This document shows positions 1 through 64,000 of a stretch of DNA of 64,000 nucleotides, one piece after another. Every line of letters begins with the position of its first letter. The first letter of the stretch is position 1. A program made the position numbers and the translations under genes. The stretch comes from Flavisolibacter longurius (GTDB lineage: Bacteria > Bacteroidota > Bacteroidia > Chitinophagales > Chitinophagaceae), in assembly GCA_013327885.1 (NCBI GenBank), contig JABUMY010000011.1, positions 62,001 through 126,000 of the forward strand. The letters are read 5' to 3'. The notes below the pieces were generated by a model. The model was not told the DNA's origin. It was given only the letters and a program-made list of their open reading frames with translations, and did not search any database.

Positions 1-113
1 TCCCTGTACGGGTGGCGGACTATAACATCACCATTCCTTCGCTGGTGAAAGACAAGATCAGCAACACGGTAAACGTAACGGTGCAGGTGCGGTTAGAGCC
101 GCTTGCCAACTAA
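1..113 (+). CDS. YceI-like protein, C-terminal end (partial)
   Basis: The gene runs in from the left edge; the readable frame starts at base 3 and stops with TAA at 111-113. The 36 visible residues include YNITIPSLVKDKISNTVNV, which resembles the last beta strands of the YceI lipocalin-like fold (an 'I.IPS.V.DKI...V.V' pattern). YceI proteins are periplasmic and are thought to bind isoprenoid-type lipids. The DUF5777 gene begins 19 bases downstream on the same strand, so the two are probably co-transcribed; from memory this pairing is frequent in Bacteroidota. Only the tail is visible, so the family call is moderate. Confidence 0.55.
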   Translation, partial: PVRVADYNITIPSLVKDKISNTVNVTVQVRLEPLAN

Positions 114-132
114 CGGAACTAAACAAACGTAA

Positions 133-1014
133 ATGCGATACAAAGTATTCTACTTTTTGCTCCTGCTGGGTATTTCCGGTAACCTGCCGGCGCAGGACCT
201 GCTTTCGGGTATGGAAGACAGCACACCTAAAAAAGAGGTGGTCACAGCTGCCTTTAAATCAACACGGGTGATCATGACACACAGCATGGAAATGCTCAAG
301 CCAGGCGTGCTGGACTTTCGCATCCTGCACCGGTTTGGCAACATCAACCAGGGTATCAAAGAATTTTTTGGAATGGATGATGCCACCATCCGCCTTGGGT
401 TGGACTATGGCCTTTCCAATAACCTGACCATCGGGCTTGGCCGGGGCAGCTACCGCAAAGAGGTGGACGGCTTTCTTAAGTTCCGGGCGGTGCCGCAAGC
501 CACAGGACCGGGCGGTTCGCCGGTATCGGTTTTACTGGTGGGCGGCGCTATGGTGCAAACGGCACCTTGGTCGGGCCACAAGGACGATGAAAGTGTTACC
601 AACCGTATGGCCTACTACACGCAATTGATCCTGGGAAGAAAGTTCAGCGATGCGTTTACGCTTCAGTTGACTCCCACCTGGGTGCACCGCAACCTGGTGG
701 CCGCTGTGGATAATAACAATACCCTGGCCCTTGGTACCGGTGCAAGGTTTCGGTTGTCACGCCGTGTGTCGCTGAACATAGATCATTATGTTGTGTTCAA
801 TACCGAAAAAAGTTTTGACACCTATTTTCCACTTTCTGTAGGGTTTGATATTGAAACCGGCGGGCATGTTTTCCAGCTTCATTTTACCAACGCCATTGGC
901 ATGAACGAAAGAGCTTTTCTTACCGAAACCACCAATCGCTGGGGCAATGGCGATATCCAGTTTGGCTTCAACATTTCGCGGACATTCCAGCTAAAAAAGA
1001 AACGGTTTGAATGA
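133..1014 (+). CDS. DUF5777 family outer-membrane beta-barrel protein
   Basis: A 293-residue protein with a signal peptide (cleavage near LPAQD, about residue 21). Alternating hydrophobic and polar strands fill the remainder, as in a small outer-membrane barrel. The stretch of about residues 44-65 (THSMEMLKPGVLDFRILHRF) followed by GLDYGLSNNLTIGLGR is typical of DUF5777. No enzymatic function is known for the family. It follows a YceI-like gene closely and is followed by a 640-base spacer, so it is probably the last gene of its operon. The ATG at 133 gives a complete signal peptide. Confidence 0.8.
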   Translation: MRYKVFYFLLLLGISGNLPAQDLLSGMEDSTPKKEVVTAAFKSTRVIMTHSMEMLKPGVLDFRILHRFGNINQGIKEFFGMDDATIRLGLDYGLSNNLTIGLGRGSYRKEVDGFLKFRAVPQATGPGGSPVSVLLVGGAMVQTAPWSGHKDDESVTNRMAYYTQLILGRKFSDAFTLQLTPTWVHRNLVAAVDNNNTLALGTGARFRLSRRVSLNIDHYVVFNTEKSFDTYFPLSVGFDIETGGHVFQLHFTNAIGMNERAFLTETTNRWGNGDIQFGFNISRTFQLKKKRFE

Positions 1015-1389
1015 GTGAGTGATTGGACAGGAGAAATGATGTTGCAGGATGTGTTTATTGTTTTCTGCGCAGCTTCTGGTTGAAGTTGCCAGGAGCACAA
1101 CGGACACAAAGGGGGGCACAAAGGCCGGCAAGAAATGTTTCTGCGATAGCCATGGTTCATTTGTAGTTAACAAGAAATGAACTGGCAAATTAAAATGCGT
1201 CAACAATCCAAATTGCAATCATCACTTTACAGCGCACTTAATTGGGCACTTTAGCGTTGCTATTTACACTGTCGTGTTAAGCAAAGTAAAATTGCTTTTC
1301 CTCATCAACGAATGTTCCCTTACGGCTTTCTCGCGGAAATAAAATATGATTCAATCCTCTAAATAAGTTACGCCTTCAACCAAATGGGT

Positions 1390-1454
1390 TCGGCTAAAGC
1401 CGATACAAGGTAGAGTCTAAATTTTCGATAATTCCCCGCGCTAAAGCAGCGGGG
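1390..1454. repeat. REP-like palindromic element (two hairpins)
   Basis: TCGGC-TAAA-GCCGA at 1390-1403 is followed after 30 bases by CCCCGC-(9 nt)-GCGGGG at 1434-1454, with CAATAG directly after it. The loops share the core CTAAAGC. From memory, paired hairpins of this kind with a TAAAG loop are scattered through Bacteroidota intergenic regions. The layout resembles, but does not equal, the elements at 15512-15594 and 59590-59683. Confidence 0.55.
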
Positions 1455-1620
1455 CAATAGAAGAGGAGAGAGTCTATTGTTCGGCAAATAAAAAATGCCT
1501 TGCCAGAGATGTTGCTTCCAGGCAAGACAGTTGTTTTATCAATAAGGAAAAGAAACTGCGTTGTAGTTTTTTAAGTGCCTTGCTTTTCTATTTTGAATAA
1601 CAGACTTAAGATTGCCGACT

Positions 1621-1648
1621 CACCACTCACCATTCACCGCTCACCATC
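1621..1648. repeat. Heptamer array, consensus CACCRYT
   Basis: Four consecutive 7-base units of the form CACC-N3 (CACCACT, CACCATT and two more) lie directly before the stop codon of the minus-strand gene at 1653. The motif family (TCACCAT/TCACCAC) recurs at 13249-13290 and 50151-50219. Confidence 0.7.
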
Positions 1649-1652
1649 CCCC

Positions 1653-2909
1653 TCAAAACTGCGGAAAGGTCACGCCAAACCTGAGCCCGAAACTACTCAC
1701 TGGCAAGCGGCCGTGCCCCATGCCTTTTAACGGCAAGGCGTAATAAGGTTCAAGACGCAAATTACTCAAGCTCCCCAGCTTTGTGCTGTAGCCAACGGAG
1801 AGTTGCAACGTGGCCAGCCAGTACTGGTCTTTGTCGGTATACTTGTAGTTGTGCGTGGCAATGTTGCCGCTGGAAGGATAGAGATACTCGAGGTTATAAT
1901 CTTCCCCCTGCATGATGTACGACGCAATACCGGCGGTGGCGAAAAAGGCGCCCTTTTTCTTCTTGCTGAACGTATAGCGCATGGCAAGCGGCAATTCTAT
2001 CATCCGGCAATTGCCATCTACGGTCAGAAGCTTAGCATAAGAAGGCGCATAGTAGCTGGACTTGTAATGCTTACCATCGCTGAAATAATGCTTTTGCGAA
2101 GTAAGGGCACCTGCTTCTACGGCCAGGCGGTCGCTGAGGGCATATCCTACCATTACCCCTGCCTGGAAACCAACCTTACTGAACCGCTGGAACTTGACGG
2201 TGCTAATGTCTGGCCCACCTATTAACCCTGCATAAAAGCGTTTTTTAAGAGAACGGTCAGTAGCCTTTTTACGATTATGCGGAACCGATAGGTCCACCTG
2301 CAGGCTGTCATCCAGGAATTGGGTGATGGTCCCTTCCCCTACTTCACCAATGCCGGCGGGTGAAGGATCAACGCCTGCAGTTCCCACGCTTGTTGGCGTT
2401 ATGGCGGTGGCAAGAAGCGGTGGGGTCAGCGCCGTTGTTTCGTCATCAAAAACAGGGCTGTTGCCTGCAGGCGGTTGATGCAGTTCTGTAATGGTTGGCC
2501 GAAAGGGTTGAAACCGCAGCCGCAATCTGTCTCCTTTCAGGTGTTGCACCGGCTCTGCTTCGGAAGCGGATCCTGAAGCTTGCAGAAAGGGCGCCGTCTT
2601 TTCTGCCTTAGTAGAACTTTCTTTCGTCATAGAACGTTTGCTCACCGTCGCCACGCTGCTTTCTGTGTTGGCTTCGGCAGGGGTGTATTGCGTACGGCTG
2701 GTAAGCAGGGCTTTGTTCAGGTGAAGACCGATCAGGAGGAAAGGCAGTATTACCGCTATCCAGCGCAGGCTTCCCCCCGTGGCCGGCTTTTTCTCTTCCG
2801 CGGCAAGCGCCGCCTGCACCTTCTCCCAGTTGGCAGCACCGGTGTTCAGCGGGTAGGCTTCAGCAGCCTTCCGGAACAATTCGTCCATATCGTTATCGGG
2901 ATACTGCAT
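1653..2909 (-). CDS. Putative dual-membrane-spanning anti-sigma factor (Dma-like) with C-terminal barrel
   Basis: This 418-residue protein has an unusual order of parts. Residues 1-46 are a short charged cytoplasmic segment (DELFRKAAEAYP...WEKVQAAL, as in small anti-sigma domains). Residues about 48-64 are a single hydrophobic helix (WIAVILPFLLIGLHL). About 160 residues rich in Ser, Thr, Ala and Pro follow, and residues about 225-418 look like an eight-strand outer-membrane barrel (KKRFYAGLIGG... through FGLRFGVTFPQF). Thus one chain would hold an inner-membrane helix and an outer-membrane barrel. Dual-membrane anti-sigma factors of this design were described in Bacteroides thetaiotaomicron (Dma proteins). 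It overlaps the end of the upstream ECF sigma gene by 17 bases, which supports translation coupling. Alternative reading: a plain PF13568 barrel with an uncleaved signal anchor. Confidence 0.7.
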   Translation of the reverse strand: MQYPDNDMDELFRKAAEAYPLNTGAANWEKVQAALAAEEKKPATGGSLRWIAVILPFLLIGLHLNKALLTSRTQYTPAEANTESSVATVSKRSMTKESSTKAEKTAPFLQASGSASEAEPVQHLKGDRLRLRFQPFRPTITELHQPPAGNSPVFDDETTALTPPLLATAITPTSVGTAGVDPSPAGIGEVGEGTITQFLDDSLQVDLSVPHNRKKATDRSLKKRFYAGLIGGPDISTVKFQRFSKVGFQAGVMVGYALSDRLAVEAGALTSQKHYFSDGKHYKSSYYAPSYAKLLTVDGNCRMIELPLAMRYTFSKKKKGAFFATAGIASYIMQGEDYNLEYLYPSSGNIATHNYKYTDKDQYWLATLQLSVGYSTKLGSLSNLRLEPYYALPLKGMGHGRLPVSSFGLRFGVTFPQF

Positions 2910-3471
2910 GCTTTATTCCTTGTTCGTTTCGACGGATGCTGTTTTGTAGGATGATCCTTGCCTTGGAAAGATTTGATTTGGACGTGCCCACGGATATGCC
3001 CAAAGCCTGCGCAATCTCCTGGTGCGAAAAGCCATCGATGACATACAGATTAAAAACGGCCCGGTAAGCTGGCGAAAGCTTTTTAACATGCAGGATGAGT
3101 TCTTTGTACAGGATCGTTTTGTCAGCAGGCCCCGAGTTGTCGGCAAGCTCCCAGGCAGCGTCTGACAAAGACCCGATCTCCGGCAGGAAACTGTTTTTTC
3201 GAAGGTGGTCAATGGCGGCGTGGATCATAATGGTGCGCATCCAACCCATGAGCAGCATCTGCGTGTTCTCTTTATCGGTCACCACAAATTTGCTCACGCT
3301 GCGAAAGATCTTGACAAATCCATCGTTTACAATATCAACAGCGGTTTCGTAACGGTATACATAACGAAACACCACCTTCAGGCAATACCCGAAATAATGC
3401 TCATAAAAAGCCTTTTGTTGCTTTGGATCGTTTGCAACACAGCCCTGTATCACGATGGAGAGATCTTCCAA
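2893..3471 (-). CDS. ECF-type RNA polymerase sigma factor
   Basis: A 192-residue group 4 sigma-70 protein. Region 2 covers about residues 20-95 (YVYRYETAVDIVNDGFVKIF, WMRTIMIHAAIDHLRK) and region 4 about 125-180 (LSPAYRAVFNLYVIDGFSHQEIAQALGISVGTSKSNLSKAR, a clear helix-turn-helix). It is followed with a 17-base overlap by the membrane-spanning anti-sigma candidate, the usual order for a sigma factor and its regulator. Targets cannot be read from the window, although autoregulation of the pair is likely. Confidence 0.92.
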   Translation of the reverse strand: MEDLSIVIQGCVANDPKQQKAFYEHYFGYCLKVVFRYVYRYETAVDIVNDGFVKIFRSVSKFVVTDKENTQMLLMGWMRTIMIHAAIDHLRKNSFLPEIGSLSDAAWELADNSGPADKTILYKELILHVKKLSPAYRAVFNLYVIDGFSHQEIAQALGISVGTSKSNLSKARIILQNSIRRNEQGIKHAVSR

Positions 3472-3514
3472 TGTTACTGTTGTTAGTAGCCGTTGCAGAA
3501 TTGCCCTGGCATAA

Positions 3515-3542
3515 GTGGTGAGTGATCGGCAGTGAAGTGGCT
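3515..3542. repeat. Short heptamer array upstream of the ECF sigma gene
   Basis: About four degenerate 7-base units of the GTGGTGA / GTGATCG type occur in the leader region of the minus-strand sigma gene. The motif is related to the arrays at 13249-13290 and 50151-50219 but is shorter and more degraded. Confidence 0.45.
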
Positions 3543-3751
3543 TTTCTCACTGGTTACAACTCACGTACAAAAAAGCAGATTCTGTAACGACTGATACCAT
3601 TACATACGCAACTGCCTCGGAAAGGTTGCCTCTCTTCTAAGTTAGCCAATCTTTTTGCCCCGTAAAAATGGTTTGTGACGAACAGCCATGCCGCCGCCGG
3701 CTTTTTTCTAAAGACCGTTTTCGAAAAGCGTAAACCGTTTTGCCTTTGCGT

Positions 3752-5569
3752 TTACGATTTCCGCACCGCCTTAAAATTGCCGTTTGGCTGGATAAAGGTC
3801 AGCTCTTTTACTGCTCCTTTTTCGTCAAGCCCGAACTGAACATAATAGCCTGAAACGGCTTTCAAGGCAAATTTGTTCGCTTCCTGCGGCAGCAGTTCGT
3901 ATTCCGGTTGCCCGGGTACAAACACGTACAGCGTGGTACCGGCTTTGGTGTACACTTTTACCGTAGTGCCACTCAGGGTATAGTCGCCTTCGTATTTTTT
4001 AAGATCAACACTGGCCACGGCAACAGTATTTGGTTGCTTTTTGAAAACGAGCGGCTCCAGGCCGCTTTCAAATGGCGCGGTAAAGCTTTCCACTTCGCCG
4101 GTAAGGTTCAGCCGGAACTGCACGGGCATGGGCAGCTTTCCGTTTACCGTATCAATACCAAATTCCTTGTCTACAGCATAAGGGTCAAATACATTGTAGT
4201 TGTTGTGCTTTAGCCACACTACCTGGTCTTTTGTAAAACGGGTGTACAGCGAGTCGTTGCTGGTAAAAACCTGCAGGCTGCCGTAACCAGGATGTGCATA
4301 GGAGCCTTCAAAATCTTTGTAAGCATGTGTTGGTTTGGAAGCAGCCGTTTTTGCCACAGCCGTTTTTGCCGCTGCTTGCTGTTCTGCCCTTCCTTTGTCG
4401 GCTATTTTTTTCATGTCGCCGCTCCAGTCGTAGGGTTGCAGGTTCAGCAAACGGTCGGAGAGAATGTTTCGTACAATAGAAGGGATGGCAGAGCCATTCT
4501 GGTTGGTGAGCACCACGATGCCAATGCTGTCGGTTGGATAGAACGCAGCGGAAGCGGAAAAGCCGTCGATGTTGCCGCCATGCTCCACGCGGTAATGACC
4601 GCGGTACGACGACATCATCCACCCAAAACCATACGTGGAAAAATGTAGGTCTGGTTTTTCTTTGCTGGGCAATCCCGGCGATACAATCGCCTGCGGTGTG
4701 ATGGCTTCCGAAACATAAGGCAGCGGCAGCACTTCCTTGCCCTGGTACTTGCCACCGTTGATCCAGGCGGTAAGCCAGGCCGCCATTTCAGTTACGCTGC
4801 TGTTGATGCTGCCGGCCGGGCCCATGGCATCAATGGGGTGATAGGGCAGCTTGCGAATGGCACTGTCGCCGCGCAGGCCATAGCCAATCGATGCATCCGT
4901 GCTTTTTTCAAGATCGGCAATTGAGAAGTTCGTCCTTGTCATGCCCAGTGGTTGCAGCAGGGATGTTCTAACGGCATCTTCCCAAGGCTTGCCCATCAGC
5001 TTTTCGGCAATTACGCCTTGCGCCGTGAACATAAAATTGTTGTATTGCCACTTGGCCCGTACACCGGCCGTGGGCTCCTGGTAGCGTACCCGTTGCAACA
5101 TGCTATCGCGGGAAGAAGTGGGAAAAAAATACCAGGAGAAATCGTGGCGGGGCAGGCCGGTCTGGTGGCTCATCATGTGCCGGAGCGTAACGTCGTTATT
5201 CAGCGCATCATTGTAAAAAGACAGGGCGGGCAGATAACTGTGCGCCGGTTTATCGTAATCAACCTTGCCGTCTTTTTGCAAAAGACCGATCAGCGAAGAG
5301 GTAAATGATTTGGTGACCGAGCCAATGGCAAACAGCGTGTTGGTGGTTACGGGCAGCTTTTCTTCCCAGTTGCGGTAGCCAAAACCTTTGCTGTAGACAA
5401 TGCGGTCTTTTTCCACCACGGCTACGGCAAAGCCCGCGGCCTTCCAGTCCTGCCGCACCTTTTCCAGTTGAGCATCCAGGCCGGCAAAGCGGTCGGCCAC
5501 TTTTTTTGTTTTTTGGGCAGAAGCAGAAAACAGGGCAGCTGTAAAAAGTAAAAAGAGCATCTTTCTCAT
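3752..5569 (-). CDS. Secreted serine hydrolase (class C beta-lactamase fold) with two C-terminal DUF3471-like domains
   Basis: Start chosen at 5569 (MRKMLFLLFTAALFSASAQ, a clean signal peptide); the frame stays open for another 106 codons upstream but that stretch looks random. The 605-residue protein has the beta-lactamase/D-Ala-D-Ala peptidase signature: SVTK (Ser84-Lys87), YNN (Tyr176) and HGG (His330). Two small beta domains follow, from about residue 410 (KDFEGSYAHPGYG) and from about 525 (KYEGDYTLSGTTV), both like DUF3471. Related proteins act as esterases, D-aminopeptidases or peptidoglycan-modifying enzymes; substrate cannot be predicted. It is transcribed divergently from the small membrane protein at 5765. 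Two more class C-type hydrolases lie at 13915 and 15722. Confidence 0.88.
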   Translation of the reverse strand: MRKMLFLLFTAALFSASAQKTKKVADRFAGLDAQLEKVRQDWKAAGFAVAVVEKDRIVYSKGFGYRNWEEKLPVTTNTLFAIGSVTKSFTSSLIGLLQKDGKVDYDKPAHSYLPALSFYNDALNNDVTLRHMMSHQTGLPRHDFSWYFFPTSSRDSMLQRVRYQEPTAGVRAKWQYNNFMFTAQGVIAEKLMGKPWEDAVRTSLLQPLGMTRTNFSIADLEKSTDASIGYGLRGDSAIRKLPYHPIDAMGPAGSINSSVTEMAAWLTAWINGGKYQGKEVLPLPYVSEAITPQAIVSPGLPSKEKPDLHFSTYGFGWMMSSYRGHYRVEHGGNIDGFSASAAFYPTDSIGIVVLTNQNGSAIPSIVRNILSDRLLNLQPYDWSGDMKKIADKGRAEQQAAAKTAVAKTAASKPTHAYKDFEGSYAHPGYGSLQVFTSNDSLYTRFTKDQVVWLKHNNYNVFDPYAVDKEFGIDTVNGKLPMPVQFRLNLTGEVESFTAPFESGLEPLVFKKQPNTVAVASVDLKKYEGDYTLSGTTVKVYTKAGTTLYVFVPGQPEYELLPQEANKFALKAVSGYYVQFGLDEKGAVKELTFIQPNGNFKAVRKS

Positions 5570-5764
5570 GGCGATCAGTTTGTGTGGAGGAATTGTTGCG
5601 CTTCTAAAGTTACGGTACTGTTTTGATGCAGCTAAGTGGCCGTTGCAGATTCTGCAAACAGCAGGGAAAGCGGGGCAATATTCAATTAGCAATCGCTGTT
5701 GGCGAAGGATAGTTTTACATACAGGTACACGCAATGTTTCACCCAACATTCTTAAACACACACC

Positions 5765-6202
5765 ATGAAAAAGCGTATGTTTTCGTTGCTGCTGGTTGCC
5801 CTTTCCTTCACTTCCATGGGACAGCAAAAAGAACCCTTCCCCGAGCAACGCGGTACAGACTTTTTGCGCAAAAGCGAGACCCAGCAAAAATGGGCTGGTG
5901 CATTCCTGTTAACAGGCATAAGCTTTTGCTTCGCCAGTGTGATGTTACCGGAAGACCAATCTGAAACCTATCTGTTGGGTACCATAACGAGCCGGAAAAG
6001 CGATGGATTAAAAAACGGGCTCCTGGTCGGCGGTGTCGCACTGATCGGTGCCACGATACCGCTTTTTATTTTTTCCTCACGCAATCTGAAAAAGGCAAGG
6101 GCCATCACTGGTTCCTTGCAAATGGAAAGGGCTGCGGTATCAACAACGGGCAGTCTGGGAAGACAAGATTATCCTGTCATTACCATTCGTATGGCGCTTT
6201 AA
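5765..6202 (+). CDS. Small secreted/membrane protein of unknown function
   Basis: 145 residues with a signal peptide (MKKRMFSLLLVALSFTSMGQ) and two predicted transmembrane helices at about residues 44-62 (AGAFLLTGISFCFASVML) and 86-104 (GLLVGGVALIGATIPLFIF), the second followed by RNLKKARAI. I do not recognise a named family. The next gene, at 6410, has the same plan: signal peptide, Lys-rich segment, helix, acidic loop, Gly-rich helix, then a basic KAK stretch. They may be diverged duplicates. Confidence 0.7.
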   Translation: MKKRMFSLLLVALSFTSMGQQKEPFPEQRGTDFLRKSETQQKWAGAFLLTGISFCFASVMLPEDQSETYLLGTITSRKSDGLKNGLLVGGVALIGATIPLFIFSSRNLKKARAITGSLQMERAAVSTTGSLGRQDYPVITIRMAL

Positions 6203-6409
6203 AAAGGCTTGCTTTTTTTGCACCGAATGCAACGCGGTTGCTTGTAAAAAAAGAATTTTTCAAAAAAGTATCATAAACGCAACCATCACTAATACTGCTT
6301 GAGGTAGAGAGGCTGTTTGTAAAGTTTATTGTCAGGCCGGTTCTTATTAAAACAACTGTACAAAAGCCAACAATGTCGCTATAAAACGTTTACAAAAAAA
6401 CAACAGTAT

Positions 6410-6889
6410 ATGCCTACCAACCAACACCATTCAAGAGCACTTCAAGTCTTTGTCTGCTTTCTGTTTGTGCTTATAACAGTACAACCTTGCGTGGCGCAGG
6501 ATGCAGCACCAGACAGCCTGCTTCAATCGTCGCGGCTGTACCAGAAAGGAAAAAAGAACATTACGTTTGGCGCTACCTTTTTGGGTATTGGCGTTGTAGC
6601 CACCATCGTTGGCCTTGTTATGACAGAAGAAGAACCTTCGGGTTGGGATTTCGGGCCCTCCGATAAAGAAGCTGCCTATTTCTTTGGTGCCGTTTTTGGT
6701 ACCATTGGCCTTTTAAAAATTATACAGGGCGGCGTGCGGATACAAAAGGCAAAGTCGCAGTTTGGCATGGTAACCTACCAGCGGTTGCCGGGCAGTAAAG
6801 CGCAGATGCCGGCGCTCCGGGTGCAGTGGTGTTTTGGCGATGTAGCGGCAACAAAAAAGGTAGGCAACTCCGGTGCGGTGCGGTGGTAA
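6410..6889 (+). CDS. Small secreted/membrane protein of unknown function, similar in layout to its neighbour
   Basis: Start taken at the ATG at 6410, which gives MPTNQHHSRALQVFVCFLFVLITVQPCVAQ as a signal peptide; the frame opens at 6329 but without signal-like sequence before 6410. The 159-residue product has two hydrophobic helices, at about 53-70 (FGATFLGIGVVATIVGLVM) and 92-108 (YFFGAVFGTIGLLKII), separated by an acidic loop (TEEEPSG). It ends RVQWCFGD before a low-information tail. No family recognised. See the paralogue note for the gene at 5765. Confidence 0.7.
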   Translation: MPTNQHHSRALQVFVCFLFVLITVQPCVAQDAAPDSLLQSSRLYQKGKKNITFGATFLGIGVVATIVGLVMTEEEPSGWDFGPSDKEAAYFFGAVFGTIGLLKIIQGGVRIQKAKSQFGMVTYQRLPGSKAQMPALRVQWCFGDVAATKKVGNSGAVRW

Positions 6890-6923
6890 AAAAAGAAGTA
6901 GAAACAACACCTAAACAATCGTT

Positions 6924-7613
6924 ATGGTTGCCTTTCTCATTAGTTACACGTCGTTCTTTCTTTTGCTCTTACTGGCAAAAAAATGCAGCGCCAACCGCAT
7001 TGTTACCGATGATGGCTCATTGGTCACATCGCCTCTTTTGCTTTGGCTGCATCTGGCAGGGATCGTTTTGTTTGGTGTGGTGCCGTTTTATTTTCGGGCG
7101 GGTCTAAAACCGGATTTCTTTACACCCGAAAGCCGGCTACAGGCAGCAACTGTTTTTTCGCTTGTTGTTTTTGGATTTACCTGTTGGCTTGCACCACAAC
7201 TGAGTAGGAAACAAGTCATGTCTTCATCAGGAAATGCAGCGCCAACACTGTTTTATTTATTCACTTATTTTTTCCTGCGCACCTTGTTCATTGCTGCTTA
7301 CGAAATATGGTTCCGTGGTTTCCTGCTGCAAAGCAGCATGCAGGCAATGGATCTTGGTTATGCCATTGGTTTGAATGTAGTTCTTTATACCTTTTTGCAC
7401 ACGGTCAACAACAAACGTGAAATGTTGCTTTGTCTTCCGTTTGGCGCCTTGCTTTGCATTCTTTGCAACTGGCAGGGTACGGTGTGGCCTGCTGTGGTGA
7501 TTCACCTGGCACTCACGCTTGGCTATGAATTTGTGCTTGTTCGCAAATGTCTCACCCAAACACCTTTGTATGAAGATCCTCGTCACCGGCGCATCGGGTT
7601 ATCTCGGTCATAA
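6924..7613 (+). CDS. CPBP-family intramembrane metalloprotease-like protein
   Basis: A 229-residue polytopic membrane protein with about six or seven hydrophobic helices. AYEIWFRGFLLQ (about residues 129-140) matches the first CPBP/Abi motif (E...R), YTFLHTVNN resembles the second (F..H) and AVVIHLALTLGYE the third. CPBP proteins cleave membrane or prenylated peptides, or act in bacteriocin immunity; the target is unknown here. The first motif has Tyr-Glu in place of the usual Glu-Glu, so activity is uncertain. The 3' end overlaps the next gene's start at 7570 by 44 bases. Confidence 0.68.
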   Translation: MVAFLISYTSFFLLLLLAKKCSANRIVTDDGSLVTSPLLLWLHLAGIVLFGVVPFYFRAGLKPDFFTPESRLQAATVFSLVVFGFTCWLAPQLSRKQVMSSSGNAAPTLFYLFTYFFLRTLFIAAYEIWFRGFLLQSSMQAMDLGYAIGLNVVLYTFLHTVNNKREMLLCLPFGALLCILCNWQGTVWPAVVIHLALTLGYEFVLVRKCLTQTPLYEDPRHRRIGLSRS

Positions 7614-8568
7614 GCTGGCACACAGCCTGGCCGCTGCAGGCCATACGGTGCATGCCTTGGTTCGTTCCAATGCAAAAGCCGGTCTGCTGCAGCACCCAAA
7701 CATTCACCTGCACCCTGGTGATGTGCGGCAGAAAGAAACCGTGGTGAAAGCGGCGCAAGGTTGCGAACAGGCCTTTCATACCGCTGCCCATGTGGGTGCC
7801 TGGGCCCGCCGGCCGTTGGATTTTTATGATGTGAATGTAATGGGCACCAAAAACGTGCTGGAAGCTGCGGCCGCAACCGGTGTGCAAAAGCTGGTGGTGA
7901 CCAGCACGGCCGGTGTATTGGGTTCCACTTCAAAAGAACCACTGTATGAAACGCATCACCGCTCCATGCCTTTTGTGATCGACTACGAACAATCGAAAAA
8001 AGAAGCCGAAGACCTGGTGCTGGCCTATGCCGGCAAGTGGACCGAAGCCGTTGTGGTAAGCCCGGCCAAAGTATATGGTCCCGGTAATACTTCGCACTCG
8101 CTGACCACCAATGCGCTGATCCGCACTTTTTTGGAAAAAGGGATTGCCGTGGTGCCGGCACCGGGATCGTACGAGCTTTGCTTTTCCTACAGCGATGATG
8201 TGGTGCAGGGCCACCTGCTGGCCATGGAAAAGGGCCGCAACGGTGAACGCTATATCCTGGGCGGACCCAATGTGAGCTATGCTCATTTTTTTGAAACCAT
8301 CCGGCGTATTGCCGGCACAAGAGGGCACATCCTGCCGGTACCAAAATTTATCGTTAAAGGCTGGGCGGTTTGGCAGGCCCTGTTATTTGCGGTCACGGGA
8401 AAGGACATACGTTTTACGGTGGGCTCGGTTGACCTGCTTTTCAGCAACCATGCTTTTTCCAGCGACAAGGCTATTCGTGAATTGGGGTATACCATTACAC
8501 CCCTGGAAAAAGGCATTCGCGAAACCATTCACTTCTTGAAAAATACAAAGGCTTCTATCGCCTTTTAA
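7570..8568 (+). CDS. NAD(P)-dependent epimerase/reductase (extended SDR family)
   Basis: Start chosen at the ATG at 7570 (MKILVTGASGYLGHKL), because the Rossmann strand of this family normally begins at residue 2-3; a TTG at 7519 would add 17 residues. The 332-residue protein has GASGYLG (7-13) for nucleotide binding, the active-site TST at 111-113 and YEQSK (Tyr139, Lys143). It is closest in layout to dihydroflavonol-4-reductase-like extended SDRs, which reduce or epimerise sugar nucleotides, sterols or flavonoid-type ketones; substrate unknown. It overlaps the CPBP gene by 44 bases and is followed 10 bases later by a fatty-acid hydroxylase-type gene, so a lipid-related substrate is possible. 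Confidence 0.88.
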   Translation: MKILVTGASGYLGHKLAHSLAAAGHTVHALVRSNAKAGLLQHPNIHLHPGDVRQKETVVKAAQGCEQAFHTAAHVGAWARRPLDFYDVNVMGTKNVLEAAAATGVQKLVVTSTAGVLGSTSKEPLYETHHRSMPFVIDYEQSKKEAEDLVLAYAGKWTEAVVVSPAKVYGPGNTSHSLTTNALIRTFLEKGIAVVPAPGSYELCFSYSDDVVQGHLLAMEKGRNGERYILGGPNVSYAHFFETIRRIAGTRGHILPVPKFIVKGWAVWQALLFAVTGKDIRFTVGSVDLLFSNHAFSSDKAIRELGYTITPLEKGIRETIHFLKNTKASIAF

Positions 8569-8578
8569 AACATTTGTT

Positions 8579-9379
8579 ATGCTTTCGTTTGATGTAGCCG
8601 GCGCCATTCTGCTGATGGCTGCCTTTTTGATCGAAGCGGCCGTTATTCTCCTGGAGCGTCCGGGCCGGGACGTTGTCAAGGACATGAAAGCAAACCTCCT
8701 GCTGGGGGGCTTTATCCTGCTCACCGGCATGCTGATGAAAGGTGTGGAGCTTACTGTTTTTTCGGCCCTGTACAGCGTTTCGCTTTTCAAGCCAGCCAGT
8801 ACCTGGTGGCTCTGGCTTACAGGCTTTTTGTGCTGCGATTTTATTCACTGGTTCTATCACTGGCTCGGGCACAAAACAAGGCTTTTCTGGGCCGCACATG
8901 TGACGCATCATTCCTCCGAGCATTTTAATCTTTCCACCGGCTGGCGCACCAATTTCATTCACCTGTTTTACCGCTTCCTGTTTTGGGCGCCACTTTGTGC
9001 CATCGGCTTTCCGCCACCCATGATCCTGTTTATCGAATCCATCACCGCCATGCAAAACTTTTTGGTGCATACCGAAAAGGTAGACAAGTTGGGTGTGCTT
9101 GATTGGCTTTTTAATACACCTTCCAACCACCGGGTGCACCATGCCTCCAACCCGGAATATATCGATAAAAACCTCGGTGGCATTACCATGCTGTATGATC
9201 ACCTGTTTGGTACTTACGCGGCGGAAAAAGCCCCGGTGGTGTATGGCATCACCCACAACATTCATACGCACAACCCGGCCTCCATTATCTTTCACGAGTT
9301 TGTCAGCCTTGGCAAAACCGTACCCAGGATCAAAGGCGTGAGAAAAAAGCTGCGCTACCTGTTTTCGCCACCGGTATAG
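8579..9379 (+). CDS. Fatty acid hydroxylase / sterol desaturase family membrane protein
   Basis: A 266-residue membrane protein with four or five hydrophobic helices and the di-iron histidine clusters of PF04116: HWFYH, then HVTHH (both near residues 90-120) and NHRVHH near residue 185. Such enzymes insert oxygen into lipid chains (hydroxylation or desaturation) in the membrane. The gene starts 10 bases after the epimerase gene, which argues for one transcript and perhaps a shared lipid-modifying pathway. The exact substrate cannot be determined. Confidence 0.88.
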   Translation: MLSFDVAGAILLMAAFLIEAAVILLERPGRDVVKDMKANLLLGGFILLTGMLMKGVELTVFSALYSVSLFKPASTWWLWLTGFLCCDFIHWFYHWLGHKTRLFWAAHVTHHSSEHFNLSTGWRTNFIHLFYRFLFWAPLCAIGFPPPMILFIESITAMQNFLVHTEKVDKLGVLDWLFNTPSNHRVHHASNPEYIDKNLGGITMLYDHLFGTYAAEKAPVVYGITHNIHTHNPASIIFHEFVSLGKTVPRIKGVRKKLRYLFSPPV

Positions 9380-9491
9380 TTGCCGTTTACAATTTTGGTG
9401 ACAACAGGTTGCGCACTGCCATCTTGTTTTTGCGGTGGAAGAATTGCTTATCTTGATACCCGATTTTTTCTACAACCGCAATATTTTTTTC

Positions 9492-10247
9492 ATGATGAAC
9501 AAGATCTCTTTTCGCTCTTCAGCTCTTGCTTTTGTGTTGATGACAGGATTGTGTTTTAACGGATGGGCGCAGCAAACGCCAATGCAGGATGAACGCAGAA
9601 AGGCCGAAGAAGAACGGCTTCGTGCCGACTGGCCGAACCTCAAGCGTTATGCAGCTGAAAACAGCGCTTTGGGCCCGGTAAAAGGAAGCGAAAAACGGGT
9701 AGTGTTCATGGGTAACTCCATTACCGAGGGGTGGAAGCGAACCGACAGCGCTTTTTTTGCCGGTAAGCCTTATATCAACCGCGGTATCAGCGGGCAAACC
9801 ACGCCGCAGATGCTGGTGCGTTTTCGTCCGGATGTACTGGACCTGAGACCCGCTGTTGTGGTCATTCTTGCCGGCATCAACGACATAGCGCAAAACACCG
9901 GTCCTATGACGCTGGAGCAAACTTTTGGCAACATTGCTTCCATGGCCGAACTGGCTAAAGCCAATGGCATTTCCGTGGTGATTTGCTCCGTGCTGCCGGC
10001 TTATGATTTTCCCTGGCGGCCCGGCCTGGCGCCGGCTGAAAAAGTAGTAAAGCTGAACGCAATGCTGAAAGCCTATGCGGAGAAAAACAAGCACGTGTAC
10101 GTGGATTATTTTTCGGCTATGGTTGACGATCGCAACGGGCTGAAAGCCGACCTGGCCTATGATGGCATTCATCCCACTTTAGCCGGTTACCGCGTGATGG
10201 CGCCGCTGGCAGAAAAAGGCATTGCACAGGCGATGAAGCAGCGCTGA
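9492..10247 (+). CDS. Secreted SGNH/GDSL-type hydrolase
   Basis: Start chosen at 9492, which gives a signal peptide ending at GWAQQ; the frame extends upstream to 9435 without a credible N-terminus. The 251-residue protein has block I GNSIT (Ser76), block III GIND (Asn130) and block V YDGIHPT (Asp224, His227), a complete SGNH catalytic set. The family deacetylates or de-esterifies carbohydrates and lipids. A charged helix (about residues 32-46, RRKAEEERLRADW) precedes the domain, as in many Bacteroidota acetylhydrolase-like members. The gene stands alone, 112 bases after the hydroxylase gene. Confidence 0.9.
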   Translation: MMNKISFRSSALAFVLMTGLCFNGWAQQTPMQDERRKAEEERLRADWPNLKRYAAENSALGPVKGSEKRVVFMGNSITEGWKRTDSAFFAGKPYINRGISGQTTPQMLVRFRPDVLDLRPAVVVILAGINDIAQNTGPMTLEQTFGNIASMAELAKANGISVVICSVLPAYDFPWRPGLAPAEKVVKLNAMLKAYAEKNKHVYVDYFSAMVDDRNGLKADLAYDGIHPTLAGYRVMAPLAEKGIAQAMKQR

Positions 10248-10345
10248 TTTTTCTGGTTACTTTTTTGTGGTACTTACCGGCAGCACTTTTAGCAGCGAAA
10301 AAAGCGCTGTCACAGGAACGTATTGTCAACAGGAAAAAAGAAACC

Positions 10346-10705
10346 ATGAAAAAACCCGTTAGTCCCACTGCACATGGCGTCATCGATTATGTGTTCTCCG
10401 CCGTGCAAGCCGCCACGCCATTTTTGTTAAGCCTGAATCCCGCCACCAAAAAAACATACGCCGCCCTTAGTACCGGCTTTACGGTAGTGAATGCGCTTAC
10501 CAATACGAAGGCCGGCATCAAGCCGGTGATCCCTTTCCGTGGCCATCAAAAAGCGGATGTTGGTTTTTTGGTAGGACTGGGCCTGCTCTCCTTTGCCGGT
10601 TTCATCCGGAACGATAAACGATCTCGCCTGTTTCACCTGGCGTTTTTAGGCCTGGGGCTTGCGCATTACCTGCTCACCGATTATAAACAGGCTGCCGCGA
10701 AGTAA
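10346..10705 (+). CDS. Small integral membrane protein with HGVIDY motif
   Basis: 119 residues from the ATG at 10346. Four hydrophobic segments are predicted, and the N-terminus carries SPTAHGVIDYVFSA. An HG..DY motif in the first helix is seen in small SPW-repeat-like and uncharacterised membrane proteins. No biochemical role is known to me. Upstream in-frame sequence from 10265 lacks membrane or signal character and is treated as leader. Confidence 0.65.
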   Translation: MKKPVSPTAHGVIDYVFSAVQAATPFLLSLNPATKKTYAALSTGFTVVNALTNTKAGIKPVIPFRGHQKADVGFLVGLGLLSFAGFIRNDKRSRLFHLAFLGLGLAHYLLTDYKQAAAK

Positions 10706-10818
10706 ATTTGCGGCCGCTGTAAAAGCATTGCCGGTTTTTCACCTAACTGAACCATTTTCTTGTTGAACTGTTTTAGGTGTTGCGTGCACGGTATTTGCAC
10801 AAGCTTATTCTATTTTAC

Positions 10819-13248
10819 ATGAGAAGAATTTTTGTTTCCCTGGTTTGTTTGTTCACGCTTGTTTCGCTTCATGCCCAAAACACGGGTGCCGTTACCGGCC
10901 TTGTGCAAAATGCCGTTACCCGGCAGCCGCTTTCCGGTGCCACCGTGGTGGTGGATGGCACCGGTCTTTCGGCGCTCTCCGACTCTTCGGGGCGCTACCG
11001 CATTGGCAGCATTCCTGCCGGTGCCTACACGGTAACGGTAACGTTTGTGGGTTTTGATCCTGAAAGCCGCTTCAACGTGCCCATCACCTCGGGTAACGAA
11101 AACGAAATTTCGTTTGAGCTGCAGCCGCGGTCGGGAGACCTGGATGCGGTGGTGGTACGCTCCAACCAGCGTACCGCAAGGGCTACTTCATTAACGACAC
11201 CGCTAAGCGTACAACGCCTTACCTCCGAAGAGATCAAAACCAATCCCGGTGGCAACTTCGACATCAGCCGCGTGGTGAATTCGCTTCCTGGCGTTGGCGG
11301 TTCATCAGGCAGTGTTGGTGGCTATCGCAATGATATCATTGTTCGCGGTGGCGGACCGGGGGAGAATGTTTTTTACCTCGATGGTATTGAAGTGCCAGTG
11401 ATCAACCACTTTGCCACGCAGGGAAGCGGCGGCGGACCGACCGGCATCCTCAACGTTTCGTTTATTGAAGATGTCAAACTCTCCAGCAGCGCTTTTCATG
11501 CGAAGTACGACAATGCCCTTTCCAGCGTGTTTGAGTTCCGTCAAAAAACAGGAAACCCCAATAAAACGCAGGGCAATATTCGCCTGAGCGGCACCGAACT
11601 GGCGGGTACGCTGGAAGGACCGCTGAACAAATCAGGCAATCTTACTTACCTCGCTTCGGTACGGCGTAGCTACCTGCAACTGCTTTTTTCCCTTATCGAT
11701 CTTCCTATTCGCCCCAACTACTGGGACGTGCAATACAAGGTCACGTATCGTCCCGATGCCAAGTCAACACTAACTTTTCTGGGTGTTGGTGCCATCGACC
11801 AGTTTGGCTATGGCGAGGTGAACGAACCCACGCAGGAAAAGCTCTACACGTTGGGACAGGTAGGCTCAATCCGCCAGCGCAATTACACTGCTGGTGCATC
11901 TTACCGCCGGTCCATCAACAACGGCTACTACCTGCTTTCGCTCAGCCGCAATACGCTGGACAACAAGCTGGAGAAATTTGACCGCAACGACGAAAGCGAT
12001 CCGTCTAACTTACGGTACCGCACAAACGCAATGGAAACCGAAAACAAGCTGCGACTGGAGGTGAACAAAACCGTAGGCGGCTGGAACTGGAGTTATGGCG
12101 CTTCGGCGCAGTACCTGCAGTACAATGCCGCCAACAACATCCGCCGCCGGGCTGCCGTGGATGCACAACCCGAAGACCGCTTTCTTTATTCTTCCGATAT
12201 CAATTTTTTCCGTTTTGGCGCCTATGTGCAAACAGGCAAGCGGTTTGCCGGCGACCGCCTTTCTCTCAATGCGGGCCTCCGTACCGATGTGAACACCTTT
12301 ACCAATGATGGTGGCGATCCGCTGAAAGCATTTTCGCCACGGGTTGCGCTGAGCTATCTTCTTGCCGATAAATGGACCCTCAATGCCACCGTTGGCCGTT
12401 ATGCCCGGATCGTGCCTTACACGGTGCTGGGTTTCCGCAACAACAACGGCGAGTTGGTGAACCAGGACAACAATTACATCACCACAACACATTTTGTTAC
12501 GGGTGTTGAGTTTTTACCCAAAAGCACTACGCGTTTTACGCTGGAAGGATTTTATAAAAAATACGACAACGTGCCGGTGACCCTGCGTGACGGCATCTCC
12601 ATCAACAACCAGGGCGCCGATTTTGGTTCGGTGGGCAATGAGCCGGTGAGCCCCGATGGCATTGGCGAAGCCTACGGTCTTGAGTTTTTTGCACAGCAAA
12701 AACTTACGGACCGCTTTTTCGGATTAATGAGCTATACGTTTTTTCACAGCCGCTTTAGCAATGCCGATGGAAAGCTGGCGCCCAGTGCCTGGGACAACCG
12801 TCACCTGGTAAGCCTGACCCTGGGTTACAAGCTGCCCCGCAACTGGGAACTGGGATTGAAATACCGCTACCAGGGCGGTGCTCCGTACACGCCGTTTGAC
12901 CTGGTGGAAAGCCGCCGCAATTTTTTAACGCAGGGACAGGGCCTGTTTGATTTTTCCCGCTTCAACACGCAGCGGCTGGCGGCGTTTTCAGCCAGCGATA
13001 TCCGCATCGACAAACGCTGGAACTTTCGCAAGGTGACGCTGGATGTTTTCCTGGATGTGTCCAACTGGTGGGGTGCCAAATCAGTGGGTTATCCCAAGTA
13101 TAGTTTTGAACGCGACCTGGCTACGGGGAACTTTATTACGTTAGATGGACAGCCGATAAGGGGGGATGGCAGCAATGGGGTGCCCATCATCATCAACGAT
13201 GATGATCCGGTTGTGCTGCCGACGATCGGGTTTATCATTGAGTTTTAA
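10819..13248 (+). CDS. TonB-dependent receptor with N-terminal carboxypeptidase-regulatory-like domain
   Basis: 809 residues from the ATG at 10819 (signal peptide ending near LHAQ). A CarboxypepD_reg-like Ig fold covers about residues 25-105 (VTGLVQNAVTRQPLSGATV). The plug follows at about 115-240 (IIVRGGGPGENVFYLDGIE) and a 22-strand barrel up to the final Phe (GFIIEF), the usual C-terminal signal for BamA insertion. It transports an unknown ligand across the outer membrane with energy from TonB. Unlike the SusC at 21245, it has no STN domain and no SusD partner. Confidence 0.93.
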   Translation: MRRIFVSLVCLFTLVSLHAQNTGAVTGLVQNAVTRQPLSGATVVVDGTGLSALSDSSGRYRIGSIPAGAYTVTVTFVGFDPESRFNVPITSGNENEISFELQPRSGDLDAVVVRSNQRTARATSLTTPLSVQRLTSEEIKTNPGGNFDISRVVNSLPGVGGSSGSVGGYRNDIIVRGGGPGENVFYLDGIEVPVINHFATQGSGGGPTGILNVSFIEDVKLSSSAFHAKYDNALSSVFEFRQKTGNPNKTQGNIRLSGTELAGTLEGPLNKSGNLTYLASVRRSYLQLLFSLIDLPIRPNYWDVQYKVTYRPDAKSTLTFLGVGAIDQFGYGEVNEPTQEKLYTLGQVGSIRQRNYTAGASYRRSINNGYYLLSLSRNTLDNKLEKFDRNDESDPSNLRYRTNAMETENKLRLEVNKTVGGWNWSYGASAQYLQYNAANNIRRRAAVDAQPEDRFLYSSDINFFRFGAYVQTGKRFAGDRLSLNAGLRTDVNTFTNDGGDPLKAFSPRVALSYLLADKWTLNATVGRYARIVPYTVLGFRNNNGELVNQDNNYITTTHFVTGVEFLPKSTTRFTLEGFYKKYDNVPVTLRDGISINNQGADFGSVGNEPVSPDGIGEAYGLEFFAQQKLTDRFFGLMSYTFFHSRFSNADGKLAPSAWDNRHLVSLTLGYKLPRNWELGLKYRYQGGAPYTPFDLVESRRNFLTQGQGLFDFSRFNTQRLAAFSASDIRIDKRWNFRKVTLDVFLDVSNWWGAKSVGYPKYSFERDLATGNFITLDGQPIRGDGSNGVPIIINDDDPVVLPTIGFIIEF

Positions 13249-13290
13249 GTGAGCACCGTGAGTGGTGAATGGTCAGTGGTGAGTTGATGC
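13249..13290. repeat. Heptamer array, TGGTGAN / TGGTCAG type
   Basis: About six 7-base units such as TGGTGAA and TGGTCAG start directly after the stop codon of the TonB receptor gene. Same motif family as 1621-1648 (inverse orientation) and 50151-50219. Confidence 0.65.
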
Positions 13291-13370
13291 ATCCGTGATT
13301 GGTTATTTCCGGACACGGAACGTCATGCCATTTGACTGTCAATTGCCTGTTGTTTTTTGCAAATTGGCGC

Positions 13371-13913
13371 TTAACCGCCGCTGCCTTTTTCTCCCACAAA
13401 CCACTGCTCTTTGTTGCGGAACAAAACATTGAAGGTCGTCAGCGTACCATAAATGCGGGTGATGTATTGCTGCAGGTTCACCTTGTCTTCATCGCTTAAG
13501 GTTTTGTGGGCATTGATCTGTTGCTCCATTACCCGCAGGCGGTCCCGCAGCATCACGATCTTGTGAAAGAAATCTTCAATGGGAACTTCTTTTGGCTTCA
13601 GCGACTTGTCGGCCGGCTGCAGGATCATCGTGCCCTTTTGCCAGCGGTCGCCCAGTGGCACCACTTCCGAAATGCCGCCCCAGAGACGCAATATTTTCAG
13701 CAGGCTTTTTTCTATGTCCGAATGGGTTTCAATTTCTTCGGTTACGTTTTCAGGGATGATCTCTTCCAGATTGGTATCCCCTTTGTCAATTTCTTTGATG
13801 CCGTGGTAGATGAACGAGATGAGGTAGGTTGCATACCGTACACCCACGATTACGCCGGGACCGTGCTGTGTGTGTTGCAGTCTTGTGCCAATGCCAAGTG
13901 TCAGTTGTTCCAT
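13371..13913 (-). CDS. Conserved protein of unknown function with CarD/Tudor-like N-terminus
   Basis: 180 residues, cytoplasmic, without signal peptide. The first 40 residues (LGIGTRLQHTQHGPGVIVGV, then a short strand-rich part with YHGIKEID) look like a small SH3/Tudor-like barrel similar to the CarD N-terminus; the rest is mostly helical (KIVMLRDRLRVMEQQINA) and resembles a coiled coil. I have the impression that homologues are common in Chitinophagaceae, but I know no function. It ends 81 bases after the array near 13290 and its start is 1 base from the end of the serine hydrolase at 13915, so the two may be co-transcribed. Confidence 0.7.
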   Translation of the reverse strand: MEQLTLGIGTRLQHTQHGPGVIVGVRYATYLISFIYHGIKEIDKGDTNLEEIIPENVTEEIETHSDIEKSLLKILRLWGGISEVVPLGDRWQKGTMILQPADKSLKPKEVPIEDFFHKIVMLRDRLRVMEQQINAHKTLSDEDKVNLQQYITRIYGTLTTFNVLFRNKEQWFVGEKGSGG

Positions 13914-13914
13914 G

Positions 13915-15429
13915 TTAGTTTGTTTTTACAAAATCGTACGGGGTAAATTCTACAAAGTCCGATACTGTTACCCTTACCGATTGCACCTTGCCGTTATGAA
14001 TGGTAACCGGCCAAACCTTGTTGCCGTAGATCGCTTCGTTGAACTGTGCAAGATAACGGTTGCCGCCCAATGCTTCCACCGTAGCATAGCGGCCTTTGTG
14101 ATGCTGAAAGGTAGCGATGGCTTTGCCATCTTTTACAGTGATCTTCATCCAGCCATATACAGGGTGCTGGTATTGCCCGGCCAGCGCCGAAATGGGTACA
14201 GCAGCCTGGGGATGCATGGTTACCGTGTCCCGTTTTTTCTGCAGCCACAGCCGCTGTTCTTTTTCATTTTCTTTGAACTGCGTTAACCGCAGGTTGCTGT
14301 AATTGCGGTACGGCAGCCCGAGGTAGGCATCGAGGATCTCCCAGCGCAGGGCCTCGAAAAAATTATTGGTATCAGTGTTGGTGAAAACAAGAATGCCCAG
14401 GCCTTCCTCAGGCACCAGGGCTACACTGGTAACAAAACCATTGACCCCACCGGTATGGGCTACGATTTTGCGACCGCTGTAGGCTTCCAAAAACCAACCC
14501 AATCCGTAGAGGGCAAAATGAGATTTGTTGAACGGGTGGCCTCCGTTGCCCAGGATGGATTGCGGCGTGCGGGTCTGCTCGAGTGCGGCGATGGGCACGA
14601 TCGTTTTTCCATCGGACTGACCGTTGGCCAGCAGCATGCGCAGCCACTTGCTCATGTCGGCAGCACTGGAATAAATATTTCCTGCTGGTGCCATATTATC
14701 CAGCCGGCCGTAATCAATTACCTGCAAGTTTCCGTTCACCACCGTATGCGCTTTGGCAATGTTGGTGGCCTTTGCCACGGCACTGTCCGATGAGACCGTG
14801 CGGTGCATGCCCAGGGGTGAAAAAAAGCGTTCCTGCAGCAGGGTGCTCCAGGTTTTGCCCGTGGCTTTTGCCATCGCTTCGCCGGCGGCAAGAAAGCCCG
14901 CATTGGTGTAGCCCCAGCGGCTGCGAAAGCTGTATTGCGGTTTTAGCAGGGCAAACTTTTGCAGCACGTCTGCTTTTGGCAGGTCAGAATCAAAAAACAT
15001 AAAATCACCCTGGAAGGTTTCAAAGCCCAGGCGGTGGGTCACCAGGTCACGCAGGGTGGCTTCCTTGCTGACCCAGGGATCGTGGAGGCGAAAATTGGGC
15101 AGCCATTTCTGCACCTTATCGTCCAGCGATAAAACTTTTTCTGAAGCCAGCAGGGCCAGCAGGGTGCCGGTAAATGCCTTGGTGTTGGAGCCAATGCCAA
15201 ACAGGGTAGTCGTGTCAACCTTTTTTGGGCTACCCCATTCCGTTAGTCCATAACCTTTCAGCACCACCACTTTGCCGTCCTTTACAATGCAAACGGCCGC
15301 GCCGGGGATTTGCCAGTCGGACATGCCTTTCTCGACATAGGCATCAAGACTGTCTTTTACAAAAGAAGGCTGTGCGCCGGCAGAGAGGAGCACAAGCAGG
15401 GCAAGCGCTGCAAAGAGAATCTTTTTCAT
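13915..15429 (-). CDS. Secreted serine hydrolase (class C beta-lactamase fold) with DUF3471-like C-terminus
   Basis: Start set at 15429, where MKKILFAALALLVLLSAGAQ forms a signal peptide; the open frame upstream to 15546 crosses the palindromic element and is not signal-like. The 504-residue product has SNTK (Ser81-Lys84), YTN (Tyr174) and HTGG (His325), all three class C motifs. The region after about residue 400 resembles DUF3471 (ALAGQYQHPVYGWMKITV). It is probably a periplasmic or secreted esterase/peptidase of unknown substrate. The downstream gene at 13371-13913 follows immediately. Confidence 0.88.
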   Translation of the reverse strand: MKKILFAALALLVLLSAGAQPSFVKDSLDAYVEKGMSDWQIPGAAVCIVKDGKVVVLKGYGLTEWGSPKKVDTTTLFGIGSNTKAFTGTLLALLASEKVLSLDDKVQKWLPNFRLHDPWVSKEATLRDLVTHRLGFETFQGDFMFFDSDLPKADVLQKFALLKPQYSFRSRWGYTNAGFLAAGEAMAKATGKTWSTLLQERFFSPLGMHRTVSSDSAVAKATNIAKAHTVVNGNLQVIDYGRLDNMAPAGNIYSSAADMSKWLRMLLANGQSDGKTIVPIAALEQTRTPQSILGNGGHPFNKSHFALYGLGWFLEAYSGRKIVAHTGGVNGFVTSVALVPEEGLGILVFTNTDTNNFFEALRWEILDAYLGLPYRNYSNLRLTQFKENEKEQRLWLQKKRDTVTMHPQAAVPISALAGQYQHPVYGWMKITVKDGKAIATFQHHKGRYATVEALGGNRYLAQFNEAIYGNKVWPVTIHNGKVQSVRVTVSDFVEFTPYDFVKTN

Positions 15430-15511
15430 TAGACAAATTGCATGATCAATAATTTTATTAGCCGGGTGCAGGTGTGGTTTTGTGGGACGGTCTTTTGTCG
15501 CCATTGTTCGA

Positions 15512-15594
15512 CCCCTACGGGGCCGGGTTCCTCTGTCGTTTATCATTCCCCGGGTTGCACCCGGGGCTATTCACAGGAGACCCTTTCAGGGTCT
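15512..15594. repeat. REP-like element with three hairpins (copy A)
   Basis: Three palindromes in a row: CCCC-TAC-GGGG (15512-15522), CCCCGGGT-TGC-ACCCGGGG (15548-15566) and AGACCCT-TTC-AGGGTCT (15578-15594). The second and third are joined by GCTATTCACAGGAGA. The element at 59590-59683 has the same three-hairpin order and an almost identical joint, while the stems differ, which suggests preserved structure. Confidence 0.75.
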
Positions 15595-15682
15595 GTCGCC
15601 ATCAATGATTGATGACTATATCGGCTTCCTGAAAAACAGTCAAATAAAAATCACTTTTTTTTCAACCCAGTTTGTCTCCGCC

Positions 15683-15717
15683 AAACCCCAACCCCCAAAC
15701 CCCTAACTCCTAACTCT
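15683..15717. repeat. Heptamer array, AAACCCC / TAACTCC type
   Basis: Five 7-base units in phase (AAACCCC, AACCCCC and three more, the last two TAACTCC and TAACTCT) abut the stop codon of the minus-strand hydrolase at 15722. Confidence 0.65.
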
Positions 15718-15721
15718 CTCC

Positions 15722-17011
15722 TCAATCCACCAGCGCACTGTACACCATCACCTTGAACTTATCAGAAGCATCCCAGTGTGAGGAGCCCCAGATCTGGCGG
15801 TAAAGGATTCCCACAAGGCCTTCTTTCGGGTCAGCCCAGTAAAGGGTGGAAAAGGCACCACCCCAGTCAAACACCCCGGCCGGCGTGGGTATCCTGGCAC
15901 TTCCCCTTTCGGTGGTGATACCAAAGCCCAGCCCCATTTTGTTCTGGCCAAAATCAACATCACCGATCTGGTTCATGATGATCATCCGCACGGTGTTGCG
16001 GGCCAGGAGTTGCTTGCCGTTGTACGACCCGCCATTGAGCAGCATCTGCAGAAAAATGGCATAGTCCAGTGCCGTGGACGAAAGACCGGCACCGCCCGAA
16101 AAATATGTAGTGCCGTTCTTGGGATAATCCGTTTGAAAGATGCCGTTCTGGTTCACGCCGGGCGGTGCTTTCTGCAGGGTGCCGTTCTCCTCGCGGTACA
16201 GGTTTGCCACACGGGAGTGCTTGGCGGCCGGCACGTTGAAATACGTGTCTTTCATGCCAAGGGGTTCAAAGATCCGTGTACGGAAAAATTCATCCAGCGT
16301 GGTGCCGGAGAGCACCTCCACCAGGTAGCCCAGGAGGTCCGAGTTGAGCCCATAGGTCCAGCGTTCGCCAGGATGATGCAGGAGGGGAAGCTTGCCCAGC
16401 TTGCGCATGTCGGTAGCCAGCAGGTGACCGTTTTCGGCACCAATTCCTGCAGTGATGCCTGCCTTGGCATAAATGGCGTTGGCTTCCTTGCTGCCGATCT
16501 GCGCATAGCCAATACCGGACGTATGGGTGAGCAATTGCCGGATGGTGATTTCGCCCTTGGCCGGCACGGTGGTATAGCTTGAATCCTGGGCGTTGAATTT
16601 TTCCAGCACCACAGGTTTGGCAAATTCCGGAATGTAAAGTGATACGGGATCGTCGAGCAGGAACTTGCCTTCTTCGTACAGCATCATCGCCGCTATGGAT
16701 GTAATGGCTTTTGTTTGCGAAGCAATGCGGTAAATGTCATCGGTGCGGATAGGGTCTTTTTTCTCCGGGTCGTCAAAGCCGAACGCTTTGTGGTAAACAA
16801 TCTTGCCGTTGCGGGCAATCAGGGCCACGGCGCCGTTGGTGCGGCCCCTTTCCACCCAGCCGGTGAGCATGGTATCGAGGCGCTTCAGCCTTTCGGCTGA
16901 GAAGCCGGCGCTTGCAGGCAGCGCAGGTTGCAGGGTAGGCTTTGTGCTTTGCGCAAAGGTGAGGAGGGCCACCAAAACAAAGCCTGTAAAAAGCGGGATC
17001 TTTTTTCGCAT
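15722..17011 (-). CDS. Secreted serine hydrolase of the beta-lactamase/EstB type
   Basis: 429 residues with a signal peptide (MRKKIPLFTGFVLVALLTFAQ). SQTK (Ser98-Lys101) is the nucleophile motif and Tyr220 in YGLNSDLLG the likely general base. The C-terminal WGGAFSTLYWADPKEGL replaces the HxG motif, as in EstB-like esterases. It lacks the DUF3471 tail of its two relatives in the window, so it is from another subfamily. The gene at 17049 ends 37 bases upstream and has the same orientation. Likely reaction: hydrolysis of an ester or amide in the periplasm; substrate unknown. Confidence 0.88.
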   Translation of the reverse strand: MRKKIPLFTGFVLVALLTFAQSTKPTLQPALPASAGFSAERLKRLDTMLTGWVERGRTNGAVALIARNGKIVYHKAFGFDDPEKKDPIRTDDIYRIASQTKAITSIAAMMLYEEGKFLLDDPVSLYIPEFAKPVVLEKFNAQDSSYTTVPAKGEITIRQLLTHTSGIGYAQIGSKEANAIYAKAGITAGIGAENGHLLATDMRKLGKLPLLHHPGERWTYGLNSDLLGYLVEVLSGTTLDEFFRTRIFEPLGMKDTYFNVPAAKHSRVANLYREENGTLQKAPPGVNQNGIFQTDYPKNGTTYFSGGAGLSSTALDYAIFLQMLLNGGSYNGKQLLARNTVRMIIMNQIGDVDFGQNKMGLGFGITTERGSARIPTPAGVFDWGGAFSTLYWADPKEGLVGILYRQIWGSSHWDASDKFKVMVYSALVD

Positions 17012-17048
17012 AAGATGAAGAGTTGGTTGAAGAAAGAGAGTAAATTAA

Positions 17049-18227
17049 TTATTCTGCCGCGCTGTTTGCTTTAAATACACGCAAAAAATTTTCTCCTAAT
17101 ATTTTACGAATGTCAGCTTTGCTATAACCACGCTTGAGCAGGCCTTTGGTGATGAGCGGCATATTGGTCACGTCCTGCAGTTCTTTGGGGGCGGAAGAAA
17201 TGCCGTCGAAGTCAGAGCCCAGACCCACATGGTCGATGCCAGCCACCCGGACAATGTGGTCGAGATGATCAAGCAGGAGGGAAAGCGGTGGCCGCAGTTG
17301 ACTGGCTTCTTCGGGATATTTTTCTTTGATAAATTCATGAATATCATCCTGCTCCCATTTGGCTGTTTTAAGTGAGTCGATTTCTGCTTGGTGACGGTTA
17401 GTAAAAGCCGTTAGCCGGGACATAAACGAACTGTCCAAAAACATGGAAAAAAAATTCAGGTGCACCACACCGCCGTTCCTGGAAATGGCTTTCAGTTGAT
17501 CGTCTTTCAGGTTGCGAAACACCGGGCAAAGCGCATGGGCACAACTGTGCGAAGCGATGACTGGTTTTGTTGATGTATTGATCGCATCCCAAAACGTTTG
17601 TTCGCCAACGTGACTCACGTCTACCATCATGCCCAAACTGTTCATGCGCTGCACCACCTGTTTGCCAAAGGGAGTGAGACCTTTTTGGGTTAGATCTTTT
17701 TTCATCGTTTCGTCCATGGCCGATGTGGCCCAGGAAGTGCTGTTGTTCCAGGTCAGGGTGAGATAACGAACGCCACGCTTGTAAAAGCTGTCGAGGTAGG
17801 CGAGGTTGTCTTCTATCATATGACCGCCTTCCACGCCCAGCATGCAGGCGATCTTTTTTTCGGCAACGGCTTGTTGCAATTGTGCAGGGTTAGTAGCAAG
17901 CATCAGCTTATCCTCATTTCGGGCAACAATTGAATGGAGCGAATCGATCTCGCGGTTGGCGTACCTGAAGGCGGTGTCCTTGCCATAGCGTTCATCGCAA
18001 AACACAGCAAAGACCTGCACATCCACACCGCCCCTTTTCAACCGGGCCAGATCGGAATGGGTGCGGCCGGTAAGATCGGATTCAATGCTGAGTCCCCGCA
18101 TGGTAGCCGAAGAAAGAACATCGTTGTGCGTATCCACCACCACCGCATCCCGGTGGAGCCGTTTGTAGGATTGACAGGAGACCAGGAAAAGAGTAGCAAT
18201 GAGCAGGCATCGCAGGAAGAGCATCAT
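17049..18227 (-). CDS. Lipoprotein membrane dipeptidase, family M19
   Basis: 392 residues with a lipoprotein signal (LFLVSC, Cys18). The zinc-site motifs of renal-type dipeptidases are present: DTHND near residue 33, the bridging Glu in GVEGGHM near 134, VDVSHVGE near 205, ASHSCAHAL near 230 and GLGSDFDG near 335. The family cleaves L-aa/D-aa dipeptides and some L-L dipeptides. It is upstream of, and on the same strand as, the EstB-like hydrolase. It also lies 1.1 kb from the divergently transcribed cyanophycin-like locus, but nothing in the sequence ties it to that locus. Confidence 0.92.
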   Translation of the reverse strand: MMLFLRCLLIATLFLVSCQSYKRLHRDAVVVDTHNDVLSSATMRGLSIESDLTGRTHSDLARLKRGGVDVQVFAVFCDERYGKDTAFRYANREIDSLHSIVARNEDKLMLATNPAQLQQAVAEKKIACMLGVEGGHMIEDNLAYLDSFYKRGVRYLTLTWNNSTSWATSAMDETMKKDLTQKGLTPFGKQVVQRMNSLGMMVDVSHVGEQTFWDAINTSTKPVIASHSCAHALCPVFRNLKDDQLKAISRNGGVVHLNFFSMFLDSSFMSRLTAFTNRHQAEIDSLKTAKWEQDDIHEFIKEKYPEEASQLRPPLSLLLDHLDHIVRVAGIDHVGLGSDFDGISSAPKELQDVTNMPLITKGLLKRGYSKADIRKILGENFLRVFKANSAAE

Positions 18228-18265
18228 GCAAGGAAATTAGGGCATTTTGGTGAGAAGAGGGGTTG

Positions 18266-18297
18266 GTTAATAAGTTGATAGGTTAATAGGTTGATAA
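18266..18297. repeat. Octamer array, GTTRATAR
   Basis: Four consecutive 8-base units alternate GTTAATAA/GTTAATAG with GTTGATAG/GTTGATAA, a few bases upstream of the dipeptidase start on its leader side. Confidence 0.75.
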
Positions 18298-18375
18298 CTG
18301 AAAAGGGTAATAGGCAAAGAGGTGGAACAAACTATCGTAAAAACAAACTGTAAACAAAGGACACCATCGTTTGAT

Positions 18376-18438
18376 GTCTCACATCTCTCGTCTGACGTCT
18401 GAGGTTTCCCGTTTCCCGTCTAACGTCTCACGTTCCTA
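18376..18438. repeat. Nine-unit heptamer array, GTCTSAC / GTTTCCC
   Basis: Nine 7-base units in exact register, from GTCTCAC and ATCTCTC through two GTTTCCC units to GTTCCTA. The array overlaps the stop codon of the minus-strand gene ending at 18436. It is the cleanest example of the window-wide heptamer pattern. Confidence 0.85.
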
Positions 18439-19185
18439 AAACGCTGGTCCGCCGGCTACCTGCTTGCGGTATTCCTGGTAGGCGATCTTAATAAAATACT
18501 GGAAGTCGTATTCCGAGGTGCCCGAGGCAAATTCAAACGTAGGGCGGTAGCGGCGCATAAAATCAGCGATCACTTCGTCGTTGTCGGCGCCGGTGAGGCG
18601 TTTCACCAGGCCTTTATTAAAGCGACGGTCCACAAACTTGTCCCGCTCTTCCTGTTCCAGCCGTTCGCGGAAGCGCTCCATGCTTTTGTTCTTCCGGAAC
18701 TGGAAAAGCCGGATGATCTCCTGCACGTCAAAGCCAACTCCCGAAGAGGTTACAGAGGTCATGGTTTCCAGCGAAGGCCGCCGGAAGTCGAACGCCTTCG
18801 CATAATCGCGGCGGTTTTGCAGCGAGTCCTCTTTGTAATTGCGGGTGCGAATTTTTACCTCCCGCATTACATCGGGCTTCAGGTGCAGGGCAATGTCAAA
18901 CTGCCGCACATCGGCAATCTTTAGCACGGGGTATTTGGGCGTAGGCTTGCCCAGGTAAGAAAACCAGATCGAGTCTTTCTCGCCAACGGTGATGGTATAA
19001 GCGCCGGCAGAATCGGTCATGCTCATCTCCCCGCCGGTGCTTTGCACGGTAACCCGTTCAATCGGAAAAACCCGGGAGCTATCGTACACAAAACCCTTTA
19101 CCCGGTATTGGGCGGAAGCGTTGTTGACAGACAGGACAAAAAGCAAAAAAAGAAAAAAGCAAATATGGCAACGTCGATTTTCCAA
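18436..19185 (-). CDS. Secreted protein with carboxypeptidase-regulatory-like domain
   Basis: 249 residues with a signal peptide (ICFFLFLLFVLSVNNASAQ). Residues about 27-105 form a CarboxypepD_reg-like beta sandwich (YRVKGFVYDSSRVFPIERVTV, with TDSAGAYTI). The C-terminal 130 residues are charged and helical (FQFRKNKSMERFRERLEQEE) and unassigned. Such proteins are common near TonB receptors. The most upstream start I can support is TTG at 19185, since no ATG is in frame. It is transcribed away from the ECF sigma gene at 19340, leaving about 150 bases for both promoters. Confidence 0.75.
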   Translation of the reverse strand: MENRRCHICFFLFLLFVLSVNNASAQYRVKGFVYDSSRVFPIERVTVQSTGGEMSMTDSAGAYTITVGEKDSIWFSYLGKPTPKYPVLKIADVRQFDIALHLKPDVMREVKIRTRNYKEDSLQNRRDYAKAFDFRRPSLETMTSVTSSGVGFDVQEIIRLFQFRKNKSMERFRERLEQEERDKFVDRRFNKGLVKRLTGADNDEVIADFMRRYRPTFEFASGTSEYDFQYFIKIAYQEYRKQVAGGPAF

Positions 19186-19296
19186 GCAATGAGCAAGTAA
19201 CGAAAGGAATTCTAAATGGAATGATAATTCCCCTCTTAAAAAAACGGCAGTTACAAACCGCTACCGGGAAAGGGGTGCCGTTCTTACCCGAAGTCA

Positions 19297-19325
19297 TTGG
19301 ACGCCATTGGTTTTTCCTTAATTTG
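19297..19325 (+). promoter_or_regulatory. Possible Bacteroidota-type promoter for the sigma/FecR locus
   Basis: TTG at 19297-19299 is separated by 18 bases from TTAATTTG at 19318-19325, close to the TTG / TAnnTTTG pattern (one mismatch). The leader to the ATG at 19340 would be very short, so the call is weak. Confidence 0.3.
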
Positions 19326-19339
19326 TGGCCTTGTCAAAA

Positions 19340-19939
19340 ATGGCTACATACGACGAGAAGTGGCTGCTGCAACAGGTGGCGGAAGGAAACGAGGCTGCCT
19401 TCCGCGAACTGTTTCACCGCTATGCGGACCTGTTGGGAAGCTTTGTTCTCCGTCTCACCCGGTCGGAGGTGCAGGCAGAGGAAATCGTCCAGGACGTTTT
19501 CCTGAAGATCTGGCTGAACCGTGCTGCCCTGGCAAGTGTCGACAATTTTAAGGTCTACCTGTTTGTCATTTCCCGCAACCAAACCCTGAATGTCCTTCGG
19601 TCAGCCGTTCGGCAAATGGCTTCACAAAAAGAATGGGAAAGCCTGCAGGCCCGCTTGCCACAGGCAGAAGAACGGGAGCCCGAAGAAAACGAAGGCCTGA
19701 TTCGCCAGATGGAATCTGCCATCAATAAACTGCCGCCGCAGCAAAAAGCCGCCTGGCTCCTGAGCCGGCAGGAAGGACTGAGTCATAGCCAGATCGCCAG
19801 CAACATGGGACTGTCAAAAGAAACAGTCAAGAAATACATTATGTATGCAAACGACTCCCTCCGGCGCCATCTTTCGGCATCGAACCTGATTATTTTTATC
19901 ACTTTTGTCTCTTTTTTTATTTTTTTCCTGACCCGGTAG
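19340..19939 (+). CDS. FecI-type ECF RNA polymerase sigma factor
   Basis: 199 residues from the ATG at 19340; a GTG at 19325 is also in frame. Region 2 covers about residues 20-85 (FHRYADLLGSFVLRL, EEIVQDVFLKIWLNR) and region 4 about 120-170 (INKLPPQQKAAWLLSRQEGL, HSQIASNMGLSKETVKKYI). The hydrophobic C-terminal tail (IIFITFVSFFIFFLTR) is common in Bacteroidota FecI-like factors. It is followed by FecR and a SusC/SusD pair, the standard arrangement in which ligand binding by SusC signals through FecR to release the sigma factor. Confidence 0.93.
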   Translation: MATYDEKWLLQQVAEGNEAAFRELFHRYADLLGSFVLRLTRSEVQAEEIVQDVFLKIWLNRAALASVDNFKVYLFVISRNQTLNVLRSAVRQMASQKEWESLQARLPQAEEREPEENEGLIRQMESAINKLPPQQKAAWLLSRQEGLSHSQIASNMGLSKETVKKYIMYANDSLRRHLSASNLIIFITFVSFFIFFLTR

Positions 19940-20004
19940 CCCCTGTTTCCCGTTTTTGGTGTCCTCTCCTGTACATGCAGCTTTGCATGTTGTAAACCGC
20001 TTTC

Positions 20005-21186
20005 ATGCAAACAGGTAATTCAAACAGGATTGAAGAACTGCTCGGCAAATGGTACGACGGGACCTTGTCACCTGCCGAAGGGGAAGAACTGTTGGCCCTT
20101 TTGCAGCGCAGCGATGAGCACCAGGAAACCTATGAAGCCTTGCAGAAAGCCTGGATGACCACGGAAGAAACACCTGTTTTCAGCCCGGGGCAAAAGGAAA
20201 AACTGCTGAACAATATCCTGGGCCGGAAAACCCGGCGCCTTGTTTTCCTGCGGGTGGCCATTGCCGCCGCCGTGGCGGGTCTTGTTATCGCCACCGTGCT
20301 TTGGCTGCAGCCGGGTAATCCCAAACAAAGCCTGGCAAGTACAACCGAAACGCCGGTAGCGCCGCCGGCCGATATTCCGGCACCTGCTTCCAACAAAGCT
20401 GTACTGACGCTGGCCGATGGCCGGCAGATTGTGCTGGAAACCGCCGGTGATGGCACCCTGGCAACCGATGGCGGCATGCAGGTGAGCAAGCTGCCTGGCG
20501 GCGAACTGGTTTACGAAGGAAAAGACACCGAGATCCGGTACAATACCCTCACGGTTCCTAAGGGCAGCCAGCCGGTAAAACTGGCGCTTGCCGATGGCAG
20601 CCGGGTGACGCTGAACGTGGCATCCTCCCTTACCTATCCGACAGCTTTTGCTGGCGGTGCCCGCAAGGTGAATCTTACCGGCGAAGCCTATTTCGAGGTG
20701 GCGCATTTGCCCGGGGGCAAAACGCCTTTTTTGGTAGAAACAGGCGGCATGCAGGTAGAAGTAAAAGGAACAAAATTCAACGTCAATGCCTACCCCGATG
20801 AAAAGGACAGGCGAACCACGCTGCTGGAAGGCGCCGTGGTGATAAAGGCTGGGACGGCGGAAAAAGCACTCCTGCCGGGAGAGCAGGCCATTGTGGCCAA
20901 TACAACCAGCACAGCACCATCCATCCGGGTGGATGGCCGTGCCGACCTGGAAGAAGCGATGGCATGGGTGAACGGAAGGTTCCGCTTTAACAATGCCGAT
21001 GCGGAAACCGTGATGCGGCAGGTAGCCCGCTGGTATGATGTGGAGGTAAAATTTGCTGCCAGGCCGCGTTTGCGTTTTGGCGGCCAGATCGATCGGGCCA
21101 GCACCTTGCGCCAGATGTTCACCATCCTGGAGACAAGCGGTCTTCACTTTTCCCTGCAGGGAAAAGTGGTAACGGTGCTGCCTTAA
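20005..21186 (+). CDS. FecR-family anti-sigma factor
   Basis: 393 residues. An N-terminal cytoplasmic segment (IEELLGKWYDGTLSPAEGEEL) binds the sigma factor. One transmembrane helix lies at about 80-100 (FLRVAIAAAVAGLVIATVLW), followed by the periplasmic FecR domain at about 175-285 (LADGSRVTLNVASSLTYP, LTGEAYFEVAH, VEVKGTKFNVNAYP). The C-terminal DUF4974 domain covers about 320-390 (FNNADAETVMRQVARWYDVE), which likely contacts the SusC N-terminal signalling domain. It lies 65 bases after the sigma gene and 58 bases before susC. Confidence 0.94.
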   Translation: MQTGNSNRIEELLGKWYDGTLSPAEGEELLALLQRSDEHQETYEALQKAWMTTEETPVFSPGQKEKLLNNILGRKTRRLVFLRVAIAAAVAGLVIATVLWLQPGNPKQSLASTTETPVAPPADIPAPASNKAVLTLADGRQIVLETAGDGTLATDGGMQVSKLPGGELVYEGKDTEIRYNTLTVPKGSQPVKLALADGSRVTLNVASSLTYPTAFAGGARKVNLTGEAYFEVAHLPGGKTPFLVETGGMQVEVKGTKFNVNAYPDEKDRRTTLLEGAVVIKAGTAEKALLPGEQAIVANTTSTAPSIRVDGRADLEEAMAWVNGRFRFNNADAETVMRQVARWYDVEVKFAARPRLRFGGQIDRASTLRQMFTILETSGLHFSLQGKVVTVLP

Positions 21187-21244
21187 AAAAGCAGATTTCG
21201 CAAAACGAAACCTTGCCCTTAACAGCGGCCTTTCAGGTTTCCGG

Positions 21245-24200
21245 ATGCATTTCAAATTGAATACGAGTTTATTGTTAACACCAAATGTTCAAAACATGCT
21301 AAACGCTGCGAGCCGGAGAAAAAGGCATTACCCGCCTGCACTGCAAAAAACGTTTCGACTGATGAAACTGACCTGTGTTCTTCTTTTCCTGACCTTTCAA
21401 ACCTTTGCCGTTGGCGGGTATTCGCAAACGGTGAGCCTGAACGTGGAAAAGGCCACCCTGCAAAAGCTTTTTGCGGAGATCGAAAGCCAGACAGGTGTGC
21501 TGTTCTTTTACAACGCCGACTGGCTGCAAAAGGCCAACCCGGTAACCATCAAGGTAAAAAACACACCACTGCAAAAGGCACTTGATCTTTGCTTTTCCAA
21601 CCAGCCGCTTTCGTATTCCCTGGTAGGAAACACGGTGGTGATTGCTCTCAAGAAAACAGAAACAGCGCCGCAAGTCAGCCAGGCCCTGGCCGCCATTGAC
21701 GTTACCGGTCGCATTGTTGACGAACAGGGCCAGCCCCTGCAAGGTGCCAACGTGCAGGTGAAGGCCAGCAGCAACGGCACCATCACGGATGCGGGTGGAA
21801 ATTTTATCCTGCGCAATGTGCCCGAAGGCGCTGTGCTGGTGGTTTCCTTTACCGGCTACACAACGCTGGAAGTAGGGGCACAGTCCCGCCTGGGCGATGT
21901 GCGTCTTTCCCTTACCGTTGACCGCATGACAGAAGTAACCGTTACCGGTTACACCAATTATCGCCGCGACAAATCGCCGAGTGCTTCGGCCGTTGTTACC
22001 AGCGACAAGATCAACCAGGTGCCGGGGCTAACGGTAGACCAGATCCTGCAGGGCCGCGTACCGGGCATGAGTGTTATCTCTACCTCGGGACAGCCGGGCC
22101 AAAGCGCCAGCGTGGTGATCCGCGGCATCGGCAGCATCAACGGCTCGTCGGCGCCCCTGTTTGTTATGGACGGCGTTCCCATTGAGTCCAATTATTTTCA
22201 AACCATTAACCCCGAAGACATCGAATCGGCCACGGTGCTGAAAGATGCCTCGGCCAAAGCGCTTTACGGCTCCCGCGGGTCCAACGGTGTGGTTGTTATC
22301 ACCACAAAAAAAGGCCGCCGCGGCGGGGTTTCGGTACAATACAATTCGCAATACGGCTTTTCCAACCTGAGCCGCCCCAATTTTATTATGATGAACACGG
22401 AGCAGCGCCTCCGGTTTGAAGAAGAGATCGGGGTGATGTACAACCGTAACCTGGGCCCGGGCTGGACTTATTCGCCCAAAAACCCGGCGTATGCGGCCGG
22501 CACCGATGCCTCCCGCCAGCGGGCCGATGCCATCCTCGACAGCCTGCGCGGCGTGGATGTGGACTGGCGTGATTTCTTTTTCCGTCGCGGAACCTTCCAG
22601 GAGCAGCAGGTGGCCGTCAGCGGTGGCAACGAAGGCCTGCGCTTTTACAACTCTATTAATTATTACAAGCAGGAAGGCGTTGCCCGCCGTACAGGACTGG
22701 AGCGTTATACCTTGCGCAGCAACCTTGATTTCAACTCCGGTAAATTCAGTGGCAGCACCAACCTGGCCCTTGGGTATTCCAAGTCCAGCTTTACCGAAGG
22801 CGAAGGCAGCACCAGCGCCGGTACGGCTATGTCGGCCGTGTATTATGCGCTTCCGTACGAGTATCCCTATGCTCCCGATGGTACGCTGGTGCATCCCGGC
22901 AACCGGTCGCAGTATGGCGTGCTAGACCAGCGTGAAGGCAGCCAGGCCCTGGAAAGATTGCTGAACACCTCCAACAAAACTGACCAGCTCAAAGCCATTA
23001 TCAGCACGGCCTTTGCCTACCAGATTCTGCCTAACCTGAAGCTGTCAACAAGGGCCGGTGTGGATTACCGCAACTCCAACGACCTGTATTATATCAACCC
23101 TGATTCTTATTATGGCTCCCGCAACACTTCCACTACGTTGGGAGGAAGGGGCCGCCTGGAGCAGGGTAACCGCCGGAACTTCAACATTATCTCCACGTCG
23201 GGAGTAACATTTGCCGATGTGTTCAACGATGTGCATGATGTGGAAGTATCAGGCTTTTACGAATACAACTACAACAATTACAACAGCTACGGCTTTACCG
23301 GTTTTGGCATCGACGGCCGCCTGGCCGAAACACCGGCCGGCGTAACCAACGGCAGCCCTACGTTTTTGCCCACAATTGGCGGCAGCAAAACCAGCAGTGC
23401 TCTGGCTTCGTTTATGACCGTGGCCCGCTATACCTATAATAATAAGTATACGCTTACCGGTAGCTACCGCTACGATGGGTCTACCCGTGTGGCACCGGTG
23501 AACAAATGGCATGGCTTCTATTCGGTTGGTGCCAGCTGGCTTGCCAAAAATGAGGCTTTCCTGAAAGACGTGGACCTGGTCTCCGACCTGCGCATCCGCA
23601 CCAGCTATGGCCTTACCGCCAGCCCGTTGGGAGCTGATTTTGCCTACCTGCCCACTTATGCAACCAATACATCGTATGGTGGCGTAACGGGTATCAGGCC
23701 ACAGTCACCGGGTAACCCTGCCTATGACTGGGAATACGTTCGTGAATTCAACGCCGGTTTCGACCTGGGGCTTTTTGCTTCCCGGAGACTGCGGATCGTA
23801 GCCGACTTCTATAACCGCATCACGTCCAATATGTTCTTTGACCAGCCCTTGTCGGCAACCTCCGGTTTTGCCACGCTGCCGCTGAGTACCGGTAAAATGC
23901 GCAATCGCGGGGTAGAGTTTGAAGTGAACGGCGATGTGATTCGTACGAAGGACTTTACCTGGAGCCTGGGCGTGAATGCAGCCTATAACAAAAACACGAT
24001 TCTTTTCCTGACGCCGCTGGCCACCGAACTGCTTGACGGTGATACCCGCATCTTTAAGGTAGGCTATCCTTACGGCACCTATTATGCGCCGGATTGGGCG
24101 GGTGTGAATCCCGAGACCGGCGAGGCCCAGTACCGCAACCTCGATGGCACTATTACCACGGTGTACAATTCTGCGGCGCAAAGCACCACTAACTCAGGCG

Positions 24201-24679
24201 GTCTTTATCCTACGTTCACCGGTGGCTTTACCACGGGGCTGAGCTGGAAAGGCCTTACGCTGAATGCGCTGTTTTCCTTTGTATCGGACGTGATGCGCTG
24301 GAACAACGAGGATTTTTACAACGAGAACCAGCGGTATGCCACCAGCAACCAAACCCTTCGCATGCTGGAAGACCGCTGGAAAAAGCCGGGTGATGTGACC
24401 ACGTTGCAGCGCTTCGATGTTCCCCGGAACTATACATCCAAGGACATCCAGGATGCTTCTTTCCTGCGCTTGCGTAACCTGAATCTTGGTTATTCGATCC
24501 CTGCTTCCCTGGTGCAGAAAACAAAACTGATCAAAGGGGCAAGGGTGTTTGTACAGGGGCAAAACCTCCTGACCTGGACCAAGTGGCGCGGACTGGATCC
24601 CGAGAACAACAGTGTGTACGGCCGCTTTCAGTATCCGAATACCCGTACTTATACGGCTGGCCTGAATGTTAACTTTTAA
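21245..24679 (+). CDS. SusC/RagA-family TonB-dependent transporter with STN signalling domain
   Basis: 1144 residues. The STN secretin/TonB short N-terminal domain covers about 60-125 (LNVEKATLQKLFAEIESQ), a CarboxypepD_reg domain about 155-225 (TGRIVDEQGQPLQGANVQV), and the SusC plug about 245-360 (VDQILQGRVPGMSVIST, DGVPIESNYFQTINPEDIE, GSRGSNGVVVITTKKG); the rest is barrel ending in NVNF. The STN domain means the receptor can signal to FecR. It is followed 12 bases later by SusD and then by cyanophycinase-like and isoaspartyl peptidase genes, suggesting that it imports peptide products. Confidence 0.95.
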   Translation: MHFKLNTSLLLTPNVQNMLNAASRRKRHYPPALQKTFRLMKLTCVLLFLTFQTFAVGGYSQTVSLNVEKATLQKLFAEIESQTGVLFFYNADWLQKANPVTIKVKNTPLQKALDLCFSNQPLSYSLVGNTVVIALKKTETAPQVSQALAAIDVTGRIVDEQGQPLQGANVQVKASSNGTITDAGGNFILRNVPEGAVLVVSFTGYTTLEVGAQSRLGDVRLSLTVDRMTEVTVTGYTNYRRDKSPSASAVVTSDKINQVPGLTVDQILQGRVPGMSVISTSGQPGQSASVVIRGIGSINGSSAPLFVMDGVPIESNYFQTINPEDIESATVLKDASAKALYGSRGSNGVVVITTKKGRRGGVSVQYNSQYGFSNLSRPNFIMMNTEQRLRFEEEIGVMYNRNLGPGWTYSPKNPAYAAGTDASRQRADAILDSLRGVDVDWRDFFFRRGTFQEQQVAVSGGNEGLRFYNSINYYKQEGVARRTGLERYTLRSNLDFNSGKFSGSTNLALGYSKSSFTEGEGSTSAGTAMSAVYYALPYEYPYAPDGTLVHPGNRSQYGVLDQREGSQALERLLNTSNKTDQLKAIISTAFAYQILPNLKLSTRAGVDYRNSNDLYYINPDSYYGSRNTSTTLGGRGRLEQGNRRNFNIISTSGVTFADVFNDVHDVEVSGFYEYNYNNYNSYGFTGFGIDGRLAETPAGVTNGSPTFLPTIGGSKTSSALASFMTVARYTYNNKYTLTGSYRYDGSTRVAPVNKWHGFYSVGASWLAKNEAFLKDVDLVSDLRIRTSYGLTASPLGADFAYLPTYATNTSYGGVTGIRPQSPGNPAYDWEYVREFNAGFDLGLFASRRLRIVADFYNRITSNMFFDQPLSATSGFATLPLSTGKMRNRGVEFEVNGDVIRTKDFTWSLGVNAAYNKNTILFLTPLATELLDGDTRIFKVGYPYGTYYAPDWAGVNPETGEAQYRNLDGTITTVYNSAAQSTTNSGGLYPTFTGGFTTGLSWKGLTLNALFSFVSDVMRWNNEDFYNENQRYATSNQTLRMLEDRWKKPGDVTTLQRFDVPRNYTSKDIQDASFLRLRNLNLGYSIPASLVQKTKLIKGARVFVQGQNLLTWTKWRGLDPENNSVYGRFQYPNTRTYTAGLNVNF

Positions 24680-24691
24680 TTTTTGATCGTT

Positions 24692-26080
24692 ATGAAAAAG
24701 CAATTTTTGTTCATCTCCTCTATACTCTTTACGGTTATGGCGATGGTCTCCTGCACGAAGCTGGATGAAAGGCCTACCGATATCATCGACCCGGATAAGG
24801 CTTTCCGCAACCTCAACGATATCAACATGGGACTGATTGGTGTGTATGCACTCGCTGATTATACGCCCATCAGCATGAACGCCACGGTGTCGGACGAGGC
24901 CACGTTCCCTACCGAAAACACCGTAGGCAACAGTGATGCCTTTCGCTGGCTGTACAATCCCAGCAGCGGTTCGGTAACCGGGCTGTATGCCGAAGGCTAC
25001 CGTGCCATCGATCGTGCCAACCGTACGTTGGAAGGGTTAGAAAAGCTGAGTTTTTCGGGTAACGATGCGGCCATTGCTGCCCGTTACAGGGGCGAATTAC
25101 TGGCCCTCCGCGCTTATTTTCATTTTGAGTTGCTGCGGGCTTATGCCAGCGCCTATCAACCCGGAGCCCTGGGAATTCCGTATATGAAAAAGTCCGGCCT
25201 GGGTTTGCCGGCCCGCGATCCGTTTGAAGTGGTGGTGACCAATGCCAAGGCCGATCTGGCCGAGGCAAAAGGATTGCTTCCTGCCAGCTTTACTGACAAA
25301 AGCCGCGTTGCCCGCCTGGCGGTTTCGGCCATGCAGGCCCGCATTGCGCTGTACGAAAAAGCCTGGACCGACGCCATTACCTATTCCAGTGAAGTGATAG
25401 TGGCTGCACCCCTGGCTACCAAGGCGCAGTTTCCCGGCATCTGGACGGACGCCAACGACAACGAAGTGATTTGGGAGGCCCGCCGGGTAGGAACCACGGA
25501 CTCCCGTGTGGGTGATTTTTTCTTTCGCCAAACCGGTGGCATTGTGTTGTATGCGCCTTCGTTCAAGCTGATCAACATCTTTAACCAGGCCGACGATATC
25601 CGCTTTCCGGCTTATATCAAATACGACCCAACCCGAACCGGCACGAAGTCGCAGTACCTGGTAAACAAATACATTGGCGGTACGGCAACGGCACCGGGCC
25701 TGGCCGATATCAAGTTTTTCCGCACGGCGGAAATGTACCTGATCCGTGCTGAAGCCAAAGCCGAATCGGGTGGTGATGGCGCCGAAGACCTGAATGCCCT
25801 TCGGGCTGCCCGCATCAACAACTACACGGCGGAAACCTTTGCCGACAAAGCAGCGCTGATCGATGCGATCATGACCGAGCGATTTAAAGAGCTGGCCTTT
25901 GAAGGCCACCGCTTTTACGACTTGCGCCGCCGCAACCTGCCGGTAGAGCGCCTGCCGGAAGATGCCGTGAACGCATCCGGGGCTGTGAAGCTTATGCCGA
26001 CGCAGGCGCAATATGCCTTCCCGGTTCCGGCAACGGAAGTGCTGATCAACAAAAACACGGTGCAAAACCCGAATTATTAA
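24692..26080 (+). CDS. SusD/RagB-family nutrient-binding lipoprotein
   Basis: 462 residues from the ATG at 24692; a TTG at 24683 is less likely. Lipobox AMVSC gives Cys21 as the lipidated residue. The TPR-like helices of SusD are visible (YRAIDRANRTLEGLEKL, YRGELLALRAYFHFELLRAYA, FFRTAEMYLIRAEAKAESG) and the C-terminal MTERFKELAFEGHRFYDLRR is diagnostic. SusD forms the lid of the SusC transporter and binds the ligand on the cell surface. No protein in this locus is a carbohydrate-active enzyme, so the ligand is probably not a glycan. Confidence 0.95.
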   Translation: MKKQFLFISSILFTVMAMVSCTKLDERPTDIIDPDKAFRNLNDINMGLIGVYALADYTPISMNATVSDEATFPTENTVGNSDAFRWLYNPSSGSVTGLYAEGYRAIDRANRTLEGLEKLSFSGNDAAIAARYRGELLALRAYFHFELLRAYASAYQPGALGIPYMKKSGLGLPARDPFEVVVTNAKADLAEAKGLLPASFTDKSRVARLAVSAMQARIALYEKAWTDAITYSSEVIVAAPLATKAQFPGIWTDANDNEVIWEARRVGTTDSRVGDFFFRQTGGIVLYAPSFKLINIFNQADDIRFPAYIKYDPTRTGTKSQYLVNKYIGGTATAPGLADIKFFRTAEMYLIRAEAKAESGGDGAEDLNALRAARINNYTAETFADKAALIDAIMTERFKELAFEGHRFYDLRRRNLPVERLPEDAVNASGAVKLMPTQAQYAFPVPATEVLINKNTVQNPNY

Positions 26081-26158
26081 TCATAACCGGTTGACCGGCG
26101 GCCTTTCTGCGCCTTTAAACGCAAATAGGGCCGCTGGTTTTTCCCGGATCGTTTTCGT

Positions 26159-27241
26159 ATGACGACAAAATTCCTGTTGCTTACCCTTTCTGCCGCGCTG
26201 CTGGCGGGATGTGCCAAGCAAACTCTCCCGGCTGCTGTAGCGCCGCAATCCCCTGAGCCGCCCCTTGGCGTTCGCCGGCCAGCCTCTCTTGGCGTTACCG
26301 GTGACAGCACCGATGTAAAAACGGCCACCACAGGCGGCCTTGTGCTGATGGGTGGCGGAACCGATACCGATCCGGCTTTTCAATGGATGATAGACCAGAG
26401 CGGTGGTGGCGATGTGGTGGTACTACGGGCTACGGGAACGGCGGCCTATAATCCCTACATCTACGAATTGGGAAAGGTCAATTCCGTGGAAACCCTGAAG
26501 ATCGACAGCCGCGAGCTGGCCAATAACGACACGGTGGCGGCCATTATCCGCAATGCCGAAATGCTGTTCATCGCCGGCGGCGACCAGTCGAACTACATGC
26601 GGTACTGGCGGGGCACCAAAACCGAAGCGGCCATCAATTACCTGCTCAATGAAAAGAAAGCGCCGGTAGGTGGCACCAGTGCCGGCTGTGCCATCATGGG
26701 CGGTCTTTATTACAGCGGTGAAAACGGCAGCGTGGTGTCGGCCGATGCCCTGAAAGACCCTTTTCACCCCAACATAACGCTGTATAACAACGATTTTTTA
26801 AAAGCGCCTTTTTTGCAAAACGTTATCACCGACCAGCACTACCTGGCCCGTACCCGCGAGGGGCGGTCCGTGGTATTTATGGCCCGCATCTTCAAGGAGT
26901 GGAACCTGCCGGTAAAAGCCATTGCCGTGGATGAACGCACGGCTGTGTGCATCGACAGCGAAGGCAGGGCCAAGGTCTTTGGTCTTTCCTCGGCCACGCG
27001 GCCCTTTAGCTATGCGTATTTTATAACCGCATCCCCAAGCAAAGCCCCCGAAACCGTGCAGGCAGGCCAGCCGCTTACCTGGGACCGCGACGGAAAAGCG
27101 TTGGCGGTTTACGAGATCCAGGCTTCGGCCACCGGCAACGGCAACTTTAATGTGGCCTCGTTTTCTACCGGAGAAGCCACCAGCGGAAAAATGTACTGGT
27201 GGTGGGTTCAGGATGGTATCTTGCACAAACAAGCACAATAA
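26159..27241 (+). CDS. Cyanophycinase-like lipoprotein (peptidase family S51)
   Basis: 360 residues, with lipobox LLAGC (Cys18). The S51 nucleophile lies in GGTSAG (Ser174) and a GGDQ motif at 140-143. DQH at 225-227 is followed by arginines at 231, 233 and 236, matching the D-Q-H-x3-R-x-R-x2-R signature of cyanobacterial CphB, where (from memory) these residues hold arginine side chains of cyanophycin; Glu259 in VDERTA is the likely triad acid. The related dipeptidase PepE lacks the arginine set. Being a lipoprotein it acts in the periplasm or at the surface. Its stop is 2 bases before the isoaspartyl peptidase gene. Confidence 0.85.
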   Translation: MTTKFLLLTLSAALLAGCAKQTLPAAVAPQSPEPPLGVRRPASLGVTGDSTDVKTATTGGLVLMGGGTDTDPAFQWMIDQSGGGDVVVLRATGTAAYNPYIYELGKVNSVETLKIDSRELANNDTVAAIIRNAEMLFIAGGDQSNYMRYWRGTKTEAAINYLLNEKKAPVGGTSAGCAIMGGLYYSGENGSVVSADALKDPFHPNITLYNNDFLKAPFLQNVITDQHYLARTREGRSVVFMARIFKEWNLPVKAIAVDERTAVCIDSEGRAKVFGLSSATRPFSYAYFITASPSKAPETVQAGQPLTWDRDGKALAVYEIQASATGNGNFNVASFSTGEATSGKMYWWWVQDGILHKQAQ

Positions 27242-27243
27242 AC

Positions 27244-28272
27244 ATGAGAAAGAAGCTTCAAATTTTTGCTTTGCTGCTGGCAGGCGTTTTTGCCCTGCAG
27301 GCTGCCAATGCACAACAGAAAAAATATGTGATGGTGATCCACGGCGGTGCCGGCACCATTACCCGGGCCAAAATGACCCCGGAAAGGGAAAAGGCTTACA
27401 TCGCCGCCCTGCGGGAAGCCCTGCAAACCGGGTATAATTCTATTCAAGCCGGCAAGTCAAGCCTGGATGCAGTGGAAGCCACCATTCATGTGCTGGAAAA
27501 CTCACCCCTGTTCAATGCGGGCAAAGGTGCTGTATTCACCAACGATGGCCGTAACGAGTTGGATGCTTCCATTATGGAAGGAAAAGACCTGCGGGCAGGC
27601 TCTGTAGCCGGTGTTACCACGGTAAAAAATCCCATCAGCGCTGCAAGGGCGGTGATGGAAAAATCGGAGCATGTGATGATGGTAGGCGCCGGGGCCGAAA
27701 AGTTTTCGAAAGAAGCCGGGCTGGAAATCGTAGACCCAAAATATTTCTGGACGGAGGGCCGCTGGAACGGTCTGCAGCAAGCCATCAGGGAAGATTCGGC
27801 CAAAGCCGTGCTGGATCATGACCAGAAAACATCGCTTTTAGGTACCATCAACAAGGATAATAAGTTTGGCACCGTGGGCTGCGTGGCGCTTGACAAAGCG
27901 GGCAACCTGGCGGCCGGTACCTCTACCGGTGGCATGACCAATAAAAAATACGGTCGCGTTGGCGATGCGCCCATCATTGGCGCCGGCACGTACTGTAACA
28001 ATGCCACCGCTGGTATTTCGTGTACGGGTTGGGGTGAGTTTTTTATCCGCGCCGTGGTGGCCAAAACGGTTTCGGACCTGATGGAATACAAAGGACTGAG
28101 CGTAGCCGAAGCCTCAAGGATAGCGATTGAAAAAGTAGAAAAGCTGGGCGGCGATGGTGGCCTGGTGGCCCTTGACAAGAATGGTAACATCGCCATGCCT
28201 TTCAACACCGAAGGCATGTACCGCGGCGCCGTAACTGCGGACGGTAAAATTGAAATTCAAATCTATAAATAG
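27244..28272 (+). CDS. Isoaspartyl peptidase / L-asparaginase (Ntn hydrolase, plant type)
   Basis: 342 residues from the ATG at 27244, with a signal peptide ending near ANAQ. The chain should self-cleave between Gly209 and Thr210 (FGTVGCVALD), making Thr210 the nucleophile. STGGMTNKKYGRVGDAPIIG and GAGTYCNN beyond it are the substrate-loop motifs of PF01112. The family hydrolyses beta-aspartyl dipeptides (and L-asparagine). With a cyanophycinase on each side, the natural role would be splitting beta-Asp-Arg to Asp and Arg. It overlaps the following gene by 1 base (TAGTG). Confidence 0.92.
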   Translation: MRKKLQIFALLLAGVFALQAANAQQKKYVMVIHGGAGTITRAKMTPEREKAYIAALREALQTGYNSIQAGKSSLDAVEATIHVLENSPLFNAGKGAVFTNDGRNELDASIMEGKDLRAGSVAGVTTVKNPISAARAVMEKSEHVMMVGAGAEKFSKEAGLEIVDPKYFWTEGRWNGLQQAIREDSAKAVLDHDQKTSLLGTINKDNKFGTVGCVALDKAGNLAAGTSTGGMTNKKYGRVGDAPIIGAGTYCNNATAGISCTGWGEFFIRAVVAKTVSDLMEYKGLSVAEASRIAIEKVEKLGGDGGLVALDKNGNIAMPFNTEGMYRGAVTADGKIEIQIYK

Positions 28273-29120
28273 TGCAAAAGCTTCCGAGCCTTATCCTTTT
28301 TTCCGTATTTCTTTTTCTTTGCTGTTCGCTTTCGGCGCAGAAGGAGGCCAAAGGCAGCTTGTTTATTATTGGTGGCGGTACCCGCAGCGATGCGCTGATG
28401 AAGCAGATGGTGGAAACGGCGGCCCTTCGTCCAACTGACTACATCGTGGTGCTGCCCATGGCCAGCGAAGTGCCGGACGAAGGCTTTGCGCTGATCGCCA
28501 AACAAGTGGGCAAACACACGGCGGCGCCTGTACGTAATTTTAATTTTGCCAAACATCCGGTTACCGACAAGGCCTGGGTGGATTCGCTGGCCGGTGCTCG
28601 CCTGATCTATATTTTGGGTGGCGACCAAAACCGGTTTATGAAAACCGTTTTGGGTACGCCGGTTTACGGTGCCATTCACCAGGCGTATAAAAACGGTGCT
28701 ACGGTTGCCGGCACCAGCGCCGGTGCGGCCGTCATGAGCCGGTACATGATCACCGGTGCGCAACTCCGCGACTCGGTTTACAAAGAAACCTTTGACAAAG
28801 TTTGGGAAAACAACATTGCTTTTGCCGAAGGCCTGGGCCTGCTGCAAAACACCATCATCGACCAGCATTTTTTAAAACGCAGTCGCCACAACCGCCTGCT
28901 GACAGCCCTTGCCGACAAACCGCAAATGGTTTGCGTGGGCATTGACGAAGGCACTGCTATTATTGTGCAAGGGGCCAAGGCAACGGTAGCCGGAGAAAGC
29001 CAGGTGCTGCGGCTGGCCAATCCAAAAGGCGCCAAAGCAACAGCATCAGGACTCATCACGTTTGAAAGCGCTGAACTGGGATTGTTTGCCAACGGCGACA
29101 GTTTTCGCATTAAACGGTAA
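28272..29120 (+). CDS. Cyanophycinase-like protein (peptidase family S51), secreted
   Basis: 282 residues, GTG start at 28272 sharing its G with the TAG stop of the preceding gene. The N-terminus is a hydrophobic signal peptide ending SLSAQ (about residue 23). GGDQ (Gln119), GTSAG (Ser149), DQH (197-199), Arg203, Arg205, Arg208 and Glu226 match the CphB catalytic and arginine-binding set with the same His-to-Arg and His-to-Glu spacing (4, 6, 9 and 27 residues). It is therefore the better cyanophycinase match of the two here. It should cut the poly-aspartyl backbone exo-wise and release beta-Asp-Arg dipeptides. The gene ends 22 bases before the convergent purN. Confidence 0.88.
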   Translation: MQKLPSLILFSVFLFLCCSLSAQKEAKGSLFIIGGGTRSDALMKQMVETAALRPTDYIVVLPMASEVPDEGFALIAKQVGKHTAAPVRNFNFAKHPVTDKAWVDSLAGARLIYILGGDQNRFMKTVLGTPVYGAIHQAYKNGATVAGTSAGAAVMSRYMITGAQLRDSVYKETFDKVWENNIAFAEGLGLLQNTIIDQHFLKRSRHNRLLTALADKPQMVCVGIDEGTAIIVQGAKATVAGESQVLRLANPKGAKATASGLITFESAELGLFANGDSFRIKR

Positions 29121-29142
29121 ACAAAAGCTCTCTTTTCCTCAG

Positions 29143-29760
29143 CTAAACAGAAAAAGCTTTTTTCACCACGTCTTCTACTACTTGCGGGTAGTGCAGGTGT
29201 TCCAATTGGTGAATGCGGGCTGCAATGGTTTCCGGCGTATCGTTATCCAGCACTGGGCAGGCGGTTTGAAAAATAATATCGCCGCTGTCGTAGTGTTCAT
29301 CTACAAAATGCACCGTGATGCCTGTTTCCCGTTCACCGGCCTGCAGTACCGCTTCGTGTACATATTGCCCGTACATGCCTTTGCCGCCAAACTTGGGCAG
29401 CAGGGCCGGGTGAATGTTGACAATGCGACGCGGATAAGCATCGATCAGTGCCTGCGGTACTTTCCATAAAAAACCAGCGAGAACAACAAAGCTTATACCG
29501 GCATCCGCCAACTGCGGCACAAACGCATCGCCGCGAAAAAACCGTTCCTTTTCTATAACCAAGGTAGAAATGCCTTCTTTTTCGGCGATGGCCAGCACAC
29601 CGGCGCCGGGTTTGTTGCAAACAATAAGGGCTACCCGGGCAACCGCTGAATCCTTGAAATAGCTAATAAGCTTTGCGGCATTGGTGCCGGTACCGGAAGC
29701 AAATACGGCTATCTTTGCGGGCAGGTTGTTGACAGGTTGAGCGGGGTTAGTTCTTTCCAT
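29143..29760 (-). CDS. purN: Phosphoribosylglycinamide formyltransferase (PurN)
   Basis: 205 residues. The N-terminal ASGTGTNA phosphate-binding loop follows KIAVF, VNIHPALLPKFGG holds the catalytic Asn and His, and VDEHYDSGDIIFQ the catalytic Asp. The enzyme transfers a formyl group from 10-formyl-THF to GAR in step three of purine synthesis, in the cytoplasm. The first 15 residues (MERTNPAQPVNNLPA) are a short extension. Its start overlaps the end of the DUF6787 gene by 14 bases, and the gene is convergent with the cyanophycinase operon. Confidence 0.94.
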   Translation of the reverse strand: MERTNPAQPVNNLPAKIAVFASGTGTNAAKLISYFKDSAVARVALIVCNKPGAGVLAIAEKEGISTLVIEKERFFRGDAFVPQLADAGISFVVLAGFLWKVPQALIDAYPRRIVNIHPALLPKFGGKGMYGQYVHEAVLQAGERETGITVHFVDEHYDSGDIIFQTACPVLDNDTPETIAARIHQLEHLHYPQVVEDVVKKAFSV

Positions 29761-30091
29761 CGGGTTTGTTGTTGGTTTTATCCTGTGAGGGGCCGGTTTC
29801 TTTTTTTAAAAGCTTCAAACTTTGCAGCAATTTTTTTTCAAACCGCCAGAAAAACGGAAACTGCCCAAACAAAAAAGCAACGCAAAGCAAAATGACCTGG
29901 TAGCCAATTATGAGCATGGCCAGTCGAAGCAGGAGCTTTGGTGCCCAATGCGTTTCATCGGTAAAACCGATCCACTCTGGCAGTGACCTTGACAAAAAAG
30001 CGGTAGTGGTACCTGTTATGGCAAACACGCAAAGAATAAGCAATAAATCTGTTTTGCTGACCTTCCAGCGTTTTTGCAGGGATGAAAACAT
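29747..30091 (-). CDS. DUF6787 family small membrane protein
   Basis: 114 residues from the ATG at 30091 (MFSSLQKRWKVSKTDLLLI); the frame stays open to 30331 without plausible protein features. Two hydrophobic helices lie at about 17-37 and 54-80, and a basic C-terminus follows. The family is common in Bacteroidota and has no known role. It overlaps purN's start by 14 bases and may be co-transcribed with it. Confidence 0.72.
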   Translation of the reverse strand: MFSSLQKRWKVSKTDLLLILCVFAITGTTTAFLSRSLPEWIGFTDETHWAPKLLLRLAMLIIGYQVILLCVAFLFGQFPFFWRFEKKLLQSLKLLKKETGPSQDKTNNKPDGKN

Positions 30092-30300
30092 AAGGGCTAA
30101 TTTTACAAAAGAAACCGGCTTTGCAAACGCATTGCAAGATGCAGTATTTTTCAGGATATTCACATCCATTTTCGGAATGTCGATAAACCTGCAAAACCTT
30201 TTTATACTGCATTGAAAATTAATATGACTTGCGTCAAATGCAGTGCTGACAATGCTCAAAAAAAAGTTAGCGTTCCTGAGCTTTTGTAATTTTCCTGTCA

Positions 30301-30308
30301 TATTTTTG
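30301..30308 (+). promoter_or_regulatory. Possible promoter -7 element for the act/cox operon
   Basis: TATTTTTG at 30301-30308 matches TAnnTTTG and lies 45 bases before the ATG of actA. The upstream TTG I can see (30284-30287 area) is only about 14 bases away, closer than usual, so the -33 part is uncertain. Confidence 0.4.
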
Positions 30309-30352
30309 CGTCCGATTTGGAATTTATCCACATCTCAGATGAATACTTTTCT

Positions 30353-31621
30353 ATGAATTTTTTACCATCCACTGTTAGAAAATGTGCTCTGCTAGGACTG
30401 CTTTTTTTCCTTTCATATATCACTCTTCAGGCACAAGACGGTAAAGCGATTTATCAAGCCCAGTGCGCCACCTGTCATGCCCTCGATAAACAACTGACAG
30501 GACCGGCTTTGCGTGGCGTAGAAACCCGCGGTCCCTGGACCGATCGGAAAGAACTGGTAAAGTGGATTCATAACCCGGGTGGCTACATTCCAACCAACCC
30601 CTATACGCAACAACTGGCGGCTACTTACAATGGCCAGATCATGCCAAGCTTTCCGCAGTTGAGCGAAGAAGAGATATTTTCTATTCTTGATTATATCAAT
30701 ACCGCACCGGCGCCCGGCGCACAAGGTGGTGGCGGCCAGTCGGGCGATGTAACAGCAACTGAAGGTTCTGGTCATGGTGAGTTGATCTTCGGCATCATCT
30801 CCATCATTCTTGCCATCATTGCGCTGATCCTGATGCAGGTGAACAGCAACCTGAAAAAACTTTCCGATGACAGGGAGCAAATCCTGCGCCCCGAGCCGGT
30901 TCCGTTCTGGAGAAACAAAATTTACATTGCGCTGTTTGCCGTGATTGCATTCGTAGTGGGTGGTTTCTTTGTGGCCAAAAGTGCCATTGGCATGGGACGC
31001 CAGCAGGGCTACCAGCCAACGCAGCCCATTTACTTCTCGCACAAAGTGCACGCCGGCATTAACCAGATCAACTGTTTGTATTGCCACAACTCGGCATGGG
31101 AAGGCAAGCATGCCGGTATCCCAACGCTGAACATTTGTATGAACTGTCACAAGTCCATCAGTGAATACGCAGGGCCGGCGCTTCATGACGAAGACGGCAA
31201 AGAGATCAGCGGTACCGCCGAGATCAAAAAGCTTTACGAATACGCCGGCTTTACACCGGGTCCGGGTGCCGTGTGGGATCCTGCCAAAGCAAAATCCCCG
31301 GCCTGGGTAAAAATTCACAACCTGCCCGACCACGTTTATTTTAACCACGCACAGCACACAAGAGTGGGTGGCGTTGCCTGCCAAAGCTGCCATGGCAACA
31401 TCCAGGATATGGACAAAGTGTACCAGGCTTCTGCACTGAGCATGGGCTGGTGTATCAACTGTCACCGCGAAGCCAAAGTGGCCTTCAACTATAACGACAG
31501 CACCGGAAACAAGTTTTACAGCATTTACGAGAAATTCCACAACGACCTGAAATCCGGAAAAATGGACAGCATTTCTGTCAAGGATATCGGTGGTCTGGAA
31601 TGTCAGAAGTGTCACTATTAA
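30353..31621 (+). CDS. actA: ActA: alternative complex III multiheme cytochrome c subunit, fused to a monoheme cytochrome
   Basis: 422 residues from the ATG at 30353, with a signal peptide (ending ITLQAQ). Six CxxCH motifs: CATCH at residues 38-42, in a class I cytochrome c domain (about 25-120), and five further motifs (CLYCH, CMNCH, CQSCH, CINCH, CQKCH) from about residue 241 to the end. Two hydrophobic helices lie between, at about 143-165 and 184-205. The C-terminal pentaheme part is the standard ActA, which passes electrons from the iron-sulfur protein ActB. The N-terminal monoheme domain is a fusion. It begins the operon that continues through actF and the cox genes. Confidence 0.93.
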   Translation: MNFLPSTVRKCALLGLLFFLSYITLQAQDGKAIYQAQCATCHALDKQLTGPALRGVETRGPWTDRKELVKWIHNPGGYIPTNPYTQQLAATYNGQIMPSFPQLSEEEIFSILDYINTAPAPGAQGGGGQSGDVTATEGSGHGELIFGIISIILAIIALILMQVNSNLKKLSDDREQILRPEPVPFWRNKIYIALFAVIAFVVGGFFVAKSAIGMGRQQGYQPTQPIYFSHKVHAGINQINCLYCHNSAWEGKHAGIPTLNICMNCHKSISEYAGPALHDEDGKEISGTAEIKKLYEYAGFTPGPGAVWDPAKAKSPAWVKIHNLPDHVYFNHAQHTRVGGVACQSCHGNIQDMDKVYQASALSMGWCINCHREAKVAFNYNDSTGNKFYSIYEKFHNDLKSGKMDSISVKDIGGLECQKCHY

Positions 31622-31633
31622 TTGGCCAATATG

Positions 31634-31711
31634 CTAATGAGGTAATGAGGTAACGGGCCGCACAGAAAGACCTTATCACATTACCAGATTATCAAATTAT
31701 CACACTATACT
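31634..31711. repeat. Octamer array with inverse complement, TAATGAGG / ATTATCAN
   Basis: Left half: three 8-base units of the GTAATGAG type (31634-31657). Right half: five 8-base units of the ATTATCAC / ATTACCAG type (31672-31711), ending exactly at the ATG of actB. The halves are roughly inverse complements, so the actA-actB spacer could form a long imperfect hairpin in the transcript. Confidence 0.75.
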
Positions 31712-34700
31712 ATGAGCGATAAAAAGTACTGGCAAAGTTTCGCTGAGTTTAACCATAAAGACCAGCTGCAAAAGCTGAACAAAGACGAATTCAAAGAGGA
31801 ACTGCCTTTTGCCGACCTGGACGACTCTGTACTGGGAGCCAAAACTGCCCGCCGCGACTTTCTGAAATATGTTGGTTTCAGCACAGCAGCCGCCACCATT
31901 GCGGCTTCGTGCGAGGTGCCTGTACGCAAGGCCATGCCTTATGTGAACAGGCCCGAAAATCTTGTACCCGGTGTAGCCAAGTATTACGCCAGCACGTATG
32001 TACAGGATGGCGAAGTAGTGCCGGTAGTGGTAAAAGTGCGGGAAGGCCGCCCTATCAAGATCGAAGGCAACACATTGGATCCCTATACACAAGGTGGTAC
32101 ATCGGCCCGTGCGCAGGCTTCTGTGCTGGACCTTTATGATACGTACCGCATTCCGCATCCCCGCCGCAAAACCGGGGCTGCTTTCCAGGAAGTGCCCACT
32201 TTTGACCAGGTAGACCAACAGATTGGTGCTGCACTGGCCGGACTGGGTGGTGCTCCCGTGGTACTGCTGACAGGTACCGTGGTATCGCCTTCTACCAAAC
32301 AAGTGATTGCCGGCTTTTTAGGCCGTTTTCCCGGCAGCCGTCACGTACAGTACGATGCCGTTTCTTTTTCCGGTATGCTGGCTGCACACGGTGGCCGTAT
32401 CCCGGTTCACAATTTCGACAGGGCTGACCTGGTGGTAAGCCTGAACGCCGACTTCCTGACAACCTGGTTAGCACCGGTTGAATTTGCCCGCCAGTATTCT
32501 TCCAAGCGTAAGCTGAAGAACCCGGAAGATGGCATGAGCAAACATTACCAGTTTGAAAGCCACCTGAGCCCGACCGGTGCCAGCGCTGACGAACGCTTTA
32601 CCCACCGCCCATCAGAAACCGGCGCTGTAGCCCTTGCCCTCCTGGCAGCCATGGGTGGCGGCGGCTCTGCACCAGCCCTTCCGGCACCGCTGACAGCCGC
32701 TATCAACAAAGTAGCTGCCGACCTGCGTGCCCACAACGGCCGTGCCCTGGTGGTTTGCGGCAGCAACGATCCCAATGTACAAACTGTGGTTCGCGAGATC
32801 AACCGCCTGGCGGGTGCTTTCGGAACAACCCTCGATACCGGTGCTGCCATCCTTACCCGCCAAGGTGATGATGCGGCCATGGCAACGCTTGTAGAAGACA
32901 TGAATGCAGGCCGCATCGGCGCCCTGCTGATCTACGATGCTAACCCTGTTTACGATTACTTTGACTCCAAGCGTTTTACCGATGGCCTAGCCAAGGTAAA
33001 GCTCTCTGTTAGCTTTAACGAGAAGATGGACGAAACGTCGGAGCTTTGCCAGTGGCTGGTTCCCACGCATCATTACCTCGAAAGCTGGGGAGATGCCGAA
33101 TCAAGAACCGGCTATTATTCCTTTATTCAGCCGACGATCTTCCCTCTTTTCAAAACCCGTCCTTTCCAGACCTCACTGCTGAAGTGGAGCGGAAACACGC
33201 AGGATTATGAAACCTTCTTCCGCAGCTACTGGACAGGAAGATTGGGTGGCGATGCCGCTTTTGACAAAGCCCTGCAGGATGGCTTGCTCAGCAATGCCCG
33301 TGTAGGAGCGGCGCCGGCAACCACACAAACAACTACAACAACTACTACCACTGGTACCACTGCCGGCCAACAGGCACCTCCTGTTGCCACTACCGGTACA
33401 ACGCCTACCGTTACCGTAACCGGTTCGCTGGCGGCTGCCATTACAGCGCTTGCAGGCCAACGCAGTGGCGGAAAAGATGAAGTGGTGCTGTTTCAGCAGG
33501 TAAATATTCTTTCCGGCAAGCAGGCGGGAAACCCCTGGCTGCTTGAACTGCCCGATCCCATCACCCGTACCACGTACGAGAACTACGCCATGATCTCTAC
33601 GAAAAAAGCGGAAGAACTGGGCATCGACTACAAAGGCATGGACTACGAATACTACCAGGAAAAGCCTGTGATCACATTGGCCGTTGGTGGCAAAAGCGTT
33701 TCGCTTCCCGCCATGGTAGTTCCCGGTATGAATGCCAATACCATTGGTGTTGCCGTGGGTTATGGCCGCAGCGCCAATTTCTCTAAGGCAGCCGAAGGCC
33801 TGGGACAGAATGTCTTCCCGCTTTCTCGCTGGGATGCCAATACCAGAACACGTTCTTTTTACAACGAAGTTGCGGTAGCAAAGGCTGATGTTGATCAGTA
33901 CAAGATTGCCCGCATTCAAATGCATAACTCTTACGAAGGCCGTACCGAAGTGGTAAAAGAAACCACGCTGGGAACCTTCAAGGCCAACCCGGATGCCTTT
34001 TTGAACTTCCGGAAAAACCTGACAAATACTTACGCCAAAAAAACCGGTGACTACCGCAAGGAAGGAACGCTTTACGGCGACCATGTACAACCGGGTGCCA
34101 AGTGGGGCATGTCCATTGACCTGAACGCCTGTTATGGTTGCGGCGCCTGCGTGGTAGCCTGTCACCTCGAGAACAACGTTCCTGTGGTAGGTAAGAACGA
34201 GGTATTGCGTCACCACGAAATGCACTGGCTGCGCATCGACCGTTATTTTGTAACCGATGAGCAGAATCCCGATAACCTGAAAGCGGTTGTGTTCCAGCCG
34301 ATGCTTTGCCAGCATTGCGACAATGCACCTTGCGAAAACGTTTGCCCGGTAGCGGCCACCTTCCACAACTCCGAAGGCCTGAACCAGATGGCGTATCCCC
34401 GTTGTATCGGTACACGCTATTGCGCCAACAACTGTCCGTATAAAGTACGCCGCTTTAACTGGGGTGATTACACCGGAGCTTCCACCCATGGCCGTCTCGG
34501 ACCCAACAGCGGTGTTGGTAAGCTTGACCCGATCGTTCACCAGTACAACGACGAGCTGACAAGAATGGTGCTGAACCCGGATGTAACAACCCGCAGCCGT
34601 GGTGTAATGGAAAAATGTACCTTCTGCGTGCAGCGTACACAGGAAGGAAAGCTGAAAGCGAAAATGGAAAACCGCCAGCTGGGTGGAAACGACGTAACAT

Positions 34701-34972
34701 CGGCTTGTGCGCAGGCTTGTCCTACCGGTGCCATTGTATTTGGTAATGCCAATGATGCCAACAGCAACATCAGCAAAACCCGCAATGAAAACCCAAGAAG
34801 ACTGTTTTACGTACTGGAGCAGATCCACACCCTGCCGAACATTAACTACCTGGCCAAGATCCGCAACACGGATGAAGTGTACGCAGGTGGTTCGGCAAAC
34901 GAGGATCCAAGCCAGCGGGAAGGTGGACAACCCGTGACACCGCAGCACGAACCGGCAACGGAAGCGCACTAA
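31712..34972 (+). CDS. actB: ActB: alternative complex III molybdopterin-like and iron-sulfur subunit
   Basis: 1086 residues. An N-terminal Tat-like segment (ARRDFLKYVGFSTAAATIAA) sends it across the membrane. Residues about 60-520 resemble a molybdopterin oxidoreductase fold (without cofactor in characterised ActB). A Thr-rich linker lies at about 535-572. The C-terminal third holds the four-cluster ferredoxin domain (CYGCGACVVACHLENN, CQHCDNAPCENVCPV, CIGTRYCANNCPYKVRRFNW, CTFCVQR...CAQACPTGA). ActB transfers electrons from quinol-binding ActC to the ActA hemes. Confidence 0.95.
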   Translation: MSDKKYWQSFAEFNHKDQLQKLNKDEFKEELPFADLDDSVLGAKTARRDFLKYVGFSTAAATIAASCEVPVRKAMPYVNRPENLVPGVAKYYASTYVQDGEVVPVVVKVREGRPIKIEGNTLDPYTQGGTSARAQASVLDLYDTYRIPHPRRKTGAAFQEVPTFDQVDQQIGAALAGLGGAPVVLLTGTVVSPSTKQVIAGFLGRFPGSRHVQYDAVSFSGMLAAHGGRIPVHNFDRADLVVSLNADFLTTWLAPVEFARQYSSKRKLKNPEDGMSKHYQFESHLSPTGASADERFTHRPSETGAVALALLAAMGGGGSAPALPAPLTAAINKVAADLRAHNGRALVVCGSNDPNVQTVVREINRLAGAFGTTLDTGAAILTRQGDDAAMATLVEDMNAGRIGALLIYDANPVYDYFDSKRFTDGLAKVKLSVSFNEKMDETSELCQWLVPTHHYLESWGDAESRTGYYSFIQPTIFPLFKTRPFQTSLLKWSGNTQDYETFFRSYWTGRLGGDAAFDKALQDGLLSNARVGAAPATTQTTTTTTTTGTTAGQQAPPVATTGTTPTVTVTGSLAAAITALAGQRSGGKDEVVLFQQVNILSGKQAGNPWLLELPDPITRTTYENYAMISTKKAEELGIDYKGMDYEYYQEKPVITLAVGGKSVSLPAMVVPGMNANTIGVAVGYGRSANFSKAAEGLGQNVFPLSRWDANTRTRSFYNEVAVAKADVDQYKIARIQMHNSYEGRTEVVKETTLGTFKANPDAFLNFRKNLTNTYAKKTGDYRKEGTLYGDHVQPGAKWGMSIDLNACYGCGACVVACHLENNVPVVGKNEVLRHHEMHWLRIDRYFVTDEQNPDNLKAVVFQPMLCQHCDNAPCENVCPVAATFHNSEGLNQMAYPRCIGTRYCANNCPYKVRRFNWGDYTGASTHGRLGPNSGVGKLDPIVHQYNDELTRMVLNPDVTTRSRGVMEKCTFCVQRTQEGKLKAKMENRQLGGNDVTSACAQACPTGAIVFGNANDANSNISKTRNENPRRLFYVLEQIHTLPNINYLAKIRNTDEVYAGGSANEDPSQREGGQPVTPQHEPATEAH

Positions 34973-34985
34973 GAAAAACTAAAAC

Positions 34986-35089
34986 GTAAGACGGGAGCCG
35001 TCAGACGTAGCAGATAGAAGACGCAGAATTAAATTATAACGTTAGCGAAGAGCCAGCCGCTCGGCGCTAAAAGCTAGAAGCTTAATTTT
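34986..35089. repeat. Two heptamer arrays between actB and actC
   Basis: From 34986, six 7-base units of the GTMAGAC type (GTAAGAC, GTCAGAC, GTAGCAG and others). From 35041, seven units mostly ending in GCT (CGGCGCT, AAAAGCT, AGAAGCT and others), ending 2 bases before the ATG of actC at 35091. The second motif reappears at 36610-36644. Confidence 0.65.
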
Positions 35090-35090
35090 T

Positions 35091-36533
35091 ATGGCATTAC
35101 TTAAATACGAATCGCAGGTAAGACCCCCACTGGTAGACGGCGCCAAGGATTATCACCAGGTGACAGAGGACATTTGCCGCCCTGTGGAAGCGAAGCCCTC
35201 AAAGCTTTGGTGGATTGGTTTTCTTTTGTCGTTGTTATGTCTGGCCTTTGGTATTTATTCGGTAGGCCGTGAAGTAGTTTACGGTACCGGACAGTGGAAC
35301 CTGAACAGGACCATTGGATGGGGTTGGGATATCACCAACTTCGTGTGGTGGGTAGGTATCGGTCACGCCGGAACCCTGATCTCGGCCATCCTCCTGCTAT
35401 TCCGCCAGGGTTGGCGAACAGGGGTAAACCGTGCGGCGGAAGCCATGACCATCTTTGCGGTAATGTGCGCCGGCCAGTTCCCGATCTTTCACATGGGTCG
35501 TGTATGGAACGCCTTCTTTACGCTTCCTTACCCCAACTCACGTGGACCATTGTGGGTTAACTTTAACTCACCGCTCCTGTGGGACGTATTTGCCATCTCT
35601 ACTTATTTCACCGTATCCCTTCTTTTCTGGTACGCTGGTTTGCTGCCTGACCTGGCAACTCTCCGTGACCGTGCTAAAGAAAAATGGAGAAAATCTTTCT
35701 ATGGTGTAGCTGCTTTTGGCTGGACAGGATCTACCAAGCACTGGCAGCGCCACGAAGCCTTGTCGCTGGTACTTGCCGGTTTGTCAACGCCCCTGGTACT
35801 TTCGGTACACACCATTGTATCCTTTGACTTTGCCACTTCGGTGATCCCGGGCTGGCACACCACCATCTTCCCGCCTTATTTTGTTGCAGGTGCCGTGTTC
35901 TCAGGATTTGCCATGGTGCAATCGCTTTTGTTGATTACCAGAAAAGTGTTGTACCTGGAAGATTATATCACCATCGAACACATCGAGGTGATGAACAAGG
36001 TAATTGTACTGACAGGTTCCATTGTAGGTATCGCCTATCTCACGGAGCTGTTCATGGCCTGGTACTCACATGTAGAATATGAGTGGTTTGCCTTCCGCTA
36101 CAACCGTCTCGACCTGTCAAGCCCTTACGGCTGGAGCTACTGGCTGATGATGGGTTGTAACGTACTGTCGCCGCAGATCTTCTGGTTCAAAAAGCTTCGC
36201 CGCAACATTGTACTGACCTTCTTTATGTCGATCCTGGTTAACATCGGTATGTGGTTCGAACGCTTTGTGATCATCGTTACCTCTCTTTACCGTGACTATC
36301 TTCCTTCGAGCTGGAGTGTGTACTATACGCCTACCATCTGGGAAGTTGGCTTCTATATCGGAACGTTCGGCCTGTTCTTTACTTGTTACTTCCTCTTCAG
36401 CAAGTTTATGCCGGTTATCGCCATTGCGGAGATCAAGCATATCCTGAAGAAGAACGGCGAGAACTACAAAGAGCAAATGACATCGGTAGAAAAAGAAAAA
36501 GTAGAAGACTTTGTGCATGCACATGCGCACTAG
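35091..36533 (+). CDS. actC: ActC: alternative complex III quinol-oxidising membrane subunit (NrfD family)
   Basis: 480 residues with about ten transmembrane helices, of the NrfD/polysulfide reductase type (GWGWDITNFVWWVGIGHAGT, MTIFAVMCAGQFPIFHMGR, LSTPLVLSVHTIVSFDFA). ActC holds the quinol site and delivers electrons and protons for complex III. Homologous to ActF (37957). The gene follows actB after the two heptamer arrays and precedes actD by 113 bases. Confidence 0.96.
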   Translation: MALLKYESQVRPPLVDGAKDYHQVTEDICRPVEAKPSKLWWIGFLLSLLCLAFGIYSVGREVVYGTGQWNLNRTIGWGWDITNFVWWVGIGHAGTLISAILLLFRQGWRTGVNRAAEAMTIFAVMCAGQFPIFHMGRVWNAFFTLPYPNSRGPLWVNFNSPLLWDVFAISTYFTVSLLFWYAGLLPDLATLRDRAKEKWRKSFYGVAAFGWTGSTKHWQRHEALSLVLAGLSTPLVLSVHTIVSFDFATSVIPGWHTTIFPPYFVAGAVFSGFAMVQSLLLITRKVLYLEDYITIEHIEVMNKVIVLTGSIVGIAYLTELFMAWYSHVEYEWFAFRYNRLDLSSPYGWSYWLMMGCNVLSPQIFWFKKLRRNIVLTFFMSILVNIGMWFERFVIIVTSLYRDYLPSSWSVYYTPTIWEVGFYIGTFGLFFTCYFLFSKFMPVIAIAEIKHILKKNGENYKEQMTSVEKEKVEDFVHAHAH

Positions 36534-36542
36534 GGAAGCTGC

Positions 36543-36644
36543 TGGCTATTAGCTGTTAGCTACTAGCTAGGTTTGGAAATAAAAAGAGAATTGTAAAATA
36601 AAAGGGATTAGCCAACAGCTAGTCGCTAAAAGCTAAAAGCTAAA
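36543..36644. repeat. Heptamer array with inverse complement, TAGCTRY / AGCTAAA
   Basis: Left half: four 7-base units (TAGCTGT, TAGCTAC and similar, 36543-36570). Right half: five units (AGCTAGT, AGCTAAA and similar, 36610-36644), ending 2 bases before the ATG of actD. The halves are inverse complements of one another and would pair across about 40 bases. Confidence 0.75.
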
Positions 36645-36646
36645 TC

Positions 36647-37243
36647 ATGGCTGTAAAAAAGTTTGTTGTAGCGTGTTTTGATGATGAAAAAACCCTCTTT
36701 CCTGCGGTGAAGAACGTACGGAAGACAGGTTATAAAATACACGACGTGTATACGCCAATGCCCATTCACGGACTGGATGCAGCCATGGGCCTGCGTGATA
36801 CCAGCTTGCACACCGCGGGTTTCATTTACGGTATCACCGGTACGACAACGGCTTTCACCTTTATCACCTGGGCACTGACCTACGACTGGCCGATGAACAT
36901 TGGCGGTAAGCCTTTCTTTTCGCTGCCGGCGTGGATTCCCATCATGTTTGAGTTAACGGTACTGTTTTCTGCCGTAGGCATGGTACTTACGTTTTGCTAC
37001 CTCTGTCAACTGGCGCCCTTTGTAAAAAAAGATCATTTTCATCCCCGTGCGACCGATGACCTTTTTGTAATGGCCATCGAGTGCACTGAAAAAACAAATG
37101 ATGCGGAAGTTTCTGACTTCCTGAAAAACATCGGTGCCGTTGAAGTCTCAACGCAATACAAAGAAACCGGATGGTGGATTGGAAATTATGCGGAGGAAAC
37201 AAAAGTTTTTGGCAAACCGGTAGAACCAGTTGTAAATGCTTAA
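36647..37243 (+). CDS. actD: ActD: alternative complex III membrane subunit (DUF3341)
   Basis: 198 residues. It has the conserved N-terminal YDVYTPMPIHGLD-like segment (here KIHDVYTPMPIHGLDAAMG) and two transmembrane helices at about 62-85 and 105-125, matching DUF3341/ActD. It is a structural subunit of complex III with no redox cofactor. Its end abuts actE: the actE start candidates lie at 37236 and 37254, the first one overlapping. Confidence 0.94.
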   Translation: MAVKKFVVACFDDEKTLFPAVKNVRKTGYKIHDVYTPMPIHGLDAAMGLRDTSLHTAGFIYGITGTTTAFTFITWALTYDWPMNIGGKPFFSLPAWIPIMFELTVLFSAVGMVLTFCYLCQLAPFVKKDHFHPRATDDLFVMAIECTEKTNDAEVSDFLKNIGAVEVSTQYKETGWWIGNYAEETKVFGKPVEPVVNA

Positions 37244-37253
37244 TTCTGGATTC

Positions 37254-37922
37254 ATGAAAAAAATAATCATAGCTGCATCAATTTTTTCAATGGGACTGGG
37301 GCTGCTGAGTTGCGGTGGTGCCCACGGCGATAATCCCGGCCGTGCTTACATGCCCGACATGTATTATGCCCGTGCTTACGAAGCTTACGGTTATAACATG
37401 GTGGATGGTGAATATGATTCACTGGCCTCCCGCGGCATCCGCTACAATGGCCTGAACGTTCCGGGAACGGTGGCCCGTGGCGAGGTTCTGCCTTATCACC
37501 TGACAAACGATTCAACTGGTTTGCGTAATGCGAATAGTGTTGCCAATCCAATCGATAGTCTGCAGACCAATAAAGTTTTTTTGCGTGAAGGCGAGCGCCT
37601 GTACCAGATCAACTGTGGTATCTGTCATGGTACAGCACTGGATGGAAACGGCCCGCTTTACAAAGGTGGCGAAGGTCCTTACCCGGCCAAGCCGCAGGTG
37701 TTGAACGATGCCAATGCAGCCGGCTGGACAGATGGTCACTATTACCATGTGATTACCTTTGGGAAGGGTGCCATGGGAAGCTATGCATCGCAACTGAATC
37801 CCGAACAACGCTGGCTGGTGATCAATTACATCCGCAGCAAGCAAGGTGGAAACGCCGCCGCTGCGGATACGGCAGCCGCCGCCAGCCAACCGGCAGCACA
37901 GGGTGGAACGTCCGCTATGTAA
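37254..37922 (+). CDS. actE: ActE: alternative complex III monoheme cytochrome c lipoprotein
   Basis: 222 residues from the ATG at 37254, chosen because MKKIIIAASIFSMGLGLLSC is a lipoprotein signal (Cys20); an ATG at 37236 would add six residues and overlap actD. A single CGICH (Cys121-His125) marks a class I cytochrome c domain. The C-terminus is an Ala/Gln-rich tail (AAADTAAAASQPAAQ). ActE is anchored on the periplasmic side and is the probable exit point for electrons to the oxidase. Confidence 0.94.
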   Translation: MKKIIIAASIFSMGLGLLSCGGAHGDNPGRAYMPDMYYARAYEAYGYNMVDGEYDSLASRGIRYNGLNVPGTVARGEVLPYHLTNDSTGLRNANSVANPIDSLQTNKVFLREGERLYQINCGICHGTALDGNGPLYKGGEGPYPAKPQVLNDANAAGWTDGHYYHVITFGKGAMGSYASQLNPEQRWLVINYIRSKQGGNAAAADTAAAASQPAAQGGTSAM

Positions 37923-37956
37923 TTTTTATTTGCACATTGAATAAAGCACGATACTA

Positions 37957-39204
37957 ATGAGCACTTTCAGAGAGCAATTTGAGATACCAAAACGATACAA
38001 CACCCTGTCGCTGGTTTTGATGGCGATTGGTGTTTTATCTATCCTGATTCTACTTTTCACGCATGGTACCAGCAGCAACCAGCAGGAAAATGCACGGTTC
38101 TGGGCTTCCCTGCTTTTGAACAGCGTTTACTTTCTGCTGACGGTGAATGCTTCGCTTTTCTTTATTTGTGCAACAACCCTGGCATGGGGTGGCTGGCAGA
38201 TGTCATTCCGCCGCGTACCGGAAGCAATCGGTGCCTGCGTACCTGTGATTGGTGTGATCTCTGGTGTTATCCTGCTTGCCCTGTTGTTTGGTCCTAACCA
38301 CAGCATTTACCATTGGGCCGATGCAGAAGCCATGGCGCATGACCCGATCCTGAAGCACAAAGAAGGATTTTTGAACAAACCTTTCTTTGTTATCTGGACC
38401 ATTATCACCATCGTCGGCTGGTCTTTGCTGGGTAAGAAGCTGCGTTCCCTCTCAACTGAAATTGATGACCAACCGCTGAGTGTTGAAGAAGGCAAGCGTT
38501 ACATTTATAAGAATACCGTTTGGGCGGCCCTTTACGCGGTTTTGTTTGCACTGACCGTTCTTTCTTCTATTCCCTGGTTCTGGTTGATGAGCATCGATGC
38601 ACACTGGTATTCTACCATGTATTCCTGGTACACCTTTGCGTCTACCTGGGTTTCAGGCCTGGCCTTGATTACGTTGTTTGTTGTTTACCTGAAGAATAAC
38701 AATTACCTCGAGCTGACAACAAAAGAGCACCTGCACGACTTGGGTAAATTCATCTTTGCCTTTTCTATCTTCTGGACTTACCTGTGGTTTTCCCAGTTCA
38801 TGCTGATCTGGTACGCCAACATCCCGGAAGAAACGATTTATTTCAAACCCCGTGTACAGGGGCCGTACCGTGCTATCTTTTTCCTGAACCTGATCATCAA
38901 CTTCCTGGCACCGTTGCTGCTCCTTATGAAGCGGGCTACCAAACGGAATTATGGTACCATGACCATGATAGCGCTGCTGGTGATCTTTGGCCACTGGCTG
39001 GATTTTTACCAAATGGTAATGCCGACGGCGGTTGCTAATCCAGAAACAGGGGATACCTATGTACCCAACATGTTACCGGACATCGGGATCGCTCTTGGAT
39101 TTATCGGACTGATACTTTTTGTAACCGGAAGGGCTTTGGCGAAGAATTCGCTGCTGGCAAAGAACCACCCTTTCCTGAAAGAAAGCATCATTCACCATAC
39201 GTAA
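37957..39204 (+). CDS. actF: ActF: alternative complex III second quinone-site membrane subunit
   Basis: 415 residues with about ten transmembrane helices, distantly related to ActC. The segments RFWASLLLNSVYFLLTVNAS, SWYTFASTWVSGLALITLF and MVMPTAVAN are typical of ActF. It completes the six-gene complex III set; quinone use by this subunit is doubtful in characterised complexes. The next gene (subunit II of the oxidase) follows after 78 bases. Confidence 0.95.
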   Translation: MSTFREQFEIPKRYNTLSLVLMAIGVLSILILLFTHGTSSNQQENARFWASLLLNSVYFLLTVNASLFFICATTLAWGGWQMSFRRVPEAIGACVPVIGVISGVILLALLFGPNHSIYHWADAEAMAHDPILKHKEGFLNKPFFVIWTIITIVGWSLLGKKLRSLSTEIDDQPLSVEEGKRYIYKNTVWAALYAVLFALTVLSSIPWFWLMSIDAHWYSTMYSWYTFASTWVSGLALITLFVVYLKNNNYLELTTKEHLHDLGKFIFAFSIFWTYLWFSQFMLIWYANIPEETIYFKPRVQGPYRAIFFLNLIINFLAPLLLLMKRATKRNYGTMTMIALLVIFGHWLDFYQMVMPTAVANPETGDTYVPNMLPDIGIALGFIGLILFVTGRALAKNSLLAKNHPFLKESIIHHT

Positions 39205-39282
39205 GGAGAACATTGTATAGGGCAGCAGCAAAGCTTTACCGGCTGCAACCGTTGCCCTCCATGATATTTAATTGAAAAGATT

Positions 39283-40362
39283 ATGTCATCATTCTGGATT
39301 ATAGTTGCATTTATATTGGGTTTTCTGATCGTTTTTCAGATTGCCAAGGCAAGTGAATATGTGGCCATTTTACGTGGGGAGGAAAGAACCCGCCGTGAAT
39401 CGAACCGTATCAATGGCTTCCTGCTGCTGGCTTTCCTTATCCTGGGATTGATCGGCGTATGGTGGTGTAATGACATCTTAAAGGACAAGATCCTTGGCGA
39501 ACCAGCCTCCAACCATGGTGAGAAGATCGATACCATGATCTGGATCACGCTGGCCATTACCTTCCTCGTATTTGTGCTGACGCAAATCGCCCTTTTCTAT
39601 TTTGCCTGGAAATACCAGGAAAAAGAAGGACAGAAAGCTTACTTCTTCCCGCACAACAACAAGCTGGAATTGATCTGGACCGTTATCCCTGCCATTACGC
39701 TTACCGTGCTGGTTGGTTTTGGCCTGTACTACTGGTTTGAGATCACCGGTGAAGCACCCGAAGATTCACACGTGGTGGAAGTAACCGGCAGCCAGTTTAA
39801 ATGGGAATACCGCTACCCCGGTGCCGATGGCAAGCTGGGTAAAAAATACTACCGCGAGATCAACCCGCTGAAGAACAACCCTCTTGGACAGGTGTGGAGC
39901 GATCCGGCCAACCATGATGATATTGTTGCCAGCCAGGAATTGCACCTGGTTGTAGGCAAGCCGGTGAAAATGATCATCTATGCAAAAGATGTGATCCATG
40001 ATGTGGGCCTGGCGCATTTCCGCCTGAAGATGGATGCCGTACCGGGCATGCCAACCACCATGTGGTTTACGCCGAAGTTCACCACCAAGGAAATGAAAGC
40101 AAAGTATGGTGATGAGTTTACCTACGAGATCTCCTGCGACCAGATGTGCGGTGCCGGTCACTTTAGCATGCGGGGAACTATCATTGTAGAAACGCAGGCT
40201 GAATATGATGAATACATGGCAAAGCAAAAGCCGCAGTACGCACTGGCAAATGCGGCCACGCAAACCAGCCCGGCCAATGTACCCGGTACATCGGGCGACA
40301 GCACGCAGCAAAAAGATGTGACACCCGTTGACGGTGCCGGTGCATCCGTAACGAAACGATAG
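39283..40362 (+). CDS. coxB: Cytochrome c oxidase subunit II (CuA)
   Basis: 359 residues with three predicted N-terminal helices (about 2-18, 46-62 and 85-105; most subunit II proteins have two), a fourth near 130-150, and a C-terminal cupredoxin domain. CuA ligands: His239 (DVIHDVGL), Cys285, Cys289, His293 and Met296 in CDQMCGAGHFSM. The residue between the two cysteines that is usually Glu is Gln287 here; its backbone carbonyl ligates, so the site should work. A Thr/Ser/Pro-rich tail follows from about 325. The protein accepts electrons from ActE or another cytochrome c. Confidence 0.95.
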   Translation: MSSFWIIVAFILGFLIVFQIAKASEYVAILRGEERTRRESNRINGFLLLAFLILGLIGVWWCNDILKDKILGEPASNHGEKIDTMIWITLAITFLVFVLTQIALFYFAWKYQEKEGQKAYFFPHNNKLELIWTVIPAITLTVLVGFGLYYWFEITGEAPEDSHVVEVTGSQFKWEYRYPGADGKLGKKYYREINPLKNNPLGQVWSDPANHDDIVASQELHLVVGKPVKMIIYAKDVIHDVGLAHFRLKMDAVPGMPTTMWFTPKFTTKEMKAKYGDEFTYEISCDQMCGAGHFSMRGTIIVETQAEYDEYMAKQKPQYALANAATQTSPANVPGTSGDSTQQKDVTPVDGAGASVTKR

Positions 40363-40395
40363 AATTGATCCAATACTGATTAAAAGAAACTTGAT

Positions 40396-42213
40396 ATGAA
40401 CAACGAATCACAAATACATGTGCATGATGGAGCGGTGACGCACGATGTTCACCATGACGGGAACGGCCACGGGCATCATCACAAAGAGACGTTTATTTCA
40501 AAATATATTTTTAGCCAGGATCACAAAACGATTGCCAAACAGTTTTTGATCACGGGTATCATTTGGGCGATTGTCGGTGCTTTGTTCTCCGTACTCTTCC
40601 GCCTGCAATTAGGTTACCCCGATCAAACCTTCCCGATCTTGGAAACCTTCTTTGGTAACTGGGCAAAAGGTGGCCGTATCTCGGCTGATTTCTATTATGC
40701 CCTGATCACCATGCACGGAACTATCCTGGTGTTCTTTGTATTAACAGCAGGATTGAGCGGAACCTTTGCGAACCTCCTGATTCCACTGCAGGTAGGTGCC
40801 CGTGACATGGCTTCTCCGTTCATGAACATGCTTTCCTACTGGTTCTTTTTCCTGGCCAGCATGGTCATGATCTCTTCTTTCTTTGTACAAACCGGGCCGG
40901 CGTCAGGCGGATGGACCATGTACCCGCCATTGAGTGCCCTCGGACAAGCAAACCTTGGATCACGCATCGGTACGGATCTCTGGATCACCAGTATGGCGTT
41001 GTTCGTAGTGTCACAGTTATTGGGTGGTTTGAACTACATCGCTACAATCCTGAACATGCGTACAAAGGGAATGGCCATGACCCGCATGCCATTGACCATC
41101 TGGGCCCTGTTCTTTACCGCTATCCTGGGTGTATTGTCTTTCCCGGTTCTGCTGGCAGGTTTTATCCTGCTGTTGTTTGACCGTAACCTCGGCACATCGT
41201 TCTACCTCAGTGATATTTTCGTAGCGGGACAAGCCTTGCCAAACGAAGGCGGTAGCCCTATTCTTTACCAGCACTTGTTCTGGTTCCTGGGTCACCCCGA
41301 AGTATATATCATCATCCTTCCTGCGATGGGTATGGTATCAGAGGTAATGAGCGTGAACAGCCGTAAACCGATCTTTGGTTACATGGCGATGGTGGGCTCC
41401 CTGTTTGCCATTACCGTGCTGGCCTTCCTGGTTTGGGCGCACCACATGTTCGTGTCGGGGATGAACCCCTTCATGGGATCCGTATTCGTACTCTTGACGC
41501 TACTGATTGCGATTCCATCGGCCATCAAAGTATTTAACTGGATCACCACCATCTGGCGAGGCAACGTAAGGTTTACGCCGGGCATGCTCTTCTCCATTGG
41601 TTTTGTAAGCCTGTTCATCTCCGGTGGTCTAACCGGTATCTGGCTGGGTAACTCCACCATCGATATCCACGTACATGACACCTATTTTGTAATTGCGCAC
41701 TTCCATATTGTAATGGGTGTGTCGGCCTTCTTTGGCATGTTTGCCGGTATTTACCACTGGTTCCCCAAAATGTTTGGCCGCTACCTGAACAATACACTGG
41801 CTTACATCCACTTCTGGGTAACACTGGTTGGTGCCTACCTCATCTTCTGGCCGATGCATTACATGGGCCTTGCGGGTGTGCCACGCCGTTACCTCGATTT
41901 CTCTATCTGGAAAAGCTTTAATCAGTTTGATGAATTGAACAAATTCATCTCGGTGGTAACGATCATTGTATTTGCCGTGAACCTCCTGTTCGTGTTCAAC
42001 TTCTTCTATTCCATTTTCAAAGGTAGAAAAGTTCGTACGCTGAACCCATGGAACGCATCTTCGCTGGAATGGACAACACCGATCAACCCCGGTCACGGCA
42101 ACTGGCCTGGCGAAATTCCGGAAGTACACCGCTGGCCTTATGACTATGGTAAGGACGGACGTGATTTCATTCCGCAAACAGAACCTATTGGCGCCAACGA
42201 ATCCAAGCATTAA
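40396..42213 (+). CDS. coxA: Cytochrome c oxidase subunit I (heme-copper, aa3 type)
   Basis: 605 residues with twelve transmembrane helices plus extensions. HPEVY near residue 300 supplies CuB His and the cross-linked Tyr; AHHMFVSGM gives the two other CuB histidines; FVIAHFHIVMG provides the heme a and a3 ligands. The first 29 residues contain nine histidines (H8, H10, H16, H19, H20, H25, H27-H29), a possible metal-binding tail. The enzyme reduces O2 and pumps protons. Confidence 0.97.
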   Translation: MNNESQIHVHDGAVTHDVHHDGNGHGHHHKETFISKYIFSQDHKTIAKQFLITGIIWAIVGALFSVLFRLQLGYPDQTFPILETFFGNWAKGGRISADFYYALITMHGTILVFFVLTAGLSGTFANLLIPLQVGARDMASPFMNMLSYWFFFLASMVMISSFFVQTGPASGGWTMYPPLSALGQANLGSRIGTDLWITSMALFVVSQLLGGLNYIATILNMRTKGMAMTRMPLTIWALFFTAILGVLSFPVLLAGFILLLFDRNLGTSFYLSDIFVAGQALPNEGGSPILYQHLFWFLGHPEVYIIILPAMGMVSEVMSVNSRKPIFGYMAMVGSLFAITVLAFLVWAHHMFVSGMNPFMGSVFVLLTLLIAIPSAIKVFNWITTIWRGNVRFTPGMLFSIGFVSLFISGGLTGIWLGNSTIDIHVHDTYFVIAHFHIVMGVSAFFGMFAGIYHWFPKMFGRYLNNTLAYIHFWVTLVGAYLIFWPMHYMGLAGVPRRYLDFSIWKSFNQFDELNKFISVVTIIVFAVNLLFVFNFFYSIFKGRKVRTLNPWNASSLEWTTPINPGHGNWPGEIPEVHRWPYDYGKDGRDFIPQTEPIGANESKH

Positions 42214-42277
42214 TGTTTGGTGCGTCAACGAGTTTAAAAGCAAATCTTGTAAAACAAAATTGAAGCGTTATTTGAAA

Positions 42278-42285
42278 TAGTTTTG
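42278..42285 (+). promoter_or_regulatory. Possible promoter -7 element before ctaB
   Basis: TAGTTTTG at 42278-42285 is a full TAnnTTTG match. It overlaps the first candidate TTG start of ctaB (42283), so if it is a real promoter the gene must start further on (TTG at 42313). No well-spaced -33 TTG is present (TTG at 42260 gives 15 bases). Confidence 0.3.
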
Positions 42286-43239
42286 TTTGCAACGCATATA
42301 AATAAAGAGGATTTGGATAACGGGGCAAACAAAAGCATCAACCTGAAACTGCGGGATTACCTGCAGTTGACAAAACCATCGCTAAACATAATGGTGGTTT
42401 TCTCCAGCGTAATTGCGTACCTGCTGGCACCCAAAGTGGTGGAGTACGACTGGCTGATGATCGTTCTTTTATTTATGGGAGGTTTTCTGGTAACAGGCAG
42501 TGCCAATGGCATTAACATGGTGGTGGAAAAAGAAACCGACGCCATGATGAAACGGACAGCTACAAGGCCCGTTGCGGCCGGACGGGTGTCGGTTACAGAA
42601 GGCTGGGCGTTTTCCATTATCACGGGTTTGATAGGTGTCTTTATCCTGTCGTACTTTTTTAACCTGCTGAGTGGAGCCCTGGCTTTTTTTAGCCTGTTCC
42701 TTTATGCGTTTGTGTACACACCCATGAAAAAGGTGAGTGCCATAGCCGTACTGATCGGTGCATTTCCCGGCGCTTTGCCCTGCCTGATTGGTTGGGCGGC
42801 CGGTAATGATGCCATCTTTCCGGCAGGCGGCGGTGCCAAAGATTGGGGCGGCTGGGTGCTGTTCATGATACAGTTCCTGTGGCAGTTCCCGCATTTTTGG
42901 GCCATTGCCTGGCTGGCACATTCAGATTATGCAAAAGCAGGTTTTAAACTGTTACCAGCCGAAAAAGGACCGACAAGCTTTACCGCCATGCAAAGCGTTA
43001 TTTACGCAGTGCTGATGGTGCCGGTTTGTATACTGCCTTACATTATTGGCTTGACCGAGGCACAAACCACCAAAGGCCTTGTATGCCTGGTGCTGGTGAT
43101 AGTGGCCAACATATTTTTGATAGGACAGTGCGTACGGCTTTACAGGGAATTAAATGCGAAAGCAGCCAGGCGGGTAATGTTTAGCAGTTATCTCTACCTT
43201 CCGGTAGTGCTGCTGGCCTTACTGGCAAGCAAAGTTTAG
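42283..43239 (+). CDS. ctaB: Protoheme IX farnesyltransferase (heme O synthase, CtaB/CyoE)
   Basis: 318 residues from the TTG at 42283, or 308 from the in-frame TTG at 42313; no ATG exists before the conserved core. Eight or nine transmembrane helices of the UbiA prenyltransferase family. N-terminal aspartate motif NMVVEKETDAMMKRT (the N..xD..D..R signature), followed by TRPVAAG. It farnesylates heme b to heme O, the precursor of heme A for subunit I. It lies 69 bases after coxA and 99 bases before the first subunit III gene. The start should be treated as unsettled. Confidence 0.93.
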   Translation: MFATHINKEDLDNGANKSINLKLRDYLQLTKPSLNIMVVFSSVIAYLLAPKVVEYDWLMIVLLFMGGFLVTGSANGINMVVEKETDAMMKRTATRPVAAGRVSVTEGWAFSIITGLIGVFILSYFFNLLSGALAFFSLFLYAFVYTPMKKVSAIAVLIGAFPGALPCLIGWAAGNDAIFPAGGGAKDWGGWVLFMIQFLWQFPHFWAIAWLAHSDYAKAGFKLLPAEKGPTSFTAMQSVIYAVLMVPVCILPYIIGLTEAQTTKGLVCLVLVIVANIFLIGQCVRLYRELNAKAARRVMFSSYLYLPVVLLALLASKV

Positions 43240-43338
43240 GAGCGGATGGAATGATCGTAAAGATTTCACGGGTCATTTAACCGCTTAAGAAAGTAGAAAC
43301 AGAGTAGTCATCAATCAGTGAAATCGAAATAAAAATCT

Positions 43339-43905
43339 GTGGAATCTGTGATTGACCAACGAAATAAGATACATCCGCACAAGTTTACGATGTGGATAGG
43401 CATCGGGAGCATTGTAATGATGTTTGCGGGCCTCACCAGTGCCTATATTGTAAAAAGCGGGCAGGCCGGGTGGCACGAAGTAAAAACACCGGCTATCTTC
43501 TGGTACTCAACAGTAGCTCTTTTAATCAGCAGCGTTTGTATACAGGCTTCTGTAAGCAATTTTAAGCAACGCAACATGAAAGCGTACCGAACACTTTTGT
43601 TGCTGACGCTTCTGCTGGGGATTGCATTTGTGGTGATGCAGTATGAAGGATTTATGTGGTTGTGGGAACGTGGCGTTCATTTTGAGGGCTCTTCCGGTGC
43701 CGGGCAGTTCTTATACGTGATCTTTGGTTTGCATGCGCTGCACGTGCTGGGTGGAATTGTAGCCCTGATGGTCATCCTGGGGCGTCATTTCTTTGGCAAT
43801 CGCCGGAGCTACAATGCTACACCTGTGGAGATCATGGCAACGTACTGGCATTTTGTAGACCTGCTTTGGATCTATTTGCTGGTGTTTTTTATTTGGTTAG
43901 GATAA
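43339..43905 (+). CDS. Cytochrome c oxidase subunit III, short form (CyoC-like)
   Basis: 188 residues with five transmembrane helices. KFTMWIGIGSIVMMFAGLTS, FVVMQYEGFMWLWERGVHF, YVIFGLHALHVLGGIVAL and YWHFVDLLWIYLLVFF are subunit III motifs. The frame has no ATG until Met16 (43387); the possible starts are GTG at 43339 or 43348. A second subunit III gene follows at 44069, a common arrangement in Bacteroidota. Confidence 0.88.
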   Translation: MESVIDQRNKIHPHKFTMWIGIGSIVMMFAGLTSAYIVKSGQAGWHEVKTPAIFWYSTVALLISSVCIQASVSNFKQRNMKAYRTLLLLTLLLGIAFVVMQYEGFMWLWERGVHFEGSSGAGQFLYVIFGLHALHVLGGIVALMVILGRHFFGNRRSYNATPVEIMATYWHFVDLLWIYLLVFFIWLG

Positions 43906-43912
43906 GAAAAGA

Positions 43913-44068
43913 GTTTGTGGTTATTAGTTTGTTGTTAGTAGTTGAAACACGAGTAACACAGATTATAGCAGCACAAACAGAACATAAAAATTAATACGGT
44001 AATTGAAAGGATGGTTTGCTGAACCGTAAGGAACAACAAACTTTAAACTACAAACTATAAACTTAACT
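43913..44068. repeat. Heptamer array with inverse complement, GTTWGTN / TAYAAAC
   Basis: Left half: five 7-base units of the GTTNNTN type (GTTTGTG, GTTATTA, ... at 43913-43947). Right half: four 7-base units ending AAC (AACAAAC, TATAAAC and similar) followed by TTAACT, filling 44035-44068 and ending at the ATG of the next cox gene. The halves are inverse complements, separated by about 85 bases. Confidence 0.75.
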
Positions 44069-44938
44069 ATGGCAACTGCTGCGGCAACAAGAACAAATTG
44101 GTGGAGTGGAGGTAGAAGTCCCTTTAATGTGGAATACGGAAAGCTGATGATGTGGTATTTCCTGATGAGTGATGCCTTTACCTTCGGTGCTTTCCTCATC
44201 TCTTACGGTACCATCCGCTTTTCACAGAACTACTGGCCAAACCCCAACGAAGTGTTCAATGCATTTCCAGGGGCCGGACATGCCAACCTGCCACTGGCCT
44301 TTGTAAGCTTGATGACCTTTATCCTGATCATGAGCTCTGTAACGATGGTACTGGCCGTGCATGAAGGACATCATAACAACAAGAAAGGCGTGATGAAATG
44401 GCTCGGGTGGACGATCCTCGGTGGCTTTGCTTTTCTTGCCTGCCAGGCCTGGGAATGGGCGCACTTGATCGGCGGCGAGTCAATTGTGTTGAATGGTGGC
44501 CAATTGGAAGTGTGGGGACAAACAACAAGCCACAACCCCTGGGGACCGAGAGTTGATCCCCAACTGGTGACAACCGCTTTGCAAAACAGCTCACACGAAG
44601 CCCTGGTAACAATGGTTGGAAGCCAGCACCACGAAATGGGTCATGAGCAACTGGCCGCACTTTCCGACGACAGGCTGCGCAGCATGATCAATGTAGCAGA
44701 GCTCAAGGTAAACGAACCCGGACCGGTTGCTTTTGGTGGCTATTTCTACGGTATCACCGGTTTCCATGGCTTCCACGTATTTTCCGGGGTGATCATCAAC
44801 ATCGTGATGTTGATCATGACATCTAAAAATGTATTTGAAAAACGCGGACATTACCTGATGATCGAAAAAGCAGGGTTGTACTGGCACTTTGTTGACCTGG
44901 TGTGGGTATTTGTATTCCTGTGTTTTTATCTTATCTAA
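44069..44938 (+). CDS. Cytochrome c oxidase subunit III, long form
   Basis: 289 residues with seven hydrophobic helices. WYFLMSDAFTFGAFLISYG, LVLAVHEGHHNNKKGVMKWL, WEWAHLIGG, FYGITGFHGFHVFSGVI and LYWHFVDLVWVFVFLCFYLI are typical subunit III elements. A long loop between helices (about 140-225) is rich in charged and Gly/His residues. The gene is adjacent to the short subunit III gene and 22 bases before subunit IV. Confidence 0.94.
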   Translation: MATAAATRTNWWSGGRSPFNVEYGKLMMWYFLMSDAFTFGAFLISYGTIRFSQNYWPNPNEVFNAFPGAGHANLPLAFVSLMTFILIMSSVTMVLAVHEGHHNNKKGVMKWLGWTILGGFAFLACQAWEWAHLIGGESIVLNGGQLEVWGQTTSHNPWGPRVDPQLVTTALQNSSHEALVTMVGSQHHEMGHEQLAALSDDRLRSMINVAELKVNEPGPVAFGGYFYGITGFHGFHVFSGVIINIVMLIMTSKNVFEKRGHYLMIEKAGLYWHFVDLVWVFVFLCFYLI

Positions 44939-44960
44939 CCTTTACAATTGAAATAACGAA

Positions 44961-45395
44961 ATGGAACAGCATACAGACCCTTCAGAAGTAACGTTTCACC
45001 ACGAGCCGGCGGATAATACAAAACGCATTTGGAAAACCTTCTGGCTACTATTGATCGTAACGGTAGTAGAAGTAGGACTTGGCCTTATCCTTTTTGGTAT
45101 CGAGGATTCCATACCCGGATGGCTGATCCTTTTCTTTAAAGGAATGATGGTTATCCTTACGCTTGCCAAAGCCTTCTATATCGTTAGCATTTTTATGCAC
45201 CTTGGCGATGAATTGCGTAACATGATCATGACGATCATTGTGCCCCTGTCGCTCTTTATCTGGTTTATTGGTGCCTTTTTGTGGGATGGCAATTATTACC
45301 GCACCATCCGCAACCGGTACGATCCCTCGCTGGAATACAAAACCACGCAGCCGAAGCAGGATATAAAAGACACCACAACGGCTCCTTTGTATTAA
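44961..45395 (+). CDS. Cytochrome c oxidase subunit IV (prokaryotic type)
   Basis: 144 residues with three transmembrane helices at about 28-48, 54-74 (GWLILFFKGMMVILTLAKAF) and 89-106, consistent with PF03626. It ends in a polar tail (YKTTQPKQDIKDTTTAPLY). A clean terminator follows at 45453-45482, so this is the end of the main oxidase transcript; SCO and DUF420 genes come afterwards. Confidence 0.92.
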   Translation: MEQHTDPSEVTFHHEPADNTKRIWKTFWLLLIVTVVEVGLGLILFGIEDSIPGWLILFFKGMMVILTLAKAFYIVSIFMHLGDELRNMIMTIIVPLSLFIWFIGAFLWDGNYYRTIRNRYDPSLEYKTTQPKQDIKDTTTAPLY

Positions 45396-45452
45396 GCATT
45401 GCTGCAAGAGACAAGGCCTTTTTAAGACTTTGTTATAACCGTTAAAATAGTG

Positions 45453-45482
45453 AAACCGCCGCATACCTTTGCGGCGGTTTTT
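45453..45482 (+). terminator. Rho-independent terminator after the cox genes
   Basis: AAACCGCCGCA at 45453-45463 pairs with TGCGGCGGTTT at 45470-45480 over a 6-base loop, and TT follows. A strong GC stem with a T tail; it would also work weakly on the other strand because of the A run. Confidence 0.88.
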
Positions 45483-45564
45483 CGTATCACAGGTTTCGCG
45501 GAAATCGTTTTCCATTTGTCCGTTTTTCTGCGCAATCCTTTTAAATCTGTGAAATTCAGCAACT

Positions 45565-46389
45565 ATGAATAAAAAGGCATTTTACGGTTTGTTGCTTGGG
45601 TTATTTGTACCCGTGGCGGCTTATATGATCATGCGTTTTCTGCCAGCAGCCAACGTACTGCCTTACCGGTTTTTTTACGAAGATGTGCAAACAACGGTTG
45701 TCAATGGTAAAGAAGCAACCGACACGATCTGGAGCAAAGTGCCAGATTTTACGCTGACAAACCAAATGGGACAGCAGGTTTCTTTTAGCGATCTGAAAGG
45801 AAAGATCGTGGTGGTGGACTTTTTCTTTACCCGTTGCCCGGTGGTTTGTCCGAAGATGACCCACCACATGAAGCGCTTGCAGGAAACGGTAAAAACAAAC
45901 AGCAGGGCCGGTAACCGCGAACCGGATTTTATTCACTTTCTTTCCATCACCGTAGATCCAAAGCACGATAGCGTTCCGCAGCTGAAACATTACGCCGACC
46001 GTTACCAGATCAACCCGCAAAGCTGGTGGCTGCTCACCGGAGACAAAAAAGAAATTTATGACCTGGCCCTGCACGGCATGAAGCTGGGAATTGACGAAAC
46101 AGAAGTGGATACGGCCTTTATTCACCCGCAGAAATTTGTGCTTATCGACAGGGATGGCGTCATCCGTGCCCGCAAGGATCAATTTGGCAATCCAAAGCTG
46201 TACGACGGGCTTGATACGAACGATGTAAAAAACATTGCCGAGGACATTATCCTGCTGACCATTGAAAAAGACAAGGGCCGCAAATTTTTCCTCGCTGATA
46301 AGCTTCCGCTGATCGGGGTCGTGATGTTGCTGGCTGCCGTGGGTGTGGTGATCCTGCTATTTGTTTTACGCAAGAAAAAAAGTCTATGA
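45565..46389 (+). CDS. SCO1/SenC/PrrC family copper chaperone
   Basis: 274 residues. N-terminal helix (about 5-20) as a membrane anchor, thioredoxin-like domain at about 55-240 with the copper-binding CPVVC (Cys91, Cys95 in RCPVVCPKM) and IHPQKFVLID for the distal His. A C-terminal transmembrane helix at about 246-268 is followed by RKKKSL, an extra anchor. SCO proteins load copper into CuA or CuB of the oxidase. Its stop overlaps the next gene's start by 4 bases (ATGA). Confidence 0.93.
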   Translation: MNKKAFYGLLLGLFVPVAAYMIMRFLPAANVLPYRFFYEDVQTTVVNGKEATDTIWSKVPDFTLTNQMGQQVSFSDLKGKIVVVDFFFTRCPVVCPKMTHHMKRLQETVKTNSRAGNREPDFIHFLSITVDPKHDSVPQLKHYADRYQINPQSWWLLTGDKKEIYDLALHGMKLGIDETEVDTAFIHPQKFVLIDRDGVIRARKDQFGNPKLYDGLDTNDVKNIAEDIILLTIEKDKGRKFFLADKLPLIGVVMLLAAVGVVILLFVLRKKKSL

Positions 46390-46964
46390 GTTTTACCCTG
46401 GCAAAAAACGACAAGAAAGCCCGTTTCCTGATCCTCAGTTTTTCCGCCATCGTGTTTGTGGCAGTGACTGTGCTGGAAAGAGTAACACTGGATGTGGACC
46501 TTGGATTTAATCCCCGCATTTTTGCCATGGGCAGTGCCCTTATCAATTCTATCGTATCGGTAATGCTGGTGGCCGGGCTGGTTACGGCCAAAAATGGTTC
46601 GTATACGGCTCACCGCAAGATCATGCTGGCGGCCATCTTGCTTTCTGTATTGTTTCTCGTATTTTATATTCTCGGACACCTTTTCTCCGGCTCCACGCTG
46701 TATGGCGATTATGACCGAAACGGCGTAGTGGACGAAGCCGAAGCCCTGCGTGCCGGCAGCCTGCGAATGGTGTACTGGGTGCTGCTGGGAACCCATATCC
46801 TCCTTGCCGGTGTCTCGCTTCCGTTTATTCTTTTTTCGGCCTACAGGGCACTGACCAATGACAATGAAAGGCACCGCAAGATTGCCAAGATCACCTGGCC
46901 CATGTGGTTTTACGTGGCCGTTACCGGACCGGTAATCTACCTGATGATAAGTGAGTTTTATTAA
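46386..46964 (+). CDS. DUF420 membrane protein (oxidase-associated)
   Basis: 192 residues with five transmembrane helices, of the DUF420 type (SALINSIVSVMLVAGL, HRKIMLAAILLSVLFLVFYI, THILLAGVSLPFILFSAYRAL). DUF420 proteins are related to CtaM/subunit assembly factors and occur beside SCO genes. The start overlaps the SCO stop by 4 bases, so the two are translationally coupled. Confidence 0.9.
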   Translation: MSFTLAKNDKKARFLILSFSAIVFVAVTVLERVTLDVDLGFNPRIFAMGSALINSIVSVMLVAGLVTAKNGSYTAHRKIMLAAILLSVLFLVFYILGHLFSGSTLYGDYDRNGVVDEAEALRAGSLRMVYWVLLGTHILLAGVSLPFILFSAYRALTNDNERHRKIAKITWPMWFYVAVTGPVIYLMISEFY

Positions 46965-47109
46965 GTCTTTTGCGAGCTTTGTCTTTTATCTTTTCCGTGA
47001 AATTTAGTGTAACGATTTGTGTAAAATCATTGGCAGAAATCTGTTTGTCTTCAGTACACCATTTCCATAAAATGGCTACCTTTTACCGGAATCGTTATTG
47101 CCACAGCTT

Positions 47110-47988
47110 ATGAAAAAGAGCGAACTGGAAAAGATTGTGGACAAGCGCTGTCGCCACCTGCAGGAGGAGCAAAGGCGGTTGGGTGAAGATGTCGATGCCA
47201 ATCACAATTTTCGTGTCGAAATAAAAAAGCTCCGTGCCTTGTTGCGGCTCTTGCGGCAGGAAGACGATGCAGCAACAGCCTTACGTCTTCCCAAACCTGT
47301 ACGGCAATTGTACACTACCGTTGGTGACGTAAGAAGTTGCCAGTTGCAGAAAGCGTTTGTCATCCTGGCTTGTAAAGAACTCGATAGCCCACCTCCTGCT
47401 GGTTATCTGCAATGGCTTCAGCAAAAAGAAATAGAAGCAACAGAACGGGTAAGGGGAAAAGCAAAGCAGGTTTCCATACTGAAGCTTCGCGATGAAATTT
47501 TACGGTCGCTGCCCGCCGCATGGGATAAGGAAAGCGCCGCAAACTATTTGCGGGAAACAAAGACCCGGCTTGCCGCCTACCTTGCCGCGGCGGCATTAAC
47601 CGACGATGCTTTGCACGACATCCGCAAGCTACTGAAAGACCTCCTGTATGTATGGCCTTACCTGGAAGGTGTGGTTGCAGAGATCTTTCCGCCGCAGTTC
47701 TTCAATCGGGAAACCTGCCAGCAACTGGCCGAACGGCTGGGCAGCTTCCAGGACTGCTGTGTAGCCTTGACGCTTTTCCACCCGGACCTGCTACCTGACC
47801 TCAGCGCCGAAGAGCAGCAACGGCTTGTTCTTATCAGGGAAGTGTGCAACCGTAGAAAAGAAGGAGAGAGGAAAGCGCTTGTTGACCGGCTACAAGTACT
47901 CAAAAATGAGATCAGGAATAAGATGCAGGTGCAAACCACTGTCCCTGTTTCTACCGGGAATGCGGAAGAACGGTCAACGCAGGAATAA
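47110..47988 (+). CDS. CHAD domain protein
   Basis: 292 residues from the ATG at 47110; a TTG at 47098 would add four. The CHAD signature: NHNFRVEIKKLRALLRLLRQ near residue 34 and HDIRKLLKDLLYVWPYLEG near 170, with many Lys/Arg. CHAD domains bind polyphosphate and are often near polyphosphate granules, though this copy stands alone without a CYTH domain. It is basic, cytoplasmic and separated by about 140 bases from the DUF420 gene. Confidence 0.9.
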   Translation: MKKSELEKIVDKRCRHLQEEQRRLGEDVDANHNFRVEIKKLRALLRLLRQEDDAATALRLPKPVRQLYTTVGDVRSCQLQKAFVILACKELDSPPPAGYLQWLQQKEIEATERVRGKAKQVSILKLRDEILRSLPAAWDKESAANYLRETKTRLAAYLAAAALTDDALHDIRKLLKDLLYVWPYLEGVVAEIFPPQFFNRETCQQLAERLGSFQDCCVALTLFHPDLLPDLSAEEQQRLVLIREVCNRRKEGERKALVDRLQVLKNEIRNKMQVQTTVPVSTGNAEERSTQE

Positions 47989-48078
47989 AGGCATATCAGA
48001 AAACCGGCATTGCACCAATTTTTACCAAGAATACCCCTTTTTTAACCCCTGCATTTCCCTCAATTTCCCGCATTGCTG

Positions 48079-48109
48079 TTGACTTTGTCTAAAGTTATTC
48101 TGACCTTTG
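48079..48109 (+). promoter_or_regulatory. Likely Bacteroidota-type promoter before the DUF3857 gene pair
   Basis: TTG at 48079-48081 lies 20 bases before GACCTTTG at 48102-48109 (7 of 8 matches to TAnnTTTG). The leader to the ATG at 48129 is about 15-20 bases. Best-spaced candidate in the window. Confidence 0.5.
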
Positions 48110-48128
48110 CAGATCTAACGCTAACAAA

Positions 48129-50129
48129 ATGACCAAACTAACGCTTAAGAAAGCAACTGCTTTCGCCAGCCCCCGGCTGAAACAAAGTTTATGTTTTGCC
48201 GCCCTTCTCTTCTGCAGCTTTTTTGCTTCTGCACAAAAAAACAAAGACCCCAATGTTCCGGCATTTGGCCAGGTTACCAAAGAAGACCTGCTGCTGAAAA
48301 CCTGTGAGTTTGATGACAAGGCCGAAGCCATGGTGCTGCTGGATGACGGCATCCTGCAATATGTTTTCAATAGCGGCATGGAATTAAAACGGAGGATCCG
48401 CATCAAGATCCTGAACAACAAAGGACTTGACTGGGCCAACGTGCATCTCCCCTACCGGTTGATGACGGGTAATACCCAATACATCTCGGACCTGGAAGCG
48501 CAAACCTATAACCTTGACGCCGCCGGTAACGTAGTTACCTCCAAAGTGGAAAAAAAGCTGGTGTATGATAAAAAGCTGAACAAGCGCTACGCCGAAAAAG
48601 TATTCACCTTTCCCGAAGCCAAAGTAGGATCCGTGATCGAGTACCGCTACAGCCACAACGGCATTGGCCTTATCGACTGGTATTTCCAGCGGTCCATCCC
48701 GGTGCGCTACAGCCGCTTTGTAATGGATTTTCCGCAGGAAGTAGAAGTAACCGCATTACCGTTCACATCGAACCGGTACGATAAAAAAGACGAAACATCG
48801 GCCAACCGAAAGATCAACACCTATACCATGAGTAAGGTGCCGGCCCTGAAAAGCGAGCCTTTCATCATTAACGAAGATTATTACCGCGACCGCCTCGTAA
48901 CAAAGGTGGTGGGCTATGATATCGATGGCCGTTACACGCCCCGCACCATCAACTGGATACAGGTGGTAAAAGCGCTGATGGAAGACGAAGATTTTGGTGT
49001 GCAGATCAAGCGCAATATTCCGCGTACGGTGGACCTGGATGAAAAGCTGAAAACAATTACTACACCCTACAACCGCATGAAAACAGTGTACAAATATGTG
49101 CAGGACAACATGCAGTGGAACGAGTTCACTTCTATCTGGGCCATGGATGGTGTACGCAGCGCATGGAAAGATAAAAAGGGAACGGTTGGCGAGATCAACC
49201 TGATACTGGTAAACCTGCTGAAAGACGCGGGCCTGAATGCAAGCCCCATCCTGGTAAGTACCCATAGCAATGGCGTGGTAAACACCGTAGATGCAGGAAC
49301 CTACGAATACCCCGGCTATCACCAGTTTGACAAAGTGATGGCCTATATCGAACTGGATGGCAAAGCCTATGTACTGGATGCTTCAAAAAAAGGAGCCCCG
49401 GTGCACCTGATACCCGACGATATCCTGTACACACAAGGCCTTGTGATAGAAAAATATGAAACCTTTGACTGGGGCTGGAAAACGCTTTGGAACCAGGGCG
49501 CCCTGGCAAAGAACATCATCCGCATCAATGCCAACATTGAGCCCACGGGCAAAATGAACGGTGAGGCCATGATTGCCAGCTTTGATTATGCGCGGCTTAG
49601 CCGGGAAGGAAGTGCCAAAAGCGGTAAAGACAAATTCATCGCCAAGTACATTTCGGAATCCAATACCAACCTTACCGTAGACGGTGTTGAATTTGAGAAC
49701 CTGGAGTCGGACAGCCTTCCGCTGGTGCAAAAAATAAAGTTTAGCCAGGCCATGAATACCGCTGGTGACTACAATTATTTTTCGGCCAACGTGCTGACAG
49801 GTCTTGAGAAAAATCCGTTTGTGGCCGACAGCCGTTTATCGGATGTGTTTTTTGGCTACAACCAAAAAGTTGAGATCTACGGCAACTACCGCCTGCCCGA
49901 TGGTTACCAGTTTGACGAGCTGCCAAAGAACATCAAGATGATCATGCCCGATACCAGCGTGGTGATCACAAGGATTGCACAGGTAACCGAAAACCTGCTG
50001 CAAACAAAGATCGATGTAGAATTCAGGAAGCCTGTGTTTGGCGCTGACGAATATCCTGATCTGCAGGAATTTTACAAGCGGCTTTTTGATATCCTGAACG
50101 AACAGTTTGTGGTGCGGAAGAAAAGCTAA
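48129..50129 (+). CDS. DUF3857/transglutaminase-like secreted protein, catalytic Cys apparently lost
   Basis: 666 residues with a signal peptide (about 18-36). DUF3857 covers about 60-235, the transglutaminase-like core about 300-420, and a C-terminal domain follows. In the core, the position of the nucleophile Cys (G-D-C-x in the paralogue next door) reads GTVGEIN, so residue 353 is Val. The downstream HQFDKVMAYIELDG keeps a His near 409 and YVLDAS its Asp. The protein may bind rather than cleave. It pairs with the intact relative at 50231. Confidence 0.85.
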   Translation: MTKLTLKKATAFASPRLKQSLCFAALLFCSFFASAQKNKDPNVPAFGQVTKEDLLLKTCEFDDKAEAMVLLDDGILQYVFNSGMELKRRIRIKILNNKGLDWANVHLPYRLMTGNTQYISDLEAQTYNLDAAGNVVTSKVEKKLVYDKKLNKRYAEKVFTFPEAKVGSVIEYRYSHNGIGLIDWYFQRSIPVRYSRFVMDFPQEVEVTALPFTSNRYDKKDETSANRKINTYTMSKVPALKSEPFIINEDYYRDRLVTKVVGYDIDGRYTPRTINWIQVVKALMEDEDFGVQIKRNIPRTVDLDEKLKTITTPYNRMKTVYKYVQDNMQWNEFTSIWAMDGVRSAWKDKKGTVGEINLILVNLLKDAGLNASPILVSTHSNGVVNTVDAGTYEYPGYHQFDKVMAYIELDGKAYVLDASKKGAPVHLIPDDILYTQGLVIEKYETFDWGWKTLWNQGALAKNIIRINANIEPTGKMNGEAMIASFDYARLSREGSAKSGKDKFIAKYISESNTNLTVDGVEFENLESDSLPLVQKIKFSQAMNTAGDYNYFSANVLTGLEKNPFVADSRLSDVFFGYNQKVEIYGNYRLPDGYQFDELPKNIKMIMPDTSVVITRIAQVTENLLQTKIDVEFRKPVFGADEYPDLQEFYKRLFDILNEQFVVRKKS

Positions 50130-50150
50130 TGCCTTACATAAAATCCTTTT

Positions 50151-50219
50151 GTGAATGGTGAGTGGTCAGTCGTGAGTTAAAACATTCACTACTGACCACT
50201 CACCATTCATCACTCACCA
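50151..50219. repeat. Heptamer array forming a hairpin with an 18-base perfect stem
   Basis: Four 7-base units (GTGAATG, GTGAGTG, ...) from 50151 are followed by five inverse units (TTCACTA, CTGACCA, ...) up to 50219. The arms 50153-50170 and 50191-50208 are exact inverse complements, with a 20-base loop. It sits between two DUF3857 genes, 11 bases before the second start at 50231. Confidence 0.85.
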
Positions 50220-50230
50220 GATAGTTTGCC

Positions 50231-52156
50231 ATGAAAAAATACATGCTGTTTCTTCTTGCTTTTTATGCGGCATCTGCCGTTGCACAGCCGGTTGTGTACA
50301 ATGCAGCGCTGATTCCTGCCGCCTTAAAAAAAGGCGCTTCTGTAATCGTGCACGACGAAACCATCAACCTCGAAGTGTCGGACCTGGATGATGCCCGGTT
50401 AAAAGTGCGCAAGATTTTTACCGTGATAAATGAAGATGGAAAAGAATCACTTCTCTTCAACGAGTATTCAACCAAATTCCTTGTGCTGGATGAGGCCGAG
50501 ATCAAGGTCTACGACAGCCAGGGAAAGTTGGTGGAGAAGCACAAGAAAAAAGAAATGATGACAACGGCCGTAGGCGAAGGATTGATTGAGGAAGGAAACG
50601 TTACCTTTTTCCAGGTAAAGCCTTCTTCCTATCCCGTAACGGTTGAATTCAACTTCGAGCAAAAGCTGAAAAGCACGTTTTATTTTCCCGATTACCGGTT
50701 TATCCGCAAGGGTGAAGCCGTGATGCAATCGTCGTACACAGCCAAAGTTCCGGCGGGATTAAAGCTGCGCCACAAAGCCCGGTACTGTGCGCTGGAACCA
50801 GTAGTAACACAAGGTGATAAACAAACCACTTACCAGTGGAGCGTTAAAGAATTGCCGGCAGTTGAGGATGAAGAAGGCAGCCGCTCCATGCGTGACCGTT
50901 TTCCCTATGTGAACATTGTGGCCGACCAGTTTTCGCATTATGGTTTCCGGGGCGATATGTCGTCGTGGAAAAGCTTTGGCGCCTGGATCAATGACCTTTA
51001 CACCAACCTGGATGTGCTGCCCGAAGGTCGGCAGCTGTTCTTTCAGCAACTGGTAAAAGATGCACCGGACAGCCAGGAAAAAGTGCGTCGCATTTATGAT
51101 TTCCTGCAAAACAATTTCCGCTACGTAAGCATACAATTAGGTATTGGCGGACTGCGGCCATTTTCGGCGCAGTTTACCGACGAAAAAAAATATGGCGACT
51201 GCAAAGCCCTGAGCAATTACATGAAAGCGGCGTTGAAAACGGTGGGCATTCGCAGCCACGTGGCCATCATCAATGCCGGTTATAACGAGGAGCCGGTGGA
51301 TGCCTCTTTCCCCGCCAGCAATTTTAACCACGTGGTACTTTGCGTTCCCGGCAAAGATTCGATCTGGCTGGAATGCACCAGCAATACAGCGGAGTTCAAT
51401 CAACTGGGAGCGTTTACTGAAAACCGCAATGCCCTGCTGATCACCGAAGAAGGTGGTGTGCTGGTGACCACACCGCGTAGCAATGCCGCGGCCAATACCA
51501 TCACCACGCATTCGGTAGTAAAATTTGAGCCTGACCTTTCGGTGCTGACCAGCACACGCATGCAAACCACTGGTGCCTTCACTGAAATGGTGAACGACAT
51601 CATCAAAGAGCCGCGGGATGAGCAAAAGAAAACGCTGGTGTTTTACCTGGGTTATAAGCAACCCGACGAATTTCTGCTGGCACACGGCGATGCAAAAGAT
51701 GCACAGCAGGCAACATTAAAAATGGCGGTAAACAAATTGCACGAATTCAATGCGGGCAGCAAGTATTTTTTCAATCCCCGCATCCACAAGATCTGGCCGG
51801 GCAAACTGCCATCTGCAGAAGGCCGCAAGCTGGATTATTATTTCCGTTACCCCTATATAAAAAAGGATACCACTGTGCTGCAATTCCCGGAAGGCTATGT
51901 GCCCGAAGTATTGCCAAAAGAAAAAAAGCTGGACACCGACTATGCCAGCTATGTGGCCAAAACCTGGTTCGACGAAGAAGAAAAAGCCTTTTACACCGCA
52001 ACCACATTGGTGCTGAAAAAACACAAGATTGCTGCTGCCGATTACGGTAAGGTGAAAACGTTTTTTGATGAAGTGGCAGCCGATGAAGCGCAGAAACTGG
52101 TGGTGAAAAAAACCGATGCAGCACCGGCAGCTACAGAGGTAAAGAAGGCGTTTTAA
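50231..52156 (+). CDS. DUF3857/transglutaminase-like secreted protein with catalytic triad
   Basis: 641 residues with a signal peptide (ending AVAQ, about residue 19). DUF3857 at about 45-215 and transglutaminase-like core at about 255-385, with the nucleophile in KKYGDCKALSNYM (Cys324), His367 in NFNHVVLCV and Glu381 in WLECTS; the family uses this Cys-His-Glu/Asp triad. The protein is exported and possibly acts on envelope peptides. It and its Val-for-Cys neighbour are in the same orientation, separated by the hairpin at 50151-50219. Confidence 0.88.
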   Translation: MKKYMLFLLAFYAASAVAQPVVYNAALIPAALKKGASVIVHDETINLEVSDLDDARLKVRKIFTVINEDGKESLLFNEYSTKFLVLDEAEIKVYDSQGKLVEKHKKKEMMTTAVGEGLIEEGNVTFFQVKPSSYPVTVEFNFEQKLKSTFYFPDYRFIRKGEAVMQSSYTAKVPAGLKLRHKARYCALEPVVTQGDKQTTYQWSVKELPAVEDEEGSRSMRDRFPYVNIVADQFSHYGFRGDMSSWKSFGAWINDLYTNLDVLPEGRQLFFQQLVKDAPDSQEKVRRIYDFLQNNFRYVSIQLGIGGLRPFSAQFTDEKKYGDCKALSNYMKAALKTVGIRSHVAIINAGYNEEPVDASFPASNFNHVVLCVPGKDSIWLECTSNTAEFNQLGAFTENRNALLITEEGGVLVTTPRSNAAANTITTHSVVKFEPDLSVLTSTRMQTTGAFTEMVNDIIKEPRDEQKKTLVFYLGYKQPDEFLLAHGDAKDAQQATLKMAVNKLHEFNAGSKYFFNPRIHKIWPGKLPSAEGRKLDYYFRYPYIKKDTTVLQFPEGYVPEVLPKEKKLDTDYASYVAKTWFDEEEKAFYTATTLVLKKHKIAAADYGKVKTFFDEVAADEAQKLVVKKTDAAPAATEVKKAF

Positions 52157-52276
52157 GCGGGTGATGAAGAAGTTTGTAAAAGGGTTACAAGACAACATTG
52201 CTTTACGCAACCTTGAATCCTCCACGATAAGAACGTTCTTCTGAAATCAGTAACTTCGGTTACTGAGCAAAAGAAA

Positions 52277-52564
52277 ATGAACCTCCTGGAAAAATACAGC
52301 CACGCTATAGAAAATATCTGTGCAAAGCACAAGGTAAAACGGCTGTATGCCTTTGGTTCTGTCCTCTCCAGGAGTTTCTCCGAAAGGAGTGACGTTGACC
52401 TGATGGTAGACTTTGATCCGATTGACCTTCGGCACTATGCCGACAATTACTTCAGCCTGAAGTTTGCCCTGGAAGAAACCCTTCACCGGCCTGTTGATCT
52501 GTTAGAAGAGAAGGCAGTAAAAAACCTTATTTCAGAAAAGCAGTGGAACAACAGCGAAAACTGA
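52277..52564 (+). CDS. MntA-like nucleotidyltransferase (antitoxin type)
   Basis: 95 residues. The minimal nucleotidyltransferase motif is present: YAFGSVLSRSFSERSDVDLMVDF (a GS...S..SD.DL pattern) near residues 24-46, followed by the expected helix (FALEETLHRPVDLLEEKAV). In MntA-HepT modules this protein adds AMP groups to a HEPN toxin and blocks it. A degraded HEPN partner follows directly (52568 on). The gene itself looks intact. Confidence 0.88.
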   Translation: MNLLEKYSHAIENICAKHKVKRLYAFGSVLSRSFSERSDVDLMVDFDPIDLRHYADNYFSLKFALEETLHRPVDLLEEKAVKNLISEKQWNNSEN

Positions 52565-52567
52565 TCT

Positions 52568-52734
52568 ATGGAAAATGAAAGCAAGGCTTGGGTGTTTGAT
52601 GTCTGCATTAATATAGTTTGCCAACGCTTAAGCAAGAAGCGGAGCAATTTGTAATACAGCAAGAACAGCATCGGTTACACATACGTTCTTTCACCATTAT
52701 TGTAAACAACAACGCCTTCAGGCGAAATAGGTAA
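52568..52734 (+). pseudogene. Remnant of a HEPN (HepT/DUF86) toxin gene
   Basis: An ATG at 52568 reads MENESKAWVFDVCINI, close to the usual DUF86 start (an E...W..D....I pattern). The middle of the protein, including the conserved R-x4-6-H active site, is missing. Beginning near 52618 in another frame, SLPTLKQEAEQF resembles the C-terminal HLPKL..EVEQL of the same family; that frame ends at TAA 52732-52734. An internal deletion with a frame change therefore seems to have destroyed the toxin. Family patterns are from memory. Confidence 0.55.
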
Positions 52735-52746
52735 ACAGCAACAGAT

Positions 52747-53124
52747 ATGTCAGAGCAAAACAAAGCCATCCTGCAAAAAGCAAATGCAGCCATTACCAAA
52801 GGTGACTATGAAGGTTTTCTTTCCTTCTGCACGGAGGATACAGAATGGACCTTTGTAGGCGATATCACATTAAAAGGAAAAGAGGCCGTTCGGCAATGGA
52901 TGGCAACGGCATACAAAGAGCCGCCCAGTTTCAGCGTTGATAACCTGATTGCCGAAGGTGATTTTGTAACAGCGATTGGTACCATAACCCTAAAGGACGC
53001 AGAGGGTCAGGAGGAAGAAAATAGGTACTGCGACGTCTGGCGCTTTCGCGACGGCAAGATGGCCGCGTTAACAGCCTTTGTAATTAAGTCGGCTGATACG
53101 GAGAAAGCTGACAGGACTATTTAA
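52747..53124 (+). CDS. SnoaL-like / nuclear transport factor 2-like protein
   Basis: 125 residues. Helical start (KAILQKANAAITKGDYEGFLSFC), then TEDTEWTFVGDITLKGKEAVRQWM and the beta strands up to DVWRFRDGKMAALTAFV: the cone-shaped NTF2-like fold of the SnoaL family. Members are enzymes or ligand-binding proteins; function is undetermined. Starts 12 bases after the HEPN remnant ends. Confidence 0.82.
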   Translation: MSEQNKAILQKANAAITKGDYEGFLSFCTEDTEWTFVGDITLKGKEAVRQWMATAYKEPPSFSVDNLIAEGDFVTAIGTITLKDAEGQEEENRYCDVWRFRDGKMAALTAFVIKSADTEKADRTI

Positions 53125-53290
53125 CTATCAAGGCAATTGCGGCGGCGGTTTGTAGCAAAGACTTTTCTTTTCGATGGATACCATCACAAATTCCTGTTTT
53201 CATTTGCAGCTTAGCTGGTAAGCAACTACATCTAAAACCTAACCCGGTCATAACGCAGTTGAACAATTGTTAGCGTAAAAAATAAGCAAC

Positions 53291-53515
53291 ATGCTCCATT
53301 TCAAAGCGGGTGAGATTCCCGATTACAACTTTCAGCAAGCCGCCAAAAAGCCCATTCCCATTCGCTGCTTCCAGTTGCAGGAACCTTTCCAGATCGAAAC
53401 GATGGAAGGCCTGATGCAAGGCAAGGCCGGCGACTATCTTATCGTTGGTATCAAGGGCGAAATGTATCCCTGCGACAAAGCGATTTTTGAAGAGACCTAC
53501 GATATCCTTAAGTAA
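53291..53515 (+). CDS. Small conserved protein of unknown function
   Basis: 74 residues: MLHFKAGEIPDYNFQQAAKK and then PIPIRCFQLQEPFQIETMEG, GKAGDYLIVGIKGEMYPCDK and FEETYDILK. The pattern GDYLIxGxKGExYPC...F..TY resembles short proteins seen in phages and many bacterial genomes, for which I know no function. No signal peptide. A terminator starts 10 bases after the stop. Confidence 0.75.
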   Translation: MLHFKAGEIPDYNFQQAAKKPIPIRCFQLQEPFQIETMEGLMQGKAGDYLIVGIKGEMYPCDKAIFEETYDILK

Positions 53516-53525
53516 TGTATCGAAC

Positions 53526-53557
53526 AAAAAGCCCGCTGTATTTTCAGCGGGCTTTTT
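53526..53557 (+). terminator. Rho-independent terminator
   Basis: GCCCGCTG (53531-53538) and CAGCGGGC (53545-53552) form a perfect 8-base stem with a 6-base loop, preceded by AAAAA and followed by TTTTT. Works for the plus-strand small gene and probably also for the opposite strand, ending transcripts of the M1 peptidase at 53628. Confidence 0.93.
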
Positions 53558-53590
53558 ACGCAAAGCATAAACTGAATAGTGCGTTAAGCG

Positions 53591-53622
53591 AATATCTTAC
53601 TATCGCACTATCCCAATATCCT
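53591..53622. repeat. Octamer array, ACTATCNC type
   Basis: Four 8-base units such as ACTATCGC and ACTATCCC end 6 bases before the stop of the minus-strand M1 peptidase (53628). A weak inverse copy is seen at 53574-53590. Confidence 0.5.
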
Positions 53623-53627
53623 GCGTT

Positions 53628-55484
53628 CTATTTCGCATTGTACACATTGTCCGCTTTATCAGCATCGGGCACCCAGGTACTGCCCAACACTATTTTCTGA
53701 ATTGCCTTTGTGGAAGTCACTGTGATGGTAACGTTGCTGTTGCCTTTCTCCCAAACGGCAATGCTGCGGTGTACTTTGCTGGTGGTGTTATCGGCATAGG
53801 TAATGGCCAGGTCAACCGGCACGGGCTTGGTACCTTTGGATGTAATGGTGATAACGGAATTCTTTCCTTTTTTCACCACCGATGAAATGGCGAGATCGGC
53901 AAAGCCACCGTCAAAGAACCAGCGCTTCCAGAACCAATTCATGTTTCTGCCCGCGCCGGCATTCATGCTGGAAAAAAAGTCGAAAGGCATCGGGTGCTTG
54001 CCGTTCCACAACGTGATGTAATGGTGCAGGGCTTTGGTGAAAAGCGAATCACCCAGCATATCCCGCACAAAAAGATAACCCATGGCCGGCTCGGGATAGG
54101 CATTGGTAAAATACGCCGCGCTGTTTTCAGTGGAAAGCGACATGATCGGCAGATCGGATTCCGTGCCCAGGTGGCGCTCCGTCGGCACCACGCCATAATC
54201 ATCAACAATGGTGGAATCGATATAAGCCGAAAGCAGCCATTCTCCCATCGTGGCCCAGCCTTCATCCATCCAGGCATACTTGGTTTCGTTGGTGCCCATG
54301 TAAAACGGGAACATGGTATGAAACACTTCATGCGTTGTCAGCGTTACACTTTCTTCCCGTGAATGCACGGGATTGTCATTCGCCATCATTGGGTACTCCA
54401 TCTGGTCCAGTCCATCAAACACCGTGATGTGCGAATAGGGAAACGGCCATTTCGGAAAATAATAGCTCATGCCTTCCACCGTCTTGCGGGTATCCGGCGC
54501 CACCCAGAAATAATCTTTGTGCTTTGGGTTGAACACGGCATCCACCCGCGTTCTCCGTCCAGTTTTCGGATCCACCACCAGCGAAGAAGATTGCCACATG
54601 TACTGACTGGCCGTGGCAAAAGCAAAGTCCGGCACATTGGCCGCTTTATAGTGCCAGGTGTTCTGCGGGTTGTTGGTTGTGATGGTTTCTTTGTTGTCAG
54701 TAGAGTCAATGACGTTTACAAGCGCATCGCTCTTTTCCGCTTCGCTGATGCGTTGGCAGTACTTGCCGTTCAGCACTTCACTGCAGTTTTGCAAGTCGCC
54801 GGTGGCCCACACCACAAAGTTTTTGGGTACGGTAATGTAGGCGTCAAAATCACAGAAGTCGTTGTAAAATTCCTGCTGCCCGTTGTAAGGCAGGCGGTTC
54901 CAGCCGTCGATGTCATCGTACACCGCCACACGGGGAAAAAAGTAGGCAAGGAAATGCGCATTGGGGTCCACCTCTCCGGTACGGATATGCGAACCTTTGT
55001 TCAGCGTATAATGATAAACGATACGGAACCGGATGTTTTTGCCACTGGCTAGCAATTGCCGGCTCAGGACCATGTTGGTTCCGTTGATACCGATGCCCGC
55101 TTTGTTGGCGAGTTGCCCGTTGATCCAAAGCGAATCGATCACCACGCCTTCGCCCAGGTCTTTGGGAGAAATGGCCGAAGCCCTTGGCGTTCCGGCTTTG
55201 TACAGGTTGGGATACAGCTTGAACCAGATCTGTTTCAGCGTATCGGGACTGTTGTTGCTGTAGGTAATATCAACGGTACCTGATACCAGTCTTGTTTCGG
55301 GATTAAAAAGAATGCGCAAGGTATAGTCGGCCTTGTTTTGCCAATAGGCTTTTCCGGGGCGGCCGTCAGCGGAACGGGTTCCTTTTTGATACGCTGCCTG
55401 GATGTTTCGCGGCACGGGTAAACTTTGCGCAAACGATACGGAGCAAAGGAGGAGGAGAACGGAAAGAAAAAGAGTCTTCTGCAT
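53628..55484 (-). CDS. Secreted M1-family metallopeptidase
   Basis: 618 residues with a signal peptide (ending SVSFAQ). The N-terminal beta domain is about 50-220, followed by the catalytic domain with QMEYPMM near 361-367 (in place of GAMEN) and HEVFH (His385, Glu386, His389) with the third zinc ligand Glu408 in MDEGWA. C-terminal beta domain from about 530. The enzyme is exported, so it is probably an aminopeptidase that digests peptides in the periplasm or outside. Confidence 0.92.
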   Translation of the reverse strand: MQKTLFLSVLLLLCSVSFAQSLPVPRNIQAAYQKGTRSADGRPGKAYWQNKADYTLRILFNPETRLVSGTVDITYSNNSPDTLKQIWFKLYPNLYKAGTPRASAISPKDLGEGVVIDSLWINGQLANKAGIGINGTNMVLSRQLLASGKNIRFRIVYHYTLNKGSHIRTGEVDPNAHFLAYFFPRVAVYDDIDGWNRLPYNGQQEFYNDFCDFDAYITVPKNFVVWATGDLQNCSEVLNGKYCQRISEAEKSDALVNVIDSTDNKETITTNNPQNTWHYKAANVPDFAFATASQYMWQSSSLVVDPKTGRRTRVDAVFNPKHKDYFWVAPDTRKTVEGMSYYFPKWPFPYSHITVFDGLDQMEYPMMANDNPVHSREESVTLTTHEVFHTMFPFYMGTNETKYAWMDEGWATMGEWLLSAYIDSTIVDDYGVVPTERHLGTESDLPIMSLSTENSAAYFTNAYPEPAMGYLFVRDMLGDSLFTKALHHYITLWNGKHPMPFDFFSSMNAGAGRNMNWFWKRWFFDGGFADLAISSVVKKGKNSVITITSKGTKPVPVDLAITYADNTTSKVHRSIAVWEKGNSNVTITVTSTKAIQKIVLGSTWVPDADKADNVYNAK

Positions 55485-55704
55485 GGGTTGAACAATAAAG
55501 AAGGCAATTTAAGGAGAGCTGTTTACTGCGGACTGAAATTTTAGGAAAGGCTAATTCGGTAGCGAAATGGTTAGCTTTTGCCGACAAATTTTCTCCCGGA
55601 GTTCCGGTGTCGATCGATGGATAAAAGCAAGCGGCTATTCTGCAACAAATAAACCTGAAACCCGCCGCAGTCGCCGCTTTCAGCGGGTGAAATTTGGCGC
55701 AGGA

Positions 55705-55736
55705 TTGCGTAAATAATTAAAATTCAATTATCTTCA
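55705..55736 (+). promoter_or_regulatory. Possible promoter before the NfeD/flotillin pair
   Basis: TTG at 55705-55707, then 21 bases, then TATCTTCA at 55729-55736 (6 of 8 to TAnnTTTG). The leader would be about 20 bases to the ATG at 55758. Tentative. Confidence 0.3.
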
Positions 55737-55757
55737 CCACGAACCAATCGACCAAAC

Positions 55758-56351
55758 ATGCTTAGTGAGTTTATACAATGGTTATTCCAACTGAAAGGAT
55801 TTGAATTGATCCTTTGGTGCATTGCCCTCCTGTTCTCCCTGCTATTTGTCATTCAAACTATCATTTCTTTTTTTATCGGTGGCGGCGACGGCGATATCGA
55901 TGCCATGGGCGACGACGGCCACGGCGATGCATCGCAGTTCTTTACCATCCGCAACATGATCGCTTTCTTTACCATGTTTGGCTGGTCGGGACTGGCCGCG
56001 CTGAAAAGCGGCATTCCCAATTCATGGGTCATTGTGATTGCGGTGGCCTCGGGTGTGGCTACCGTGGCCATGCTCTATTTTATCATGACAAGAGTGACCC
56101 GCCTGCGCCAGAGCGGAACCCTGCAACATAAAAATGCTGTTAGCCAGATCGGTGAAACCTACCTGCGCATTCCGGCCAGCCGGAACGGGATTGGGAAAGT
56201 GCAGATCCAGGTGCAGGGTCGCCTGGTGGAACTGGAAGCCATGACCGACGACCCCGAGGACATTGCCACGGGCCGTCCGATTAAAGTGCTTAGTACCCTC
56301 AACGAGCGGATTTTGCTCGTCACAACAAAACTTCAAAACCAAAACAACTAA
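55758..56351 (+). CDS. NfeD/YuaF-like membrane protein
   Basis: 197 residues. Helices at about 15-40 (FELILWCIALLFSLLFVIQT), 68-85 and 93-110, with an acidic Asp/Gly-rich loop between the first two (GGGDGDIDAMGDDGHGD). The C-terminal 70 residues form an OB-fold-like domain (VSQIGETYLRIPASRNGIGKV, QGRLVELEAMTDDPE). NfeD-type proteins partner flotillins, whose gene starts 12 bases downstream. Confidence 0.85.
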   Translation: MLSEFIQWLFQLKGFELILWCIALLFSLLFVIQTIISFFIGGGDGDIDAMGDDGHGDASQFFTIRNMIAFFTMFGWSGLAALKSGIPNSWVIVIAVASGVATVAMLYFIMTRVTRLRQSGTLQHKNAVSQIGETYLRIPASRNGIGKVQIQVQGRLVELEAMTDDPEDIATGRPIKVLSTLNERILLVTTKLQNQNN

Positions 56352-56362
56352 ATCGTAAAAAC

Positions 56363-57937
56363 ATGACAGGTTATTTATTGGTCGTAGTGGCCGTTGCGGT
56401 AGTCTTTGTCTTTGTCCTGGTGATGTCGCTTTTCAGCCGGTACAAGCGTTGTCCTTCCGACAAAATACTGGTGGTCTATGGTAAAGTGGGCAAAAACTCC
56501 GAAGGTGCCCTGAGTGCCCGTTGTATTCATGGTGGTGCGGCCTTTATCTGGCCCATCATCCAGGATTATTCGTTTATGGACCTCACGCCCATGTCCATTG
56601 AAGTAAATCTTACCAAGGCACTCAGCAAGCAAAACATCCGGGTAGATGTGCCTTCCAAATTCACCGTGGGTATCTCTACCGAACCCGGTGTGATGGAAAA
56701 CGCAGCTGAGCGTTTGTTAGGCCTGAAGCCCCAGGACATTCATGCCCTGGCCAACGATATCATCCTGGGCCAGATGCGTCTTGTGGTGGCGATGATGGAC
56801 ATCGAAGAGATCAACAACAACCGCGATAAGTTTTTGAGCAACGTGGCCTCCAACGTAGAAGCCGAACTGAAAAAGATCGGTCTGAAACTGATCAACGTAA
56901 ACATCACCGACATCAAGGACGAAAGCGGTTATATAGAAGCGCTAGGTAAGGAAGCGGCGGCCAAGGCCATCAACGAAGCCAAGAAAAGCGTGGCCGAACA
57001 GGACAAGATTGGTGAAACTGGTAAAGCGGCTGCCGAACGCGAAAAAGATGTGATCATCCAGCAAACGCAAAAGGATCGTGATGTAAAGATCGCCGAAACA
57101 CAGCGTGACCGCGACTCGCAGATTGCCGTTGCTGAAAAAGACAAAGAGATCATTATTGCCTCTGCCCACCGCGATGAGCAGATTGGTAAGGTGGAAGCCG
57201 AAAGGGATACGCGTATCAAAACGGCCGAAGCCAACGCCATTGCCGTGCAGGGTGAGAACCAGTCGAAGATCCGCATTGCCGATTCGGAAGCCGAAAGAAG
57301 ACAGCGGGAAGCCGAGGCCATGAAGCGGGCCACCGCATCGGAAAAAGTGCAGGCGGCCAAAGCCTTAGAAGAAGCGTATACGGCGGAACGCATGGCCGAA
57401 GAGGCCCGTGCCGAAAGGGACAGGGCATCGCAGAACGCCAACATCGTGGTAAGCGCCGAAATTGCAAAGCAGAAGGCCATCATTGAAGCACAGGCTGAAG
57501 CCGAACGCATTCGCGAAAAAGCAAAAGGGGAAGCCGATGCCATCTTTGCCAAAATGGAAGCCGAGGCAAAAGGTATGTACGAGATCCTGACCAAACAGGC
57601 CGAAGGTTTGGACCGCATTGTAAAAGCCGCCGGCAACGATCCGAAAGATGCCGTGCTCCTGCTCATCTCCGATAAATTACCGGAGCTGGTGCGGATGCAA
57701 ACGGACGCTATCAAAAACATCAAGATCGACAAGGTTACCGTTTGGGAAAACGGCCAGTCCAATGGTGAGGGCAAGAACTCCACCGCCAATTTTGTTTCGG
57801 GCCTGTACAAAGCCGTGCCGCCGCTGAAAGATATTTTTGACATGGCGGGCATGAACCTGCCGGAATACCTGGGCAAAGAATTACCGAAACCTAAGGATGA
57901 ACCCAAATCAACACCGCCCGTGGAGTTGCTGGGGTAA
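56363..57937 (+). CDS. Flotillin-family protein (YuaG/FloT-like)
   Basis: 524 residues. N-terminal hydrophobic helix at about 2-25, an SPFH/prohibitin-like domain at about 30-190 (PSKFTVGISTEPGVMENAA, LKPQDIHALANDII), and a long heptad-rich alanine/glutamate coiled coil at about 200-420. The C-terminal part is membrane-associated. Flotillins organise membrane microdomains. It directly follows the NfeD-like gene (12-base gap). Confidence 0.92.
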   Translation: MTGYLLVVVAVAVVFVFVLVMSLFSRYKRCPSDKILVVYGKVGKNSEGALSARCIHGGAAFIWPIIQDYSFMDLTPMSIEVNLTKALSKQNIRVDVPSKFTVGISTEPGVMENAAERLLGLKPQDIHALANDIILGQMRLVVAMMDIEEINNNRDKFLSNVASNVEAELKKIGLKLINVNITDIKDESGYIEALGKEAAAKAINEAKKSVAEQDKIGETGKAAAEREKDVIIQQTQKDRDVKIAETQRDRDSQIAVAEKDKEIIIASAHRDEQIGKVEAERDTRIKTAEANAIAVQGENQSKIRIADSEAERRQREAEAMKRATASEKVQAAKALEEAYTAERMAEEARAERDRASQNANIVVSAEIAKQKAIIEAQAEAERIREKAKGEADAIFAKMEAEAKGMYEILTKQAEGLDRIVKAAGNDPKDAVLLLISDKLPELVRMQTDAIKNIKIDKVTVWENGQSNGEGKNSTANFVSGLYKAVPPLKDIFDMAGMNLPEYLGKELPKPKDEPKSTPPVELLG

Positions 57938-57949
57938 AAAGAATACATT

Positions 57950-57999
57950 AAAATGCCGGTAAGATTTCAATTCGTTGGATGGAATCTGCCGGCATTTTT
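57950..57999 (+). terminator. Terminator-like hairpin after the flotillin gene
   Basis: AAAATGCCGG near 57950-57959 pairs with CCGGCATTTT near 57989-57998; the loop is about 30 bases, and T residues follow. A rather long loop, so moderate. Confidence 0.6.
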
Positions 58000-58231
58000 A
58001 ATATGGTATTTTGAAGTATAACAAAGAGTATTAAGAGTTGTGAAGAAAAGTAAAAACCCGTGAAACCTGCGCCAGATATGGTTAAAATGCCATCCGCCGA
58101 CCGAAAAAATACCACTTTGTGGTTATTGTTACGGGCAGGTAGAAGCCGTAGTTTTGCACTTCACAATCAATACTAACAGCTTTTCAACGACTCACCTGCG
58201 CAGGATATAGGTTCCCGGGTGAGTTTTGATT

Positions 58232-58882
58232 TTACACAAACACCCAGGCAATCACCTGCGCCAGGGCACCCAGCAAAAGTCCCGCATACACATCAAAAGG
58301 CTTGTGATCATTAAGGAGAAGTCTTGCCGTACAAACCAGTCCGGCCAGCAGGAGGCCAATAGAAAGATAAGGCCCCATGTTGGTACTGCTTTGCAGGGAG
58401 AGAATCAGCAAAAGACAGATCACCACACCCAGCGAAAGCGCATGCATGCTTACCTTAAAGAAGGAATTGACAAAAGCCCCAAAGCAAATTGAAAGAAAGG
58501 CCGCAAGGCTAAACATCACTGCTTCTTTGGGAAAACCCTGGTTGCGGAACACATACCACACCCAGAAATAAAATATCATCACGGCGATATAGGGAATGAT
58601 GCGGTCGCGTTGCGTTTTCAAATAAATGGTATCGATAAAGCCAACACCTTTGGCTACCAGCACGGTTACCAGCGGCAGAACGGTATAGTTGACAAAAAAC
58701 TGGACGAGCAGGAGGGATTGGCGCCATTCATCGAGTGCCGAGAACAGGCGCAGCCCTTTGATAAGAAACCAGCCGACATAAACGGGAATAAAGAGCGGGT
58801 GAAAAATGTAAGAAATGATCTTTGCGGCTGTTTTAAGGGCCGGGTGAAAGGCGATTTGTTCGTTGGCCTCCAGGTTGTCCAT
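58232..58882 (-). CDS. PAP2-like multi-spanning membrane protein
   Basis: 216 residues with about six transmembrane helices. FKVSMHALSLG and ARLLLNDHKPFDVYAGLLLG resemble the second and third phosphatase motifs of PAP2 (SxHxx and SRxxxxxHxxxD with R and H retained), and KTQRDRIIP may be the first. Likely an integral phosphatase-like protein for a lipid phosphate, with activity uncertain because the motifs are partly altered. The gene is followed downstream (58231 back to 57938) by the flotillin terminator region. Confidence 0.65.
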   Translation of the reverse strand: MDNLEANEQIAFHPALKTAAKIISYIFHPLFIPVYVGWFLIKGLRLFSALDEWRQSLLLVQFFVNYTVLPLVTVLVAKGVGFIDTIYLKTQRDRIIPYIAVMIFYFWVWYVFRNQGFPKEAVMFSLAAFLSICFGAFVNSFFKVSMHALSLGVVICLLLILSLQSSTNMGPYLSIGLLLAGLVCTARLLLNDHKPFDVYAGLLLGALAQVIAWVFV

Positions 58883-59236
58883 CCTGCAAATATAAGGTGG
58901 GGGAATGCCTGCGAGGGGGTGATTCGGGAGGAGTGGTTTTGTTGATTGACGGGTGTGGTGGTGCGGATAGATTTTTATTTTTTGGTTGTGTAAGTAGTTT
59001 TTGTTTGGTCATACTTTTCTTTAGGTTGTTTTCCACCTTTTCTCTCCCGAAAAGGTGGAGCCAAAAGTTCAAGGAAAAGGCAAACGCTCCGCTGCTTTTT
59101 CCAGGCCAACGCACAAAAGCTATACTTTACATGTTGCACTATTCATTTTGTATACAGTCCTTCTTTTCAACTTTGCGCTTCACTACACGTTGCTTGATGC
59201 AAATACAACTATCTGCCGGTAATGCAAGACACTGCA

Positions 59237-59303
59237 GGCGCCTTATTGCGCTATCCTTTTCCTAAACTGTTAAGATGCGTTAGCCAATGCGCAATAAGGC
59301 GCT
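59237..59303. repeat. 15-base inverted repeat with 37-base loop
   Basis: GGCGCCTTATTGCGC at 59237-59251 and GCGCAATAAGGCGCT at 59289-59303 are inverse complements except for the outermost base. No T tail follows, so it is not a simple terminator. It may be an end of a lost mobile element or an RNA structure. Confidence 0.6.
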
Positions 59304-59589
59304 GAACCAGCGGGATTGGGAATGTTATAAAGCGCCGTTGTTCCATTTGCGAATTGAACATTGTGAATTGATTATTGAAAATTTATTGCTGCATTCATTT
59401 GAGCTTTTGAAACAGCCATAAGAATTTTCTCTCTCGCCACTAACCCAATCCGTGCTGTTAAAGCAGCCATCCCCTCCCCGGAGGTTCGTCCCAAGGTTTG
59501 CTATTGCTGTAATGGAGCGGGGTGGGTTACGCAGTACACTCTACTCCCTGTCCAACCGAATAATTTCAGGCCAACGTCAATAAACGGGA

Positions 59590-59683
59590 AACCCCTCCGG
59601 GGTTGTTTACCATCACAATCATGTCATCACCGGGTTTCACCGGGTGCTATTAACAGGAGAGCCCTCTGGGCTCAGAAAGCCAG
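59590..59683. repeat. REP-like element with three hairpins (copy B)
   Basis: AACCCC-TCC-GGGGTT (59590-59604), an imperfect hairpin CACC...GGTG (59638-59656) and GAGCCC-TCT-GGGCTC (59669-59683). The joint GCTATTAACAGGAGA between the second and third is nearly the same as in copy A (15512-15594), where the stems read differently. Confidence 0.75.
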
Positions 59684-59754
59684 ATAATTGTTAAGTGAGA
59701 ATAGGATTTTCCTAGTCTTTTATAAGTGAGGAAACAGGAAACAACAAAAACAAA

Positions 59755-59782
59755 AGCCTCCACCAGCAAACTGGCAGAGGCT
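59755..59782 (-). terminator. Terminator for rpoN
   Basis: AGCCTC (59755-59760) and GAGGCT (59777-59782) enclose a second stem CCAG/CTGG and a CAAA loop. On the minus strand the stem is followed by TTTTGTTTTTG, a good T tail, 70 bases after the rpoN stop. Confidence 0.75.
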
Positions 59783-59850
59783 AAAAAGTTTCGTGAATAA
59801 GCGAGGGCTGTGGTTAGGTCCCCCCTCCACCGGAGGGGCCGGGGGAGGCC

Positions 59851-61347
59851 TTATAGCTCCTTCCTCAACCTTGCCACCGGTATATTTAACTGCTCCCGGT
59901 ACTTGGCAACCGTCCGGCGGGCAATATTGTATCCTTTTTCCTGCAGCATTTCGGTGAGGCGTTCATCGCTCAGCGGCTTTTTCTTGTGCTCGTTTTCAAT
60001 CAGGTCGCTCAGGATTTTTTTTACTTCGCGGGTCGAAACCTCTTCACCCGAATCCGTGGTCAGCGATTCACTGAAAAAGAATTTCAGCCGGTAGGTGCCA
60101 AACTCGGTTTGTACAAACTTCGAATTGGCCACACGGCTCACCGTTGAAATATCCAACCCTGTTTTTTCGGCAATGTCCTTTAAGATCATCGGCCGCAGCG
60201 TGGTTTCGTCACCGGTAAGAAAAAAATCATACTGGTGGTTCATGATGGCCGTCATGGTGCTCAGGAGCGTATGCTGCCGCTGCTTGATGGCATCGATGAA
60301 CCATTTGGCCGCATCAATTTTTTGCTTGATAAAAAGAACGGCTTCTTTCTGGCGACGGTCTTTTTTTGCTCCCCGGTCGTACTCTTTCAGCATATCGCGA
60401 TAGCCTTCAGAGATGCGCAGTTCCGGTGCATTTTTAGAATTCAGCGTCAGTTCCAGCTTGCTGGCGTTGTTATAAATAAAAAAGTCGGGAACAATATAGC
60501 TTTCCGCTTTGTTGATCTCTCCTTCATTGCCACCGGGCTTTGGATTGAGTTTGGTGATCTGTATCATCACCTCTTTCAGCTCGTCGTCGGTAAGGTTCAG
60601 GCCACGCTGGATCTTTTCGTAGTGCTTTTTGGTGAACTCGTCAAAATAGCGGGTAAGGGCCTGTATGGCCGTATCCACTTCTTTGCCATCTATCTTTTGA
60701 CGGTTCAACTGGAGCAGTAAGCATTCCTGCAGGGTGCGGGCACCAACGCCGGGGGGATCAAAGTTTTGAATGCGCTGGATCAGGCTCTCCACTTCTTCTT
60801 CAGAGGTATCGATGTTTTGCCGAAAGGCCAGGTCATCCACAATGGCCGATGTTTCCCTGCGCAGGTAGCCGTCTTCGTCGATGCTGCCGATGATTTGTTC
60901 GGCAATTTTATACTGGCGTTCATCCAGATTCAGCATGCCCAACTGCGCTTCCAAAACTTCGTAAAAAGACGTTTCTACGCGGTAAGGCATGGTGGTCTTT
61001 TCTTCCTGCTCGCCGTAGTTTTCGTCGCGGAGCTTGTAGTCGGCTATGTCGTCGTCGCCTTCCTGCACATAATCCGAAATGTCAATGTTTTCATACAGGT
61101 CGTCCTGGTCACGTTCCTCGTTGTCGTATTCTTCTTCGGCAGGAGCGGTATCGGCAAATTCATCTTTTTCTTCGTAGGCATCGGCACCGTCTTCATCGGT
61201 CACTTCCAGGGCGGGATTTTCTTCCAGCTCTTCTTTGATCCGCTCTTCGAGGTTGGCCGTAGGCACCTGCAGCAGTTTCATTAACTGAATCTGCTGGGGG
61301 GATAGCTTTTGGAGTAGTTTCTGTTGTAGATTCTGGCTAAGGCTCAT
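59851..61347 (-). CDS. rpoN: RNA polymerase sigma-54 factor
   Basis: 498 residues. Region I is Gln/Leu-rich (QNLQQKLLQKLSPQQIQLMKLLQV) and binds activator proteins; an acidic region II follows (about 55-115). Region III has core-binding and DNA-binding parts, with the sigma-54 RpoN box ARRTVAKYR at 476-484. It directs transcription from -24/-12 promoters and requires AAA+ activators, none of which is in the window. Its 3' end is followed by a hairpin terminator at 59755-59782. Confidence 0.97.
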   Translation of the reverse strand: MSLSQNLQQKLLQKLSPQQIQLMKLLQVPTANLEERIKEELEENPALEVTDEDGADAYEEKDEFADTAPAEEEYDNEERDQDDLYENIDISDYVQEGDDDIADYKLRDENYGEQEEKTTMPYRVETSFYEVLEAQLGMLNLDERQYKIAEQIIGSIDEDGYLRRETSAIVDDLAFRQNIDTSEEEVESLIQRIQNFDPPGVGARTLQECLLLQLNRQKIDGKEVDTAIQALTRYFDEFTKKHYEKIQRGLNLTDDELKEVMIQITKLNPKPGGNEGEINKAESYIVPDFFIYNNASKLELTLNSKNAPELRISEGYRDMLKEYDRGAKKDRRQKEAVLFIKQKIDAAKWFIDAIKQRQHTLLSTMTAIMNHQYDFFLTGDETTLRPMILKDIAEKTGLDISTVSRVANSKFVQTEFGTYRLKFFFSESLTTDSGEEVSTREVKKILSDLIENEHKKKPLSDERLTEMLQEKGYNIARRTVAKYREQLNIPVARLRKEL

Positions 61348-61445
61348 GTTAAGTTCTTCTCTGCGGCACCGCTTCTTTCTACTGGCAAAAAAAGTGCGCC
61401 ATGTTCACAAAAATCAAGCCGTAAATTTACTGCAAAACTGGCTCC

Positions 61446-61724
61446 ATGGGCAGAATCACCTCGGTTTTCTTTTTAGCGGTACTGTTAAATGCCGGCAAAG
61501 CCTCGGCACAACTGGATTTTCGGCCGGTGAACGACAGTTTACCCAAAGCCGTTTCGCTCCGGGTTTTGCCGCAAAATTTCTACAAAAAAGGCCTTTCTTT
61601 CTTTTGCCAGCAGGAATTACAGTTGCAAAAACTAACGTCCTTGCCGCTGTTTATTCGCCTGGGTGCAAAGGACTATGTCGATTACCTGGAGAAAAAGCCC
61701 AACGCGGTGTGGCGGAAACAATAG
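61446..61724 (+). CDS. Small secreted protein of unknown function
   Basis: 92 residues, with a signal peptide (FFLAVLLNAGKASAQ), then LRVLPQNFYKKGLSFFCQQE and FIRLGAKDYVDYLEKKP. The pattern is known to me from several Bacteroidota genomes as an uncharacterised family. It starts 98 bases from the divergent rpoN start and precedes the GH9 gene by 59 bases. Confidence 0.7.
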   Translation: MGRITSVFFLAVLLNAGKASAQLDFRPVNDSLPKAVSLRVLPQNFYKKGLSFFCQQELQLQKLTSLPLFIRLGAKDYVDYLEKKPNAVWRKQ

Positions 61725-61783
61725 CACCCGGGAAATGACTGTTTGAATGCGGTTCAATTTTGAATTTTTATATTTATTGCTGT

Positions 61784-63598
61784 ATGAAGAAGACTGCTGT
61801 TGCTTTTACCTGCCTGCTGCTGGCTGCCTTGTTGGCCTTTCGCTCCAAGGAAGAACCCCAGGCCTGGATACGCATTAATCAACTCGGCTACAAACCAGCC
61901 GGTACCAAAGTAGCGGTGTGGGGAGCGAAAACAGCTGCGCCACAGCAAAGCTTTCAATTAGTAGATGCTGCCACCAACAAAGTGGTGTTCAACGGAAAGG
62001 CCGGCAAAGCCTTTGGCGCTTACGGTCCGTTTGCCCAAACCTACCGGTTGAATTTTTCTGCGTTTACCGGGCGGGGAAAATACAAGCTGGTGGCCGGTGG
62101 CGCAGAGTCGCCCGTTTTTCCCATTGCCGAAAATGTGTACGACGGTGCTGCCGATTTTTGCCTGCGCTACATGCGCCAGCAGCGCTGCGGCTTTAATCCT
62201 TTTTTAAAGGACAGTTGCCATACGCAGGATGGCTACACGCTTTATAGCGAAAAGGCCGGCCTGAAAGACAGCACGTTTGTGGATGCTGTTGGTGGCTGGC
62301 ACGATGCCAGCGATTACCTGCAATATGTTCCTACAACAGCTAATGCCACCTATCACCTCCTGATGGCTTACCGCGATTTTCCGCAGGTGTTTAGGGATGA
62401 AAAAGCGGACAATGGGCTGGACGGAAAAAACGGCGTGGCCGATGTGCTGGACGAGGCCCGGTGGGGATTGGACTGGCTGCTGAAAATGCACCCCTGTGCA
62501 GACTGGATGTTTAACCAACTGGCCGATGACCGCGACCATATTTCGATGCGCATGCCAAAGCTCGACAGCCAGTACGGGAGAGGATACCAGCGGCCGCTGT
62601 ACTTTATCACCGGTGAGCCGCAGCAACGGGGAAAGCTGATGAACGATACAAAAGGAACATCTTCTTCGGCGGCTAAGTTTTCCAGTGCGTTTGCGCTGGG
62701 GTCCCAACTGTTTTCATCCAATATAGAAAGAGGGATTCAGGAGCAAAATCCTTATTGGCTACGCTTGTCAAAGGCTGCAGAATCAGCATATGCGTTTGCA
62801 TTAAAGAAACCGGGTGTCACCCAAACGGCATCGGTGAAGGCTCCATACATTTATGCAGAGGACAATTGGGTAGATGATATGGAACTGGCTGCGATACATC
62901 ACAATAAACTTAGTGATGCAATGAACTATGCAAGACAGGAAAAGCACACTCCCTGGCTGGGTGATGATACGGCCAAACATTACCAATGGTACCCTTTCAT
63001 CAATGTTGGTCATTACGAACTGGCCAAACAGTTAAAAGGAAACGAAAGGGATACCATCGTTGGCTATTACAAGCAAGGCATTCAAAAAGTATGGGACAAA
63101 GCAAAGACCAATGCTTTTTACCGCGGTGTGCCCTTTATCTGGTGCAGTAACAACCTGACAACATCTTTCGCTATTCAGTGCCTGTGGTACAGACAGCTAA
63201 GCGGCGATAAAAGCTTTGATGAACTGGAGCAGGCGAATTTCGACTGGCTGTTTGGCCTCAATCCCTGGGGCACATCGATGGTGTACGGCCTGCCAAGTTG
63301 GGGCGATACGCCGGTGGACCCGCATTCGGCGTTTACGCACATCAAAAAATATCCCATCGACGGCGGCCTGGTAGACGGACCCGTTTACAGCAGCATCTAC
63401 AAAAACCTGATTGGCATTACGCTTTACGAACCCGATGAGTACGAAGCTTTTCAAAGCGACCTCGCCGTGTACCACGATGACTACGGCGATTACAGCACCA
63501 ACGAGCCTACCATGGATGGTACGGCTTCGCTGATTTATTTGTTGGCGGCAAAGCAGGCGGAGGTGCCGGGAAAAAGTTTTATCAAAACAAAAAAATAA
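61784..63598 (+). CDS. Glycoside hydrolase family 9 (endoglucanase-like)
   Basis: 604 residues from the ATG at 61784 (signal anchor MKKTAVAFTCLLLAALLAF). An N-terminal Ig-like CelD_N domain (RINQLGYKP, about 28-110) precedes the (alpha/alpha)6 catalytic domain. GGWHDASDYLQY carries the paired Asp (174 and 177) and the acid Glu is in TNEPTMDG (Glu574). GH9 enzymes hydrolyse beta-1,4-glucans such as cellulose or related glycans. No polysaccharide-utilisation genes sit beside it. Confidence 0.92.
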   Translation: MKKTAVAFTCLLLAALLAFRSKEEPQAWIRINQLGYKPAGTKVAVWGAKTAAPQQSFQLVDAATNKVVFNGKAGKAFGAYGPFAQTYRLNFSAFTGRGKYKLVAGGAESPVFPIAENVYDGAADFCLRYMRQQRCGFNPFLKDSCHTQDGYTLYSEKAGLKDSTFVDAVGGWHDASDYLQYVPTTANATYHLLMAYRDFPQVFRDEKADNGLDGKNGVADVLDEARWGLDWLLKMHPCADWMFNQLADDRDHISMRMPKLDSQYGRGYQRPLYFITGEPQQRGKLMNDTKGTSSSAAKFSSAFALGSQLFSSNIERGIQEQNPYWLRLSKAAESAYAFALKKPGVTQTASVKAPYIYAEDNWVDDMELAAIHHNKLSDAMNYARQEKHTPWLGDDTAKHYQWYPFINVGHYELAKQLKGNERDTIVGYYKQGIQKVWDKAKTNAFYRGVPFIWCSNNLTTSFAIQCLWYRQLSGDKSFDELEQANFDWLFGLNPWGTSMVYGLPSWGDTPVDPHSAFTHIKKYPIDGGLVDGPVYSSIYKNLIGITLYEPDEYEAFQSDLAVYHDDYGDYSTNEPTMDGTASLIYLLAAKQAEVPGKSFIKTKK

Positions 63599-63628
63599 GC
63601 CATTGAAAATGGTGATCAAACAGGTGGT

Positions 63629-64000
63629 ATGCTAAACCGTTCAATTGAGCTGGAAGGACAATGGGTTGGCCATTTTGCATACGGTCCCGACTATGGCGAG
63701 GAGATGAATGGTGAAAAAGTGCAGTTCCGCGTTTTTATTGACAGGAGCAAAAACGGTGGGTTTGTAGGGCGGTCCGTTGACCTCGAAGGAATTGGGGCCA
63801 ATTTTGAAGTGGCGGAAGTAAAAGGTTTTTTGGAAGAAGGATTGATCAGCTTTACTAAACAGTACCCGCACTTTTATGCATTGGATGAAGCCGGTAACAC
63901 GGTTGAAGACAAAAACAAACCACATCCGCTGGTTGCTTATACCGGCACGTACAACCAATCTACAAAAACGTTTACTGGTGACTGGGAGATGCGGGTAGCC
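63629..64000 (+). CDS. Conserved protein of unknown function (partial, right edge)
   Basis: An ATG at 63629 opens a frame that continues to the end of the window (124 codons visible): LEGQWVGHFAYGPDYGEEMNG and GRSVDLEGIGANFEVAEVKG. It looks like a small beta-strand-rich cytoplasmic protein and has no signal peptide. The last visible residues are TGDWEMRVA. Family not recognised. Confidence 0.65.
   Translation, partial: MLNRSIELEGQWVGHFAYGPDYGEEMNGEKVQFRVFIDRSKNGGFVGRSVDLEGIGANFEVAEVKGFLEEGLISFTKQYPHFYALDEAGNTVEDKNKPHPLVAYTGTYNQSTKTFTGDWEMRVA

Follow-up and report, generated by a model that had tools for sequence, protein, structure and literature searches.

Is a bacterium that carries a SusC/SusD pair together with two S51-family proteins and an isoaspartyl peptidase equipped to take up cyanophycin, a nitrogen-storage polymer of bacteria, from outside and digest it? 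The locus that raises this question lies in a 64,000-nucleotide stretch of Flavisolibacter longurius DNA (the window), and its seven genes are listed in Table 1. Genes, order, strand and coordinates had been proposed in an earlier sequence-only reading and were borne out by profile matches and gene coordinates, as were the distances of 12 bases between SusC and SusD, 78 between SusD and S51A and 2 between S51A and IaaA, and the 1-base overlap of IaaA and S51B. SusC and the adjoining SusD lipoprotein form an uptake pair. The whole genome (5.75 Mb) gave five S51 and three Asparaginase_2 matches; three of these eight genes lie side by side in the locus, and many genomes repeat the arrangement, so the grouping is more than chance.

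Table 1. Genes of the locus, with positions in the window and supporting matches.
Feature	Position	Strand	Evidence
ECF sigma factor, locus gene 1	19340..19939	+	TIGR02985 129.3 bits vs cut-off 126.4; Sigma70_r2, r4_2; ATG at 19340
FecR anti-sigma factor	20005..21186	+	PF04773 and PF16344 above cut-off
SusC/RagA TonB-dependent transporter, STN and carboxypeptidase-regulatory domains	21245..24679	+	TIGR04056 727.9 bits vs cut-off 368; STN PF07660
SusD/RagB lipoprotein, tail CTKLDE	24692..26080	+	PF07980 and PF14322 above cut-off; lipobox at Cys21
S51A, cyanophycinase-type lipoprotein, nucleophile Ser174	26159..27241	+	
IaaA-type isoaspartyl peptidase (Asparaginase_2, Ntn hydrolase), by-eye export signal	27244..28272	+	PF01112 389 bits
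S51B, second cyanophycinase-type protein, by-eye export signal, nucleophile Ser149	28272..29120	+	TIGR02069 141.9 bits vs cut-off 126.6

Cyanophycinase CphB is described, in the consulted part of PMC3235067, by the triad Ser132/His174/Glu201 and residues Gln101, Asp172, Gln173, Arg178, Arg180 and Arg183. In an alignment anchored on 3EN0, S51A and S51B each keep all nine. The residues claimed beforehand are present beside the nucleophiles (D225-Q226-H227 and Arg231/233/236 in S51A; D197-Q198-H199 and Arg203/205/208 in S51B), and the arginines sit in homologous columns. Both proteins share with CphB of Synechocystis (3EN0/7UQW) the catalytic triad and the pocket residues, and S51A also shares the fold by its predicted structure; they differ in carrying export signals, one of them with a lipobox. 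S51B passes the curated cyanophycinase equivalog TIGR02069. S51A fell below its cut-off (63.2 vs. 126.6 bits) and so counts as cyanophycinase-like without being a member under that model; its predicted structure matches the cyanophycinase fold better than it does other S51 folds, at 17-20 percent identity over the matched region. Extracellular CphE from Pseudomonas alcaligenes, compared by its published description (PMC3235067, in part), is likewise exported and has a Ser/His/Glu triad and the identical three arginines, but a Thr at the CphB Gln173 position, where S51A and S51B have Gln. The nearest solved relative of both proteins, 7uqv, also keeps the nine residues; its molecule is named cyanophycinase, yet the entry is titled pseudo-CphB, and the literature search found no paper explaining that title. 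This calls for caution, as the residues alone may not suffice for cyanophycinase activity.

The peptidase encoded between them has all seven IaaA site residues and is closer to IaaA than to glycosylasparaginase: the best solved match was E. coli 2zak (326 bits), and with 125 bits for glycosylasparaginase 1p4k the reading as an enzyme for N-glycans was rejected. All 80 of 80 IaaA homologues (above 200 bits, some outside the locus, duplicates retained) keep the catalytic Thr and the other six site residues. As it scored below the cut-off of NCBIfam equivalog NF007589 (PRK10226; 369.9 vs. 567 bits), we call it IaaA-type and not the E. coli equivalog. No IadA above cut-off was found in the whole genome (TIGR01975, best 26.5 vs. 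331 bits).

The same gene order was looked for in other Bacteroidota and the arrangement was found in many genomes; judged from these sequences, the locus is real, widespread and common to several Bacteroidota groups. In some relatives S51A and IaaA are fused into one protein. Once near-identical proteins had been merged (219 rows to 204 overall), 75 of the 76 distinct locus-linked S51A proteins were seen to keep the CphB pocket residues (three arginines, Gln101, Asp172, Gln173), which are frequently altered elsewhere in the family of S51A; the locus-linked S51A of L243 has Met at position 173.

We consider it likely that the locus is a utilisation system for cyanophycin or for beta-Asp-Arg/Lys oligomers. 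The reading as a SusC/SusD locus for external cyanophycin, already put forward from the sequence, is well supported by what can be seen directly, namely gene content, order and conservation, active-site residues, the predicted fold of S51A and the S51A-IaaA fusion; three parts of the earlier account, on a missing cphA, on digestion starting at the surface and on novelty, failed or found no support. We infer the substrate, induction, direction of transport and compartment as follows. An outside signal, passed on by FecR and the ECF sigma factor, would switch the locus on, and the dedicated SusC/SusD pair would bind cyanophycin chains or fragments for TonB-driven import. Exported S51A (lipid-anchored) and S51B (soluble) would then cut the poly-aspartate backbone to beta-Asp-Arg, and exported IaaA would split this dipeptide into its two amino acids, Asp and Arg, with the periplasm as the most likely site.

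An unlikely alternative is that damaged or decaying protein supplies what the locus imports, in the form of peptides that are rich in isoaspartyl or otherwise beta-linked; the S51 proteins would then have drifted from cyanophycinase to general beta-aspartyl trimming that IaaA finishes. IaaA enzymes are promiscuous and accept many beta-aspartyl dipeptides, even within cyanophycin clusters (PMC10206079, consulted in part), and the pseudo-CphB title of 7uqv would fit such drift. The retention of the CphB pocket in nearly all locus-linked S51A proteins, set against its frequent change elsewhere in the family, argues against this alternative.

Less probable again is recycling of the cell's own cyanophycin, leaked or released from lysed sisters, as an extension of a cphA1 storage pathway. 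The window indeed lacks cphA, as had been noted, but on contig C10 the genome search turned up cphA1 at full length (1236 bits against a cut-off of 850), with an adjoining S51 gene of its own. This gives the recycling idea a basis, and the argument for an outside target from a missing cphA fails. External supply is better argued from other genomes: among 26 hand-picked genomes that carry the locus, some of them in looser form, cphA1 was present in seven and 19 had none at E 1e-100, so the locus does not track self-made polymer. The looser cases were G324 (a fusion, with this SusCD absent beside it), G425 (without IaaA), G151 and G294 (S51A, S51B and SusCD arranged otherwise), and G770 and G630 (diverged SusCD). 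Within the host's family, cphA1 occurs in 6 of 21 genomes with strict or looser loci, compared with 82 in a family sample of 195 (p = 0.35 by a rough Fisher test, for overlapping groups of related genomes with kinship ignored). On these two comparisons a tie to own cphA1 storage was rejected; the locus enzymes also bear export signals, assigned by eye, whereas the stored polymer is intracellular, which speaks against recycling as well.

SusCD/RagAB systems for peptides exist, and an ordinary SusCD locus for another nutrient might scavenge peptides in general with aspartyl dipeptidases of the PepE kind. This is the least probable reading. In its favour, the S51 family includes PepE (PMC9239234, in part); PepE-like scavenging was rejected on the S51 residues and the predicted S51A fold.

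The length (n = 80-400) and poor solubility of cyanophycin (PMC10206079, in part) count against the main reading. Export signals claimed for all three enzymes were found, S51A as a lipoprotein and IaaA and S51B by eye. The proposal that the lipoprotein enzyme begins digestion at the surface fared less well. Lipid tails were counted in 56 of the 59 loci under a loose lipobox rule. Of the SusD tails, 55 of 56 have an acidic residue somewhere from +2 to +6, vs. 18 of 50 lipobox-bearing S51A tails, and the S51A tail of the window has none; by eye, five of eight S51A-IaaA fusions resemble ordinary secreted proteins. These sequences thus lend surface digestion by S51A no support, although the tails are weak evidence, because the surface-export signal of these genera may differ from the tested rule. 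Most SusD tails here have one acidic residue within reach, and the K-(D/E)2 rule of Capnocytophaga (PMC5080379, in part) may not fit these genera. Among the locus products there was no clear candidate for a surface-exposed depolymerase, a further point against the main reading.

Precedents come from a Bacteroidete and from Citromicrobium, an alphaproteobacterial genus. The abstract describing the Bacteroidete locus reportedly calls its transport complex homologous to polysaccharide utilisation loci. That cyanophycin utilisation locus (Ben Hania 2017, as given in PMC10206079; Salinivirga cyanobacteriivorans L21-Spi-D4 is named in PMC6243061) and the Citromicrobium case (PMC3400609) precede ours; the idea had thus been published, which corrects the earlier impression that SusCD-type loci for this chemistry were uncharacterised. 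According to the part of PMC10206079 consulted, the Salinivirga locus, like ours, puts a transporter together with genes for cyanophycinases and for an isoaspartyl dipeptidase; its dipeptidase is iadA, a zinc enzyme, whereas ours is IaaA, an Ntn hydrolase. With iaaA in place of iadA, ours counts as a variant of that locus and is not identical to it. By comparison it adds the ECF/FecR pair, S51 proteins of two diverged classes, fusion of S51A to IaaA in relatives, and other taxa. PMC6243061 (in part) places S51 homologues of Salinivirga in a different genomic context. In Citromicrobium sp. JLT1363 the gene of a TonB-dependent transporter lies next to one for a cyanophycinase, and cyanophycin uptake was predicted from this context; neither SusD nor isoaspartyl peptidase is described in the consulted text of PMC3400609. 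The clusters of Sharon and Schmeing 2023 (PMC10206079) combine cyanophycinase with iaaA or iadA, were found in 45 of 52 such cphA1-less genomes and were read as scavenging; unlike ours, they are described, in the sections consulted, without SusCD, two S51 classes or fusions. The consulted parts of PMC6243061, PMC8880816, PMC11573002 and PMC12590107 describe no SusCD cyanophycin locus. The idea of a Bacteroidota cyanophycin locus is hence known; new is the version with IaaA, two S51 classes and fusions.

If the reading is true, SusCD import would also cover a polymer that is non-ribosomal and isopeptide-branched, in genera that are in culture (Pedobacter and Chitinophaga, with carriers of the locus such as Pedobacter suwonensis DSM 18130, L188, and Chitinophaga arvensicola DSM 3695, L235), and cyanophycin turnover outside cyanobacteria would become testable. 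In Firmicutes and Bacteroidota with cphA1 the isoaspartyl dipeptidases are described as still undiscovered, with IadA or IaaA in 22 percent of such Bacteroidota (PMC10206079, in part). For polymer from outside, the exported IaaA offers a concrete candidate; the fused S51A-IaaA protein is a candidate for the whole route from cyanophycin to free arginine. A broader picture, held tentatively, is possible: import and digestion by one locus may be common among Chitinophagaceae and Sphingobacteriaceae as a means of scavenging and not a speciality of cyanobacterial mats, with storing relatives frequent (the cphA1-bearing family genomes above) and the locus moving between families, and one branch may hold both hydrolytic steps on a single S51A-IaaA polypeptide, turning imported polymer into Asp and Arg in the periplasm.

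The locus varies among relatives, of which the best 80 of 235 were kept. Genes were assigned as best phmmer matches of the window proteins (E 1e-5, uncurated), and "beside" denotes a SusD or IaaA match no more than 1200 bases away, or a fusion. Counting against the main reading, 16 of the 59 loci have no in-line S51B and five no IaaA. L226 has neither, and its SusC assignment is doubtful (branch 9.4). The residue tally excludes S51A rows below 100 bits and S51B rows below 150 bits; three excluded S51B-like rows (L072, L081, L082) have no complete nine-residue set. Five stand-alone S51A genes, viewed by eye, have neighbours with no common clue. S51A occurs alone in 18 of 80 named loci, and all 18 keep the nine CphB residues, some genomes in this tally (18/18, L243) being counted twice as one contig may bear two labels (e.g., G682 = L171, G101 = L177, G356 = L178, G324 = L222); S51A therefore does not need SusCD, which also weighs against the main reading.

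The seven genes of the locus form an unbroken row in a 5.75-Mb genome (52 contigs, 99.9 percent complete), with spacings of 12, 78 and 2 bases from SusC onward and a 1-base overlap between IaaA, the isoaspartyl peptidase, and S51B, the second cyanophycinase-type protein. The sequence-only reading had placed the catalytic serines at Ser174 of the cyanophycinase-type lipoprotein S51A and Ser149 of S51B, together with the DQH motif and three arginines; all were found correct in the window proteins. Just upstream lies a pair of hydrolase genes on the opposite strand, seemingly outside the locus since the named loci (the best 80 of 235 relatives) gave no match to M19.

Positions of the locus and of other features in the window's genome (G000; the window is C2:62001-126000)
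Feature	Position	Strand	Remarks
ECF sigma, FecR, SusC with STN, SusD, S51A, IaaA, S51B	window 19340-29120	+	seven-gene locus
Beta-lactamase-fold serine hydrolase and M19 membrane dipeptidase	window 15722-18227	-	just upstream of the locus
cphA1 and S51 gene	G000:C10:12308-15788		L006, L003, L081; cphA1 full, S51 divergently placed, Thr173 type
S51 gene	G000:C50:137072-137635		L002, L082; in-frame stop

The locus is conserved in other genomes. The complete gene order was found again in genomes G101, G356, G530 and G682, the last (same contig as locus L171, Pedobacter sp. Leaf170) from a different family of the same class. SusC/SusD stood immediately ahead of S51A in 59 of the best 80 of 235 relatives, followed by S51A-IaaA-S51B in line (35 of 59), S51A-IaaA with S51B not in line (16), S51A-S51B without IaaA (5), fused S51A and IaaA (2) or S51A only (1, L226). 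Sigma and FecR preceded 27 of the 35 in-line loci, one with SusC split over two reading frames and one in which another sigma-FecR-SusC set came next. The remaining 21 of the 80 comprised S51A alone (18) and partial arrangements (3). Carriers include Pedobacter, Chitinophaga, Sphingobacterium, two Mucilaginibacter MAGs, one Filimonas MAG and one Rufibacter. In G770 and G630, IaaA, S51B and S51A are adjoined by diverged SusCD; loci L145 and L148, from another family of the class, have this gene set with a diverged SusC/SusD pair and an IaaA in which no obvious signal peptide is seen, and may represent a second form of the locus. Among neighbors, of which one representative each was identified, we observed an SDF (sodium:dicarboxylate) symporter downstream on the same strand in 13 of 59 loci (e.g., L171, L190), a PKD-domain protein after the locus in seven and an M14 peptidase on the opposite strand in five.

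To relate active site to gene context, we scored nine CphB residues (Gln101, Ser132, Asp172, Gln173, His174, Arg178, Arg180, Arg183, Glu201). The set was complete in 83 of 84 S51A rows beside SusD or IaaA (within 1200 bases, or fused) vs. 22 of 76 other homologues, where the frequent substitutions were Thr or Ser for Gln173 and Pro for Arg178. With near-identical proteins collapsed, the counts were 75/76 vs. 21/75 (Fisher 2e-22, kinship among genomes ignored). S51B kept all nine in 58 of 59 rows, as did 18 of 18 stand-alone S51A among the best 80 of 235 relatives. Fifteen of these 18 are from Mucilaginibacter (L196, L197, L199, L200, L205, L207, L208, L210-L212, L214-L217, L219), where neither SusD nor IaaA occurs within 1.2 kb; in L200, a SusCD pair lies ~2 kb upstream. 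Seven distant Bacteroidota loci (L149, L150, L152, L154-L157) encode S51 frames of 665-700 residues with an extra region and Asp replacing the triad Glu. The S51 gene on contig C50 is possibly a pseudogene or an assembly error.

S51A and IaaA share a single reading frame in eleven loci on ten distinct contigs (652-705 residues, the starts of the longest uncertain), and every fused protein retains all nine S51 residues as well as those of the IaaA site. As consecutive pathway steps share one polypeptide, this is strong, though indirect, evidence that both act on a single substrate chain. We infer, with good support, that this substrate is cyanophycin. The main warning against this assignment is the nearest solved relative, 7uqv, which keeps the nine residues, yet is titled pseudo-CphB. 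In the parts of the literature covered, PMC10206079 credits Ben Hania 2017 with a Bacteroidete cyanophycin utilisation locus (cyanophycinases, iadA, transporter) and reports cyanophycinase clustered with isoaspartyl dipeptidase in 45 of 52 genomes without cphA1, and a TonB transporter for cyanophycin was predicted in PMC3400609; an experimentally shown SusCD cyanophycin locus was not found in this search, which covered few subscription papers.

The cphA1 and S51 genes on contig C10 are a storage pathway separate from the locus. At E 1e-100, cphA1 was detected in 7 of 26 genomes that carry the locus, some in looser form, and in 82 of 195 drawn from the window's family (80 over the curated cut-off) vs. 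6 of 21 family members among the 26 (rough Fisher p = 0.35, groups overlapping). The locus is thus not tied to its carrier's own cyanophycin synthesis, while the 82 of 195 indicate that possible polymer producers are frequent among relatives and that cyanophycin storage may be common in the family.

A long, poorly soluble polymer could pass SusC in either of two ways: fragments made by others are imported, or S51A is active at the surface. Of the 56 SusD tails (CTKLD, CNKQL and similar), 55 carried an acidic residue between +2 and +6. A loose rule gave a lipobox in 50 of 54 unfused S51A, 18 of the 50 with such a residue; the window's CAKQTL has none. Eight fused proteins inspected by eye comprised five apparently of ordinary secreted type, two ambiguous and one with an uncertain start; the loose rule, applied to two fused proteins, flagged a lipobox-like cysteine in each. 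Measured against the Capnocytophaga export rule (PMC5080379), this pattern points weakly to the periplasm.

In a quick-method tree of 64 SusC rows, whose midpoint root L226 distorts, the window clusters with two rows from Chitinophagaceae (SH-aLRT 98 percent); the three together join 25 rows from Pedobacter and Mucilaginibacter (also 98 percent). S51A was found at E 1e-50 in none of the eight other genomes of the window's genus examined. Judged from these sequence comparisons, the locus was likely transferred between families.
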